From Bacteroidota bacterium (GTDB taxonomy: Bacteria > Bacteroidota > Bacteroidia > Chitinophagales > Chitinophagaceae), in the NCBI GenBank assembly GCA_018267585.1, contig JAFDYE010000219.1:1-53399 (forward strand): a stretch of 53,399 nucleotides of DNA. The letters run 5' to 3'. The translations under genes were made by a program, and so were the position numbers. Below, piece after piece: positions 1 to 53,399 of this stretch. How positions within the stretch are numbered: position 1 is the first letter of the stretch; every line of letters begins with the position of its first letter. The notes under the pieces are model-generated. The model worked only from the letters and a program-made list of their open reading frames with translations. It made no database searches and was not told the origin of the DNA.

Positions 1-727
1 CATACAGTCCCGGGACGCGTCCTGCCAGCGATTCGAGGACATTGCTGGTGGGCGACTTTGCGATGTCTGCGGCCGTCACGGTAGAGATGGCGCCGGTGCG
101 AAACCGGTCTGATGTGGTGCCGTAGGCAACTACCATGGCCTGATCCAGTGGATTTTCGGCAGGCGCCATTACGATCTGCCGGAAGCTGGCCCGGTCATTC
201 ACCGCGATGCGCCGCTCCTGCCAACCGATGCAGGTGATCAGTAAAGAATCTTCCGGCACCCCTTGTTTTATGTGAATGGTAAATACGCCCGACCTGTCCG
301 TCTGCGCGCCGGCGCGGCTGCGCAGCAACAGCACGGATGCCGATGCGATCGGCAACCGCCGCGGGTCAACCACCCGTCCCATAAGAAGCTTTACCGTATC
401 GGCAGGCGAAGGATGCTCCTTCCGCGAAGGATCGCTCTCCCTGAAAAGGATAACAGTGCCGCTCCGGATGTTGAAACCTAGTCCCTGCCCTTTGAGGCAG
501 ATGTTCAGTACGTCCTGGACAGACATGTCCTGCACATCGAGGCTCACCACATGCGTTCCCTCCAACAGCGAACTTTGATAAAGGAACTCCAGTCCTGTCT
601 GTGTCCTGATCTCCACGATCACCTGCTCAAGCGACAGGCCCCTGGCGTGGATACTGACACGCTGCGATAATGCAGGTGTGCACACATGGAGGATGGCAGT
701 CAATACAACATAGGCAGTCCACTTCAT
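1..727 (-). CDS. SusC/RagA-type TonB-dependent outer-membrane receptor, N-terminal part (cut by window edge)
   Basis: The 242 readable codons run off the left edge, so barrel and C-terminus are outside the window. A hydrophobic signal peptide covers about residues 1-21. A secretin/TonB short N-terminal (STN) domain follows at about 25-95, then a carboxypeptidase-regulatory-like beta domain at about 115-190. The conserved VVAYGTT segment (199-205) leads into the plug, with LESLAGRVPGLY at the end. An STN domain in a SusC protein is the established mark of a receptor that signals through FecR. That fits the FecR and ECF sigma genes just upstream on the same strand. An in-frame ATG nine codons earlier (754) is an alternative start. 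The 190 bp separating it from fecR show no gene. Confidence 0.9.
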   Translation of the reverse strand, partial: MKWTAYVVLTAILHVCTPALSQRVSIHARGLSLEQVIVEIRTQTGLEFLYQSSLLEGTHVVSLDVQDMSVQDVLNICLKGQGLGFNIRSGTVILFRESDPSRKEHPSPADTVKLLMGRVVDPRRLPIASASVLLLRSRAGAQTDRSGVFTIHIKQGVPEDSLLITCIGWQERRIAVNDRASFRQIVMAPAENPLDQAMVVAYGTTSDRFRTGAISTVTAADIAKSPTSNVLESLAGRVPGLY

Positions 728-917
728 GACAATTCGGACGTTAGGCGGCAGCATGTTCGATAGAAGGATAGGTACCTGAATGAAACGCCGCTGATGAGGA
801 ATAGGCCCCGGACCAGGTAATTTTTTTTGGTCGACCAGAAAGTTAGCGTGTTTCAGCTGGAAAACGAAGTTCCCGCGCCCCTTTTCGCTACCGGTTCCCC
901 TCATTCCGATGTCAGAA

Positions 918-2162
918 TCATCGATGCGGTTTCGTACCGGGTATGACTACTACGGTGCCGGGGCTTTTAAACTCAAAATAAACCTTCCGGGTATCAGCGA
1001 GAATATCCAACACCTCTTCCAGCCGGTGCTTTCGCGAAAGGACGCCATCAAAATTGATCCCGGAAACAGAACCCCGGTATTCGATGGAGACGTCATACCA
1101 TCGGGCAATTTGCCGCAGAATAGTTGGCAGTTCGGCGTTGTGACAGCGAAATTCACCGTAGTGCCAGCCAGTGACGGCATCAACATTGGGTTTTTCGAGA
1201 TGCAGCAATCCGGTTGCGCTATCCACAGCTGCCTGCTCGCCGGGACGAAGCAGAAGTTGTTGCGGCGGACGTTGTTTGAAGTCAACTGTTGTCTTAACGG
1301 CGCCGTTGATCAGGGTTGTACGGATTGCCGGTTCATCGGGGTAGGCCATAAGATTGAATTCCGTGCCGAGAACCTGGACTTTCATTGCCCGGGAAGTGAC
1401 CAGGAATGGTTTTGTCGCGTCTTTTGCTATGCGGAAGTAGGCTTCGCCCGTGACAGTCAATTCGCGCGCATTTGCCGTAAAGGTGGTCGGATAGGTGATG
1501 GAAGAGGCCGCGTTGAGCCAGACTTCGCTGGAATCTGCAAGCACGACATGGTATTGGGCGCCCCGGGGTACGGTTAACGTGTTGTAAACAGTAGGACCAC
1601 CGTCAGCATTACGCGCAACGGTATACACCAGCCGGCCGACCTCCTGCCGAACGCTGGCGCCGCCCTGGCTATCCATCGGTCCGGCGTGTGCACTGTCAAG
1701 CGACACCTGTCGTCCATCGCCAAGCGTCAGCACGGCCCTGTCGCGGGACAAAGAAGCAATATTCGCCATCCCCGCAGACTGCCCGCCCGAATTCCGACGC
1801 ATAAAAAAGAACCACCAGCCGCTCACAATCAAAAGCAGAATGGCCGCAGCCGTTACACTTCTCCTCATCGTTTGGCTACGGAGAGAAACAACTGGGGAAC
1901 GCGACAGGCCAATAGCCGCAAACACGGACGAAACCGCGCTATCATAGTCATATCCATTCAGCGCCTCTAATTCCGCGACAACCCGTTCCCGCTGCAGCAA
2001 CTCATCGAAAAGCGTTTTATTGGCATCACCTTTATTGATCCAGTCGTCCAGATCCTGTCGCTCCCCTGCTGTGAGCGGCTGCTTCTCCCGGAACTTATAG
2101 ATAATTCCGGCCACGGTGACCGCCCGGATATATTCCGCGTTGGTATCGTCAATTTCAGCCAT
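918..2162 (-). CDS. FecR-family anti-sigma factor
   Basis: This 414-residue inner-membrane anti-sigma factor should hold its partner ECF sigma factor inactive until the STN-bearing receptor signals. The cytoplasmic N-terminus (about 1-100) contains the helical anti-sigma region. A single membrane helix lies at about 102-120. The periplasmic FecR domain follows (about 195-290, with VWLNAASSITYP and a GEAYFRI motif), then the C-terminal DUF4974-type domain (about 335-405, beginning near LPTILRQIARWYDVSIEY). It lies between the sigma gene (2217-2855) and the truncated susC, all leftward, which is the standard sigma/anti-sigma/receptor order. Length is typical. The long reading frame antisense to it is a shadow. 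Confidence 0.93.
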   Translation of the reverse strand: MAEIDDTNAEYIRAVTVAGIIYKFREKQPLTAGERQDLDDWINKGDANKTLFDELLQRERVVAELEALNGYDYDSAVSSVFAAIGLSRSPVVSLRSQTMRRSVTAAAILLLIVSGWWFFFMRRNSGGQSAGMANIASLSRDRAVLTLGDGRQVSLDSAHAGPMDSQGGASVRQEVGRLVYTVARNADGGPTVYNTLTVPRGAQYHVVLADSSEVWLNAASSITYPTTFTANARELTVTGEAYFRIAKDATKPFLVTSRAMKVQVLGTEFNLMAYPDEPAIRTTLINGAVKTTVDFKQRPPQQLLLRPGEQAAVDSATGLLHLEKPNVDAVTGWHYGEFRCHNAELPTILRQIARWYDVSIEYRGSVSGINFDGVLSRKHRLEEVLDILADTRKVYFEFKSPGTVVVIPGTKPHR

Positions 2163-2216
2163 AGATCCTTTTAAGAAACGCCGCCCACCGGAAAAAGACC
2201 CCCGGGCAGCGAAAAA

Positions 2217-2855
2217 TTATTTTCCCGGCCCATGGCCGGACCACATCGCCACGGCGGAAAGGAGGGGCAAAAGGAGGTTCGTATGTCCCCCGAACCGACC
2301 CCGCAGCGCAACCAGCGCCTTATATTTCTGCTTTTTTACTGCCTTCACCTTCCAGCCCAATTGGACCGCTATTTCGCTGACAGTCATGCCCTCCCGATAG
2401 CTCAGAAAAAATACCTCACGCATTTTCCCCGGCATATCCTGAACAAACTGGTAAATAAGCGCGATGGATTCGGCCCGCATAATGTCCGCCAAGACAGGCT
2501 CCATGGCTTCCTGTTCCCCGGCAGCGGCCCGCTGATGCCGTTCCTCCAATCGGCTACGGTTGCGGATCAGGTCAAGACAACCGTTGCGTGCGATGGTATA
2601 GAGATAGGCTTTCAATGCCGTAATGGTATCGAACGTCTTGCCGGACTTCCACAACTTAATGAACGATTCCTGCGCAACGTCCTGGGCCAGGGCCGAGTCA
2701 GGAAGGAATTTTTCGGCAAAACGGCAAATGACCGCAAAATGGCTCTTGATCAGGGCTTCCAGGGCAGCGGGTTCACCCGCAGCAAGCCGCTGTAGTAATT
2801 CTTCATCAGAAAAGGTCGGTTGTAGAGCCACCCGTAGTATCAATTTGCTACTCAA
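2217..2855 (-). CDS. ECF RNA polymerase sigma factor (FecI-like)
   Basis: This is an extracytoplasmic-function sigma factor of about 204-212 residues, predicted to direct transcription of the leftward susC locus. Region 2 is visible around AYLYTIARNGCLDLIRNRSR, and region 4 has the helix-turn-helix EIAVQLGWKVKAVKKQKYKA. The acidic FSDEELLQRLAAGE start is typical of Bacteroidota sigma factors. No ATG lies in frame near the 5' end. The listed start is a TTG; a GTG at 2829-2831 is equally possible and would drop eight residues. The gene is divergent from a second ECF sigma gene at 3105. Confidence 0.92.
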   Translation of the reverse strand: MSSKLILRVALQPTFSDEELLQRLAAGEPAALEALIKSHFAVICRFAEKFLPDSALAQDVAQESFIKLWKSGKTFDTITALKAYLYTIARNGCLDLIRNRSRLEERHQRAAAGEQEAMEPVLADIMRAESIALIYQFVQDMPGKMREVFFLSYREGMTVSEIAVQLGWKVKAVKKQKYKALVALRGRFGGHTNLLLPLLSAVAMWSGHGPGK

Positions 2856-2951
2856 GATAATGAGTTTCAGTGATATTTAAGGGAGCGACGACCTCACTTG
2901 CCTGCGCTGAAGCAACCCAATCATGCTCCTATGCCTATTTCAAGCCTGTCC

Positions 2952-3001
2952 AAAGCCCTAAGGCTGTTAGCGAACCCCAATTGTTGAAATTGGGGCTTTT
3001 T
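2952..3001 (+). terminator. Rho-independent terminator with a possible competing pairing (attenuator candidate)
   Basis: CCCCAATT (2975-2982), a 5-nt loop and AATTGGGG (2988-2995) form a perfect 8-bp stem followed by CTTTTT, an intrinsic terminator reading rightward. No rightward gene lies upstream of it; it sits about 100 bp before the rightward ECF sigma gene. AAAGCCC (2952-2958) is exactly complementary to GGGCTTT (2993-2999), so an alternative pairing would break the terminator. The hairpin is seen directly. The attenuation role, or a small RNA ending here, is inference. Confidence 0.6.
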
Positions 3002-3104
3002 GTTGCCTTCAACGTTCTTAATCCTTTTCATTCGCCGCTAGCTTTTCACATCGCCCCTTTATTCTTTTACTACCCACTTTTCCCTATTTTTACCTTGCAG
3101 GCTA

Positions 3105-3716
3105 ATGCGTAGAGATGTGACTTCTAAATCGATTGATAATGAAAAGGATTTGCTTAAGCAGATCGCAGACGGAAGCGAAGTAGCTTTCCGGCAGCTATTC
3201 GATGCCTGCCATCAGCAGCTTTTTACGTATGTATATAAGGTGACCCGCTCCAGGGAGCTCGCTGACGACGCCGTTCAGGATATCTTTCTTAAGATCTGGT
3301 CCATGCGCCAGAAACTGCCTGCCATAGAGAACATTCAGGCGTATCTCCGCAGGATGGCCCACAACCTTGCCCTTAAAGGATTTCAGGCGGTTGCAAGAGA
3401 GGGATTGATCGAACATCAACTGGCAAGGCAGCAATCACCACAGCAAGCGGCAGACGACGGACTGCTTTCCAGGGAAGTCCAACGGCAGATCAACCAACTT
3501 ATCGATCAGCTCACTCCTTCGCAACGAAAGGTCTTTTTATTGAGCCGCGAGGAAGGCCTGAAGCAACAGGAGATTGCCGATCGCCTGGGACTAAATCTGG
3601 TCACGGTCAAACGGCATATGGTCGATGCGTTGAAAGTAATTCGCGAAGGTCTTTCACAACATTATGGCACACAGGCTGTTGTGCTCTTTATCATCTTTAG
3701 GTTAAGTGAGCATTAA
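3105..3716 (+). CDS. ECF RNA polymerase sigma factor (FecI-like)
   Basis: A 203-residue Bacteroidota family-1 type sigma factor. Region 2 is recognisable at ELADDAVQDIFLKIW and IQAYLRRMAHNLAL; region 4 at LTPSQRKVFLLSREEGLKQQ followed by EIADRLGLNLVTVKRHM. It starts at ATG 3105 and is followed after 87 bp by its fecR. The downstream SusC carries an STN domain, so this sigma factor probably controls the fecR-susC-susD-tlpA cluster by surface signalling. It is not closely similar to the divergent sigma gene at 2217, so the pair does not look like a recent duplication. Confidence 0.95.
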   Translation: MRRDVTSKSIDNEKDLLKQIADGSEVAFRQLFDACHQQLFTYVYKVTRSRELADDAVQDIFLKIWSMRQKLPAIENIQAYLRRMAHNLALKGFQAVAREGLIEHQLARQQSPQQAADDGLLSREVQRQINQLIDQLTPSQRKVFLLSREEGLKQQEIADRLGLNLVTVKRHMVDALKVIREGLSQHYGTQAVVLFIIFRLSEH

Positions 3717-3803
3717 AAAAATATCATTCTTTTCTTCGCCTTCTTCCAGTTTCCTGTATCATACTGAAGTAACCTTACCAATTCAAAATTCCACCGTCGA
3801 ACA

Positions 3804-4985
3804 ATGTCGGAACGATTAACCTATTTGCTGAACCGTTGGCTTGACAGCACCGCCTCTCCGGAGGATCAGAAAGAGTTATGGGGCATGGTGCTGGATTCCA
3901 GCCACCAGCAACAATTAGAGACCGAACTCGAAGATGTCTGGACGACACTCGAAGGAGAGGAACAAATGAGTGTCGAAAAAATCGACGAGCTTTTCAAAAA
4001 GATCGATTCCGGCTCTCCCGGCATTATCCATCCCGGGAGACGATTGCTTTTCTGGACAGTGGCGGCCGCAGCATCGATCATTCTGGCGATCGGCCTGGCC
4101 ATATGGCACACCAAAAGCAGCATTCACCAGCCCGACACGATCGTTCTCAGGAACCCGGAGCCCGATATCCCGCCAGGTGGAAATAAAGCCACCCTTACGC
4201 TTGCGAATGGCAGCACCATCGTCCTTGACAATGCAGCGGATGGTGTGGTAACAAACCAGGGTCGCGTAAATATAATTAAACTTGGAGATGGCCAATTGGC
4301 CTACAAGGGCAAGGATACTGTCAGCTCAGTCAACACATTGACCACTCCTTTCGGCGGAATGTACCATCTGACATTGCCAGACGGGAGCTCAGTATGGCTG
4401 AACGCGGCTTCGGCTATTACTTATCCTACAGCATTTGTCGGGAGCAAAAGAGAAGTCCTGATCCGGGGAGAAGCCTACTTTGAAGTGAAAAAAGATGCCG
4501 CAAAGCCCTTTATTGTCAATCTGAATAGCGATACTAAGATAGAGGTCCTCGGTACCCGCTTTAACATAAATGCCTACGAAAATGAAAATATGATCCGTAC
4601 AACATTATTGGAAGGCGCGGTCAAAGTCACACAAGGCAAACTCAACGACAAAGAACACGGCGTAATACTCAAACCTGGCCAGCAGACTGTTACCGATGCC
4701 GATAACGGAACGATAAAAGTGATAGATATACCGGATCCGGACGCTGCGATCGCATGGAAAAATGGGCTGTTCAACTTCGAAGGAATGTCATTAGAATCAG
4801 CAATGCGTCAACTGGCACGTTGGTATGATATTCAGATCGTCTTTGAACAACCCTTAAGAGCAATCCAGTTCGGCGGTACCCTCAAAAGAAATCTACCGCT
4901 GTCCGATATTTTGCATTTTCTTGCGTCCGCCGGCTTGCATTACCGAATGGAGGAAAAGAACCGGCTGATCATCTTGAATAATTAA
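3804..4985 (+). CDS. FecR-family anti-sigma factor
   Basis: A 393-residue membrane anti-sigma factor. Residues 1-78 form the cytoplasmic helical anti-sigma part. One transmembrane helix spans about 81-101 (rich in A, I and L, ending IWH). The periplasmic FecR domain contains VWLNAASAITYP, GEAYFEVKKDAAKPF and VLGTRFNINAY. The C-terminal DUF4974-type domain starts near FEGMSLESAMRQLARWYD and includes the conserved FGGTLKRN. It lies directly downstream of an ECF sigma gene and 162 bp upstream of an STN-bearing susC, so it is the likely receiver of that receptor's signal. Confidence 0.95.
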   Translation: MSERLTYLLNRWLDSTASPEDQKELWGMVLDSSHQQQLETELEDVWTTLEGEEQMSVEKIDELFKKIDSGSPGIIHPGRRLLFWTVAAAASIILAIGLAIWHTKSSIHQPDTIVLRNPEPDIPPGGNKATLTLANGSTIVLDNAADGVVTNQGRVNIIKLGDGQLAYKGKDTVSSVNTLTTPFGGMYHLTLPDGSSVWLNAASAITYPTAFVGSKREVLIRGEAYFEVKKDAAKPFIVNLNSDTKIEVLGTRFNINAYENENMIRTTLLEGAVKVTQGKLNDKEHGVILKPGQQTVTDADNGTIKVIDIPDPDAAIAWKNGLFNFEGMSLESAMRQLARWYDIQIVFEQPLRAIQFGGTLKRNLPLSDILHFLASAGLHYRMEEKNRLIILNN

Positions 4986-5047
4986 CCCCGACACCAAAAA
5001 AACAATTATTATAGAAGAAACAAAAACCCCGGGAGATTAAACAAAAA

Positions 5048-5071
5048 CCGAAGATGCGGGAACATCTTCGG
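5048..5071 (+). promoter_or_regulatory. Strong stem-loop in the fecR-susC gap
   Basis: CCGAAGATG (5048-5056), a 6-nt loop CGGGAA and CATCTTCGG (5063-5071) form a perfect 9-bp stem about 77 bp upstream of the susC start. No T-run follows it, so it is not a classical intrinsic terminator. It may uncouple fecR from susC expression, mark the start of a separate sigma-dependent transcript, or stabilise the downstream mRNA. The structure is seen; the role is inferred. Confidence 0.5.
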
Positions 5072-5147
5072 CAACATTTGATCAACCAACAAGCCAATTT
5101 TCAATCGACGACAACTGCTTATTAACTAACCAAACTTTGAGGAAGGT

Positions 5148-8100
5148 ATGAAATTTTCTGCTTTTAACCAGCCGTGCGGCATCGGTTTGTCCGCAAACGA
5201 ACGATCCGCCCCCCGGCTAATAACCAAAACGCTGTTAGCGATGAAACTAACAATTGTGCTTTTAACTGCAGCATTCTTCAGCGCTCACGCTTCAGGTATT
5301 GCTCAAACCGTCACCCTGGCAACACAAAAAATGCCTCTGCAATTGGTGTTCAAAGCCATCGAAAAACAAACCGGCTACAGCATTTTTTATAACGATGAAC
5401 ATATAAAAAACGCAAGCCCCGTCACAGTAAATGTGCGGGATATGCCCTTGAAGACATTTCTGGAGCTGATCCTGCAACACGATCATCTGACCTTTGAAAT
5501 CTCCAAAGAAAATATCCTGATCAAAAAAGACGCGCCGATGAAGCCCGTGCCGGATGAAGAAAAGCCGATCAGGGTGTCGGGAACTGTAAGTGGTTCCAAC
5601 AAGCAACCATTGGAAGGAGCTACCATCCAGGTAAAGGACAAACAGCCTACTGCCATCACTAACGCCCGGGGAGAATTCCAGCTGACAGTCGAGCAAGGCA
5701 GTGTCATCGTGATAAGCTTTGTCGGTTATCGACAAAAGGAGATCAGGGTCACGATTAGCCAAACCATCAATATAAGGTTGGAGCCTTCGACCGATATACT
5801 GGAAAACGCAGATGTAGTCTCAACCGGCTATCAAATAATATCCAAAGAACGTAGCGCCGGCTCCTTCTCAAAGCCGGACATGCTTACGATTTCCATGCGA
5901 TCCAGCAGCCCGAACGTCCTGCAGAGACTGGACGGGCTGGTGCCCGGCCTTGTCGTTAATAATGCACCCAATGCTGAGCCATTACTGATCCGAGGGCTCA
6001 CATCGATCAACTCCACCAGATCACCGCTGATAATTGTAGATGGCGTCGAATTACCGCTCAACAACAACAATCCGGATGCTATGGCGAATATCATGAACGG
6101 CGCCAATCCAATTGCCAATATCAATCCCCAGGATATTGCTGATATCACAGTACTTAAAGACGCGTCTGCGGCTTCCATCTGGGGTGCGAAGGCGGCCAAC
6201 GGCGTGATCATTATCACCACAAAAAAAGGCCGGGCCGGCGAGAATTTAAAGATCGAGTATGACGGGTATTATATCTTCCAGGGCCGCCCGGACCTGAATT
6301 ATATTCCGAAACTGAATAGCGCGCAATACATCACCGCTGTCAAAGAGATCTTTCCCCAGTATGCCCCCTACAATACCTGGGGGAGCGTACAGCTGGTAGC
6401 CCCCGTTCCACCCCATCTGCAGACGCAGTATGATGCGTACAGAGGATTGATATCTCAGTCGCAGGCCGACAAGTCACTGGACAGCCTGGCATCGATCTCC
6501 AACCATAGTCAGATCGCCAATATATTTTACCGGAATGCCGCAACGATGAATCACACCATATCCCTTTCCGGCGGAGGACGTGTCCATTCTTTTTATGGAT
6601 CGTTAAGCTATACCGGCATTCAGAACAATGTCCCCGGGCAACAGAATAACAGCTATAAGATCAACCTGAGGCAGGACTTCAATGCCAGCCCGAAAATGCA
6701 ATTCTCCCTGATCACCGACCTGACGAATACCACTACCAGCGGAAATGCCATCGGCATTACAGATGGGATAGCCGTTCCGGGCTCGTCCTTTGTACCTTAT
6801 CAGCAATTCCGGGATGCCGGCGGCAATCCCCTGGCGGTCAACTTTATGGGTAATTACAGCGATTCACTTCGGTTGGATTATCAGGCAAGAAGCCGTATCA
6901 ATTTGGATTATGTCCCCCTCAATGAGATCAACAACGGCTATTTCAAGGGCAGCTCCCTGTCAGGCCGGCTGGTAGGCGGGGTAAAGATCAACCTTCTGAA
7001 ATGCCTTCGCTTTGAAGGCACCTATGGATATACTACCAACTCCTCGAATACAAGAACCGTATTGAGCCAGGCAAGCTATGGAGTAAGAAATGAGCTAGTG
7101 GATTTCACACAAGCGCCGACTGTAAACGACATTCCGCAATACTGGCTTCCCACTTCCGGCGGAAGGCTGACCGAAAACAATTCCACACAGAAAAGCTGGA
7201 CGGTCAGAAATCAGCTGATCTTTGACAATAGCTGGAAGGAACACCAGCTGACCTTGCTTGCAGGGCAGGAGGCGACCAGCGTTACACCCATTGCAACACA
7301 GGTGATCTATAGAGGCTGGGACGACCAGCTCCAGGTCTCGCGTCCGGTCAATTATGATACCTTGTCCAAAGGCATTACCGGAACTGTACCTGGCCTTTCA
7401 TATACTCTGCCCAACAATCTCAGCGGCGGCGAGGGCGTTATAACAAGGACCACCTCCTACTATTCCAATCTCAACTACGCCTACCTGAGCAAATACGTGC
7501 TGAATGCCAGCTGGAGAATCGATAAAAGCAATCTGTTCGGCTTCGACCAGTCTGCGCAAAACAGACCTGTCTGGAGTGTCGGCGGCAAGTGGATATTGGG
7601 CCGCGAAGGATTTATGCAAAAGATCAGCTGGATCGACCGGCTGGACTTTCGACTCACTTACGGTATCACTGGAAACGCACCGACTCCGGGCACCGCTGCC
7701 TCCTTTGACATCCTGCTTGCTCAGGCCAATGTCAATTATGTCAACGGAGCAGGCTATGTCATCTCGACTCCTGGCAATAATAAACTCACCTGGGAGGGAA
7801 CGTCTGTTTATAATACCGGTATCGACTTTTCTTTGCTCGGCAGCCGCCTGGGAGGATCCATTGACGGATACCTGAAAAAAACCCATGATCTGATCGGACC
7901 GCTGAGAACGGCTCCCCTGACGGGATACCCAAGCGTGACCGGGAACTTTGGCGATCTGGAGAATAAAGGGATCGAGCTTAGCCTGAATTCCCTCAACATC
8001 TCGTCCAGAACCTTCATATGGAGAACCTACCTGACGTTCGGCTATAACAGGAACAAGATCACGAGCCTGGCTGTCAGCGCACCTATTACGACCGGTCCCG

Positions 8101-8792
8101 GCATGATCGCAACGAATAGGTTGTCGCCGTTCTTCGTTGGCCGGCCGGCATTCACCGTATTTGCATACAATTACGCCGGACTAAATGCATCCGGCGATCC
8201 GCAGATAAAACAGGCCACCGGTAAGGTCACGTCAGCCGCTACCGCATCCACCTCCGATGACGTATTGTATATGGGAAGCTCTCAGCCTTCCTGGACGGGC
8301 GGATTGTCCAATACATTTCTGTATAAGGGATTTTACCTGGGGATCAATATCAGCTACAATATGGGTCATGTGTTATTCCGGGATGCGAATACATTCTGGA
8401 GCGGCGTAATGTATGACAATTCCATGAGCAGCGAATTTGCCAACCGATGGAAGGCTCCCGGTGATGAAGCCAGAACAAATATTCCGAGATATGCAGGCTC
8501 GAATGCGATCGACAACAATCGGCTTACCGATTATTACACCCATGGCAATACGAATGTGTTCAATGCATCCTACGCTAAGATCAGAGACATTACCCTATCC
8601 TACAACCTCGGAAAGCAGATCATTCAGCGTCTCCACGTTGCGGGAGTCGCCTTCCGGGTCCAGGTTTCCAATTTGATGCTCTGGAAGGCCAATAGCCTGG
8701 GCATCGATCCTGAATTCCAAAGTGTGGCCGGGGTTCGGTCCATGCGCACGGGTCAGGGCGCTTTGACGATCGGCGCGCATATCAACCTTTAA
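5148..8792 (+). CDS. SusC/RagA-family TonB-linked outer-membrane protein with STN domain
   Basis: A 1214-residue TonB-dependent outer-membrane importer. The long N-region carries a signal peptide whose hydrophobic core begins at Met32 (LTIVLLTAAFF). An STN domain spans about 55-125, a carboxypeptidase-regulatory-like domain about 140-215, and the plug about 235-365 (ITVLKDASAASIWGAKAANG is its hallmark). The rest is beta-barrel. The segment before the plug reads VVSTGYQIISKERSAGSF rather than the commoner VVVVGYG, a variant I recall beside TlpA-like proteins. A purine-rich GAGGAAGG just before ATG 5148 supports this start. It is followed by its SusD after 16 bp. The substrate cannot be read from sequence; no glycanase is encoded nearby. 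Confidence 0.95.
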   Translation: MKFSAFNQPCGIGLSANERSAPRLITKTLLAMKLTIVLLTAAFFSAHASGIAQTVTLATQKMPLQLVFKAIEKQTGYSIFYNDEHIKNASPVTVNVRDMPLKTFLELILQHDHLTFEISKENILIKKDAPMKPVPDEEKPIRVSGTVSGSNKQPLEGATIQVKDKQPTAITNARGEFQLTVEQGSVIVISFVGYRQKEIRVTISQTINIRLEPSTDILENADVVSTGYQIISKERSAGSFSKPDMLTISMRSSSPNVLQRLDGLVPGLVVNNAPNAEPLLIRGLTSINSTRSPLIIVDGVELPLNNNNPDAMANIMNGANPIANINPQDIADITVLKDASAASIWGAKAANGVIIITTKKGRAGENLKIEYDGYYIFQGRPDLNYIPKLNSAQYITAVKEIFPQYAPYNTWGSVQLVAPVPPHLQTQYDAYRGLISQSQADKSLDSLASISNHSQIANIFYRNAATMNHTISLSGGGRVHSFYGSLSYTGIQNNVPGQQNNSYKINLRQDFNASPKMQFSLITDLTNTTTSGNAIGITDGIAVPGSSFVPYQQFRDAGGNPLAVNFMGNYSDSLRLDYQARSRINLDYVPLNEINNGYFKGSSLSGRLVGGVKINLLKCLRFEGTYGYTTNSSNTRTVLSQASYGVRNELVDFTQAPTVNDIPQYWLPTSGGRLTENNSTQKSWTVRNQLIFDNSWKEHQLTLLAGQEATSVTPIATQVIYRGWDDQLQVSRPVNYDTLSKGITGTVPGLSYTLPNNLSGGEGVITRTTSYYSNLNYAYLSKYVLNASWRIDKSNLFGFDQSAQNRPVWSVGGKWILGREGFMQKISWIDRLDFRLTYGITGNAPTPGTAASFDILLAQANVNYVNGAGYVISTPGNNKLTWEGTSVYNTGIDFSLLGSRLGGSIDGYLKKTHDLIGPLRTAPLTGYPSVTGNFGDLENKGIELSLNSLNISSRTFIWRTYLTFGYNRNKITSLAVSAPITTGPGMIATNRLSPFFVGRPAFTVFAYNYAGLNASGDPQIKQATGKVTSAATASTSDDVLYMGSSQPSWTGGLSNTFLYKGFYLGINISYNMGHVLFRDANTFWSGVMYDNSMSSEFANRWKAPGDEARTNIPRYAGSNAIDNNRLTDYYTHGNTNVFNASYAKIRDITLSYNLGKQIIQRLHVAGVAFRVQVSNLMLWKANSLGIDPEFQSVAGVRSMRTGQGALTIGAHINL

Positions 8793-8808
8793 TTAATCAA
8801 CAACTGCA

Positions 8809-10272
8809 ATGATGAAATTTTCATATAAATACCGGCTGGCTCTATCGCTCTTCCTGCTGACGCTGGCCACCGTGGCCTGCAAAAAATCCTTTCTGGAGAT
8901 ACAACCCAAGGGATTTACGGTAGCCACGAGTACCGATGACTACGAGCAGCTGATGAATGCTGCCTTTATCGAAACGTCCTTTACCGCGTCCGGCTATCTT
9001 GGAGATGATATAGCCGCACAGCAACAGTACTACGATGCAGCACAGCTTAGGATGCAACGGCTTTTCCAATTCTCGGACTCCGTCTATCTGCCCGATGAAT
9101 TGCCGATAGAGATCAGCGCGGCCCAATCTTACATTCAAAGCCTCTATGTCTTCAACAAAGTGATCAACGAGGTGATGCAGTCACAGAACGGCACCGATCG
9201 GCAAAAATTGGCGATTCGGGCAGAAGCAAAGGTCGGCAGGGCCCTTTGCCTTCTCTCCTTTTTAAATGACTTTTCAAAACCTTACAACGCCGCCACTGCC
9301 GCCAAAGACCTTGGCGTTCCGATAATTACAGCCGCTGACGTGACGCAGACGCAATTTGTACGTGCGACGGTCAAGGAAGGATATGACTTTATTATAAAAG
9401 ACCTGACCGAGGCGCTGCCAAATCTTGGGGCAGTCGTTAACCGTCGTAAATTTTCGAAAGCAGCAGCGGAATTTTACCTTGGCCGTATCTACCTGTACAT
9501 GGCGGATTTTGTCGATGCCCGAACGCATGTCGATTCGGCATTTGTCGCGCTGGCAGGCGCCACGATACCCGTGGCCTTATATGATTACAACGACGTCCTC
9601 GACCCTAACTCCGCCGACAGCTGGTATCCCGATGCTATATTCAGATTGGCAAACAAGCCTCTCGACAACGCCAATAGCCAGACCATCTACAATGTAAGCT
9701 CACGCCCCTTCTATTTTAACGCTGCCAATACCTTTGTAACGAGTCCCCGGACTGCAGCCTTGTATGACTCGTCGGACATGCGCCTGAACCTTTATAACAA
9801 CACAGAGCTGTTTGGATCATTTCAATTTCCGAATGGCATGCGACGCTTCTCCGCCGACTTTACCGTAGGCATCGGCCCGTCTCTACCTGACCTCTATTTG
9901 ATGCGCGCCGAACTGAAAGCACGGGCAAACGATCTGGCGGGCGCCAAAACAGACGTTGAATTCCTAAGGGCTAAGAGAATGCCCGCAACTATCGCGGCAG
10001 TACCGGCAAACATTGCTTCCGATCAGGTAGCGCTGGTAAAATTCGTGTTGGAGGAACGCATCCGGGAATTCGCCACCACCGGCTTACGATGGCTCGATGA
10101 ACGCAGACTTTCCGTAGACCCAATCTACAGCAACACAGTTAAGTATACGCACGAGATCTATGACGATAACGGGAATGTGGTGGCGACCTTTACGCTTCGA
10201 CCGGAACGATTCGCTCTGAAGTTTGGCCAACGTATGATCACAGAAAATAAGGGTCTTGTCGAAAATCCATAA
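8809..10272 (+). CDS. SusD/RagB-family surface nutrient-binding lipoprotein
   Basis: A 487-residue lipoprotein that should cap the SusC barrel encoded just upstream. The signal peptide ends in the lipobox TVAC, with the lipid-modified Cys at residue 24, followed by KKSFLEIQPKG, the usual SusD start. The body is helical (TPR-like), with RAEAKVGRALCLLSFLNDF and SKAAAEFYLGRIYLYMADF, and the C-terminal part has the conserved LPDLYLMRAELKARAND and VLEERIREFATTGLRW. Length is typical. Two ATG codons are adjacent at the start; the first was taken. It is transcribed with susC and the three thioredoxin-like genes. Confidence 0.95.
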   Translation: MMKFSYKYRLALSLFLLTLATVACKKSFLEIQPKGFTVATSTDDYEQLMNAAFIETSFTASGYLGDDIAAQQQYYDAAQLRMQRLFQFSDSVYLPDELPIEISAAQSYIQSLYVFNKVINEVMQSQNGTDRQKLAIRAEAKVGRALCLLSFLNDFSKPYNAATAAKDLGVPIITAADVTQTQFVRATVKEGYDFIIKDLTEALPNLGAVVNRRKFSKAAAEFYLGRIYLYMADFVDARTHVDSAFVALAGATIPVALYDYNDVLDPNSADSWYPDAIFRLANKPLDNANSQTIYNVSSRPFYFNAANTFVTSPRTAALYDSSDMRLNLYNNTELFGSFQFPNGMRRFSADFTVGIGPSLPDLYLMRAELKARANDLAGAKTDVEFLRAKRMPATIAAVPANIASDQVALVKFVLEERIREFATTGLRWLDERRLSVDPIYSNTVKYTHEIYDDNGNVVATFTLRPERFALKFGQRMITENKGLVENP

Positions 10273-10297
10273 ACTATAATCCCCAACAATAACGAAG

Positions 10298-11587
10298 ATG
10301 AAAAATCTACTATTTCTATTGCTGCTCTCCAGCCCTGTTTTTGCACAGCAATCAAAATCCGAAATGGAAAAATTTGCGGATTTCAGTAAGATCGAAAAAG
10401 TCGAAGACCAGGAGCAGCAATACAACGAAATGCTGAAGACAAACCCGGTCGACCCGGCTAAACCAGACATGTATCAGGAATATCGTGCACAGCTCGCCAC
10501 GGGATGGCTGACCAAAGGCAACTTTGAGCGCTACTGGTATTATAAGAACATGCATCCGAAATTCAATGGACTCCAGTTGCTCTACCTTACCTACGCACTG
10601 GAGCATCTGCTCGATGAGAGCAACGACCCTGCAGCCGTAGAGAAGGTGTCGGCGGATATATTGGATGATCTTCAGAAAGGCAGGATGACCGATGGAATGG
10701 GCAGAACCCAGCCGCTTATGGAAGTAAATGCTGCGGCCAATGCTCAACTGGGAAATATCAAACCAGCGCTGGATATGTTGGCGAGATCGTCGGAGGTTAA
10801 GGATGGCACCCGCGAAATGCGATATTTCAAAGACCAAAAATCCAATTACCTGAACCGTTTCGCAATAGTGATGCTGGCTGCCGGCAAGAGCCAGATAGCA
10901 TTTGATACACTGAGCAAAGCCTTCAAAGATGCCGATTCAAACCCTGCCATGGTTGCCACCTTCAGACAGGTCTATAAAAAAGTAAAGGGTACTGACAAAG
11001 GTTTTGAACAATACCTCAGCTCCCTGCAGACCGATGCTTACAATGAATGTTATTCAGAAGTGGAAAAAATGTACATCGAATCGCCAACGGCTACACTGGA
11101 AGGGTTCTTCCCGAAAAAGAATGAAGCTGAGAAACCAATGACTCTGTTTCGGGCCACAAAACCCGTAAAGGATATATCGCTACCCGATCTGAATGACCAA
11201 TCCGTCCATCTCGGGGAATATCATGGAAAAGTGCTGACGCTGGATTTCTGGTCTACCGGATGTACCCCTTGTGTTGCGGCATTCGCCGGATTTGACCATG
11301 TGGTAGCAGATTATAAGAAAGATTCGTTCCAACTATTTGTGGTTGACCTTTTTGAAGAGGAAAAAGACGTAAAGGCGTTTGTAGCAAAAAAAAGAATTAC
11401 CCTTGATGTCCTGCGTGATGAGGAGAACAAAGTATATGATGTTCAGGGGACTCCAACAAAGATCGTTTACGATCCTGCAGGGAATATCCGATTTTATAGC
11501 GCCGGTTACGCCGGCTCTACAGACCGGGAATATTATAAGCTCAAGTCGATGGTCGAGATCGTCAAGGCGAGGTATAACAAAGGATAA
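10298..11587 (+). CDS. TlpA-like thioredoxin-fold protein with long N-terminal helical region
   Basis: A 429-residue exported protein. The signal peptide covers about residues 1-17 (LLFLLLLSSPVFAQQ). Residues about 20-280 look mainly helical and match no family I can name. The C-terminal thioredoxin/AhpC-TSA-like domain (about 285-425) has the redox motif FWSTGCTPC with Cys322 and Cys325, then a cis-Pro segment GTPTKIVYDPAG. CTPC instead of CGPC hints at a different redox potential from its two neighbours. It is the third gene of the susC-susD-tlpA cluster, 25 bp after susD. A periplasmic thiol-disulfide role is inferred. Confidence 0.85.
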   Translation: MKNLLFLLLLSSPVFAQQSKSEMEKFADFSKIEKVEDQEQQYNEMLKTNPVDPAKPDMYQEYRAQLATGWLTKGNFERYWYYKNMHPKFNGLQLLYLTYALEHLLDESNDPAAVEKVSADILDDLQKGRMTDGMGRTQPLMEVNAAANAQLGNIKPALDMLARSSEVKDGTREMRYFKDQKSNYLNRFAIVMLAAGKSQIAFDTLSKAFKDADSNPAMVATFRQVYKKVKGTDKGFEQYLSSLQTDAYNECYSEVEKMYIESPTATLEGFFPKKNEAEKPMTLFRATKPVKDISLPDLNDQSVHLGEYHGKVLTLDFWSTGCTPCVAAFAGFDHVVADYKKDSFQLFVVDLFEEEKDVKAFVAKKRITLDVLRDEENKVYDVQGTPTKIVYDPAGNIRFYSAGYAGSTDREYYKLKSMVEIVKARYNKG

Positions 11588-11592
11588 AAACT

Positions 11593-12513
11593 ATGAGAAC
11601 ATTCATTGTTGGAATATTGATCTGCCTTATGGCCCTTTCCGGATCGGCTCAGGACAATCATCCTGTATCCTGGAGACTCAGTAGCACATCGACCTGGCCA
11701 CTCACGTTTGAGGTAAAATTCATCGCGTCCATCAAAGAGCCCTTTCATATCTATCCGCAGTCCTTTGCCGGGGGCATCGGAATGCCGACCACGATCTCGT
11801 TCGAAACGAACGATAATGTTGAACTGACCGGTGAAATGAAAGAGAAAGGCGATGAAATACCTGCGGGGGAAGAGGCGGCATTTTATAAGAAAGGAGTTAC
11901 ATTTTCACAGATGATCCGACTCAAAGCGGATGTAAAAACAACGATCCACGTCAGGATAAAGTACATGGCCTGCAACGATCAGATGTGTCTCCCCCCGTCA
12001 TCGAAGGAATACACGCTCATCCTGAACGACAAGAACCCGGCAGCAGCTGAATCCCACAATGAAACAAAAGACGCCACAGCGAACACAAGTGGAAAAGAAT
12101 TGAAGTACGAAGATTTCGTGATGGCGGACACGGGGGGAAAAAACATTTCCACCAGGGAGATCACAACCAGCCACAGCTATACCTTCATCGATTTCTGGGC
12201 CAGCTGGTGCGGCCCTTGCAGATCGCAGGCCACGGCGCTTGTCCCGCTTTATAGAAAATACAGCACACAAGGCCTGGCCGTGATAGGCGTTTCGCTGGAT
12301 ACGGACGTAAGATCCTGGAGAAAGGCGATCGGCGACGATGGCTACACCTGGACGAACCTCAGCGATCTCAAAGGATTCGATTCTCCCATCAGCCTGAAAT
12401 ATGGTATTAAGGCAATTCCGCGGAATCTCATCGTGAACAACAAGGGTGAGATCGTCGCAATGGATCTACACGGAAAGGAACTGGAGACGAAACTGGCGGA
12501 ATTATTTAAATAG
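11593..12513 (+). CDS. Exported DsbD-alpha-like / TlpA thioredoxin fusion
   Basis: A 306-residue protein with a signal peptide (about 1-18). An immunoglobulin-like domain of the DsbD N-terminal (DsbC-corrector) type follows at about 25-140, including HIYPQSFAGGIGMPT and the pair of cysteines in YMACNDQMCLPP. A C-terminal TlpA/thioredoxin domain spans about 170-306 with WASWCGPC (Cys206, Cys209) and the cis-Pro segment GIKAIPRNLIV. The usual DsbD membrane domain is absent, so an electron acceptor module is joined directly to a thioredoxin. It lies 5 bp after the preceding gene, and its stop abuts the next reading frame. Confidence 0.88.
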   Translation: MRTFIVGILICLMALSGSAQDNHPVSWRLSSTSTWPLTFEVKFIASIKEPFHIYPQSFAGGIGMPTTISFETNDNVELTGEMKEKGDEIPAGEEAAFYKKGVTFSQMIRLKADVKTTIHVRIKYMACNDQMCLPPSSKEYTLILNDKNPAAAESHNETKDATANTSGKELKYEDFVMADTGGKNISTREITTSHSYTFIDFWASWCGPCRSQATALVPLYRKYSTQGLAVIGVSLDTDVRSWRKAIGDDGYTWTNLSDLKGFDSPISLKYGIKAIPRNLIVNNKGEIVAMDLHGKELETKLAELFK

Positions 12514-12546
12514 ATGACATTTAAATCAGATCAATCATTTAAGTAC

Positions 12547-13677
12547 ATGAAAAAAATAGTAACAGCCGGCCTGGCGATGATGCAGCTGGCGGCATTCGGT
12601 CAGGCCAGTAAAAAGTTCGTGATCACCGGAAAATTCGGCAATTATGATCCCCCGACAAAAGCTTACCTGGAGTACAGTAGGGGAGGAAAGACCATCGTGG
12701 ATTCCGTTGAATTGAAAGGAGGATCGTTCAGATTCACCGGGACGGCACCGTCCGAGCCCATATCAGCCACGTTGATCTTCGACTCAAAGGGCCTGGGGAA
12801 AGACAAAAGTCCCGAACAGACAACGGTCTTCCTCGAACCCGGCACTATAAAGGTGAAGACGAATGGCGGCAAAGTCGAAGGTGCAGAGATAACCGGAACT
12901 CCATTCAACAATGATTATACCGATCTAAATAAGCTGGTCGACACTGCATTTTCGAAGATGACAGCCGAAGACAAAAGATTTCTGGAAGGAAAGGAGACTC
13001 CGGAGACCACGCCTGATTATGCATCTAAACTGGCGGAATTCAAGAAAAGATATCGCGACCTGACGGTAGGCGCCTACGTCCGGTTTATCCGATCGCACCC
13101 TGCGTCTATGCAAAGCGTCGCGCTGCTTGGGAATGTCGCCTATGATCGGGATTATGATATGGTCAGATCATTGTTTGATGGATTAACAGCAAGAACCCGG
13201 GCAACTACAGAAGGCAAAAAAATGGAAGATAATCTGAAAAGCATGAAAATTACAGGGATCGGCCGACCCGCGCCGGATTTTGAAATTCCCGACACGGCAG
13301 GCCAACCGGTCAAACTTTCCTCCTTTCGCGGCAGGTATGTGCTCGTTGACTTTTGGGCTTCCTGGTGCGGACCATGCCGTGCGGAAAATCCTAATCTCAT
13401 AAAGATCTATGAGAAATTCAAAGACCGGAACTTTACGATTGTCGGTGTCTCCCTCGATAAGCCCAAGAGTAAGGCGTCGTGGCTGGCCGCTATAAAAAGC
13501 GATGGACTTCCCTGGCTTCAGCTTTCCGAATTGAATTCCTGGAATGGATCGGCATCGAGAGCATTCGGCGTCCAGGCAATACCACAAAACTTTCTGATCG
13601 ATCCCAATGGAGTAATTATCGGTAAAACCCTGATCGGAAAACCGCTGGAGGACAAACTAAATGAGATTTTTAAATAA
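12547..13677 (+). CDS. TlpA-family thiol-disulfide oxidoreductase with DUF4369-like N-terminus
   Basis: From ATG 12547 it encodes 376 residues with a clean signal peptide (KKIVTAGLAMMQLAAFGQA). An upstream in-frame ATG at 12514 abuts the previous stop but would put 11 polar residues in front of the signal peptide, so the later start is preferred. Residues about 22-110 resemble DUF4369 (beta-rich, with VDSVELKGGSFRFTGTAP), which usually precedes a TlpA domain in Bacteroidota. The C-terminal thioredoxin domain (about 240-376) has FWASWCGPC (Cys274, Cys277) and the cis-Pro segment GVQAIPQNFLIDPNG. It ends the rightward SusCD cluster. Confidence 0.9.
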   Translation: MKKIVTAGLAMMQLAAFGQASKKFVITGKFGNYDPPTKAYLEYSRGGKTIVDSVELKGGSFRFTGTAPSEPISATLIFDSKGLGKDKSPEQTTVFLEPGTIKVKTNGGKVEGAEITGTPFNNDYTDLNKLVDTAFSKMTAEDKRFLEGKETPETTPDYASKLAEFKKRYRDLTVGAYVRFIRSHPASMQSVALLGNVAYDRDYDMVRSLFDGLTARTRATTEGKKMEDNLKSMKITGIGRPAPDFEIPDTAGQPVKLSSFRGRYVLVDFWASWCGPCRAENPNLIKIYEKFKDRNFTIVGVSLDKPKSKASWLAAIKSDGLPWLQLSELNSWNGSASRAFGVQAIPQNFLIDPNGVIIGKTLIGKPLEDKLNEIFK

Positions 13678-13774
13678 ATTTCCATGCGTTACCCCGCACC
13701 CAAGCGACGAGGTCGAAGTAGCGCAGCAGCTGCTGTTCGTACTTATCGGCCGCGATCGCGTCCAGGTCCGAGCT

Positions 13775-13806
13775 AAAAGGCCGCCCCAGATTACTCTGAG
13801 ACGGCC
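13775..13806 (-). terminator. Rho-independent terminator of the leftward susC-susD operon
   Basis: Read leftward, a 12-bp stem (13779-13790 with 13795-13806, two G-U wobbles, loop of 4) is followed by TTTT. It lies 25 bp beyond the stop of the leftward susD, so it should end that operon. The + strand copy lacks a T-run, so it is directional. Confidence 0.75.
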
Positions 13807-13830
13807 CTCATGCTGATCACTCAAAGACCA

Positions 13831-15588
13831 CTATTTCTTATACCCGTCATTCTGCACAAATATCTTCGTAGCATCCATCGTAGACTGAGGGATGGGGTAG
13901 ATCCGGCGGAAAGGCTGTGATACCGGCTTGGCCGTTCCAGCCGCTTCAAATTTGCCAAACCGGATCGCAGCTTTCCTTCTGTACATTTCCCAATACATTT
14001 CAAAACCCGTCTCATTGTACAGCGTCTGCATATCGATGAAAGCAAGCGCCTTTCCGGGGGCATTTGCATACAGCGCCTCGCGCGTCCTGCTTGTACGAAG
14101 CATATTTACATCAGCCAGCGCCTGAGCGGTTTGGCCCTTACGCAAATAAGCTTCTGCACGCATGCAGTACATTCCACCCAACCGGTAGACGGGAATAGCA
14201 CAATTGCTTCTGCTGTTAGCCCCTTGCGGATCAAACTCGAATTTAAAGGGCCGGACGCCCCGATTGATCTCCAGCTGAGTGAATACTGACTGGTTGGGAT
14301 CATCAAAATTTAGTTCGGGCGTAAAGTCCATGAGCTGGGTGGGAGCCTTTTCACAATACAGCTTGCTGACTTTGATACGACCATCGGGTGTACGCTCATA
14401 ATCAGTTCCCGAGAGGCGTGGTCCATACTGCTGACCGACCTGCATCCCGCGGTTAAAATGGAACCAGGGCAGTGTTGTACCTACGACAAGACTGGTGGCA
14501 GGCACGCTCACATCAGTACCGTCGTTCATGAACCAGGTTCCATCTGCATACTGATAATGTCTTTGAAACCGCGGGTCGTCATGATTGTTATCCCAGGTAG
14601 CATAAAATTCAGGGGTAGTGCAGATGGCATTGGTTCCGCGGTTAGCCGGAGAAGGTTTCTGATTCCTCTCCATCGGCATATACGCAAAATTATTGCTGCT
14701 GCTGCGCAGAGTATTTACATACTGGGTTATAGCAAGGATCAGCTCAGTTCCATTCGCGTTCTGAATGTCAAAATTGTGAAAAAAATTGCTTTCCAGCTTG
14801 AATTGCCCCGACCCGATGAGCTGGGAAGTATAAGAGATTACCTTGTCCATGTCGGTTCCGTTATTATCAACCGCCGCTTCACTGAAATTAAAACCTGAAG
14901 TATTATAGCGATCTTTGTACACAGCACGGTTAAGATACATGTCTGCCAGCAGAGCATAAGCAGCCTGTTTCGTAAAACGCCCATTACCAGTATTATTCTG
15001 GCCTATATTCGCCAGATCCGGTATCAATGATTCAACATCTTTGATCAGATCGTCGATGGCCGTTGCCGCCGTCCTCACCTGCAGCGGAGCATTGTCCAGG
15101 CTCGGATCGCGATATGGCGCCTGACCATACAGGTCCAATGCATGAAAAGTGTAAAGATCCAGAAGGGCCTTGGCTTCCGCCAGCAGCTGCGCCTTGTTGG
15201 AAGCGGTAGATTTGTTGATGGTACTGATTGCCGTCAGGGATAGCGTGATCCCGTTATTAAGACTGTTCCACGTGTTGGTAAGCATCGAGTTGTCCGGCCC
15301 CCAGGTAAATTCATGAATTGCACGATAAATACCACCGTCGCCCCAGTCGCTGCCGCGCGTAGGTAATATCGCTTCATCGGTCGAATATTCCTGCAAGGAA
15401 AATACCTGGCTATGGTCAACAAACGTTCCATTGTCCATTTGCCCGTACGCTGAGGCCAGTGCATTTTGGGGGCTTGCAATATTGGAGCCCAGCACCTCAT
15501 CGATTACCTGCTCCTTCAGCTTGGTGCAGCCTGACAGGGCCGCTATCAGAAATGTGCAGGCCAATAGATATAATGATTTCTTGTTCAT
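13831..15588 (-). CDS. SusD/RagB-family surface nutrient-binding lipoprotein
   Basis: A 585-residue SusD homologue that is longer than the one at 8809. The signal peptide ends with LIAALSGC, the lipidated Cys being at residue 21. The typical early segment with LASAYGQMDNG, the TPR-like KQAAYALLADMYLNRAVY and the late GGMYCMRAEAYLRKGQTAQA are all present. It is the second gene of a leftward pair, 12 bp after its susC, and a terminator follows. No hydrolase, sigma factor or anti-sigma gene accompanies the pair, so regulation and substrate are unknown. Confidence 0.95.
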   Translation of the reverse strand: MNKKSLYLLACTFLIAALSGCTKLKEQVIDEVLGSNIASPQNALASAYGQMDNGTFVDHSQVFSLQEYSTDEAILPTRGSDWGDGGIYRAIHEFTWGPDNSMLTNTWNSLNNGITLSLTAISTINKSTASNKAQLLAEAKALLDLYTFHALDLYGQAPYRDPSLDNAPLQVRTAATAIDDLIKDVESLIPDLANIGQNNTGNGRFTKQAAYALLADMYLNRAVYKDRYNTSGFNFSEAAVDNNGTDMDKVISYTSQLIGSGQFKLESNFFHNFDIQNANGTELILAITQYVNTLRSSSNNFAYMPMERNQKPSPANRGTNAICTTPEFYATWDNNHDDPRFQRHYQYADGTWFMNDGTDVSVPATSLVVGTTLPWFHFNRGMQVGQQYGPRLSGTDYERTPDGRIKVSKLYCEKAPTQLMDFTPELNFDDPNQSVFTQLEINRGVRPFKFEFDPQGANSRSNCAIPVYRLGGMYCMRAEAYLRKGQTAQALADVNMLRTSRTREALYANAPGKALAFIDMQTLYNETGFEMYWEMYRRKAAIRFGKFEAAGTAKPVSQPFRRIYPIPQSTMDATKIFVQNDGYKK

Positions 15589-15600
15589 ATTACAAATGAT

Positions 15601-18600
15601 TTAAAATTTGATCGTTGCGCCTAACAGGAACGTTTTTGTTGAGGGATAGGTAGCGTAGTCTACACCCAGCGACTGATTACCGTTTGCATTTTTGGTCGTA
15701 TTCACCAACGGGTCATACCCCGAATATCTAGTAATGGTGAACAGGTTCTGAGCGCTTACATATATATTGATCGATTGCATCCAGGGTACCTGCTTGAAAG
15801 AGAATGTGTTCCCCAAACGCAGATTGCTGAGGCGGAGGAAATCTGATTTCTCCAGGTATAACGACGACACGGTCACCTGGTTGCCGACATTCGCTTTTGC
15901 GTCGACATATTTCTTCAGCACGTTGCGGTCCGATGCCAGGTTATTGATGTTCAGGTCAAGAGCGGTATTGTTGAACAGGTACCCCCCGGCTTGTCCGATC
16001 AGCGCAACCGACAGATCAAGGGTCTTATACCGCAACTGGCTGTTGAAGCCATAGTTAAATTTGGGAATCGCCCCCTGAAATATCTCTCTGTCATCCGCAT
16101 TGATAATGCCATCTCCGTTCTTATCTTCAAATATATCCTTGCCGTTCTTGTCATATCCAAGGTGCTTTAACATAAAGAAAGAGCCGGCCGCATATCCATT
16201 CTTATAGATATTGGCAGTTACGCCGGAAAGGCCCGGACCTGAAATGCTGCCGGAATAGAGCTCGGAAACAGGAAGGTCTTTGATGGTGTTGTTCAGCGTG
16301 GACCCATTGACATCAACCGTCCAGCTCAGGTCTTTCGAGTTGATGAGCTGCGATCCCAGTGTAATTTCAACGCCCTTGTTTATGATCTGGGCGGCGACGT
16401 TCTTCCATACTGTGGTCGTCGGGCTGAGTGGCTCAGAAGGAATATTCAGGATAGGGTTTTTGGTAGTCTTGTTATAATATTCGATTGAACCGTACAATTT
16501 GTTCTTGAAAAGCTCGAAGTCGACACCTACATTGTATTGTTCCACCAGCTCCCATTTCAGGTTCGGGTTTGCCGTACGGTTTACTGTAACACCATTGACC
16601 AGGTTCGTTCCATCCAGGTAATACCCTGAGCCGGAGGATAAGGTATAACTCGCCTGGGTAATTTTGTTAGGCACTTCCTGGTTACCGGTCTGTCCCCAGC
16701 TGGCGCGCAGCTTCAGACTCCTGACCGCAGGCACGTTTTCAAGAAAACTTTCGCGGGTAAGGTTCCAGCCACCCGCAAAGGAGGGAAAGTAGCCATATTT
16801 GTTGTTGTCGCCAAACCGGGTAGAGCCGTCTGCGCGGATCGATGCCGTAAACAGCAACCGGTTGTCGAAGTTATAGTTCACACGTCCGAAGTAGGATTGC
16901 AGCTCATTCTCCTGGGCATACCCACTGGGGGCGGAAGGAGTTCCCGAATACCCCGGGTTATACATGGGCGGTACACCAGTACCCTGTGCAGCAATGTTCT
17001 GCATCCCGAAGGCCGTACCCGAGAATTTGAACTTTTGATAGGAAAAGCCACCCAATACCTCTATCTGGTGTTTTTGAATGGCCAGGTTATAGGTGAGGTA
17101 ATGTTCCAGCAAAGTAGTCAATGACCTCAGGTCGTTTTGTACATAGGCGCCCTGGGGGGTACGATCGGTAACATTCGGGTAAATAGTGGTATTCCGCTCT
17201 GAAGTTGTCTTGTCGATACCCAGATTGAATCGATAGTTCAATCCCGGCAACAGACGCAATGAAGCTTCCAGATTGCCCAGCACACGGAAAGTATTGGTTC
17301 TGTCGTCATAAACGCTGAGCACATAAAGGGGATTGAATAGCTGGATCTGATTGAAATTGGTGTATTTTCCGGTTGAGTCATACACCGACCTGGTGGGGTT
17401 GGCCATCAGCGCGTATATGATCAGCTGTCCGTCTGATCCGGCGGTATTCCCATTGGGTATTCCCGTCTCGTCGATATTGCTGGCGGTCATGTTCAATTTA
17501 ATGGTCAGCCGTTTGTTATCGAGGAAGGACTCTTCAGCATTCAACCGGCCGGTTGTTCTTTTGAAGCTGCTGCTCTTCACAATGCCATTTTGGTCAAGGC
17601 GGGAAACCGATGCCACATAGCTGCCTGTAGACGTGTTTTTTGCAAAAGACAGATTGTGGTTCTGAATGAAACCATTGCGCAGAACCGCATCCTGCCAGTC
17701 AGTATTTCCACCATGATCAAAAGCCTGATTGGCAATTGCTTTCCGGTAGTCCGATGCAGAAAGGAGATCCATTTTTTTGATCACTTTAGACGTGCCCACA
17801 TACATATCATAGGTCAATGAGGGATCACCCTTTTTACCATGTTTGGTCGTGATAAGCACCACCCCGTTGGAACCCCTGGCGCCATAGATAGCCGCTGCAG
17901 AGGCGTCTTTTAATACAGTAATGGTTTCGATATCACTGGTATTCAGAAAATTCAGCGGGTTCTTGGCATCGGTGCTGCCCAAACCGAAATCAGGGCTGCC
18001 TGCGCTCACGTTATCATTACTCAACGGTACGCCATCTATCACAAACAGCGGTGTGCTTCCACTGCGGATGGAGCCGACACCACGGATATAGAGATCGACT
18101 CCGGCGCCTGGCTCACCGCTGGATTGAGCGATGCGTACACCCGCTACTTTTCCCTGAAGCATATTGTCTGCAGAAATATTAACCCCTTGCCTTATATTAT
18201 CTGCCTTTAGCTGAGTTAAAGAACCAGTTACGTCAGCTCTCGTCCGACTGCCATAACCCACAACTACCACCTCTCCCAGCTGGGTGTTGCCAGTTACCAT
18301 GGTAACCCGCAAGGGCATACCGGCCACTGTTACCTCCTGATCTTTGTACCCAACGATCGTGATCATGAGCTTTTCACCCTCGGCTGCCTGCAGGGTAAAT
18401 TCTCCCCTGTCATTGGTTGTAGTCGTTTGCCTGGTAGAGAGAGATCTAACCGTTGCGCCGGCGACAGGAGCGCCATCTGCGCCAACCACTGTTCCTTTGA
18501 CGGGCTCCCTCGTGGCGACCTGGTAGTACATATAGCGGCTGGCTGTATTAGCCCGGGAATAGCTAATGCAAGATAACCACACTCCTACCATAATTAGAGA

Positions 18601-18612
18601 TCGAATGTTCAT
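15601..18612 (-). CDS. SusC/RagA-family TonB-linked outer-membrane protein (no STN domain)
   Basis: A 1003-residue outer-membrane importer. The preferred start is the ATG at 18610-18612, which opens directly into a signal peptide (NIRSLIMVGVWLSCISYSRA); an ATG seven codons earlier is possible. A carboxypeptidase-regulatory-like domain lies at about 37-110, then the canonical LGEVVVVGYGSRTRADVTGS, the plug with ITVLKDASAAAIYGARGSNG, and the beta-barrel to a C-terminal aromatic end (LLGATIKF). It lacks the STN domain, so unlike the receptors at 1-727 and 5148 it is not expected to signal through a FecR. Partner SusD is immediately downstream. Confidence 0.95.
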   Translation of the reverse strand: MNIRSLIMVGVWLSCISYSRANTASRYMYYQVATREPVKGTVVGADGAPVAGATVRSLSTRQTTTTNDRGEFTLQAAEGEKLMITIVGYKDQEVTVAGMPLRVTMVTGNTQLGEVVVVGYGSRTRADVTGSLTQLKADNIRQGVNISADNMLQGKVAGVRIAQSSGEPGAGVDLYIRGVGSIRSGSTPLFVIDGVPLSNDNVSAGSPDFGLGSTDAKNPLNFLNTSDIETITVLKDASAAAIYGARGSNGVVLITTKHGKKGDPSLTYDMYVGTSKVIKKMDLLSASDYRKAIANQAFDHGGNTDWQDAVLRNGFIQNHNLSFAKNTSTGSYVASVSRLDQNGIVKSSSFKRTTGRLNAEESFLDNKRLTIKLNMTASNIDETGIPNGNTAGSDGQLIIYALMANPTRSVYDSTGKYTNFNQIQLFNPLYVLSVYDDRTNTFRVLGNLEASLRLLPGLNYRFNLGIDKTTSERNTTIYPNVTDRTPQGAYVQNDLRSLTTLLEHYLTYNLAIQKHQIEVLGGFSYQKFKFSGTAFGMQNIAAQGTGVPPMYNPGYSGTPSAPSGYAQENELQSYFGRVNYNFDNRLLFTASIRADGSTRFGDNNKYGYFPSFAGGWNLTRESFLENVPAVRSLKLRASWGQTGNQEVPNKITQASYTLSSGSGYYLDGTNLVNGVTVNRTANPNLKWELVEQYNVGVDFELFKNKLYGSIEYYNKTTKNPILNIPSEPLSPTTTVWKNVAAQIINKGVEITLGSQLINSKDLSWTVDVNGSTLNNTIKDLPVSELYSGSISGPGLSGVTANIYKNGYAAGSFFMLKHLGYDKNGKDIFEDKNGDGIINADDREIFQGAIPKFNYGFNSQLRYKTLDLSVALIGQAGGYLFNNTALDLNINNLASDRNVLKKYVDAKANVGNQVTVSSLYLEKSDFLRLSNLRLGNTFSFKQVPWMQSINIYVSAQNLFTITRYSGYDPLVNTTKNANGNQSLGVDYATYPSTKTFLLGATIKF

Positions 18613-18820
18613 AACTAAATGTGTATTAAGCATTGGTTTAAAAAATAAGGGGTCTTTGTACCCCGGTTACAATGGCTTTCATATGCGCATACACAAAATG
18701 GCGTTTGAACCCCTAGTGAGTAACAATTTGATAATATAGGCCGCATTTACCCCCGTGGAATGTCTCTTTCTCCCCTCATTGGAACCAGTAACCTTTACTA
18801 GCTTCACAAAAAAAAGGACA

Positions 18821-19387
18821 ATGCGAAAGATCATCGTTACCGAATTTATTACGCTCGACGGAGTTGTCGAGGCGCCAGGCGGCAATGAAACGCCTCATCC
18901 TCACGGCGGCTGGCAGGCGAAATTCCGCCACCCGGAAGGCGGGAAATACAAGTTGGATGAGCTGTCCAATGTAGAGGCATTGCTGTTGGGCAGAAAAACC
19001 TACGAAAAGTTCGCCGAATATTGGCCCTCCGGGATCGGCACCCCATTTGGTGACCGTATGAACCAGCTGCCAAAATATGTCGTATCCCAAAGCCTGAAAA
19101 CAGCGGAGTGGAACAACAGCCATATCCTTCGCGACGTCGCCGGCGACCTCACCGCGCTGAAGAAGACCGACGGAGGTGATATCCTCCTTTATGGAAGCGC
19201 CACCCTCGCCAAAGCCCTGCTTCACCATGACCTCGTAGACGAGCTGCGACTGATGCTATGCCCGGTCTCGGTCGGCGGCGGGCTTAGACTTTTCGACGAC
19301 GATCGGGAATTAAAGAAATTCTCTCTTAAGAGCTCTCGGGCACTCGACAACGGCGTTCTGATCATCGAATATCAGCCGGTCAGGTGA
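18821..19387 (+). CDS. Dihydrofolate reductase-fold protein, RibD C-terminal family
   Basis: A 188-residue cytoplasmic protein of the RibD_C/DHFR-like superfamily, presumably an NADPH-dependent reductase of unknown substrate. It opens with RKIIVTEFITLDGVVEAPGG, the standard start of this family, and has LLLGRKTYEKFAEYWP, YVVSQSL, GGDILLYGSATLAKALL and DELRLMLCPVSVGGGLRLF, which build the nucleotide-binding core. ATG 18821 follows a purine-rich A-tract with AAGGA and matches family starts; an extension 22 codons upstream is not supported. It is divergent from susC at 18612 and convergent with the permease at 19408. Confidence 0.9.
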   Translation: MRKIIVTEFITLDGVVEAPGGNETPHPHGGWQAKFRHPEGGKYKLDELSNVEALLLGRKTYEKFAEYWPSGIGTPFGDRMNQLPKYVVSQSLKTAEWNNSHILRDVAGDLTALKKTDGGDILLYGSATLAKALLHHDLVDELRLMLCPVSVGGGLRLFDDDRELKKFSLKSSRALDNGVLIIEYQPVR

Positions 19388-19407
19388 TCGGCGCTTCAGC
19401 ACCTGAC
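19379..19407. terminator. Hairpin between convergent genes
   Basis: GTCAGGTG (19379-19386) and CACCTGAC (19400-19407) form a perfect 8-bp stem with a 13-nt loop. It spans the stop of the RibD_C gene and ends next to the stop of the leftward permease. There is no T-run on either side, so a terminator role for both convergent transcripts is plausible but unproven. Confidence 0.4.
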
Positions 19408-21780
19408 CTACTCCGTCCTTAGGCTCTCTACGGGGTTTGTCCTGGCTGCTCTTAACGACCGGTGTCCAACCGACAGCCAGGCAACGATCAAGGAGATACA
19501 CCCGGCCTCAATATACAATACCGGCCCCGGCTTGAAATGGAACGCATAGTTCTCCAGCCATTTTTGCATTGCCAATCCCGCTACCGGCGCGGCGATCAGG
19601 AACGACAACAGCACAAGCAGAACAAACTCACGGGAGAACATGAGGACGATATTGCCGACCGACGCCCCAAGGACCTTTCGCACGCCGATCTCCCGCCGCC
19701 GGTTGGCAGCTATAAAGGAAACTAGACTATAAAGGCCAAGACACGAAATGAATACCGCCAGAACAGCAAATATCTTATATAGTGAGGCCATCTGGTCCTC
19801 TTGTATATAATAATGGGCGATGCTTTCATCAAAGAACCTGTACTCATAGACGTCAGCCGGAAAGACGTCTTTCCAGACCTTCTCGATTGCCGGGAGGGCC
19901 CGGGGGATCATTGCAGGCGTCAGCTTGATATTGATCGTAGAATAGACCCGGTTCCAATTTTCCATGACCACAGGCCGGATAGTATCCTGCAGGGGCGCGA
20001 TGTTAAAATCCTTGACGACACCCGAAATAAGGCTTGTGTCGCCGATGCCCTTTATGATAACCCTCGCGCCGATCGCATCAGACGGACGGTGTATATTTAG
20101 CTTACGCAAAAAGGATTCGTTGACGACCATGGTGTACGGGCCGGGATAGAGGCTGCCGGCAAGCAGCTGGAATCGATAAACGCTCGGATAGACCGAATCA
20201 GCCCATTTGAGGTTAACGCCGAAATCGTGCTGGGCAACGCCGTTGTAGACGATATCGCTGTTCCAATCGGTGTTGACGTCGAGAGGGCTGGCATAGCTGA
20301 AGCTAACTTTTTCGACGCCCGGCGCCTGAAGCAGCCGGTTCCGTAGCAGGGCCATCTTGCTGTTATCCGGCATGTGAGTGATAAGGATCGCATCTTTGTC
20401 GAAACCCATGGGAACGGTACGGAAGAAATCGACCTGGCCAATAATGACCAGTACACAGATGATCAGCGCCTGTGCAACTGTGAATTGAAGTACCACCAGC
20501 AGCCTTCGCAGCAGGTTCGAACCGCTGTCGCCCGCAGCCGCCCTGGTCTTGAATGCCGTCGCGGGATTGAAACCGGAGAGCACGATAGAAGGATAAAAGC
20601 CTGCCAGAAACGTCGTGGCCAGCACTACGGCAAGCAATGACCAGGCGGTGATCGCGTCCAGCTTGAGATTGGCGTCCAACAGTCGGTTAAGCCAGGACAG
20701 CGTCAGCTGACAGCCGGCGATCGCTACTACAGCAGCGATGATCACTAACAGGCAGGTCTCGGCCATGAACTGCCTGAGCAACTGCGACCGCGTACCCCCC
20801 AATACTTTCCTTACGCCTACTTCACGCCCACGGTTGATCGCCTGGGCCGTAGACAGGCTGACGAAGTTGACGCAGGCGATCAGCAGCACAAAAAGGCCGA
20901 TGAGTTCAAGTGTATATACCAGCGACCGGCTGAAGGGATGGTTGTTGAAGGTATTGAATCGCGTATCATAGTGCATGTCTTTCAGCGGCAGCAGCATCAT
21001 CCCCTCGTTGGAGTTCTCCGCAGGTTTATACCGTCTTACGACATCGGCCAGATCTTTGTTGAATGCAGCCTCGGACAAATTATCCGGAAGGGTCACAAAG
21101 CAGTAGTGCTGGGCGAATATGCTGACCCAATTGTTGAGTACACCACCGATACCCGTATTCGGAAGCGTAGCATAGGAGATCACCACTTTCAGGGGAAATT
21201 CCGTATTTGCCGGCACATCTTCGAGCACACCGGTTACCTGAAGCAGCCTGCTATTGTCCAACGTCAGCGTACGGCCAACAGCCGAGCTCCAGTCGCCGAA
21301 ATATTTTATGGCCATTGACCTGGTCAACACAACCGTATTGGGTGCTGTCAGGGCCTTTTGTTTATTCCCCGCGAGCCACCGGAACCCGAACATCCCAAAG
21401 AACTGGGGTTCCGCATAAAGGATGCCGCTCGGCTCCCTGAACTTCTTGCCCGACCCGACGGTGACCAGGCCGTCTCCACCGAGGCTAAGGATGGACGCGA
21501 CATTCTTCAATTGGGGAAAATCGCGGCGCAACGCCGGCGCTGTAGGAAAGGGTACACCGGACTCGTAGGCGACCCCGACGGGTGTCCTGAAAACCGAGAC
21601 TATCCGAAAGATGTGATCCCGTGACGGATGAAAATCGTCGAAGCTCGTTTCAAATCGGACGACCAGGAAAATGACGAGACACACGGCGATCCCTATCGCC
21701 AACCCTATGATCTTGAAAAGGGTCTGTTCCTTATTTCTAATGGCCTGCCGGACGGCTATGCGGAAAAAGTTCCAGTGCAT
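19408..21780 (-). CDS. FtsX/MacB-like ABC transporter permease (two-repeat, no ATPase)
   Basis: A 790-residue membrane protein with duplicated MacB architecture. It has a first helix near residues 20-42 (FKIIGLAIGIAVCLVIFLVV), a periplasmic MacB-PCD region, then an FtsX core around LELIGLFVLLIACVNFVSLS, followed by a second periplasmic region and second FtsX core (MASLYKIFAVLAVFISCLGL and NRRREIGVRKVLGAS). Members of this family pair with an ATPase to export peptides or lipids, or to transmit force across the membrane. No ATPase gene lies nearby, which is usual for these genes in Chitinophagaceae as far as I recall. Three related permeases lie elsewhere in the window. Confidence 0.9.
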   Translation of the reverse strand: MHWNFFRIAVRQAIRNKEQTLFKIIGLAIGIAVCLVIFLVVRFETSFDDFHPSRDHIFRIVSVFRTPVGVAYESGVPFPTAPALRRDFPQLKNVASILSLGGDGLVTVGSGKKFREPSGILYAEPQFFGMFGFRWLAGNKQKALTAPNTVVLTRSMAIKYFGDWSSAVGRTLTLDNSRLLQVTGVLEDVPANTEFPLKVVISYATLPNTGIGGVLNNWVSIFAQHYCFVTLPDNLSEAAFNKDLADVVRRYKPAENSNEGMMLLPLKDMHYDTRFNTFNNHPFSRSLVYTLELIGLFVLLIACVNFVSLSTAQAINRGREVGVRKVLGGTRSQLLRQFMAETCLLVIIAAVVAIAGCQLTLSWLNRLLDANLKLDAITAWSLLAVVLATTFLAGFYPSIVLSGFNPATAFKTRAAAGDSGSNLLRRLLVVLQFTVAQALIICVLVIIGQVDFFRTVPMGFDKDAILITHMPDNSKMALLRNRLLQAPGVEKVSFSYASPLDVNTDWNSDIVYNGVAQHDFGVNLKWADSVYPSVYRFQLLAGSLYPGPYTMVVNESFLRKLNIHRPSDAIGARVIIKGIGDTSLISGVVKDFNIAPLQDTIRPVVMENWNRVYSTINIKLTPAMIPRALPAIEKVWKDVFPADVYEYRFFDESIAHYYIQEDQMASLYKIFAVLAVFISCLGLYSLVSFIAANRRREIGVRKVLGASVGNIVLMFSREFVLLVLLSFLIAAPVAGLAMQKWLENYAFHFKPGPVLYIEAGCISLIVAWLSVGHRSLRAARTNPVESLRTE

Positions 21781-21917
21781 ATTGCTGATTTGATGCTACC
21801 CGGCCAAAAGGAATGCCAGTCATTCAACTAATTGAATTTAAACTTTATAGAAAAAAAGAGAATTCCTCCACCGTTCATTACCGGCCATCCCTTGTTCAAA
21901 TCCGGACAGTCTCTTCA

Positions 21918-22814
21918 TTAGCCTGAGAACCGGGCAATTTTGCTCTGGTAATTTTCAACAAACCACCTAAGCGCTGCGCTCTTGTTGCTGCGTTTATAAG
22001 CCATTACGACCTCAGTGCTCACAGGCATATTCTCCAATTCAATAAACGACACTTTTAAAAAACTATACTGCTGCTTTAGCGAATAAGGTAAAATGGACAC
22101 CCCCAGGCCAGCTTCGACCAGCTGTAAGATCGAATGTACATTGTTGACCTCATGCACTATATCCGGCTTAAACCCCATCCTGGCACATATTTCAATGAGC
22201 TTATCATAATAATGAGGCGCAATTTCTTTGCTGAAAAATATGAATGGACTGCCCCTGAGATAGGCCTCCAGCTTCTCCTGCCGCTTATGCTTACCTTTTT
22301 GCGCCGGAATAACAACCACAAAAGGATCAAAGAAAAGCGTTTTTACCTTCAGCTGGTCCGACTTCACCGGTCCACGGAGGATACCCACATCCAGGTTACC
22401 CAGCTCCAGCCCTTTAGTCTGCGTCAGGGTCGGGATCTCGAATAGGTTGGTTTTAATGTAGGGGAATACATCACGCATTGCAATCAGAACGTCCGCCAGG
22501 TGAGACTGATATACTGAACTTATGTAACCGATCTTTAGCTCACCGCTTTCGTTATTATGTATTTGTCGTACTATCCCCTTAGTTTCTTCCAGGCGCGCAA
22601 ATATTCCATCCACTTCAGCTTTAAAATATTTACCGGCATCGGTAAGGTATACCCGCTTGTCCTTCCTTGTAAATAGCTGTACGCCTAACTCTTTTTCAAG
22701 TTCCTTTATTTGCCGGCTCAACGGTGGTTGAGAAATGAAAAGCTTTAAAGCAGCTTTTCTGAAATGTAACTCCTCGGCAACCGTCCTGAAATACAATAGA
22801 TGTCTTAGTTCCAT
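21918..22814 (-). CDS. LysR-family transcriptional regulator
   Basis: A 298-residue LTTR. The N-terminal winged helix-turn-helix (about 1-60) reads LRHLLYFRTVAEELHFRKAA then LFISQPPLSRQIKELEKELG, and a linker helix and two-lobed effector-binding domain (about 90-295) follow. It is divergent from a SAM methyltransferase gene. A perfect dyad starts 10 bp upstream of its own ATG, so it probably represses itself and controls the methyltransferase. The effector is unknown. Confidence 0.95.
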   Translation of the reverse strand: MELRHLLYFRTVAEELHFRKAALKLFISQPPLSRQIKELEKELGVQLFTRKDKRVYLTDAGKYFKAEVDGIFARLEETKGIVRQIHNNESGELKIGYISSVYQSHLADVLIAMRDVFPYIKTNLFEIPTLTQTKGLELGNLDVGILRGPVKSDQLKVKTLFFDPFVVVIPAQKGKHKRQEKLEAYLRGSPFIFFSKEIAPHYYDKLIEICARMGFKPDIVHEVNNVHSILQLVEAGLGVSILPYSLKQQYSFLKVSFIELENMPVSTEVVMAYKRSNKSAALRWFVENYQSKIARFSG

Positions 22815-22823
22815 ACCTGTAAG

Positions 22824-22849
22824 GTATCAATACTTGATAAAATTGATAC
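22824..22849. promoter_or_regulatory. LysR-type operator in the divergent intergenic region
   Basis: GTATCAAT (22824-22831) and ATTGATAC (22842-22849) form a perfect inverted repeat with 10 nt between arms; an extra TTGATA half-site lies in the spacer. It fits the T-N11-A rule of LysR-type boxes and lies in the 83 bp between the LysR and methyltransferase starts, immediately downstream of the predicted lysR -7 element. Binding by this LysR protein is inferred. Confidence 0.65.
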
Positions 22850-22852
22850 TTT

Positions 22853-22884
22853 CAAATATGATCAAAGCCGGTAACTTCACCAAA
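22853..22884 (-). promoter_or_regulatory. Predicted promoter of the lysR gene
   Basis: Reading leftward, TTTG (22884-22881) is separated by 20 nt from CATATTTG (22860-22853). This matches the Bacteroidota TTTG / TAnnTTTG promoter pattern with one mismatch. Transcription would start inside the dyad at 22824-22849, consistent with autorepression. Confidence 0.4.
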
Positions 22885-22897
22885 TCAAAATTTTAGT

Positions 22898-23620
22898 ATG
22901 AACCCGGACTATTCAAAAAAAGCGACCAACCAACAGATCAGGGAAAGATTTGACAAAGACACAGAACGCTTTTCCAACCTCGAAACAGGACAGCAAACTA
23001 CGATCGACGCCCCACTTACGATGGAACTTTGTACGACGGCGGCAAGGTATGCTACCCCCCATGCAGCGGAATTGCTGGACATTGGTTGCGGCGCAGGTAA
23101 CTATACGCTTAAAATGCTGAGCAGGATCGCGGACCTTAACTGTACCCTGAACGATTTGAGCATGCCCATGTTACAAAAAGCAAAGGAAAGGGTCTCGCCC
23201 CGAACGAAAGGATCGGTCACGATCATCCAGGATGACATGCGAAACCTGCAATTTCCGAACGATCATTTTGACATAATTCTTGCCGCAGCCACCCTGCACC
23301 ACCTGCGGGACGATGAAGACTGGGAATTGATGTTTATTAAAATATACAACATGCTCAAACCAGGGGGCAGTTTCTGGATATCTGACCTGATCACGCATAA
23401 CACCGAACCCATCACCAGGCTGTTTGAAGACCAATATGGTGACTACCTGCAAACGCTCGGAGGCGCTGAGTATCGCAAAAAGGTGCTGGACTATGTAAAT
23501 TACGAGGACACCCCGCGTTCAATTAATTTCCAGCTTGCGCTGCTCGCGAAAGTCGGATTTAGTAAGATCGATATACTGCATAAAAGCTCGTGCTTTGCTG
23601 CTTTTGGAGCAATAAAATAG
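22898..23620 (+). CDS. Class I SAM-dependent methyltransferase
   Basis: A 240-residue cytoplasmic methyltransferase. Motif I is ELLDIGCGAGNYT (58-70). An acidic motif II (LNDLS) and motif IV region DIILAAATLHHL follow, then the post-motif LKPGGSFWISDLI. The C-terminal part (about 170-240) probably forms the substrate lid. The fold is a small-molecule or CmoA/UbiE-like methyltransferase; the acceptor cannot be read from the sequence. It is divergent from a LysR gene with a dyad between them, so it may respond to a small-molecule signal. Upstream, GATACTTTC is a partial match to a -7 element. Confidence 0.88.
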   Translation: MNPDYSKKATNQQIRERFDKDTERFSNLETGQQTTIDAPLTMELCTTAARYATPHAAELLDIGCGAGNYTLKMLSRIADLNCTLNDLSMPMLQKAKERVSPRTKGSVTIIQDDMRNLQFPNDHFDIILAAATLHHLRDDEDWELMFIKIYNMLKPGGSFWISDLITHNTEPITRLFEDQYGDYLQTLGGAEYRKKVLDYVNYEDTPRSINFQLALLAKVGFSKIDILHKSSCFAAFGAIK

Positions 23621-23640
23621 CGATCGGCGCCCGGTTTCAG

Positions 23641-23663
23641 GCCCCGGCTGGGCCTGCCGGGGC
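23641..23663. terminator. GC-rich hairpin between convergent genes
   Basis: GCCCCGGC (23641-23648) and GCCGGGGC (23656-23663) form a perfect 8-bp stem with a 7-nt loop. It lies in the 61 bp between the methyltransferase stop and the stop of the leftward rph-like gene. No T-run is present, so it may be a bidirectional stabilising or terminating hairpin. Confidence 0.4.
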
Positions 23664-23681
23664 GCAGGCGAAACACCCGTT

Positions 23682-26210
23682 TCAAAGCAATTCCACATAT
23701 CCATCCGTCCCGTTCACACGGATCCGCTGACCGTTCTTTATAAGTTTGGTCGCATTCTCAACTCCTACAACCGCCGGCAAGCCGTATTCCCGCGCGATAA
23801 CTGCCCCATGGGTCATCAGTCCGCCGACTTCCGTCACCAGACCCTTTATCGATACGAACAAGGGAGTCCAGCTCGGATCGGTAAATGCCGTGACCAATAT
23901 ATCCTCTCCCCCGAGGTCGGCGTCTTCCATGTCAAGGATGACACGCGCCCGCCCTTCTACAACTCCGGATGAAACGGGCAAACCCGCAATGGCCCCCGCC
24001 GGCAGACCCTCCCGGCGATACACACCCGTAATGACCTCACCCTCAGACGTAATAACACGGGGTGGTGTCATTTTTCCGTATACCCTGAACTCTTCCTTTC
24101 GCTGGCAGATGAGAAAGCGATCCGCCCTGTTCGTCCGCACTACCTCCCGAAGTTCTTCATAGCTGAGATAGTATATATCCTCCTTCTCTTCGATAATGTT
24201 CGCCTGCACCAGCCGTTGTGCTTCCCTCATTAAGGCCTCCTTGTAAACGGCGTACCGACTGACGATCCCGTATTTCGGATACTCCCGGTAGCCCGCCAGA
24301 TGCCGGACCAGGCCGATCATCCTTTTAGTCTCCATTGCTTTTTGTTCGCCATCAGGCAACTGCCTCAGCCTGTCCAGCAATACCTGCTCCATTTTCAACG
24401 CCGCCCGCAATCCCTCTTCAAATTTCCGTCGGCCGGCGCCCGGCTCAAAATTTTTGATATTACTGACAAGCACGGCGACAAGAGCGCCGGGCTTTTCGCT
24501 CCACCGGGACTTCGTAATATCGATCTCCCCGGCGCACCGCATCCCGTATTTTTCCAGATAAGCAGAGATAGCGTCCCGTGCCGCCTTTCCACCTTCCAAC
24601 CCGTCAAGCCCATCCAAAAGATCATCCTCCCTTACCCCTTGCAAATACGCAACGACTTCCGGATAACAACGGACCTTATCCGCTACATCCAATAGCTCCA
24701 GGCCCATCTCAGAAGTAATATTGTTGGATACAGACTGAGTGAGCGTATCCGCCACATTCTTCTCGCCCAACCACTCCATCATCTTTTCATTGAGCCATGA
24801 CGCGGCATTCATGGCCGTCATGATCACACCAAAACTCCGCGGATCGGAGGATTCCGTTTTTCTTTTCTTAATATCTTCCAGGATAAGATCCATCATATCC
24901 AACCCGGATCTCGTCCGGATGGATCGTTTCAGCACGCCTATTGACGCCTGGCTCTCCCTTACCAGATCGTCAACGACTGCGGGATCATAGTCATTCAGCG
25001 CCTTAAAATCCGGCAGCGGCGAAGCACTACCCCCCGCCTCTTCTCCGTCACCGGGCAACAGCGGTATAAAATCCCGCTCTATAAGCGTCAAAAGCGCGTC
25101 TTTTATAAGCGGATCGGATTTTCCCAGGACGCCCAGCATCGTCTCCCGTCCTGCACTCGTAGCCAGATAGGGCGCGATATCGACAAAAAGCCTCCCACCA
25201 GCCGTGTACATGGGCCGGCCGGCAGTCAGGCGGAATAAAGACAAGCCCAAAGGCTTCATGGCATCGGTCATCATCTGCTGGTGGCCAACCGATACAAAAA
25301 CATGAGCTTCATTATCATCTATCACCGGTACCGGGTATAAGGTAGTGATCGGCCGGCTCTGGAGAATATAGAACCCGTCATCTGCCAGACACCATTCGAT
25401 ATCCTGGGGATAGCCGAAATGCCCTTCGATCTTTCTGCCAATACGCTCGAGCTCGAGCACCTGCTCATCCGTCAGCACTCGCCTGCCCCGTTGACCGGAC
25501 ACGATAACCCTGCCCTCACGCACGCTGTAATTGTCGGCATTCACAAGGCCGGAGACCAGGGCGTCGCCGGTGCCAAAGCCGGCATCGATCGACATCACCT
25601 TTCTGTTGGAAGTTAGCGGATCAGCAGTAAATAAGATTCCCGATACCCTTGGGAAAACCATTTTTTGGATCACCACAGACAACCGGACCACCCGATGGTC
25701 AAAACCATTTTGAAGACGATACGTTACGGCCCTGTCCGTAAACAGCGAAGCCCAGCATTTGCTGACATGCCCGAGGATCGACTCGTTTCCGATACAATTC
25801 AGATAGGTATCCTGCTGCCCTGCAAAAGATGCCGTCGGGAGGTCTTCCGCCGTAGCGCTCGACCGGACGGCGTAAGCATTCCAGGCACCACGATGCTCGA
25901 GACAACCCCCGATCTCATCTGCTATGTCCCGGGGAATAGGAATGTTTTCAATGACCGAACGGATCCTTGCGCTGACCTCGCTGATATCTTTCCTGGCTCG
26001 CGCATTAAGACGCGCCAGGTCATCCAGTAAGTCATCCAGCTTCCGATTGGCTTCGGTCACTTTCTTATACGCCTCCGTTGTGACGCAGAAACCTTCCGGT
26101 ACCCGTATCCCCTCTATCCGGGATAGCTCACCCAAATTTGCGCCCTTGCCTCCCACCTCCGGAAGCCTTTTCCTGTCAATTTCCTCAAAAAATAGCACAT
26201 ATCTGTTCAT
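23682..26210 (-). CDS. rph: Rifampin phosphotransferase-like (PEP-synthase-related dikinase)
   Basis: This 842-residue protein matches the rifampin phosphotransferase layout. An ATP-grasp-like PPDK N-domain (about 1-310) has GGKGANLGELS with Lys22 and AYAVRSSATAEDLP with Arg116. A long central region (about 330-740) corresponds to the drug-binding domain. The swivelling His domain is at the C-terminus (GGLMTHGAVIAREYGLPA, His801). The C-terminal rather than central His separates it from PEP synthase. Known members use ATP to phosphorylate rifamycins, releasing AMP and phosphate. A strong GGAGG precedes ATG 26210. It is monocistronic. Natural substrates other than rifamycin are possible; substrate is inferred. 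Confidence 0.87.
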   Translation of the reverse strand: MNRYVLFFEEIDRKRLPEVGGKGANLGELSRIEGIRVPEGFCVTTEAYKKVTEANRKLDDLLDDLARLNARARKDISEVSARIRSVIENIPIPRDIADEIGGCLEHRGAWNAYAVRSSATAEDLPTASFAGQQDTYLNCIGNESILGHVSKCWASLFTDRAVTYRLQNGFDHRVVRLSVVIQKMVFPRVSGILFTADPLTSNRKVMSIDAGFGTGDALVSGLVNADNYSVREGRVIVSGQRGRRVLTDEQVLELERIGRKIEGHFGYPQDIEWCLADDGFYILQSRPITTLYPVPVIDDNEAHVFVSVGHQQMMTDAMKPLGLSLFRLTAGRPMYTAGGRLFVDIAPYLATSAGRETMLGVLGKSDPLIKDALLTLIERDFIPLLPGDGEEAGGSASPLPDFKALNDYDPAVVDDLVRESQASIGVLKRSIRTRSGLDMMDLILEDIKKRKTESSDPRSFGVIMTAMNAASWLNEKMMEWLGEKNVADTLTQSVSNNITSEMGLELLDVADKVRCYPEVVAYLQGVREDDLLDGLDGLEGGKAARDAISAYLEKYGMRCAGEIDITKSRWSEKPGALVAVLVSNIKNFEPGAGRRKFEEGLRAALKMEQVLLDRLRQLPDGEQKAMETKRMIGLVRHLAGYREYPKYGIVSRYAVYKEALMREAQRLVQANIIEEKEDIYYLSYEELREVVRTNRADRFLICQRKEEFRVYGKMTPPRVITSEGEVITGVYRREGLPAGAIAGLPVSSGVVEGRARVILDMEDADLGGEDILVTAFTDPSWTPLFVSIKGLVTEVGGLMTHGAVIAREYGLPAVVGVENATKLIKNGQRIRVNGTDGYVELL

Positions 26211-26399
26211 ATCGATCCTCCGGAAAAATTAATTAACAAATACCCGTTAACGTTATATACACAACGCTGAGCAATTCGAAGATAATGATTTTACACCCCT
26301 GCAAATGATGCTTTTATAAATAAAAAAAACCTCAAACCAATCGAACGACTTTTTTGTTGATCATGTATAACTCCGCCAGTCCGCAGTCTTCCCCCGATC

Positions 26400-26678
26400 G
26401 CTATCTCCGCTGTGGGAACGCTCAATGTTACAGACTACAACGCCCGTCGCATCCGGAAGGTAACGGAAGGGCAGGTCTCCTTGGTTCCCGTTGTCCGCCA
26501 CGTACATATTCCGCTGTTTGTCGAAAAGGATCGCATTGGGATCCACCACAGGTACGCGGACGGAGACGGCCCAACGGCAAAATTCAACTATCCGGCCGGT
26601 CTGGCGATAGACGCCGATGGCAGCCTCTACGTCGCAGACGCCATGAACAACAGGGTGAGAAAGATCAGCTATAAATAA
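26400..26678 (+). pseudogene. NHL-repeat protein relic with an apparently inverted internal piece
   Basis: In one open frame the + strand encodes the end of one NHL repeat (YNARRIRKVTEG, about 26436-26471). Near the stop it encodes a complete second one (FNYPAGLAIDADGSLYVADA then NNRVRKISYK, 26583-26675). Between them the + translation is not NHL-like. The minus strand of about 26478-26552 reads PNAILFDKQRNMYVADNGNQ, itself a good NHL repeat. No signal peptide or ATG start is present and most of a usual beta-propeller is missing. The best reading is a decayed 3' remnant in which roughly 75 bp were inverted. Confidence 0.55.
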
Positions 26679-26706
26679 AAAGAGGCTGCCCGGAAAGACA
26701 GCCTCT
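26675..26706 (-). terminator. Rho-independent terminator of the secreted nuclease gene
   Basis: Read leftward, AGAGGCTG and CAGCCTCT (26699-26706 with 26681-26688) form an 8-bp stem with a 10-nt loop, followed by a run of T. It lies 22 bp beyond the stop of the leftward gene at 26729. The stem also immediately follows the stop of the rightward NHL relic. Confidence 0.75.
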
Positions 26707-26728
26707 ATTGAAACTTACAAACAAAACT

Positions 26729-29700
26729 TTATAATACCAGCAGCTTGGTCGTCGCAATCGAGCCGGCAGTGATCACCTTCACGGTATAGAGACCGCGCAG
26801 GCCAGCCAGACCGACAGTGTTGACCGGGCTGCCAGGCAATCCGCTCTGCTGCCTGACCACATTCCCGTTGGAATTAAGTAGCTGAATGACATATGGACCA
26901 TCCGCATGAGCCACAATGAGTGCTGTAAATCCGATAGCCGGATTAGGAACTGCCGTCACCGTCAGCGGGGGCGCAAAGGTCAGGCTGACCGTATTGGACA
27001 GCGTCGAGTTCCCAAGCGATACTATCTCCTTGAGCCGGTAGTAGTTGATGCCAGCCAACGGCAGGGGATCAGTGAAGCTGTAATCCGTACTGGGCCCCAT
27101 GCTGTTGCTGCTCTTTGCCTGAACCAGACCGATCGGCAGGAACAGCCGGCTGTCAAAACTCTTTTGCACTTCGAACACCCTGGTCATGTTCTCGGGCGTT
27201 GTCGTCCACTTCAGCAGGGCCGTATTTCCCTGCTTGACCGCGATGAATGTCAGCGGCGGCAGGATCGCACCCGTGTCAGGCTGTGTATACGAATACTGAG
27301 TGAACACCGGGAAGTGGTCCGTCGTCGTATTCCCGTAGTTGCTGACCAGTGTCGCTACATCCGAACGCACCGTTGCGGAATTAGGCAGATAGAACCTGCT
27401 CATGGTATCGCTGATGACCACGTTGTCGATAACGCTGGTAAAATTGACGTCAGAATGCTGACCGGCAAGACTCAGCGGCTGCGTCGGGAATTTATACAAG
27501 GCGGAATCGTCGATAGTAAATGCGCTCCACGAAGTCACAGGCGGATTTACACCTGCGGTGATCGTCTTATTCAGATCGTCATTGAAATCGCCCAGGATCA
27601 CTACGTTCTCATTCGGGTATTGGGCCTTCACCAGCGAGTCCAGCGCACGGGCGCCATCCGCGCGACGGGCATAGGCCGTCAACACAGGCGACGTGTTGGC
27701 CTTTGCATGAACATTGATAAAGTGGATCGTTTTGGTATTCGTCCCCCCGTGATTGTCGCTCAGTGTAACGTTAGCGGTCAGCATATAGGGGAACCTGCCG
27801 CTTGCCCAGTCGTTATAATACCGGGTGGAAGGATCCAGCGGATTGCTGGTGCCCAGCGTGAGCAGGGAGTCGGTGCGCAGAACAGATATCTTGGCGGTGT
27901 TGTAGACGAAGGCCAGTTTTTGAACAGTATTCAGCGAATCTGGACCACCCGCGATCGTCGGATTGGAGAATGACCCATATTGCCCGACCACGAGGGCATA
28001 ACCCGGCATCGTTGCTACGATAGAATCAAGCGCCTGCTCGTCGCATACCTCTTCCAGGGCGTAAAGGTCGGCATGCAGGCTGGGCAGGACAATACCCACA
28101 TTCTTTTTCTGCAGCGCCTTGTCGGTGGGTCCGAGGGTCGGATCGGGAGTGCCGAACCAATTGAGGTTCCAGTCGATGACGCTCAGGGTGCTGGCCGGAT
28201 CGATACTGTTCCCTTTCACATTGACGATAGCCGTCGAATCGGAGATGCCGACAATGACCGAATCTACGAACTGGCGGTTCCCGGCGGCGGGCCTCAATCG
28301 GATGAACAACGGCTCTGTCTTGTTATTGGCCGTATCTGCGGCGATCGCCACGGAGTCGCTGAAGCGCACACTGTCCGTAGAGAGCTGGAAGCTGCCGGAT
28401 GAAGTGATCGTGATATTCGAGGTGAGGTCGTTACCCGTCACGAGCAGCTTCTGCGTGGAATAGCTGTTTGCTGCAGTGAAGCCAAACTCGAAGTTATCCG
28501 TGCTCAGGGTGAGGCTGGGCGGCGGCGGGGTCAGCGAATTGACCAGGCTGATATCATCGACGGTCCATCGCGAGCCGTCCTGAGTGGAAGACGTATAGAC
28601 AAAGGCAATATAGACGGCGGTATCCTTGAAGGCCGCAAGATTGATGCCGGACGACTGCGTCCAGACATCGGAGGCCTGGCTGGGGAACTTTCCATTGAGA
28701 TCGGTCCAGTGCGCCAGCGCGGGATCGCCGGAGCCTCGATAGTCGGTAGAAATCTTCAGGACGAGGGGAGCGCCCGCGAAGGCATTCCGGCTCCAATAGC
28801 TCAACAGCGGGAAGCTCGTGGCACTAAGGTCAAATCGGGGAGTGATCAGCCAATCCTGGTTGGCGTGGTTCGCGCCGGCTGCAAAACCGTTGATCTCGAC
28901 GGCATGGCCAAAGGCCGTGGTCCCGGCAGGCGCCGAGCTGTCGTGTCCAAAGGAGGTGCAATCCCAGACCTGTGCACCGGTCACGCTCACCGCTGTGAAC
29001 CCGTTCGGCAACTGGCCGCTTCCGAGGCAGCTGTCAAAGCTGGTCACAAAGGGAAGCGACTGGGCAATAGTGTTATTAAAAGTGCTGAAGGTCCAGGCCT
29101 GATTTGTCGCCAGTCCTGCAAAATTGTTACCGAACTGGTCGACAAAGGCCCCGGCATCGATGCGGATCGAATAGGCATTACCGCCTGGCAGGGTCAGGTG
29201 AAAAACGACCGAGTCATTGCTGACCGCGATCCGGGGATCGCTCACGGAGACAGGTGTTCCGTCAACTCCATTCGTCACAAGGACGATGTTCCCGCTGCCC
29301 TTGGTCACGGGCTTGGTGAATACCAGTACAGGGATCGTGCTGGATGGGATATTGCTCGCATTATTAGCCGGTACCAGGGCCTGTACCATCGGCGGCGCCG
29401 TGGTAAAGCTGCTGTTCCTTGGGTTGGGTGTGCCGGCGACAAGATCAGTGGAGTTGTTATTCGAATCCTGACCGTCGGGCGTCCGCAGGTCTGCGGTAGA
29501 GTTCGTCAGCGCCGGGGCGGGCATAGTCTCAAAGCCGGTGGCAGAGGGCCCATAACCAACGATATCCATGACAGCCGCTCCGTTCGGATTGGCGCCGGTC
29601 TGGGCCGCAACGGAATTGCTCAACAGGACTTTACCAGTCGTAGCGCTCATAGCGATGGTTCCCGTAACGTCAGGCGTCGGCAGCAGCCCTGTAGCGCTGG

Positions 29701-30850
29701 AACCCTGTGATTCCGCTACAAGGAAGTATCCGTGCGGCGGGACGATCCCGGTCAGTGGCGTAACCTGCCAGGAAGTCCCTGTTGAAGAAGCATATTGAAC
29801 AGACCAGCCGGAAAGACTCACTGCCGTGTCCGCGTCATTGAAAAGCTCGATAAAGTCATTGGAGAAGACAGACCCGGAATTGCCTCCGCCGCCATATACC
29901 TGGTTGACTACCACTCTTGCCGCCGGGGCTGTGACCGAGCCGGAAAGAGATACCGTCTGACTATCAGCGCCGGAAGATCGGAAAATAATACTCCCGCTGA
30001 GGACGCCCGAAGTCGTACCGGCAGCAAGCCGGACGAGAAGCGCCGTATCGGCTACCCTATCACCTTGCCGGACGAATAAGGAAGTTGAAGAGAAATTATT
30101 GCCGTCCCGGGATAGCTCGAATCCCGCAGAGGCGGTAGCAGTAATAGAATTAGTCAGGTTAATCCCTCCGACCGTGAGGCTCTGGGTGCCGGACGCGCCT
30201 CCCGCTGTGGCACTGAACGGTGGCAGCGATGAAGGACTGACCGTTATCGTCGGCTGCGGGATGCTTCCTGAGATAGCGACAGCAACGCTGAGGTCATCGA
30301 TGCGCCAGTTGGCCGTATTCTTGGACGCATTACCTGCCCCGTTATAGGCGTAGATGCGGAAAGTTATAGCCTGCCCCTGCGCCCCGGCGAGAGACAGCAC
30401 ATTGCTCATCAAAGCCCAGGCGCTGTTATTCGATAGAGCGCCGGACGCGGCGGCCGTAGAAAAACCGTCAAGGCTGGTGCGGATCTCATAAGCCTGAGGT
30501 CCGGTGCTCGTACTACGGCTGCCGAAATTTACCTGGCTCACAGCGACAGCCACCCCCGCGGCGGGGGTCAGCGTCCATTCAAAATAGGTCGTAGTGTCAG
30601 GCCTGAAAACGCCCACATTGGCCGCAGCGCCGGCATTGTTGGCCCCCGTGGCACCAGTGTAGCCCGATGAGGCCGACGTCGTAGTCAGCAGCGTCGTGGT
30701 GCCGTTGTTGTTACCCTGCGAAACGGCCGATACCGTGACACCCGCAGGGATACCGGAAGTTGGAGTGGAGGAAGAGAAATCCCAGATGATCTGGGCACGG
30801 CCCATGGCAGGCATCACAAGTGCCAGGAGTAGCGGGTAAAATTTTCCCAT
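26729..30850 (-). CDS. Secreted multidomain endonuclease/exonuclease/phosphatase-family protein with T9SS sorting domain
   Basis: A 1373-residue exported protein. The order is: signal peptide (1-19); a beta-sandwich domain ending in WRIDDLSVAV (to about 200); an Ig-like repeat (about 205-310); a lamin-tail domain (NDFIELFNDADTAVSLSGWS, about 315-460); a Big_5-like domain (about 485-590); a choice-of-anchor/MAM-like domain (about 600-770); and a second Ig-like repeat (about 775-885). The EEP catalytic domain (about 888-1185) has WNLNW, ALEEV, INVHAKA, ILGDFNDD and TDHFPVF, the expected metal and catalytic residues. An FN3-like domain and a C-terminal type IX sorting domain (about 1297-1373) end it. 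Extracellular DNA or phosphoester cleavage is the likely role. Confidence 0.92.
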   Translation of the reverse strand: MGKFYPLLLALVMPAMGRAQIIWDFSSSTPTSGIPAGVTVSAVSQGNNNGTTTLLTTTSASSGYTGATGANNAGAAANVGVFRPDTTTYFEWTLTPAAGVAVAVSQVNFGSRSTSTGPQAYEIRTSLDGFSTAAASGALSNNSAWALMSNVLSLAGAQGQAITFRIYAYNGAGNASKNTANWRIDDLSVAVAISGSIPQPTITVSPSSLPPFSATAGGASGTQSLTVGGINLTNSITATASAGFELSRDGNNFSSTSLFVRQGDRVADTALLVRLAAGTTSGVLSGSIIFRSSGADSQTVSLSGSVTAPAARVVVNQVYGGGGNSGSVFSNDFIELFNDADTAVSLSGWSVQYASSTGTSWQVTPLTGIVPPHGYFLVAESQGSSATGLLPTPDVTGTIAMSATTGKVLLSNSVAAQTGANPNGAAVMDIVGYGPSATGFETMPAPALTNSTADLRTPDGQDSNNNSTDLVAGTPNPRNSSFTTAPPMVQALVPANNASNIPSSTIPVLVFTKPVTKGSGNIVLVTNGVDGTPVSVSDPRIAVSNDSVVFHLTLPGGNAYSIRIDAGAFVDQFGNNFAGLATNQAWTFSTFNNTIAQSLPFVTSFDSCLGSGQLPNGFTAVSVTGAQVWDCTSFGHDSSAPAGTTAFGHAVEINGFAAGANHANQDWLITPRFDLSATSFPLLSYWSRNAFAGAPLVLKISTDYRGSGDPALAHWTDLNGKFPSQASDVWTQSSGINLAAFKDTAVYIAFVYTSSTQDGSRWTVDDISLVNSLTPPPPSLTLSTDNFEFGFTAANSYSTQKLLVTGNDLTSNITITSSGSFQLSTDSVRFSDSVAIAADTANNKTEPLFIRLRPAAGNRQFVDSVIVGISDSTAIVNVKGNSIDPASTLSVIDWNLNWFGTPDPTLGPTDKALQKKNVGIVLPSLHADLYALEEVCDEQALDSIVATMPGYALVVGQYGSFSNPTIAGGPDSLNTVQKLAFVYNTAKISVLRTDSLLTLGTSNPLDPSTRYYNDWASGRFPYMLTANVTLSDNHGGTNTKTIHFINVHAKANTSPVLTAYARRADGARALDSLVKAQYPNENVVILGDFNDDLNKTITAGVNPPVTSWSAFTIDDSALYKFPTQPLSLAGQHSDVNFTSVIDNVVISDTMSRFYLPNSATVRSDVATLVSNYGNTTTDHFPVFTQYSYTQPDTGAILPPLTFIAVKQGNTALLKWTTTPENMTRVFEVQKSFDSRLFLPIGLVQAKSSNSMGPSTDYSFTDPLPLAGINYYRLKEIVSLGNSTLSNTVSLTFAPPLTVTAVPNPAIGFTALIVAHADGPYVIQLLNSNGNVVRQQSGLPGSPVNTVGLAGLRGLYTVKVITAGSIATTKLLVL

Positions 30851-31134
30851 TACAGGTCAGTTTTAATTAAAAAAAGTATGTGTTTGATAGAAGCTACTAT
30901 GGCCGGACAGGAAATTGGCATGCGGCAGATTCTCAAAGGATACGGGCCCGTAAATGTAGGGGGAAATGCGAAACAGGAAATATTTTGGATTTGAAGAAAT
31001 TATTAATCATTCTTCGCCAGCCATCCCACGCTCTATCTCACTGACAATGATATCCGTGGGAAAGAATAAAAAGTTTGCACAGCCTGTTTATAACTTCGGC
31101 AGGAACATCCGGCCCAAATGAGTATCTTCCCTGT

Positions 31135-31338
31135 ATGATCTTCACTCCTGGCCAACCCGTCATCGTACTGGATACTACTCACAAGCCCGCCGGTACCGGC
31201 ATTGTGCAAGTCTATTATGCCGAGACGGACAGATGCCAGGTATTGTTCCAATACCCGGATAAGACCCAGCCCGAAAGCATACCAGTCCCGGTCTACCGGC
31301 TCGTTGCCCAGGCGGCAGCCGGCGCACCTCATATATGA
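31135..31338 (+). CDS. Small hypothetical protein (67 residues)
   Basis: From ATG 31135 the frame encodes a compact soluble protein, beginning MIFTPGQPVIVLDTTHKPAG and containing TGIVQVYYAETDRCQVLFQY. It has no signal peptide or membrane segment. The alternating hydrophobic pattern suggests a small beta-barrel (SH3- or KOW-like) fold, which is a guess. Its TGA overlaps an ATG at 31335 that is in frame with the following gene. Codon use resembles its neighbours. I do not recognise a named family. The upstream 284 bp to the nuclease gene show no other gene. Confidence 0.5.
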   Translation: MIFTPGQPVIVLDTTHKPAGTGIVQVYYAETDRCQVLFQYPDKTQPESIPVPVYRLVAQAAAGAPHI

Positions 31339-31361
31339 AGAAATTCCAACGGCCTAGAGAA

Positions 31362-32021
31362 ATGAAGATCAACGCCATCATTACAGGAGCGACGGGCATG
31401 GTCGGAGAAGGCGTCCTCCTGGAGTGTCTCAGCAACCCCGACGTTGCTCAGGTGCTCGTAGTCAACCGGAGACCCGGAGGCATATCGCATCCCAAACTTC
31501 ACGAGGTCATCCTCAAAGACTTCTTCGACCTTTCTTCTATCGAGTCCATGGTCGCCGGCTATAACGCCTGCTTTTTCTGCCTCGGCATCTCCTCCGTCGG
31601 GGTGAGCAAGGAGGAATACAAACATATCACCTATGACCTGACATTGAACTTTGCGAGGCTGCTGGCGAAAATAAACCCGAACATGACCTTTTGCTATGTA
31701 ACCGGCGCAGGCACCGACAGCACCGAAAAAAAAGGTATGGCCTGGGCACGCGTCAAAGGCGCAACCGAGAACGCCCTCATGCAGCTCTTCAGCAAAGCAT
31801 ATATGTTCCGGCCAGCCTTTATGAAAGCGAGCCCCGGTCAAAAAAATCTGAAAGGTTTTTACCGGTACCTTGCCTGGCTCTATCCCATCGGCCGGGCTAT
31901 CTACCCCGGAGGGTTCTGCACCCTGAAAGAGGTCGGACAGGCTATGATCAACGCAGCCGGCAAAGGATCTCCGAAGAAGATACTCGAAGTAAAGGACATT
32001 GTCGAACTGGCAAAATACTAA
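31362..32021 (+). CDS. NAD(P)-binding Rossmann-fold protein, TIP30/NmrA-like epimerase family
   Basis: A 219-residue cytoplasmic protein. The start KINAIITGATGMVGEGVLLE contains the nucleotide-binding GxxGxxG. The short atypical-SDR layout (VLVVNRR, then CFFCLGISSVGVSKEEY, then CYVTGAGTDSTEKKG, then RVKGATENAL) matches HTATIP2/TIP30-like oxidoreductases. The reaction is unknown. ATG 31362 matches family N-termini and follows AGAGAA; an ATG at 31335 overlapping the preceding stop would add nine residues. It is 12 bp before a permease gene. Confidence 0.85.
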   Translation: MKINAIITGATGMVGEGVLLECLSNPDVAQVLVVNRRPGGISHPKLHEVILKDFFDLSSIESMVAGYNACFFCLGISSVGVSKEEYKHITYDLTLNFARLLAKINPNMTFCYVTGAGTDSTEKKGMAWARVKGATENALMQLFSKAYMFRPAFMKASPGQKNLKGFYRYLAWLYPIGRAIYPGGFCTLKEVGQAMINAAGKGSPKKILEVKDIVELAKY

Positions 32022-32033
32022 GCGAAAGCACCG

Positions 32034-34403
32034 ATGTTCAAGAACTATTTCATGACAGCATTGCGCAATATCCGTCGCAACCCGCTGTTCACAGGCCTGA
32101 ACATATTTGGACTGGCAACCGGCCTGTCCTGCAGCATACTTATCTTCGGCTGGGTCCGGGACGAACTCGGCTATGACAGCTTTAATCCCGGCGCGGAGAA
32201 AATATTCCGGCTTACAGCCAGGGTAAAGGATGTTGAGACCGGTGCCGTGCCATACGCATTTGCCAATGCCATCAGGAAAGACATCCCCGCTATCAGCAAC
32301 GCCACCCGCCTCCATAGCGATCAAAAGATCATTACCATCGGTACGCGCAAGTTCGACGAAAAACGCGTCTTCCAGACCGACACCAACTTCCTGCGGATTT
32401 TTAACTACCCCCTCCTGAGAGGCAACACCACTACCGCCCTGCGGTATCCCAACAGCATCGTCCTAACCGAAGCTACAGCCATCAAATATTTCGGCAGCGC
32501 AGAACAGGCGATGGGCAGATCAGTGTTCATCGACAACGACAGCGCGACCATGCAGGTCACGGGTATCCTGAAGAACATCCCGTCAAATTCCCACCTTCAG
32601 TTCGATATCCTTCTCTCCATAGACAACTGGGACCGGACAATGGACCCTGCGCAAAGCTGGCGCTTCTTTGACGCCCATGTGTATTTTCAGCTCGCTGACG
32701 CAGTCCGGCCGACGCCATCCATATTGAGGACGCTTTCTCAGAAAATGGAAGCCATGCGCGCACAGGCGATCGCCGGCACCCTCGCGGTTCCCGCAACCAT
32801 CTCCGTCCAGCCGCTGGAAAAGATCCATCTCTATTCCCACTACCGCAACGACTATGCAGGCCAGGGCAATATCAGCCACGTGCGTATCCTTTCGCTGGTC
32901 GCTCTTTTTATTTTGCTGATCGCCTGCATAAATTTCATGAATTTGTCAACGGCGCTGTCGGGCGCCCGGGCAAAAGAAGTAGGTCTTCGCAAGACCATCG
33001 GCGCATCGCGCCCCCAGCTGATCCTCCAGTTCATCGGAGAATCGGTGCTGCTTTCCTTTATGGCGCTTGCCCTGGCTGTTTTGTTCGTTTATACTGCGCT
33101 GCCCGCTTTTAATGAGCTCGCAGGCAAATCTCTTTCTCTAAACCTGCTGACCCCCGGCCTGGCGGCCGAAGTTCTCGGGATCACGGCAATAACAGGCCTG
33201 CTGGCAGGCAGCTACCCTGCCTTTTATATCTCCTCTTTCAACCCCATCAGGGTGCTGAAAGGCGAAGGAGTGCTTCGCCGGTCCCTGCTGCGCAATGGCC
33301 TGATCGTTCTGCAATTCGCTATCTCTATCGTCCTCATGGTGAGCACCGTCGTTATCTACCAACAGCTGAGATTCATTCATAACCGCGATATCGGCTTTGA
33401 CCGCCGCAACCTGCTTTATGTCTCGATGCCCGGCATCGGCAACCGCAACCGGAACTCCGCCGCCCTCCGGTCGATGCTGAGCCAGTCTGCCCTGATCAGC
33501 GACTTTACGATCATTAATGAGCTGCCCACCGACATGAACGCAATAAGACCGATGACCTGGCGCGGAGCGCACAATGAGCCCATGGTAAACTGCACCTATA
33601 TCAATGTGGACGAACGATTCATACAAACATTCGGTATGAAGATGGTCGCCGGGAGGTATTACTCGAGCAACTTCACCAGCACCGATAGCGACTACGTTGT
33701 GAATGAGACCGCAGTCAGGACAATGGGACTGACACCGGAGACCGCCATCGGCAAAACAATTGCCATCCGCGGTAAGGAAGGCAGGATACTGGGCGTCGTA
33801 AAAGATTTCAATTTCAAACCGGTATACCAACCCATCGAGCCGCTGGTAATGCGGAGATGGCCGGCAGGCGATTTTGTCGTCTTCCGCTGCACACCGGGAG
33901 ACCTCTCTAAAAAATTATCGGAGATACAGGGCTACTTCAGGACGATATTCGGCGATACACCGTTGGACTACGGCTTCATCGACCAGGATATCGACCATCT
34001 CTACGCAACGGACTCCCGGATGGGCACGATCATCAACCTGTTCTCAATTCTGTCAGTGCTCGTTTCATGCCTCGGATTGTACGGGCTCGCTACATTCTCG
34101 ACCCAACGCCGGACCAAAGAGATCGGGGTGCGAAAAGTCCTCGGAGCAGCCGAAAGCGGCATCGTCCTGCTGCTCGCCAAAGAATTCCTGCGCCTGGTGC
34201 TTCTGTCCCTGGTCATAGCCGTTCCTATAGCCTGGTTAGCCGCGGACAAATGGCTCGAAGAATTTGTCTATCGGATCAGGATCAGTCCATGGATATTCGT
34301 GGCGACAGGCGCAACAGCGCTGATGGTAGCATTCCTGACAGTGTCCTATCAGACCATCAGGGCCGCAATAGCCAACCCGGTAAATTCACTGAGGAACCAA
34401 TAG
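32034..34403 (+). CDS. FtsX/MacB-like ABC transporter permease (two-repeat, no ATPase)
   Basis: A 789-residue membrane protein. The N-terminal helix reads FTGLNIFGLATGLSCSILIF. The first periplasmic MacB-PCD region precedes the core VRILSLVALFILLIACINFM and a GLRKTIGASRPQLILQFIGE coupling segment. The second half repeats the pattern with LFSILSVLVSCLGLYGLATF and TKEIGVRKVLGAAESG. It begins 12 bp after the TIP30-like gene, so the two may be co-transcribed. No ATPase gene is adjacent. Its stop lies 6 bp from the convergent exonuclease stop. Confidence 0.9.
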   Translation: MFKNYFMTALRNIRRNPLFTGLNIFGLATGLSCSILIFGWVRDELGYDSFNPGAEKIFRLTARVKDVETGAVPYAFANAIRKDIPAISNATRLHSDQKIITIGTRKFDEKRVFQTDTNFLRIFNYPLLRGNTTTALRYPNSIVLTEATAIKYFGSAEQAMGRSVFIDNDSATMQVTGILKNIPSNSHLQFDILLSIDNWDRTMDPAQSWRFFDAHVYFQLADAVRPTPSILRTLSQKMEAMRAQAIAGTLAVPATISVQPLEKIHLYSHYRNDYAGQGNISHVRILSLVALFILLIACINFMNLSTALSGARAKEVGLRKTIGASRPQLILQFIGESVLLSFMALALAVLFVYTALPAFNELAGKSLSLNLLTPGLAAEVLGITAITGLLAGSYPAFYISSFNPIRVLKGEGVLRRSLLRNGLIVLQFAISIVLMVSTVVIYQQLRFIHNRDIGFDRRNLLYVSMPGIGNRNRNSAALRSMLSQSALISDFTIINELPTDMNAIRPMTWRGAHNEPMVNCTYINVDERFIQTFGMKMVAGRYYSSNFTSTDSDYVVNETAVRTMGLTPETAIGKTIAIRGKEGRILGVVKDFNFKPVYQPIEPLVMRRWPAGDFVVFRCTPGDLSKKLSEIQGYFRTIFGDTPLDYGFIDQDIDHLYATDSRMGTIINLFSILSVLVSCLGLYGLATFSTQRRTKEIGVRKVLGAAESGIVLLLAKEFLRLVLLSLVIAVPIAWLAADKWLEEFVYRIRISPWIFVATGATALMVAFLTVSYQTIRAAIANPVNSLRNQ

Positions 34404-34409
34404 GTCAAA

Positions 34410-35039
34410 TCAACCCTCTGTAGGAGGCGCGAACAGATCGGACATATCTTTTGGCGTGGATGACCGGCCCCTGGGCTCGCGGTAGAGAATACTGACCAAA
34501 CTGCTGAACAGCTGAGCTGTAGCTAAAGCATCGCCCAGCGCCGTGTGCCTGCCTTGCACAGCTATCCCAAAATAGTCCAGGGCGTCCTGGGACGCCGTAA
34601 GCTTTCGCTTTATCTTTCCGGTGAGATACAGGTAAAAGAGGATCGACGATGTATCTACATGACGGTGAGAGAACCGCTGCTGAAAATCATACCCGTGACG
34701 GGTAAGAAAGAAATTCAGGAAATTGACGTCAAAACTGATATTGTGCCCGCCCAATACGATCTTCTCGTCCTTTGGAAAATGGTCGTTGATAAACCTGTCC
34801 ATCTGTCGTATTGCTTCGACGGGAGACACGGCTTTTTTCCTGTGTTCGCTGAGATCTATCCGGTTGACCTCGATGGCCTTTGCGGTCACGTTGAGTATCC
34901 CGTCGTCGATCAATATCTCCAAAGATGCCTCGACTTCCAGCTCTTTCCATACGACAAGGCCCAGCGATAGCAGGCTATTGCTCGCCGGATCGATACCTCC
35001 GGTCTCCGTGTCGATAAAAAGTAGCTTGTCAGCCTTCAT
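34410..35039 (-). CDS. DEDDh-type 3'-5' exonuclease (DnaQ/PolC-like)
   Basis: A 209-residue exonuclease-fold protein. ExoI is LLFIDTETGG (Asp10, Glu12), ExoII is GGHNISFDVNF (Asp104), and ExoIII is GRHTALGDALATAQLF (His165, Asp170). All four acidic ligands and the general-base His are present, so it should be active on single-stranded 3' ends of DNA or RNA. It is not attached to a polymerase. Its ATG lies inside the 3' end of the upstream membrane-protein gene (11-nt overlap), which points to translational coupling and a shared role. Confidence 0.93.
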   Translation of the reverse strand: MKADKLLFIDTETGGIDPASNSLLSLGLVVWKELEVEASLEILIDDGILNVTAKAIEVNRIDLSEHRKKAVSPVEAIRQMDRFINDHFPKDEKIVLGGHNISFDVNFLNFFLTRHGYDFQQRFSHRHVDTSSILFYLYLTGKIKRKLTASQDALDYFGIAVQGRHTALGDALATAQLFSSLVSILYREPRGRSSTPKDMSDLFAPPTEG

Positions 35040-35904
35040 TGAGCTTCTTCTTGTTCAGAATATAGAACAGGGATACGATCCTCTCGTCTCCATAAAGGGT
35101 CCAGTATCGTTTGTATTTCACGTGAAAGGTGAACCAAAGTATCATCATCGTCGCGATAATAAGCCGGGATATCTCGTGAGATGAGGGCGGCAGATATGCG
35201 CCGGCCACCCGGAAAAAACAAATATAATAGGGAGTAGTAACGACAAAGATCAGCGCCAGCGAACGGTACAGGTTGTACTTCGCCAGAAAGAAAGGACCCA
35301 GCGTCTTTATGCTTTCCTGCGTGCTGATAACGCCGGATAACTTCGTGATCAGTCGATCATCCTCCGGGTACCGGATGGCAAGACGGGAATCGACCAGTGC
35401 CAGACAGTTCTCCTTTAAAACGCCGTCGCTGGTCAGATAGTCGGCGGCCCTGAAAGTGAAAAGATACCCCAATACCGTCCCTAACGGACGGAGCAGCTCT
35501 TTCAGCCGCAGATAGACGGTCGATGATGTATTCGGAAAAAGCGCCCCGCAAACCCACTGATACCCACTGACAATCGGCCTGTTCAGCCCGTCGTCAAAGA
35601 CCGCCGCCAGCACCTCGTACTTGATCCTCGAAAAGACCTTCACCGTATGCCCCATCAGATAAGCGAAAATGACCAGGATCGCAAGTGACGACTTGGGATA
35701 ACCGGCCCAGTAAGTCTTCAGGATATGGGAGACCGTCTGCAGCGCTGATAAAACCACCGATCCGTCAACAGCCGCCTCCGGAACGGCATCGATATTGACA
35801 AACAAGACAGGCGACAGCAGGATCATCAAAAAGATAGCTCCCGGCAATATCAATCCCAGGATATCGAAAAGAAAGTTTTCGAGTTTGGAAAAGAAGTCGT
35901 TCAT
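35029..35904 (-). CDS. Multi-pass membrane protein of unknown function
   Basis: A 291-residue protein with about four membrane segments: FDILGLILPGAIFLMILLSP (near 13-32), SSLAILVIFAYLMGH (near 72-87), LALIFVVTTPYYICFF (near 214-230) and LIIATMMILWFTFHV (near 248-263). A soluble central region of about 120 residues separates the pairs. I do not recognise the family. It overlaps the exonuclease gene downstream by 11 nt. Its ATG overlaps the stop of a small upstream frame (ATGA), so three genes may be translated as a unit. A membrane protein coupled to a nuclease recalls effector/sensor cassettes, but nothing more specific can be read. Confidence 0.85.
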   Translation of the reverse strand: MNDFFSKLENFLFDILGLILPGAIFLMILLSPVLFVNIDAVPEAAVDGSVVLSALQTVSHILKTYWAGYPKSSLAILVIFAYLMGHTVKVFSRIKYEVLAAVFDDGLNRPIVSGYQWVCGALFPNTSSTVYLRLKELLRPLGTVLGYLFTFRAADYLTSDGVLKENCLALVDSRLAIRYPEDDRLITKLSGVISTQESIKTLGPFFLAKYNLYRSLALIFVVTTPYYICFFRVAGAYLPPSSHEISRLIIATMMILWFTFHVKYKRYWTLYGDERIVSLFYILNKKKLNEG

Positions 35905-36155
35905 CGATCAAAAAGTACAGAATGTTCCTGCATTGGCGATCGGCCCACGGTCTGTTTTTTTGCACTATCTATCCACGGAGGTCCTGTTCCAGCGACCGGC
36001 TGCATTCTCATCGTCCTGAAATAGTCGGCATCGCTGACCGCCACAGTGGCAAGCACCAGGGTCTCGCCCGCCAATTCGCCCAACACCAGAAAGGTCTGCC
36101 CGGGAAACGTTCCGCCAGTTACCGGACAAGGTTGCGCCAGGCCGTCAGCTACCAT
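35901..36155 (-). CDS. Small hypothetical ORF upstream of the membrane-protein/exonuclease pair
   Basis: An 84-residue frame from ATG 36155 ends in a TGA that overlaps the ATG of the membrane-protein gene. Codon choice resembles the surrounding genes. The segment VAVSDADYFRTMRMQPVAG looks like part of the periplasmic domain of an FtsX/MacB permease (compare the usual ...YFRTM...LAGR). It may therefore be a relic of such a gene rather than a functional small protein. No signal peptide or membrane helix is seen. The overlap argues for a real gene; the permease resemblance argues for decay. Confidence 0.35.
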   Translation of the reverse strand: MVADGLAQPCPVTGGTFPGQTFLVLGELAGETLVLATVAVSDADYFRTMRMQPVAGTGPPWIDSAKKQTVGRSPMQEHSVLFDR

Positions 36156-36301
36156 GCCCCTTTCACATGGCAATAAAAATCAATTGATTAGCTAGCAACA
36201 ACCGGCAGAGCTTGTCCGATTTTGATACGACGCCTGTCCCCGGACGGGCAATAGACGGAAAGAATAGCAAAATCCGGGTTTTCCGGGGTCCGGCGAGGTG
36301 G

Positions 36302-36319
36302 TATTTTTGTGATACAAAA
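36302..36319 (+). promoter_or_regulatory. Predicted -7 element and dyad upstream of the ada-like gene
   Basis: TATTTTTG (36302-36309) matches the Bacteroidota -7 consensus TAnnTTTG exactly. It overlaps a perfect dyad TTTTGT-GAT-ACAAAA (36305-36319) that ends 10 bp before ATG 36330. A TTTT at about 36279 is a weak -33. The dyad could be an operator for the encoded AraC-type domain. Both roles are inferred from position and pattern. Confidence 0.4.
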
Positions 36320-36329
36320 GCAAAGAAAT

Positions 36330-37190
36330 ATGTCAACCCAACAAGAGATCAATTATAAAAGAATTGCCGAAGCGATCGCATTCTATAAGCAAAATTTCAA
36401 ACGGCAGCCCTCTCTCGACGAAGTTGCCGAACACGTCCACCTCAGCCCCTTTCACTTCCAGAGGATGTTCAAGGACTGGGCCGGCGTAACGCCCAAACAG
36501 TTCCTGCAGTATCTTACCCTCGAGCACGCCAAAGAAGTGCTGAACAAAGAGGCCGACGTCACGCTGTTCGATGCAGCCTTCGAGTCGGGTCTATCGGGCA
36601 CAGGCCGCCTGCACGACCTGTTCATAAAGATCGAAGGAATGACCCCCGGCGAATACAAGAACGGCGGGGAAGAGCTGAACATCAACTACCAATTTGCCGA
36701 CAGCCCCTTCGGACAGCTGCTGGTGGCTTCGACCAATAAAGGCATATGCTATATGGCCTTTGTCGACGAAGGGGAAGAATCCACGCTGAAAGACCTGAAA
36801 AGCAAATTCCCCAATGCCCGGTTCTCCGACCGCTCAGACGAGCTCCAGGAAAAGGCGCTTTCCATCTTTCACCGCGACTGGAACAAGCCTTCAGAGGTCA
36901 AGCTGCACCTGAAAGGCACCGATTTTCAGATCAAGGTATGGGAGACCCTGTTAAAAGTACCGATGGGAGAGCTCACCACTTATTCCGGTATCGCCGGCAA
37001 GCTAAAGCATCCCGAGGCCGCCCGCGCCGTGGGCAGCGCCGTAGGCAGCAACCCGGTAGCCTTCCTTATTCCCTGTCACCGGGTGATCAAGGCCGACGGC
37101 CAGATCGGCGAATACCACTGGGGAAGCACCCGCAAGAACGCGATCATCGGATGGGAAGCCACGCAGGTTTACGCCCCGCAGGAAAACTAA
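36330..37190 (+). CDS. Ada-like bifunctional protein: AraC-type DNA-binding domain fused to O6-methylguanine-DNA methyltransferase
   Basis: A 286-residue protein. Residues about 5-100 form an AraC/XylS helix-turn-helix pair (RIAEAIAFYKQNFKRQPSLD, then HVHLSPFHFQRMFKDWAG). Residues about 115-280 are a suicidal alkyltransferase with the active-site PCHRV motif (Cys249), the DNA-recognition GTDFQIKVWETLLKVPMGE and the arginine-finger region HPEAARAVGSAVGSNP. The N-terminal zinc/methylphosphotriester domain of E. coli Ada is missing, so classical Ada activation by that Cys cannot occur. ATG 36330 follows AAAGAAAT; a GTG seven codons earlier lies in the predicted promoter and is rejected. A 2OG oxygenase gene follows by 5 bp. 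Confidence 0.93.
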   Translation: MSTQQEINYKRIAEAIAFYKQNFKRQPSLDEVAEHVHLSPFHFQRMFKDWAGVTPKQFLQYLTLEHAKEVLNKEADVTLFDAAFESGLSGTGRLHDLFIKIEGMTPGEYKNGGEELNINYQFADSPFGQLLVASTNKGICYMAFVDEGEESTLKDLKSKFPNARFSDRSDELQEKALSIFHRDWNKPSEVKLHLKGTDFQIKVWETLLKVPMGELTTYSGIAGKLKHPEAARAVGSAVGSNPVAFLIPCHRVIKADGQIGEYHWGSTRKNAIIGWEATQVYAPQEN

Positions 37191-37195
37191 AGAAT

Positions 37196-37909
37196 ATGAG
37201 TACGATACTACAACGGCTTGAACAGATAGACTGGCAATCGACGTCCGAAGACCTGCACGGGAATGGACACGTGGTGGTACCACAGGTGCTGACAAAGGAA
37301 GAATGCAGCGACCTGGTCCTCGGATACGACAAGGATAACCTCTATCGGAAGACGATCAGCATGCAACGTTACAGGTTCGGCAGCGGGGAGTATAAGTATT
37401 TTCAATACCCCCTTCCCGCCCTTATTACCACCATCCGGGAGACCGTGTATCCCCGGCTGGCGCCGATCGCCAATCGATGGATGGAAGCGGCTGGCGTCGA
37501 AACACGCTTCCCCGCTGCACACGAAGAGCTCAGGCGGCGCTGCAATAAAAAAGGACAGACAAAGCCCACGGTCCTGATCCTGAAATATGGTCACGGAGGA
37601 TTCAACACCCTGCACCAGGACCTCTACGGAGAGGTCTATTTTCCTATGCAGCTCGTCCTTTTCCTCAATCAGCCGGAGAAAGATTACACCGGCGGAGAGT
37701 TCGTGCTGACAGAACAGATACCGCGTGCGCAGTCAAAGGCGATCGTCCTGCAGCCGGGACAAGGCGATATGCTGTTGTTTACCACCAGCTGGCGCCCGGT
37801 AAAAGGAAGCCGGGGTTGGTACAGGGTAAATATGAAACACGGAGTAAGCCCGGTGAACAGCGGTTCCAGACACACGCTCGGGATCATCTTCCACGACGCG
37901 GAAAGCTAG
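37196..37909 (+). CDS. 2-oxoglutarate/Fe(II)-dependent oxygenase (probable DNA-alkylation repair partner)
   Basis: A 237-residue oxygenase. The iron triad appears as His140 and Asp142 (NTLHQDLYGEVYF) and His215 (MKHGVSP), with Arg225 (SGSRHTLGI) placed to bind 2-oxoglutarate. The surrounding YGHGGFNTLHQD and GGEFVLTEQ are typical of a 2OG-Fe(II) family found with Ada in bacteria. It starts 5 bp after the Ada-like stop, so the two form an operon like ada-alkB. Oxidative demethylation of DNA or RNA is the likely role, inferred mainly from context. The frame continues open upstream into ada, but that part is a shadow. Confidence 0.88.
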   Translation: MSTILQRLEQIDWQSTSEDLHGNGHVVVPQVLTKEECSDLVLGYDKDNLYRKTISMQRYRFGSGEYKYFQYPLPALITTIRETVYPRLAPIANRWMEAAGVETRFPAAHEELRRRCNKKGQTKPTVLILKYGHGGFNTLHQDLYGEVYFPMQLVLFLNQPEKDYTGGEFVLTEQIPRAQSKAIVLQPGQGDMLLFTTSWRPVKGSRGWYRVNMKHGVSPVNSGSRHTLGIIFHDAES

Positions 37910-37947
37910 GCCCGCGGGACGCCGATTCCGATCCGCAGGCGCCCCTC

Positions 37948-40320
37948 CTACTCCGCCCGGAGGCTCTTCACCGGATTGGCCACCGCGGCCCTGATCGACT
38001 GGTAACTGACAGTCGCCACCGCGATCAACAGCGCCAGCAGTCCTGACACAGCAAAAACGGTCCAGCCCATGTCTACCCGGTATCCATAACCCTCCAGCCA
38101 TTGATCCATGGCGAACCAGGCCACCGGCGCCGCGATCAAAAAAGCTATTCCAACCAACAGCACAAATTCCCTGGCGAGCAAGGTCGTAATGCTGGTCACG
38201 CTCGCCCCGAGCACCTTGCGAACGCCTATCTCCCTGATCCGGTTCTCCGCCATATAAGCCGCCAGCGCAAATAGCCCAAGACAGGAGATAAGAATGGTAA
38301 GACCGGCAAAAAGCGCCGAAAGACTGCCGACCTGCTGCTCTTCCTTGAATTTTCTCGCATAGGCATCATCGGTAAAAACGTACTCGAAGGGATAACGGGG
38401 ATTATAGTGTTTGAAGATCTTTTGCGCTTTTTCAATATCTGCACTGATGGAATTGGCAGGATTCAGCTTGAAATGGATCACCTGGCAGAACAGGCGGGGA
38501 CCGGCAATCATCATTGGCGCAATACGCTCGGCAAATGGAGATTCCAGGATAAAGTCTTTTATCACCCCTACCACATGCCATTTCTCCTGATCCGCAGCCG
38601 TCCCGCGCCAGATATTCGCGCCAACTGGGTTTTTCAGGCGCATTGTTCTTACCGCCGCCTCATTCAGCAGGACGGCCGTGCTATCGGTAGGATATTTGTA
38701 TATGTCGATGTCCCGCCCCGCCACGAGCCTGGCACCCATCGTATTCACAAAACCCGCGTCCGCAGCGAACTGGATAAAATCAATTTTCTTGTCGGCCTGC
38801 GTGCTGCCATCCCATTCATAGTCCCATCCATCGCTCCAATGCTGGGTGACAGGGCCCGAAGTCTTGGTCACGGCGACAGCCGCGCCGCTGCTGAGCAGCT
38901 CCGACCTGATCGAAGAATAGTATTTGGTCGCGTCCCCCTGAGTAAATGCATAGACAAGATTGTGCCGGTCATAGCCGGCGTCCCGATCTTCCCCATACTG
39001 TATCTGCTTATAGATGATCAGCGTACAGATGATCAGGATAATGGCAAAGCTGAATTGAAGGACCACGAGCACTTTCCGGACAGACACCAGGCCGTCGGCC
39101 TTCCTGAACGTACCTTTCAACACCTTCACCGGCTGGAATGACGAGAGATAGAACGCCGGGTAACTGCCCGCCAGCAGACCGGTGAAGAGCACAAAACCCA
39201 ACGAAAAAAACCAAAGCCTCGGTTCATTAAAGTGAATGACCAGCTGCTTGCCCACGAGAAGATTGAATTGGTCGAGACATAACACAGCCAGCCCCATCGC
39301 GACCAAAAAAGCAAGACCGGAGATGAGAATGCTTTCGCCGATGAACTGGGCGATCAAAAAACCCCTGTATGCGCCGATCACCTTTCGCACGCCTACCTCG
39401 CGAGCCCGTCGTTCGCTGCGGGCCGTAGAAAGATTCATAAAGTTTATACACGCGATCAGCAGGATAAAGGCCGCAATGACACCAAACAGCCTAACGGTCT
39501 TGATGTTTCCTCCGACAAGCAGACCATTCTCGGACCTGGCATAGAGGTGATAGCGGGACATCGGCTGAGTAAAGACTTCCGTCGTTTCCCTCCCGCCAGA
39601 ATGGTCGATCGTGATATTCCTTATCTGCCGGTCGAATGACGCCTGCGTCGTGCCCGGCTTCAGCAGGACATAAGTGTATACCGAATTATTACCCCATCCA
39701 TTGTCGTCCCAGCCCAGACGCGTCATAAATGCCCAGGGTAAAAGATAGTCAAAGGCAAAACTGGTGTTGGGCGGCAGGTCCTCCAGGATACCGGTAACCA
39801 TAAAGCTGGCAGTGCTGTCGATAACGACCGTCTTGCCCATGGCCTCCCCATTCCCGAACAATCTCTTCGCAAACCCCCTCGTAAGAACGATACCCTTGGG
39901 GCCGTTGAGCGCTCCCGCATCCCCTTTGACCATAGGCAACCGGAAGATATCGAGAAAGCCGCTGTCCACGAACGCACCCCGCGTGTTGAGGTGAACCTCC
40001 CCGACGCTGGTTAAAAAAGTAATGTTACTGAAACGGGCCACCCTCTCTACACCCGGATAGTCTTTTTGCAACACGGTCGCGAGCGGCTTTGGAGTATTGT
40101 TCCATGCCCGCGGCTTACCTTCGAACTTATCCCGGTTATACAGGGCATAGATGCGATCGGTCCTGGGATAGATGCGGTCGTAGGAAAGCTCATTCTGTAT
40201 CCAGAGGAGAATAAGAAGAGCGCTCGCCATGCCGATGGCGAGGCCGGAAATATTGATGACAGAGAAGCTTTTGCTCCGCAGGAGATTGCGGACAGCGATC
40301 TTGACATAATTCTTGAACAT
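37948..40320 (-). CDS. FtsX/MacB-like ABC transporter permease (two-repeat, no ATPase)
   Basis: A 790-residue membrane protein starting MFKNYVKIAVRNLLRSKSFS and INISGLAIGMASALLILLWI. A first periplasmic domain, then the FtsX core IAAFILLIACINFMNLSTAR with REVGVRKVIGAYRG, a second periplasmic domain, and a final core LTILISCLGLFALAAYMAEN with REIGVRKVLGASVTS. It is clearly paralogous to the permease upstream on the same strand (40436-43150), which suggests tandem duplication. It lacks that gene's N-terminal extension. The gap of 115 bp contains hairpins, so separate transcription is possible. Confidence 0.9.
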   Translation of the reverse strand: MFKNYVKIAVRNLLRSKSFSVINISGLAIGMASALLILLWIQNELSYDRIYPRTDRIYALYNRDKFEGKPRAWNNTPKPLATVLQKDYPGVERVARFSNITFLTSVGEVHLNTRGAFVDSGFLDIFRLPMVKGDAGALNGPKGIVLTRGFAKRLFGNGEAMGKTVVIDSTASFMVTGILEDLPPNTSFAFDYLLPWAFMTRLGWDDNGWGNNSVYTYVLLKPGTTQASFDRQIRNITIDHSGGRETTEVFTQPMSRYHLYARSENGLLVGGNIKTVRLFGVIAAFILLIACINFMNLSTARSERRAREVGVRKVIGAYRGFLIAQFIGESILISGLAFLVAMGLAVLCLDQFNLLVGKQLVIHFNEPRLWFFSLGFVLFTGLLAGSYPAFYLSSFQPVKVLKGTFRKADGLVSVRKVLVVLQFSFAIILIICTLIIYKQIQYGEDRDAGYDRHNLVYAFTQGDATKYYSSIRSELLSSGAAVAVTKTSGPVTQHWSDGWDYEWDGSTQADKKIDFIQFAADAGFVNTMGARLVAGRDIDIYKYPTDSTAVLLNEAAVRTMRLKNPVGANIWRGTAADQEKWHVVGVIKDFILESPFAERIAPMMIAGPRLFCQVIHFKLNPANSISADIEKAQKIFKHYNPRYPFEYVFTDDAYARKFKEEQQVGSLSALFAGLTILISCLGLFALAAYMAENRIREIGVRKVLGASVTSITTLLAREFVLLVGIAFLIAAPVAWFAMDQWLEGYGYRVDMGWTVFAVSGLLALLIAVATVSYQSIRAAVANPVKSLRAE

Positions 40321-40376
40321 ATATCAAACATGCCAATACGATGCCAGTGTTCCAAAGAACTGATGATCAGTCGTTT

Positions 40377-40403
40377 AACACCGGCACTATGGCCAACGGT
40401 GTT
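40377..40403. other. Stem-loop between tandem permease genes
   Basis: AACACCG (40377-40383) and CGGTGTT (40397-40403) form a 7-bp stem with a 13-nt loop. A second small dyad, ACTGAT-G-ATCAGT (40359-40371), lies next to it. Both sit between the stop of the leftward permease at 40436 and the start of the next one. No T-run follows; they may separate the two transcription units. Confidence 0.3.
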
Positions 40404-40435
40404 CGCCTTTGACACAGTGGCTGTACGGGTTTAAG

Positions 40436-43150
40436 CTAGTCAGCACGCAACACCCTGATCGGATTGGTAAGGGCCGCCTGCACCGCCTGAAAACCAACCG
40501 TGCCCGCTGCGATCAGGATCGAGAGTACTCCCGTGACCGCAAATATCCACCACGAAAGATCGATATGGTAAGGGATATCCTCCAGCCACTTGCTCATAAA
40601 CCACCAGGCCACCGGAGAGGCAATGAAGAACGCAATGACGACCAGGAGCAGAAAATCCTTTGACAGCAGCGTGACCAGCCGCATGATGGAGGCGCCCAGT
40701 ACCTTTCTCACCCCAACCTCCCGCAGTCGGGATTCGGCCATATAGGCGCTGAGCCCGAACAGACCGAGGCAGGAGATAAAGATCGCCATCCCGGCGAACA
40801 GCGCCGCAAGCGTCCCGAAATGCCTCTCTCCAGTCAGTTTCCAGAGGTCGTAGTAGTCGACAAAAAAATACTCGAAGGGATAGTTCGGATTATACCGCCT
40901 GAAGATCTTCGTCAGCCGGGAAATATTTGCAGAAGTATTGTTCTCCGGATTCAGCCGGAAGGTAATGGTGCCGAACCAGCTGTTGTTACTGATCCGGCTG
41001 CTATTCGGGCCTTGCACCACAATGGGATTGACCCGGTTGTACAGCGATCCCGTAACAAAGTCTTTGATCACACCCACGACATGCCAGGTGCCCTCTTCAC
41101 TGCGAAGGACCTGCCCGATCGGATCGGAAAAGCCCATCTTCCGGACCGCCATTTCGGTCAACAATACTGCAGCCGAATCCGTCGGATATTTTTCAATGTC
41201 TATGTCCCGGCCCGCAACCAGGTGCAGCCCCATCGTCCTTACAAAGGTCCTGTCAGCCCAGTATTCGATCAGGCTCACACGCTGATCGGGATCCTTGCCC
41301 TTCCACTCGTAGCCGTCATTATTTGCCCATACTTCCGTTATCGGTGAATTGGTTCGCGTAATATCCGTAATGACCCCGCTCGCCAGCAGGTCATGGCGGA
41401 TCAGCTCATAATTCTTTCGCATATCACCCTTCATGTACACAAAGGCAAGATTATCCCTGTTATAGCCAGGGTCCCTGGTCGTCGCATACCTCAATTCCCG
41501 GTAGATGACGATCGTACAGATAATAAAAGCGATCGCAAAGCTGAACTGAAAAACTACGAGTATTCGCCTCGGAGTGACCAGCGCATGTATGGTCTTGAAA
41601 TGACCACGGAGTATATTGATCGGCCGGAAAGCCGAAAGATAAAAAGCCGGATAGCTGCCCGCCAACAGTCCCGTAAAAACGATAAATGCGGTCCCTGAAA
41701 GCCAGAAGAAAGGATCACTATATGGGATCACAAGGTCCGTCATGATCAGCTGGTTGAACCAGGGCAGCGCGAAGATCACGATAATAAGCGCCAGTGCTCC
41801 CGCTAACGCTGCTATGAGCAGCGACTCGCCCAGAAATCTGCCTATCAGCGAACCCCTGCCCGCTCCCACAACCTTGCGAACTCCCACCTCCCGGGCCCTT
41901 CGGATACTGCGCGCAGTGCTCAGGTTCATATAGTTGATGCAGGCGATCAGCAGGATGAACCCCGCGATAACCGCCAGCATGCGGACAAAATTAATGTCTC
42001 CGTCAGTGGCCTCCCCATTGACAAAATTGGAATACAGACGCCATTTACGCATAGGGTGCAGAAATATCTCGGCCCTGCTCTCCGGGGCATGCGTCCGGAC
42101 AAGATTCCGCAAACTGATATTCGCAACAGTCTCAGTAACACCCGGCCTCAGCAGTAAATAGGTGCCGACCATATTATTGGTCCAGCTGGCATTATCCCAG
42201 TGCACCTCATTGGTGTACGACCACGGGATCAGGTATTCGAAATTGAAGCGGGTATTGGGAGGCAGATCCTTCAGAACACCGGTGACCGTAAAGCCGGAAG
42301 TGCTGTCGACATTGACAAACTTTCCCACCGGATCGACATTGCCAAAAAGCTTTTTCGCCAGCTTCTCCGTAAGGACCACAGAATGCGGATTGCGCAGCGC
42401 CGTCCCCGGATCACCCTTCAGAAATGGAAAATCGAAAAGCTTGAAAAAACCCGGGTCCGTTAAAAATCCCTGGGAGGCGATATGCTTGTCAGCGGTAGAA
42501 AAGATGAACGCACCGACCCAGTTCATTCGGACAACCTCTTCCACTTCGCGGCGATAATTGGCCTCGACGACAGGCCCCAGGACCATCGGCGTTCTGCCAT
42601 TACATTCTATCCGGCCGTTAAATACAGCACGCGTGAAAACCTGGTAGACCCTGTCCCGGTTCTTGTGAAACTGATCACAGGTCAGCTCGTTACGGATCCA
42701 CATTATCAGAACGATGGCGCTGGCCAGACCGATCGCCAGACCGGATATGTTAATGGCCGAGAAACCTTTGTTGCGGCGGAGACTACGCCACGCTATCTTG
42801 AAATAATTATCGAGGAGGTCCACCTGGTGGGCAAGCCGGGCCTTGAAACCCCGCGCCGGCATCAATGTCGATCCCGCTGCAGGATCACCACCTCCGGCGG
42901 CCCTCTCTGAACGCGCCGGCTGAACAAGATTCTTCAGCGTCATCCGGGTAAGATGCCGGTCAAACGCATCTTCCGCCTCATCCCCCTCCTTCTTGGGCTG
43001 GGCCTTCCAGAGATCGGCCAACATCTGGAGAGAATAGGTCATCTCGGGATGCTGCTGCTGCCACGATTCCAGCTCCTCCAATTCTTCCTCCGTAGCTTCA
43101 CCGGAAAACTTACGGGCCATCAGGTGCCATATACGGTCCTTATCTTTCAT
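40436..43150 (-). CDS. FtsX/MacB-like permease with an N-terminal FecR/anti-sigma-like extension
   Basis: A 904-residue protein. Residues about 1-55 (starting MKDKDRIWHLMARKFSGEAT, then EELEELESWQQQHPEM) resemble the cytoplasmic anti-sigma N-terminus of Bacteroidota FecR proteins. A low-complexity linker to about 105 follows, then the usual permease start LLDNYFKIAWRSLRRNKGFS and a duplicated MacB/FtsX body, with IAGFILLIACINYMNLSTAR and REVGVRKVLGASIMR. It is paralogous to the next gene on the strand. The fusion suggests that a sigma factor or similar partner could be tethered to the permease; this is inference. No ATPase gene is adjacent. Confidence 0.9.
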   Translation of the reverse strand: MKDKDRIWHLMARKFSGEATEEELEELESWQQQHPEMTYSLQMLADLWKAQPKKEGDEAEDAFDRHLTRMTLKNLVQPARSERAAGGGDPAAGSTLMPARGFKARLAHQVDLLDNYFKIAWRSLRRNKGFSAINISGLAIGLASAIVLIMWIRNELTCDQFHKNRDRVYQVFTRAVFNGRIECNGRTPMVLGPVVEANYRREVEEVVRMNWVGAFIFSTADKHIASQGFLTDPGFFKLFDFPFLKGDPGTALRNPHSVVLTEKLAKKLFGNVDPVGKFVNVDSTSGFTVTGVLKDLPPNTRFNFEYLIPWSYTNEVHWDNASWTNNMVGTYLLLRPGVTETVANISLRNLVRTHAPESRAEIFLHPMRKWRLYSNFVNGEATDGDINFVRMLAVIAGFILLIACINYMNLSTARSIRRAREVGVRKVVGAGRGSLIGRFLGESLLIAALAGALALIIVIFALPWFNQLIMTDLVIPYSDPFFWLSGTAFIVFTGLLAGSYPAFYLSAFRPINILRGHFKTIHALVTPRRILVVFQFSFAIAFIICTIVIYRELRYATTRDPGYNRDNLAFVYMKGDMRKNYELIRHDLLASGVITDITRTNSPITEVWANNDGYEWKGKDPDQRVSLIEYWADRTFVRTMGLHLVAGRDIDIEKYPTDSAAVLLTEMAVRKMGFSDPIGQVLRSEEGTWHVVGVIKDFVTGSLYNRVNPIVVQGPNSSRISNNSWFGTITFRLNPENNTSANISRLTKIFRRYNPNYPFEYFFVDYYDLWKLTGERHFGTLAALFAGMAIFISCLGLFGLSAYMAESRLREVGVRKVLGASIMRLVTLLSKDFLLLVVIAFFIASPVAWWFMSKWLEDIPYHIDLSWWIFAVTGVLSILIAAGTVGFQAVQAALTNPIRVLRAD

Positions 43151-43206
43151 ACCACGGAGGCAACATTTTATTCCGCAGCAATATACTCAAATTATAGCAG
43201 AGCCCC

Positions 43207-43668
43207 TTATTTCGAGACATCCTCCAGCAATGCCTTTATCTGGACAAGCAGCGGCGTCCATCCTCCGCCAGCCATCGTCTCCTCATAGCGTTTGGCGCCT
43301 TCCGCAACAGCATTATAGTCGCCTTGGGTAACCGCCAGCCGGGTGTAGCCGTCCTGCTCGGTCAGGTCATAAGTGATGGTAAGATAATTTTCCGGGATAT
43401 CCGGGATAGCCGGATTGTTGGGGTCGATCGCGGTATAGACCAGCGATCTGCCGGGCTCTACGCTGACAATATTACCCTTCACCGCAACCATATCCAGACC
43501 GTTGAAATTGCCCTTCCAGACCAGGGAGCTTCCTGGCCGCCAGTCGGAAAGGGCCTCGCAGCCAAACATATATTTTTTAGTCATATCGGGATTGGTAAGG
43601 GCGTCCCACACGGCTGACGCGGGGGCCCGGATGTCGATAGCGCTGCTGACGGTCAATGGCTGGCTCAT
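43207..43668 (-). CDS. SRPBCC-superfamily (AHSA1-like) ligand-binding protein
   Basis: A 153-residue START/Bet v1-like domain protein. It begins VSSAIDIRAPASAVWDALTN, continues with the AHSA1-typical TKKYMFGCEALSDWRPGSSL and ends with a long C-terminal helix near GGWTPLLVQIKALLEDV. Such proteins bind hydrophobic ligands in a deep cavity or act as co-chaperone-like factors; the ligand is unknown. It lies 59 bp downstream of an AraC-type regulator on the same strand, so co-expression is possible. Confidence 0.88.
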   Translation of the reverse strand: MSQPLTVSSAIDIRAPASAVWDALTNPDMTKKYMFGCEALSDWRPGSSLVWKGNFNGLDMVAVKGNIVSVEPGRSLVYTAIDPNNPAIPDIPENYLTITYDLTEQDGYTRLAVTQGDYNAVAEGAKRYEETMAGGGWTPLLVQIKALLEDVSK

Positions 43669-43727
43669 AATATTGCTTTTTGATTATGCCACAATATTCG
43701 TCCGATTTTGACGGTCCCAATTGCAGA

Positions 43728-44660
43728 TTACGGATTTTTTCTAATAGAATCCGGAGTCAGGCCAAAACGCTTTTTGAAAACATTGTTGAAATGCTGGGGA
43801 GTAGAATAGCCCAGCTCAAAGGATATCTCGGCGGCCGTCTTCCGGGTATCCATCAGGTATTGATAAGCCAGCAAAAGCCGCTGCTCGGTCAGGTAGCCGA
43901 ATACCGTCGTGTTAAAGATCTCCTTAAAGCCCCTCTTTAACTTGTATTCATTGATCCCGACGGTTCGCGCGATCTGGGAAAGGCTGGGCGGCTCGCTGAG
44001 GCGCTTGTTGATGAGATCGCGGACAGCAATGATCTTCTCCTTGTCCCCGGGGGATCTCACAAATTCCTGCTTCCTGTTCATGGCAAACGAACAGGATTCA
44101 GCACAAAGAACAAGGAGCTCGATGCTCTTGGACAGAAGGAACAGCTGCTGCAGATCGCCGATATAATGATTGTTGACGATCTGGTAGACTACCTGCTCTA
44201 TCTGCGGGTCGACGGCGCCCCACTGCTCGGATAGCAGCACCGGCTTGCCGCTGGCGACCTGATCGCCAAAAGCCTTGAGGAGGTCGCTGGCATTTTGCGT
44301 AAACTTCAGAAATGTTTCCCGGGGGAATTGGATGCCAAAGGTCTCCAGCTCAAGGGTGCGATTCTCCACCGTCATATCGAAGGTCGGGGAATACATAATA
44401 TTGTGGTGACCGCCGATCAGGTGAAAATCTGCGTCCAGCTGCCGGTAGCGGAAGCTGTAGTTTCCCCTGAGGCCGATATGCAGACGTATGACATCGGTAT
44501 TAGTGCCGGTTGCGTCAAATGACGTCAGCCCCTTGAACCGCGAGATGGCATGACCCATATGGATGCCGTCGAACACCCAGGTAAGCGAGTCCCGGCTACC
44601 TGCCTCATTCTCGAATTGCTGACGCTGCTGCATGCCGTAAAGATACTGATCAATGCGCAA
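43728..44660 (-). CDS. AraC-family transcriptional regulator
   Basis: A 310-residue regulator. The N-terminal region (about 1-200) is a cupin-like sensory domain of unclear ligand. The C-terminal DNA-binding domain (about 215-308) has both helix-turn-helix units, SLSQIARTVGINEYKLKRGF and the AraC signature around AAEISFELGYSTPQHFNNVF. It is flanked by an SRPBCC gene downstream and an AhpD-like gene upstream (27 bp), all leftward, so these are plausible targets or operon partners. Confidence 0.93.
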   Translation of the reverse strand: MRIDQYLYGMQQRQQFENEAGSRDSLTWVFDGIHMGHAISRFKGLTSFDATGTNTDVIRLHIGLRGNYSFRYRQLDADFHLIGGHHNIMYSPTFDMTVENRTLELETFGIQFPRETFLKFTQNASDLLKAFGDQVASGKPVLLSEQWGAVDPQIEQVVYQIVNNHYIGDLQQLFLLSKSIELLVLCAESCSFAMNRKQEFVRSPGDKEKIIAVRDLINKRLSEPPSLSQIARTVGINEYKLKRGFKEIFNTTVFGYLTEQRLLLAYQYLMDTRKTAAEISFELGYSTPQHFNNVFKKRFGLTPDSIRKNP

Positions 44661-44687
44661 CCGGCCCGTCCTCGACCTTCACGCCCC

Positions 44688-45146
44688 CTATTCTCCCGCC
44701 GCCCCGACAGCCAGAGCCGGACTCATGGCCGTAGCGATCCCGATCCGGGTCCATCCATTGATATTGATGATAGCCATAATGATCTGACTCAGATACTGCT
44801 CGTCGAACAGCCGGGCCGCCTCCCGGTACACCTCCTCCGAAACATGCCTGTGGATAAAAGTAACGGCTTCGGTCAGAGCAAGAATGGCCCTCTCCTCCGG
44901 CGTAAAGAAAGGAGTATCCCTCCACGCATTAAGGGCATAGATACGCTGCTCGGTCTCCCCGGCCTCCCGGGCATCACGGGTATGCATATCGATACAGTAG
45001 GCGCAGCCATTGATCTGCGAAACCCTGATCTTTATAAGGTCTTTGTACGTCCGGCTGAGCCGCGAAGACTCTACATAGTTGTTCATCGCGACCATGACGC
45101 GATAGCCCGCCGGCTCCGCCTGGTTGATCCTGATCCTTGTGCTCAT
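44688..45146 (-). CDS. Carboxymuconolactone decarboxylase / AhpD-like protein
   Basis: A 152-residue helical protein of the AhpD-like superfamily. The redox centre is INGCAYCIDMHTRDAREAG, with Cys48, Cys51 and His55 in the CxxCxxxH pattern of alkylhydroperoxidase proteins. The helix LIKIRVSQ before it and the TEAVTFI helix after it fit the fold. Peroxide reduction is the likely activity. It precedes the AraC-type gene by 27 bp and follows the Crp/Fnr gene by 82 bp. Confidence 0.92.
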   Translation of the reverse strand: MSTRIRINQAEPAGYRVMVAMNNYVESSRLSRTYKDLIKIRVSQINGCAYCIDMHTRDAREAGETEQRIYALNAWRDTPFFTPEERAILALTEAVTFIHRHVSEEVYREAARLFDEQYLSQIIMAIININGWTRIGIATAMSPALAVGAAGE

Positions 45147-45228
45147 AAAATGATTTTTTTTGACACCCCAAATTTCCTGCGGAGATTACTCGAAAAAAAT
45201 AATCATGATTAAGAAATCTGCGTCCCTG

Positions 45229-45807
45229 TCACCTCATCCCTCGCCGGCCTTTTATCTTGCTCACGAATTCAGGGGTAAAACCAAGATAAGACGCGACCAT
45301 GTACTGCGGCACCCGCTGCACGAAGTCGGGGAAAGCAGCACTGAAATGGTGATAACGCTCTTCGCCTGAAAATGTGTAGATAAACAAAAGGTTCTGCTGC
45401 GACGCAGCAAAAGCACGCTGAACGATCAGCCGGAGATAACGGTCCAACACCGGGACCTGGTCGCAAACCTCATCCATAACCCGTCGATCGAGAATAGCAA
45501 CTTCAGAAGGCTCGATGGCCTGGATGTGGAACCGGGAAGGCTGCTGCCAGTCAAGGCTCTGGAAATCGGTGATCCACCAGTTCTCGATCGCGAACTGAAC
45601 GATCTGCTCGACGCCATTCTCCTGTATAAAATACATCCGGAAACAGCCCTTCAGCACAAAATGATTGGCCGTACACGTCTCCCGCTCTTTCAAAAGAAAC
45701 TCCTTTTTCCGCAGCTTCTTATGACGAAGCGCAGAATGAAGGATATTCTCCTCTTCCCGGCTAAGAGGAACGAATTTCCTGATATGGGCAAATAAGGACT
45801 CGTACAC
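45229..45807 (-). CDS. Crp/Fnr-family transcriptional regulator
   Basis: From GTG 45807 it encodes 192 residues, opening VYESLFAHIRKFVPLSREEE, typical of Bacteroidota Crp-like regulators. A cyclic-nucleotide-binding-like beta-roll occupies about 20-115 (FVLKGCFRMYFIQENGVEQI). The C-terminal winged helix lies near VPQYMVASYLGFTPEFVSKI. No Fnr iron-sulfur cysteines are seen. The GTG shares its first base with the last base of the upstream tetR stop (TAGTG), so the two are probably translationally coupled. A longer in-frame extension would run back into tetR and is rejected. Confidence 0.9.
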   Translation of the reverse strand: MYESLFAHIRKFVPLSREEENILHSALRHKKLRKKEFLLKERETCTANHFVLKGCFRMYFIQENGVEQIVQFAIENWWITDFQSLDWQQPSRFHIQAIEPSEVAILDRRVMDEVCDQVPVLDRYLRLIVQRAFAASQQNLLFIYTFSGEERYHHFSAAFPDFVQRVPQYMVASYLGFTPEFVSKIKGRRGMR

Positions 45808-46385
45808 TATAGAAAAGACAAGGTTGTTTTTATGATATCTTCCGCCAGTTTCCTGTCGATCCCTGACTTTACCTGGGTGGTAAGTCCCCAAAGACCATTG
45901 AGCAGGAACCGCGCCAGCGACCTGGACTGGTGATCCCTCGATATCTGCCCCTTCTGCTGCCCCCTACGGATTGCCCGGGTCAATGCGTCCTCCGTTGCTT
46001 GCCGGTTCTCCTGGACGATCGTCTCCACCTTCGGGTCATGAGGCACCATCTCGTGAACAGCGTTGATCATATAACATCCCCTCCTTCCCCTGGGCAAGAG
46101 ACATTCTTTATACGTCTCCTGGAACAGCTGACGAATGGCGAGCGGAATATCCTCCGCCTTGTCTAAATGCTCTATGACAGCAACGGTCTCACGGTCGCGA
46201 TAGCGCTGCAGGGTCTTCAGAAAAAGACTGTGCTTGTCTCCATAGGTATCATAGAGGCTCGAACGGCTAAGCCCGGTTTCGTCAATGATATCCTGCGGAG
46301 GTGTTCCATTGTACCCCTTACGCCAGAACAGATCCTTAGCCTTGTCGAGCATGTCCTCTTCGTTAAATGACTTTGTACGTGGCAT
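45807..46385 (-). CDS. TetR-family transcriptional regulator
   Basis: A 192-residue repressor starting PRTKSFNEEDMLDKAKDLFW. The N-terminal helix-turn-helix is complete: PPQDIIDETGLSRSSLYDTY and then GDKHSLFLKTL. The C-terminal all-helical ligand domain contains a Cys in GRRGCYMINAV. ATG 46385 matches family starts; an upstream ATG (46409) would overlap the predicted -7 element. Two identical dyads lie just upstream (46455-46499) and are its probable operators. Its stop overlaps the Crp/Fnr start by one base. Confidence 0.95.
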   Translation of the reverse strand: MPRTKSFNEEDMLDKAKDLFWRKGYNGTPPQDIIDETGLSRSSLYDTYGDKHSLFLKTLQRYRDRETVAVIEHLDKAEDIPLAIRQLFQETYKECLLPRGRRGCYMINAVHEMVPHDPKVETIVQENRQATEDALTRAIRRGQQKGQISRDHQSRSLARFLLNGLWGLTTQVKSGIDRKLAEDIIKTTLSFL

Positions 46386-46406
46386 GTGCTTTAAAGGTTG
46401 CTGGAG

Positions 46407-46439
46407 CAAATGTACGAAATCAGGTGAGATCGGACTAAA
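46407..46439 (-). promoter_or_regulatory. Predicted promoter of the tetR-crp operon
   Basis: Read leftward, TACATTTG (46414-46407) matches TAnnTTTG exactly. TTTA (46439-46436), 21 nt upstream, is a near match to the -33 TTTG. It lies 22-54 bp before ATG 46385. The twin dyads are upstream of it, so autoregulation would act from upstream positions. Confidence 0.45.
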
Positions 46440-46451
46440 TCGGTTTTTTTA

Positions 46452-46499
46452 TTTGGAACTTTTGTTCCTGATTAATTATTTTTACGGAACTTTTGTTCC
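46452..46499 (+). promoter_or_regulatory. Twin TetR-type operators flanking a rightward promoter
   Basis: The 14-bp dyad GGAACTTTTGTTCC occurs twice, at 46455-46468 and 46486-46499, 31 bp apart (about three helical turns). A rightward promoter candidate fits between: -33 TTTG at 46452-46455 and -7 TATTTTTA at 46477-46484 with a 21-nt spacer. The first operator overlaps the -33 element and the second lies just after the -7, a classic repression layout. The promoter now points into an SDR remnant (46499-46681) and, further on, an intact SDR gene. Confidence 0.65.
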
Positions 46500-46681
46500 A
46501 ATACAAACAGACAACACATGCAAAAGACGATCTTTTCATAGAAGTGATCTATTCTTTGGCGACCGGTAAGAATCAACGCTTTAGAAATCCTGTAGGGAAT
46601 ATGACGAAAATGCTCCTCGACATGCGGGCAGCGATGCCGATAGAAGAATACCTCGAGAAGATCAGCGCCAATTTCTCCTGA
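46499..46681 (+). pseudogene. 3' remnant of a short-chain dehydrogenase gene
   Basis: The frame has no usable start codon but encodes IEVIYSLATGKNQRFRNPVG and MLLDMRAAMPIEEYLEKISA up to a TGA. This matches the C-terminal tail of SDR oxidoreductases of the kind often regulated by an adjacent TetR protein. The Rossmann domain and catalytic YxxxK are gone. The break lies right after the second TetR operator, so a deletion probably fused promoter and operators to the last third of the gene. An intact SDR follows 89 bp later. The family call rests on a short stretch. Confidence 0.55.
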
Positions 46682-46770
46682 AATACTGAAAAGACTACCA
46701 TTTTCCCTGAACTGTTCACCATGCCGGTGACCACCTGCGACGCGAATTTTGTATCCTAAATTTTTGAATC

Positions 46771-47532
46771 ATGACAAGAACAAAGATCGCAGTGGTCACC
46801 GGCGGCAGCCGGGGCCTCGGCAGAAATATGGCGCTACGCCTGGCCGAAAAGGGCAATGATATCATTCTCACCTACAACAGCAATAGAACAGAAGCGGACA
46901 AGGTCGTAGCCGCGATCCGCGGCATGGGGCGAAAAGCGGAAGCCATGCAGCTGGACACCGCAGACAGCAAGGGACTGGACTCTTTCCTCAGAAAAGTATC
47001 CGAACACCTCGAACAGCACACGGGTAGCGGTAAATTCGATTTCCTCGTCAACAACGCAGGGACCGCAGCACACCATCCCATCGCCGAAACACCCGAACAG
47101 ACGATCGACGAGATGTACAATATCCACTTAAAAGGCGTATTCCTGCTGACGGAAAGATCGATCCCCTATCTCAACGATAACGGCCGGATCATCAATATCT
47201 CGTCAGGCCTGACCCGGTTCTCCCTTCCCGGCTACGCTGCCTACGCGTCCATGAAAGGTGCAATTGAGGTCTTTACCCGATACCTGGCAAAAGAGCTGGG
47301 TTCCCGCGGGATCACAGCCAACACGGTTGCTCCCGGTCTGACGGAAACCGACTTTACCAGACCTTTCCTTCCTTCCGGCGAAGAAGGCATGAAACAGGCC
47401 GGATCTATCTTTGCCCTCGGCAGGGTCGGCCGTCCGGAAGATATCGGTGGGGTCGTAGCCTGGCTGTGCACAGACGACGCACGCTGGGTAACCGCTCAGC
47501 GCATAGAGGTCTCCGGAGGACAATTGATATAG
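46771..47532 (+). CDS. Short-chain dehydrogenase/reductase (3-oxoacyl-ACP reductase-like)
   Basis: A 253-residue classical SDR. The cofactor motif VVTGGSRGLGRNMA (9-22), the structural FLVNNAGTAA, a Ser in ISSGLTRF and the catalytic Tyr158-A-S-M-Lys162 are all present. The C-terminal RVGRPEDIGGVVAWLCTDDA is also typical. It should be an NADP(H)-dependent oxidoreductase; the substrate is unknown. It lies downstream of TetR operators and an SDR relic, so it may have inherited that control. Its 3' end overlaps the convergent alcohol dehydrogenase gene by 37 bp. Confidence 0.93.
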   Translation: MTRTKIAVVTGGSRGLGRNMALRLAEKGNDIILTYNSNRTEADKVVAAIRGMGRKAEAMQLDTADSKGLDSFLRKVSEHLEQHTGSGKFDFLVNNAGTAAHHPIAETPEQTIDEMYNIHLKGVFLLTERSIPYLNDNGRIINISSGLTRFSLPGYAAYASMKGAIEVFTRYLAKELGSRGITANTVAPGLTETDFTRPFLPSGEEGMKQAGSIFALGRVGRPEDIGGVVAWLCTDDARWVTAQRIEVSGGQLI

Positions 47533-48566
47533 GGAGCGGATACTTCGTCCCCGAATACAAGTACCGCCGCGCCGGAGACCTTCCCCCGCCGCAGCGCATC
47601 CAGCGCCTCATTGGCCCGGGCTAGGGGAAAATGTTCCGTCTCCGTCCGGATCGGGATCTTTGGCGCAAGTCCCAAAAATTCCTGGCCGTCCTTCCGCGTC
47701 AGATTGGCAACTGATCGCAACACCCGCTCTTCCCATAAAAGATCATAAGAAAAAGAAGGAATATCACTCATATGAATACCCCCGCAGACAATCGATCCTC
47801 CCTTACCAGTCGCCCGCAGCGCCAGCGGCACAAGGCCCCCGACAGGAGCGAAAATTATGGCGGCATCCAGCTTCTCAGGCGGCAGAACTGACGAATCACC
47901 GACCCAGACAGCACCAAGACGCGTGGCGAAAGCCTGCGCCTCCTTATCCCCGTCCCGGGTAAAGGCATATACCTTAATACCCTGGTAAATAGCTACCTGG
48001 ATGAGGATATGCGCCGCGGCTCCAAAACCATAAATGCCCAGTCGCCTGACGTGCTCACCGATGAATGAATACGACCGGTAGCCGATAAGGCCCGCGCACA
48101 GCAGCGGCGCACCCGCAGCAACAGCATACTGAGCAGCCAGAGGAAAGCAGTAACGCTCAAAAGCAACTGTATATTCAGCATATCCCCCATCGATCGTATA
48201 CCCGGTAAAAAGAGCGTTCTCGCAGAGATTCTCCTGCTGCCGCCTGCAATACCTGCAGGTTCCGCAGGTGTACCCCAGCCACGGGATACCGACCAGATCG
48301 CCTGGTTTAAGCAACCCGACCCCGCTGCCAGCCCGCACTACCACTCCCACGATCTCATGTCCCGGCACAAGAGGAAGCTTTGGCTTCGGCAGCTCACCGT
48401 CTATTACGTGAAGATCTGTCCGGCAAATGCCGCATGCGATCAACTTTACAAGGACCTGGTCCGCGGCCGGCGACGGCACAGGAAGAACAGTCAGCTGCAG
48501 GGGCTTCCCCGGCGCTTCGAGGACCATGCCTTGCATGGTGGCAGGTATATCCGGCATGTTTAACAT
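47496..48566 (-). CDS. Zinc-dependent alcohol dehydrogenase family protein
   Basis: A 356-residue MDR-family dehydrogenase. Catalytic zinc ligands are Cys48 (GICRTDLH) and His70-Glu71 (PGHEIVG). The structural zinc is bound by Cys101, Cys104, Cys107 and Cys115. The Rossmann part has LGIYGFGAAAH. Internal residues such as YTIDGGYAEYTVA suggest the AdhP/YahK-like group acting on primary alcohols or aldehydes with NAD(P)H. The last 18 residues extend past the usual end and overlap the convergent SDR gene. The start may be Met4 or Met11 instead. Confidence 0.92.
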   Translation of the reverse strand: MLNMPDIPATMQGMVLEAPGKPLQLTVLPVPSPAADQVLVKLIACGICRTDLHVIDGELPKPKLPLVPGHEIVGVVVRAGSGVGLLKPGDLVGIPWLGYTCGTCRYCRRQQENLCENALFTGYTIDGGYAEYTVAFERYCFPLAAQYAVAAGAPLLCAGLIGYRSYSFIGEHVRRLGIYGFGAAAHILIQVAIYQGIKVYAFTRDGDKEAQAFATRLGAVWVGDSSVLPPEKLDAAIIFAPVGGLVPLALRATGKGGSIVCGGIHMSDIPSFSYDLLWEERVLRSVANLTRKDGQEFLGLAPKIPIRTETEHFPLARANEALDALRRGKVSGAAVLVFGDEVSAPYINCPPETSMR

Positions 48567-48620
48567 ACTACTGATCCTGATCCTGTATCACTGTATAATA
48601 TAACCTTCGGAGCCACAGGT

Positions 48621-48944
48621 TTGTTAACTTTGTACGGCAGAGATACCGGTTCCCTCCCCTCCCCCGCACTTTATGTCCCTGAAAAAGCCGTCTTTCACGA
48701 CATCAAAAAGATCGTCCTGGCCTGCGAGCTGGACGATTTAGGCGCGGGCATCCCAGCATCCATGCCGTTCCTGAAAGAGCCGGCCGACCTTTTGAACGCC
48801 AGATACGAGGTGATCAATATCAGCACCAGGGCGGAAGACCGCAACGGGAAAGACGTTTTCCAATTCGATTCCCGGGAGGACAGACTAAAGCAACTATTCC
48901 CGCAGACGCATTTCGAGCGGTCAACCAACAGCGTCCACCCCTAG
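48621..48944 (+). pseudogene. Universal stress protein (UspA) fragment
   Basis: The readable frame lacks an ATG near its start and begins mid-protein. ALYVPEKAVFHDIKKIVLAC is the typical joint between the first and second Usp domains of tandem UspA proteins. LLNARYEVINIST continues the second domain, which then stops early at about 105 residues. The whole first domain and the ATP-binding end of the second are missing. A perfect TAnnTTTG (48625-48632) lies at its left end, probably by chance or as a relic promoter. It is most likely a decayed gene. Confidence 0.6.
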
Positions 48945-48966
48945 CAAACATATCGTCCGGCATTTA

Positions 48967-49353
48967 TTAATGCTGAAACCAGGTGCCGGCGATCTTTTCG
49001 ATCAGTTCTTCGGTCAACGGCTTTTCGCAATAGTCCACTACTCTACTGAACCGTAATGCTTTATCCCGATCCTCCTTGCGAATTGAGCTGGTTAGCATAA
49101 CCACTTTGACATTCTTGCAGACCCCATTCTTCTCGAGGCGTTCGAGGAAGTCAAACCCGTCCATCCGTGGCATCCGGATATCCAGAAAGATAATATCCGG
49201 ACATTTCTGGCGATCCATCAGCTTGCAGGCAACCAGCCCGTCCTCGGCGATCTGGATCTCTCTGGCGGCGTTCATATACTTCAATACTTCCTGCGAAAGG
49301 AAGTTCATCGTTTGGTCATCGTCTACCAACAGAACTTTATTAAAGGGTATCAT
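48967..49353 (-). CDS. Single-domain response regulator (receiver only)
   Basis: A 128-residue CheY/Rcp1-like receiver. Acidic pocket residues lie in VLLVDDDQT (Asp12, Asp13), the phospho-acceptor is Asp58 (IIFLDIRMPRMDG), the Thr/Ser switch is in VVMLTSS, and the Lys is in YCEKPL. No DNA-binding or enzymatic output domain is attached, so it must act by protein contact or phosphotransfer. Its start overlaps the histidine kinase gene by 14 nt. It is the last gene of the four-gene partner-switch/two-component operon. Confidence 0.95.
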   Translation of the reverse strand: MIPFNKVLLVDDDQTMNFLSQEVLKYMNAAREIQIAEDGLVACKLMDRQKCPDIIFLDIRMPRMDGFDFLERLEKNGVCKNVKVVMLTSSIRKEDRDKALRFSRVVDYCEKPLTEELIEKIAGTWFQH

Positions 49354-50428
49354 GGCTCAAATGGATTTTGAAGGTCGTTCCGTGACCAGGTTTACTTTTA
49401 ATATTGATCTTACCATTGTATGACCTGACAATAGAGGCGATCATATGCAAGCCGATCCCCATGCCTTCGGTATGCGTATGAAAACGCTGGAAAAGCCCGT
49501 AGAGCTTGCTGCGAAAAAGCTTCAGGTCGATCCCGAGTCCATTGTCGCTGAACTCGAGAACTGGAGACCGGCCATCGGGATACGTGCTCACGCTGATCTC
49601 GGAGACGGCGTCTTCCCGCCTGTACTTTATGGCATTGGTCAAAAGGTTCTGCAAAATGCTTTTCAAATGTACGGGAGGATACCACACTGTCGGACACCGG
49701 GAGAAGTCCGCATGAAGAACTACACCCGAGGCAACCACCTGCTGCTGTACCACCGCAAGCACCTCCTGCCAGACCTCTCCGACATCGACAGGCTTCGCTT
49801 CCAGCTTCAGGGTCTTCCGGAAAGCGATGATCTCGTTCAAGGCCATTATCGTCTTTCGCATCTGGTGCGTCGAGTTTCTGGCCATCTCAAAAAGATTGCT
49901 GAATTCCGGCTTGACTGCCTTGTTCTTCTCCATCATGTTCATCAATCCTTCCAGGCTGAGGATCGGCGATTTCATATCATGCGAGCTCAGATAAGCAAAT
50001 TCCTCCAACTCCTTATTGGATGTTGCCAGCTCTTCGGCCTGCACCTTCAGTCGTTGCTCGGCGATAACACGATTGGTAATGTCTTCGATAGTGATCAGCA
50101 ATCCGTTGAGGATGAGACGGCCCTTGATATTGACATACCGGTCGCCACTGCCGATGTACTCGAGATCGAAGGGTTTTCTTCCCTGCTCAAGACATTTCCG
50201 GATAATCTCTTCAAAAATAGGAATGTGGGATGTCAGAGGCAACAGTGGTTGATCCACCAGTTCTGAAAGCTGCCCCTCAAGACGAAGGTATTCCTTTGCC
50301 AGACCATTGGCAATGGTGATGTTACCCTCCAGATCGATAGCCAGCAATCCATAGGGAGCACTACCGATCAGGGACATCAGATACTCCTTGACCTCGGTAT
50401 TGCCGCTATGTCGCCGGTTGTACCTCAT
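49340..50428 (-). CDS. PAS-domain sensor histidine kinase (soluble)
   Basis: A 362-residue kinase without membrane segments. A PAS domain occupies about 15-125 (PYGLLAIDLEGNITIANGLA). The dimerisation/phospho-acceptor helix has FAYLSSHDMKSPILSLEGL with His150. The ATP-binding domain (about 240-360) shows the N box LKSILQNLLTNAIKYR, LEFSDNGLGID and GMGIGLHMIASIVRSYNGKI. It therefore senses a cytoplasmic cue or a partner protein. Its ATG overlaps the stop of the RsbT-RsbX-like gene (ATGA), and its own end overlaps the receiver gene, so stoichiometric production is expected. Confidence 0.95.
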   Translation of the reverse strand: MRYNRRHSGNTEVKEYLMSLIGSAPYGLLAIDLEGNITIANGLAKEYLRLEGQLSELVDQPLLPLTSHIPIFEEIIRKCLEQGRKPFDLEYIGSGDRYVNIKGRLILNGLLITIEDITNRVIAEQRLKVQAEELATSNKELEEFAYLSSHDMKSPILSLEGLMNMMEKNKAVKPEFSNLFEMARNSTHQMRKTIMALNEIIAFRKTLKLEAKPVDVGEVWQEVLAVVQQQVVASGVVLHADFSRCPTVWYPPVHLKSILQNLLTNAIKYRREDAVSEISVSTYPDGRSPVLEFSDNGLGIDLKLFRSKLYGLFQRFHTHTEGMGIGLHMIASIVRSYNGKINIKSKPGHGTTFKIHLSHDTL

Positions 50429-51423
50429 ACAGTTTTATTGAATTTTGTTACCAGTACGGTGGCATCCCCGAACTCCCGCCGGTAATTGGTCATGATATGA
50501 TCAGCGATCACCTGCGCCTGCGCGTCAACGGGTAGATCTTTCGCAGAGAAATGATCCCTTATCCCATCCGTACACAGCACTACCACCATGTTATTCTGAC
50601 GGCACACCATCTTGACCACCTTTACCACCGGCATGCGGAACTGTCCGATCAACCCGCGCTGACTCAGTATCCGCGTTCTGTCTCCGGAAAGGAATTGAAG
50701 AAAAGTATCCCCGACAGCCGCATACTGGATCGACCTCGGCCTTATCAACATCAGCCCGATGGCGGCGCCGAACAGCTCGCCTTTTCCCTTAAGGGCAGTG
50801 TCACACTTATAAAGAATATTATCGAGCGCGCAGTGATGATTGGCTTCGATGACCTCCTTGACCAGCATCGACGACAAATAGGCATTGTGCCCCTGACCTA
50901 ACCCATCGATAACCGACAGCAGCACCCTATCCCCTCCGAACTCATGTATCACATAACCATCCCCGTTAAGGTGATGGCCATCATCCGGCAGGCTCACGAT
51001 GCCATACTCGATCTCAGCATCAGGAATAGGAAGATATTTCTTCATGCTGACGCGTGTCCCTGCCCTCGGACCTGAACGGACCGAAAAATAATCCATCGCC
51101 CTCCGGGCTGCTCCCATGCCAACCCCAAGGCTGGTCTTGGTCGTGGTATAGCCATCCTCCAGCGCCTTATGAGGGTCGTCGATACCAGGCCCCTTATCCT
51201 CGACAAGGATAGAAAGCCCTTTCCGGTTGTCAGTCATCGCGATCCGGACAATTCCCTTCTTCGCATACCGGATCACATTCGTGGCTATCTCCGATACGGC
51301 GGTAGCGATCAGATTGCAGTCGAGGCGCGCAAAACCAGTATCCGCCGCCATCCGCAACGCCATATCAGTTGCATCAAAGACGTCGCTCTCCTTTTGAAGA
51401 GGAATAATGATCTTGTCTTTCAT
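50425..51423 (-). CDS. RsbT-like serine kinase fused to RsbX/SpoIIE-like PP2C phosphatase
   Basis: A 332-residue soluble protein. Residues about 1-133 are an anti-sigma-type ATPase/kinase. The N box is SEIATNVIRYA (Glu45, Asn49), then VEDKGPGID, then the RsbT-like lid GYTTTKTSLGVGMGAARRAM and a GTRVSMKKY end. Residues about 138-332 are a PP2C/SpoIIE domain with metal-binding SVIDGLGQGHN (Asp173), CTDGIRD (Asp286) and FGDATVLV (Asp320). In Bacillus these are separate proteins, RsbT and RsbX, that phosphorylate and dephosphorylate stressosome STAS proteins. Here one chain may carry both opposing activities. The STAS gene is 11 bp upstream. Confidence 0.9.
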   Translation of the reverse strand: MKDKIIIPLQKESDVFDATDMALRMAADTGFARLDCNLIATAVSEIATNVIRYAKKGIVRIAMTDNRKGLSILVEDKGPGIDDPHKALEDGYTTTKTSLGVGMGAARRAMDYFSVRSGPRAGTRVSMKKYLPIPDAEIEYGIVSLPDDGHHLNGDGYVIHEFGGDRVLLSVIDGLGQGHNAYLSSMLVKEVIEANHHCALDNILYKCDTALKGKGELFGAAIGLMLIRPRSIQYAAVGDTFLQFLSGDRTRILSQRGLIGQFRMPVVKVVKMVCRQNNMVVVLCTDGIRDHFSAKDLPVDAQAQVIADHIMTNYRREFGDATVLVTKFNKTV

Positions 51424-51434
51424 CTTTATATATA

Positions 51435-51914
51435 CTATACTTCGGGCATATAGGACTTTGGAGCAGCGCCGTGCACCTTGGGTATCGGCACAAGCATCAT
51501 CCCCTGCAGCTCAAACACCAGCCTGAGCGCCGCCCTCAGGTCCTTACATAACAAATATTTGGAAAATTCTACACCGACGGTCATCATGGTCTGCGCCACC
51601 CGGGAATTGATGCCGCAAAAGATGACATTGCATCCTACCAAACGAACGACATCCCCGACGCGAATCAGGTGGGCGGCAACGGCTGAGTCGATAATGTCCA
51701 CATTACTCAGGTCGATCACGATCGTGTCATTGTCCGTCTGGTCAATCGCTTCCAGTATCTCGTCCGTGATCATCTTCATTCGGGCCGAGTCCAGCCGGCC
51801 GAAAAATCCGGAATACAGACAACGATCGGTCAATTTGCTGACAATCATTGAAGATTCAAGACCGATGCGTTTCTCGCTGATGGAGACGCGTTGCGTCATT
51901 TCCTTTTTCGCCAT
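51435..51914 (-). CDS. STAS-domain protein, RsbS/RsbR-like stressosome component
   Basis: A 159-residue protein with a short N-terminal extension and one STAS domain (about 20-140). The segment IVIDLSNVDIIDSAVAAHLI contains Ser77 at the position phosphorylated by RsbT in RsbS/RsbR proteins. GCNVIFCGINSRVAQTMM and TVGVEF match the stressosome STAS signature. Full RsbR proteins carry a large N-terminal globin-like sensor, absent here, so by length it is closer to RsbS. Last residues (SYMPEV) form a short tail. It heads the operon with the kinase-phosphatase fusion. Confidence 0.9.
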   Translation of the reverse strand: MAKKEMTQRVSISEKRIGLESSMIVSKLTDRCLYSGFFGRLDSARMKMITDEILEAIDQTDNDTIVIDLSNVDIIDSAVAAHLIRVGDVVRLVGCNVIFCGINSRVAQTMMTVGVEFSKYLLCKDLRAALRLVFELQGMMLVPIPKVHGAAPKSYMPEV

Positions 51915-52038
51915 TAGTAATAATTATTTGAATGAACAATACGCTACTAACAGTTGAGCCTTGGCAGGACCGAGTCCGGCACGCTTAGGTTGGAGGGTAT
52001 GGTAAGATAGGAAAACTTTGGAAAATACACAAAAACAC

Positions 52039-53361
52039 TTAGCCTAAAGCGTCAGAACCCAGGCGGGGATTGCGCCAGAGCACGAGCCGCCAGGCCAGCC
52101 CGGCGGAGAATAGCATGGCCAGGGCCAGGACGATGGGGTAAAACATCTTCTCCGAGGTCAGCAGCGTACCCGTGAGAGCGATAGAATAAACGGCGATTGG
52201 CAGCAGGATCATCAACAGAAGGCCGGTATTGTTCAGCGGTATCCTGAACGGCCGGTGACGAAGCGGCTCCTTCCGCCGAAGGACCAGCAGCGTGATAAAT
52301 TCCAGGGTAAGACCCGCACCGTACAGGATAATGTCCATAACGACCAGGTCCGAAAAAGTAAAGAGTATAAGAATGCTAACGACGATCGACGACGCGATGA
52401 TCGAAATATAAGGAGTTCCCCAACGGCGATGCTCCGCGCAAAGCCAGGACGGCAGCAGCTGGTCGTCGGCCATGACCTTTGGAACTCGACTGACAGACAA
52501 AAGCACCGCCGAATAAAGACCAAGCGTGCTGGCCATACCACCAGCGGCTATCAGCATGCCCAGCCAGCGGCCACCCAGTATCTCGCCGACCCGCGGAAAA
52601 TCACCTTCCTCGAACGTCGAGGTATCGATGCCGGACTGGTGAACGGCCAGGGTCGCCAGAATATAGATAGAAACAACCAGCAGGAACGCCACGCAGACCG
52701 ACGTAAAATAAGACCTGACAGGGCGGGCTACCTCCCCCGCATAGGTCGTGGCATTGTCCCAGCCTATAAAATTCCACATCACCGTGTAAAGCCCGAGGCT
52801 AAGGGTCGAAAATTGCTGGTCATGGAGGGCAGGCGCCGGCACGGACAATGGCCCATGACGGGCGAAGACAAGGCCGATGGTCAGCGCGAACGGCGTGAGC
52901 ACGAGGATGCTGAGCACAATAGAGGTCTTTCCTACCGGAACGATGCCAACTATATTGAGCAAGGCCGAAGCCCAGATGATGCAGAGACATATCGGTATCT
53001 TATATAGCGCCGCGGCAGGGAAAAAAAAGGCCGCATACGTGACGAAAAGAACAGGATAGATCGCCAGGTCACAAAAAGTATAAAGCCAGGTCCACCACCC
53101 TTCAAAGAACGCCCACCGGACACCAAGCGCTTGCTTTACCCACTGGTAGTAGCCGCCCGTAACAGGCATCATGCTGTTGAGCTCGAGGACCGTAAGAATG
53201 GTAGGCACGTCCCACAGCAGCGGCGTGACCAGCAGCAGCAAAAGCGCCCCGTTGACGCCTACGTAGGAGAACAAAGGCTCGAGACCGTACGGACCTCCGG
53301 ATACAGTAAGAAAGATGACAGCAGCAAGTTGCAATGGACCCAGCTTACGACGCATGGGCAT
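52039..53361 (-). CDS. APC-superfamily amino acid/polyamine transporter
   Basis: A 440-residue inner-membrane carrier with about 12 hydrophobic segments. The first helix carries the APC substrate-binding signature (AVIFLTVSGGPYGLEPL). The following DVPTILTVLELNSMMPVTGG and YYQWVKQALGVRWAFFEGWW resemble polyamine-uptake (PUT-like) members more than classical amino acid permeases. The ATG at 53359-53361 was chosen; an upstream TTG extension near the window edge adds only polar residues. It lies 124 bp upstream of the STAS operon on the same strand. No hairpin or clear terminator was seen between them. Confidence 0.9.
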   Translation of the reverse strand: MPMRRKLGPLQLAAVIFLTVSGGPYGLEPLFSYVGVNGALLLLLVTPLLWDVPTILTVLELNSMMPVTGGYYQWVKQALGVRWAFFEGWWTWLYTFCDLAIYPVLFVTYAAFFFPAAALYKIPICLCIIWASALLNIVGIVPVGKTSIVLSILVLTPFALTIGLVFARHGPLSVPAPALHDQQFSTLSLGLYTVMWNFIGWDNATTYAGEVARPVRSYFTSVCVAFLLVVSIYILATLAVHQSGIDTSTFEEGDFPRVGEILGGRWLGMLIAAGGMASTLGLYSAVLLSVSRVPKVMADDQLLPSWLCAEHRRWGTPYISIIASSIVVSILILFTFSDLVVMDIILYGAGLTLEFITLLVLRRKEPLRHRPFRIPLNNTGLLLMILLPIAVYSIALTGTLLTSEKMFYPIVLALAMLFSAGLAWRLVLWRNPRLGSDALG

Positions 53362-53399
53362 AAAAATAGCCCCTTTAACCGATATAATGCGGGACAAAC

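Follow-up and report, generated by a model that had tools for sequence, protein, structure and literature searches.

How does a stressosome pass on its signal in bacteria that lack SigB? To our knowledge, Bacteroidota have no SigB, and the stretch of DNA analyzed here (the window: 53,399 nucleotides from a member of the Chitinophagaceae) carries a leftward operon in which stressosome-like genes run directly into those of a histidine kinase and a receiver. Judged by sequence, this four-gene unit looks like a minimal one-STAS partner switch set on a two-component system, and like a real signaling variant. Such a module bears on the output of SigB-less stressosomes generally: in Vibrio, according to PMC9237108, RsbT has been proposed to act on a downstream sensor kinase, and an attempt to detect binding between RsbT and its two-component partner failed. 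The module shrinks the system to four proteins of 128–362 aa and hints at where the kinase may be contacted; most of the relatives seen have a regulator of DNA-binding type, the targets of which could be read out, so that the question becomes testable with few parts.

The operon and its products

Four minus-strand open reading frames make up the operon, at 51435–51914 (159 aa), 50425–51423 (332 aa), 49340–50428 (362 aa), and 48967–49353 (128 aa). The tight packing reported in an earlier note on this DNA (an 11-bp gap, a 4-nt ATGA overlap, and a 14-nt overlap) was reproduced on rechecking, and the note's view that the locus encodes stressosome-like parts agrees with Pfam profiles, PDB matches, and model superposition. 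In the profile check that the note called for, STAS and HATPase_c_2 scored above the Pfam cut-offs and SpoIIE, at 24.2 bits, just below its cut-off of 25.0. RsbS, the stressosome scaffold, and a stand-alone RsbT are both absent from the four-gene operon.

The first product (51435–51914, minus strand; Pfam STAS, E = 6.7e-13) is a solo STAS protein. STAS is the only domain above the Pfam cut-off, with no N-terminal RsbR sensor domain, in line with the note's remark that no globin-type RsbR sensor is encoded here. The note had described the protein as RsbS/RsbR-like; its best PDB matches are to RsbR, and we class it as RsbR-type rather than RsbS because it scores higher against RsbR both in the PDB (62.6 versus 45.2 bits) and in its own genome (59.9 versus 22.7 bits). 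In a STAS tree with long branches and unsettled bootstrap, the compact proteins form a group of their own, beside RsbR under a midpoint root. The proposed RsbT target stood up in alignment: Ser77 falls on the Ser/Thr acceptor site of canonical RsbR and RsbS (13 of each), as in an RsbR co-antagonist, and the position is Ser in 22 and Thr in one of 23 compact STAS proteins, the relatives of which span 135–182 aa. Thr109 aligns with a second conserved Thr, at a position that is Ser or Thr in 19 of the 23 and Ile or Val in four.

The second gene encodes a fusion of two domains with predicted opposing activities. Residues ~1–135 (51019–51423, minus strand) form an RsbT-like GHKL kinase domain (HATPase_c_2, E = 1.7e-13) with the N-box Glu/Asn and G-box residues of GHKL Ser/Thr kinases; E45, N49, D76, G78, G80, G100, and G102 are invariant in 22 aligned fusions. 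Residues ~136–332 (50425–51018, minus strand) form a predicted RsbX-like PP2C/SpoIIE phosphatase domain (SpoIIE, E = 3.6e-05; phmmer against RsbX 3w40, E = 3.2e-05). The sub-threshold SpoIIE call is backed by structure models, in which the C-terminal half superposes on a stressosome phosphatase, PDB 3zt9 (rmsd 2.1; TM, normalized to the target, 0.89), and, with a TM of 0.79, on RsbX 3w40, and SpoIIE matches at E ≤ 0.001 are present in 20 of 22 fusions. Among the five aspartates that we take to be the metal-binding residues of the PP2C family, D155, D239, and D320 are invariant in the 22 fusions, and D173 and D286 are kept in at least 90%. In the fusion of locus L053, which shares its record with L076, phosphatase motifs are degraded, DG having become NN and TDG having become TNG.

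The earlier note points out that the two activities are separate proteins in Bacillus, but their joining is not special to this operon: all 13 canonical RsbR-RsbS-RsbT sets in our tree have a T/X fusion too, which rules out a fusion unique to the four-gene unit. The canonical fusions matched in the family survey share only 25–31% identity with that of the window, and the kinase N-terminus differs. T domains fall into three groups, compact fusions (support 76/66, weak), RsbT (95/98), and canonical fusions (89/86), in an unrooted tree that, with three groups, defines no sister pair; we considered, from the sequences, that the window fusion could have arisen by a joining of RsbT and RsbX independent of the canonical one.

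The third gene encodes a PAS histidine kinase, as the earlier note proposed. Its N-terminal helix and PAS region (residues 1–128, including T11-E12; 50045–50428, minus strand), recognized by PAS query and model, precede a HisKA-type core with H150 and HATPase_c (49340–50044, minus strand; E = 3.6e-19). Pfam gives PAS 20.2 bits against a cut-off of 22.6 and a weak HisKA match of 18.2 against 26.9; the sub-threshold PAS call is backed by the structure model, in which residues ~21–120 have a PAS-like order of strands and helices at pLDDT 90–95. The motif SSHDMKSP lies at 148, and H150 is invariant in an alignment of 21 kinases. This phospho-acceptor His is accompanied by the fourth product, a single-domain CheY-like receiver (48967–49353, minus strand; Response_reg, E = 2.7e-21) with D58, T88, and K111, residues counted by eye on the translation, and no further Pfam domain.

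Recurrence and likely acquisition of the module

The compact unit of solo STAS protein, RsbT/RsbX-like fusion, PAS histidine kinase, and response regulator was found at 22 named MAG loci, 14 of them titled Saprospiraceae and the rest Bacteroidota, Cloacimonadota, Armatimonadota, Myxococcota, and Deltaproteobacteria. These come from a scan with the STAS alignment, which uses two short peptide patterns and will miss diverged members; it returned 24 loci, from which L088 and L089 (34% and 32% identity; canonical RsbR-RsbS) were excluded. The fusion alignment is too variable to serve as a scan query, and a contig scan with the window fusion alone gave 33 pattern-matching stretches and no relatives. 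The fusion is the gene next to STAS at 21 of the 22 loci, within 11 bp or overlapping in 18 of the 21. Some loci are incomplete: the contig of L078 lacks a kinase and that of L067 has the kinase start only, L068 begins inside the STAS gene, and in L054 the contig end removes the STAS gene and cuts the fusion at its N-terminus. Because the four-gene order recurs in other taxa, it is beyond chance, and the suggested tie between a partner switch and a two-component pair is borne out as gene linkage. The pair as output is further supported by the regulators, which are NarL-like in 16 of 20 readable loci, and a LuxR-type HTH was found by Pfam in all four regulators checked (three of the 16 NarL-like records and L054). 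The output-less receiver that the note described thus holds for the window, where Response_reg stands alone, but is a minority form and not the norm of the module.

The earlier note had staked its reading on the four genes being conserved together in relatives, and here the answer depends on the scale. The neighborhood survey across the Chitinophagaceae did find fusions, in 24 of 243 other genomes at E ≤ 1e-10, but these are canonical-type (best match in G060, E = 6.1e-26, 31% identity); in all 24 (eight of them annotated) the fusion has an additional, distinct RsbT-like match as a neighbor, and the compact module was not seen in any of the 243. It does occur, besides the 22 named loci, in 6 of 395 other genomes of the order. 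Word matching in one open-access library turned up no account of a module that combines a single STAS protein, a T/X fusion, and a PAS kinase and lacks RsbS.

The genome of the window (G000) also has a canonical RsbR-RsbS-RsbT-fusion-kinase set (L004) at the end of another contig, C259, where its separate RsbT and RsbS are encoded. A misbinned contig was ruled out: a 1214-aa protein of the window (5148–8792) is closely matched in two genomes of the same genus, with 78% identity over its full length in G270 and 75–81% in two pieces in G260. The module itself was likely gained by transfer, to judge from DNA comparison, because no match falls inside 48967–51914 in G270, G260, or G259 while the neighboring genes do match; the flanking matches in these three are not contiguous and do not reveal an empty site.

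The PAS region of the kinase

Cores of the module kinases are of the HisKA_3 type in 16 of 21 and HisKA in five. Identity to the window kinase is 27–41% over the PAS region (22 kinases) and 14–23% over the core in 20 of the 21 kinases with a comparable core, the exception being L073 (PAS 36%, core 39%), whose core is the nearest to that of the window. By these alignments, the core is swapped between modules and the N-terminal PAS region retained. The window PAS region is matched in all 21 named-locus kinases seen, and as a query (E ≤ 0.01) against five relatives' genomes it hit the module kinase, and nothing else, in each; E12 is conserved in 24 of the 25 module kinases. Since the PAS region stays while the core changes, it is the likely contact of the partner switch on the kinase, though a ligand in common may be what has preserved it instead. 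A Myxococcota locus (L120) has two kinases with this PAS, one beside the STAS gene and one beside the fusion gene.

A PAS kinase confined to the module was ruled out. Of the 11 order-survey genomes with this PAS kinase, four lack both a STAS and a fusion gene in the 10–14 kb around it (for one, L118, the contig stops 2.9 kb upstream), and the kinase can therefore occur on its own, apart from the switch. None of the four was fusion-positive in the order's fusion survey, the sample of which is apparently the same, and the T-E motif is missing from three of these kinases and kept in one.

Proposed wiring of the switch and known systems

To the parts, conserved active-site residues, gene linkage across taxa, and PAS retention established above from sequence comparison and models, we would add a wiring that has, in our estimate, an even chance of being right: a minimal one-STAS partner switch controlling the two-component pair, the fusion acting on the PAS region of the kinase. 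We infer that the RsbT-like domain of the fusion would bind the unphosphorylated RsbR-type STAS protein and phosphorylate Ser77, and that the RsbX-like domain would strip this phosphate. Phosphorylated STAS would release the kinase domain, which would change partner and turn to the neighboring histidine kinase, at its N-terminal helix and PAS region; the signal would then run on to altered phosphorylation of the regulator, the lone receiver here and a NarL-like DNA-binding protein in most relatives.

Vibrio-type RsbR-RsbS-RsbT-RsbX modules (PMC9237108; PMC4976288) share with the window an RsbR-type STAS protein with an acceptor Ser/Thr, an RsbT-like kinase, an RsbX-like phosphatase, and an operon free of a SigB cascade with two-component proteins downstream. 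The window differs in having one STAS gene instead of two, with neither RsbS nor a STAS sensor domain; in joining kinase and phosphatase in one chain, with no separate RsbT; and in its presumed target kinase, which has a PAS region and for which Pfam reported no RsbU_N match. The family's canonical modules (L064 and the window genome's own L004) likewise place the fusion before a histidine kinase, followed in some loci by a receiver, but have RsbR, RsbS, and stand-alone RsbT, the RsbR of L064 with an RsbRD_N domain.

The wiring could also run in reverse, although we think this rather unlikely: kinase and receiver would lie upstream, the phosphorylated receiver would dock on the fusion and tip its balance of kinase and phosphatase, and STAS would be the output, acting on an unlinked partner. 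Vibrio fischeri SypE (PMC4517449; PMC3610818) consists of kinase, receiver, and phosphatase domains; a phosphorelay sets its state, and it acts on the STAS protein SypA. Like the window fusion, it joins serine kinase and PP2C phosphatase domains that serve one STAS protein, with a phosphorelay link, and all three kinds of domain recur in the window, divided between the fusion and the lone receiver. A second precedent is HsbR/HsbA of Pseudomonas aeruginosa, where partner switching involves a response regulator, and which together with CrsR/CrsA of Shewanella shares with the window the switch, a STAS-type antagonist, and the regulator, whereas both of these systems end on sigma and anti-sigma factors (PMC6482189). 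The likeness to SypE, drawn from its description, does not extend to the domain layout: SypE has its receiver between the kinase and phosphatase domains, whereas the window fusion has no Response_reg match in Pfam and the receiver is a separate gene. Moreover, the NarL-like regulators of 16 of the 20 readable loci suggest an output and not a docking module, and the retained N-terminal region sits on the kinase, not on the regulator.

An accessory role is improbable. The sensor-less STAS protein would co-assemble with RsbR, RsbS, and RsbT encoded elsewhere and divert part of their signal to the kinase; the canonical set on C259 would supply these partners, and the STAS protein does score nearer RsbR than RsbS. 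However, an RsbS match (own-genome query, E ≤ 1e-5) was present in G000 but in none of six relatives' genomes with the compact module (83–100% complete); a true stressosome is hence no general requirement of the module. Similarly doubtful is a self-contained minimal stressosome whose scaffold is its sensor. Cys32 and Cys100 of the STAS protein are both present in all 23 compact STAS proteins, and Cys is found at the aligned positions in none of the 13 canonical RsbR or 13 canonical RsbS; such a two-Cys protein might sense a redox or metal signal and be cycled by the fused enzyme, which would dock on a dedicated PAS moved between kinase cores. Least probable is an ordinary two-component pair that happens to follow an unrelated STAS/phosphatase pair, which would fit the four PAS kinases that occur with a regulator but have no switch gene nearby, and also the varying kinase core, but not a gene order that is the same across several labeled phyla, often with overlapping genes, nor a PAS region matched in 21 of 21 named-locus kinases.

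Promoter-like sites numbered five against 3.9 expected, and terminator-like sites seven against 2.9 expected (sd 1.7). One of the latter, at 48701–48687 on the minus strand (a 5-pair stem, then TTTTT), lies ~270 bp past the receiver gene and could be the end of the operon.

The window module and its canonical counterpart

The four leftward genes described in the earlier note, and their spacing, are borne out by a check of reading frames and overlaps: the minus strand at 48967-51914 encodes a STAS protein (51435-51914), a T/X fusion that joins an RsbT-like kinase domain and an RsbX/SpoIIE-like phosphatase domain in one chain of 332 aa (50425-51423), a histidine kinase (49340-50428), and a receiver (48967-49353). 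Pfam searches assign all three of the domains that the note had expected, STAS to the first protein and HATPase_c_2 and SpoIIE to the fusion, together with PAS, HisKA, and HATPase_c in the kinase and Response_reg in the receiver; the SpoIIE, PAS, and HisKA matches lie below the curated Pfam cut-offs. The SpoIIE and PAS assignments are helped by AlphaFold2 models of the fusion and the kinase, for which the input alignments were made of relatives from the loci. The fusion model (pLDDT 89.5) aligns with RsbX (3w40; TM 0.79) and with 3zt9 (TM 0.89 by target length), which we take to be the Moorella RsbX homologue and whose entry title names the bacterial stressosome. In the kinase model (pLDDT 81) the N-terminus has a PAS-like order of elements, and LOV/PAS histidine kinases are its best matches in the PDB, at low whole-chain TM (0.34-0.51 for the ten best, by query length). 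A short stem resembling a terminator, with a run of five T after it, lies at 48687-48701 on the minus strand, about 270 bp 3' of the receiver gene.

The kinase-phosphatase fusion is not a peculiarity of this operon, since canonical RsbR-RsbS-RsbT modules carry one too. In the family sample the fusion query has matches at E<=1e-10 in 25 of 244 genomes, the host's own included, and in each of the other 24 the match adjoins a separate RsbT-like match. The best of these (G060, E 6.1e-26, 31% identity) lies in a canonical locus, L056. The order RsbR-RsbS-RsbT-fusion-kinase is found in 11/11 annotated canonical loci (L055-L065), drawn from eight of the 24 genomes, two genus genomes, and G753. The host genome (G000) itself has such a module (L004; G000:C259:74000-82411, 4897-8410) at the end of contig C259, with RsbR, of which 163 aa are readable before the contig end, RsbS, RsbT, T/X fusion, and histidine kinase. 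The T/X fusion is therefore normal in these bacteria, and by gene content what distinguishes the window module is the absence of RsbS and of a separate RsbT, not the presence of the fusion. In one canonical module the histidine kinase (L059:7136-8377) carries at its N-terminus an RsbT-like HATPase_c_2 domain (residues 19-130, E 4.7e-17), followed by HisKA and HATPase_c.

The STAS protein, previously described as RsbS/RsbR-like, is by sequence nearer RsbR than RsbS, both against PDB (62.6 vs 45.2 bits) and against proteins of its own genome (59.9 vs 22.7 bits), so that the RsbR half of that description stands and the RsbS half does not. Ser77 does occupy the proposed RsbT target position, aligning with Ser/Thr of canonical RsbR and RsbS, and Thr109 aligns with a Thr present in 13/13 canonical RsbR and 12/13 RsbS (the 13 canonical sets in the tree are L055-L065, G000, and L089); both positions are presumably the known RsbR/RsbS phosphorylation sites. 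The window STAS has no sensor domain, in agreement with the lack of a local globin-type RsbR sensor noted earlier.

Spread and conservation of compact modules

The neighbourhood check separated the samples: the compact unit was not seen in the other 243 genomes of the family sample, where the best other match is canonical, but is present in order genomes and in 22 metagenome-assembled loci. In the order sample of 396 genomes, seven, the host among them, have fusion matches at E<=1e-25; the two matches in 395 phylum genomes are the host and G753 (canonical locus L055). Among 33 genus genomes, the STAS query finds only the host and five others, and the frames matched in those five are RsbR-sized (293-367 aa). 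When genome_contigs was scanned with an alignment of the STAS proteins, 24 loci came up, 22 of them compact modules, all in records titled as MAGs: Saprospiraceae (14), other Bacteroidota (3), Cloacimonadota (2), Armatimonadota, Myxococcota, and Deltaproteobacteria (1 each). Five of the 22 are records of G362, G516, G527, G466, and G554; adding the window and L054 (G352) makes 24 distinct loci. L067 (titled Cloacimonadota) and L068 (Armatimonadota) have near-identical modules and isolate names from one series, and one or both labels may therefore stem from faulty binning.

The compact modules are a distinct family, real and conserved. STAS and fusion genes adjoin in 21 loci; in 18 of these they overlap or lie within 11 bp, and in the other three the gaps are 137, 137, and 259 bp. 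In L073 the STAS gene is followed directly by PAS kinase and receiver, and the fusion, about 5.5 kb away on the opposite strand, precedes another kinase that shares this PAS. In a Myxococcota locus (L120:4272-14574), the genes for STAS, PAS kinase, and receiver share a strand, and the opposite strand carries the fusion and a PAS kinase; other signalling genes separate the two groups. The position of Ser77 is Ser in 22/23 compact STAS proteins and Thr in 1/23, and position 109 is Ser/Thr in 19/23 and Ile/Val in 4/23. Cys32 and Cys100 are present in 23/23 and at neither position in canonical RsbR (0/13) or RsbS (0/13), and a redox or metal role is possible. The kinase and phosphatase residues vary little or not at all across 22 fusions; one fusion in the same record as L076 (L053:6133-7152) has degenerate phosphatase motifs (DG to NN, TDG to TNG) and is perhaps kinase-only.

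Histidine kinases and the direction of signalling

Module kinases, the window's included, have HisKA_3 (16/21) or HisKA (5/21) cores, and in 20 of the 21 kinases that have both parts the PAS region resembles that of the window kinase more than the core does (exception L073). Of the 20 named loci with a readable regulator, 16 have a NarL-like one and 4 a receiver without NarL similarity, and all four regulators checked by Pfam (L050, L051, L052, and L054) contain a LuxR-type HTH; in L079 the regulator lies 1.1 kb away beyond a mechanosensitive-channel-like gene. In five relatives the PAS query matches a single protein per genome, the module kinase. Across the 396 order genomes it has 11 matches at E<=1e-6, seven in compact-module genomes, with that of G362 at the start of another contig, consistent with a contig break. 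The remaining four (L115-L118) are PAS kinases with a NarL-like regulator and no STAS or fusion found in the surrounding DNA, which argues against strict linkage of kinase to switch. Just N-terminal of the PAS, E12 is present in 24/25 and T11 in 21/25 module kinases, and the pair is missing from three of these four solo kinases, a hint from a small sample that the N-terminal helix matters for the switch.

Most likely, given these findings together, the fusion would cycle phosphate on Ser77 and its kinase domain, when free of STAS, would act on the N-terminal region of the histidine kinase. An action of RsbT on a sensor kinase is proposed in the Vibrio vulnificus paper (PMC9237108), which also reports RSTX modules in Bacteroidetes among others and includes phosphorelays among their downstream modules. 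The strongest rival, by analogy, is a signal running in the reverse direction in the manner of SypE/SypA, a precedent described in the SypA paper and in PMC3610818. Candidate routes of sensing are the PAS, the cysteine-marked STAS, or an unlinked protein. RsbS matches were found in 0/6 genomes of compact-module relatives, suggesting independence from the canonical stressosome.

The stressosome is also treated in the V. brasiliensis paper, STAS proteins in a review, and HsbR/HsbA, a partner switch with a response regulator, in PMC6482189, and a paper on Vogesella gives a regulator of receiver-RsbW type; no account of a version with one STAS and without RsbS was found in the literature searched. 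The module is ordinary in its parts and unusual in its reduction and its linkage to changing kinase cores. In three HisKA-type loci (L066, L068, and L070), additional receiver proteins are encoded downstream of the receiver; some of them also contain PAS/GAF and histidine kinase domains and one an HD domain, which suggests a phosphorelay.
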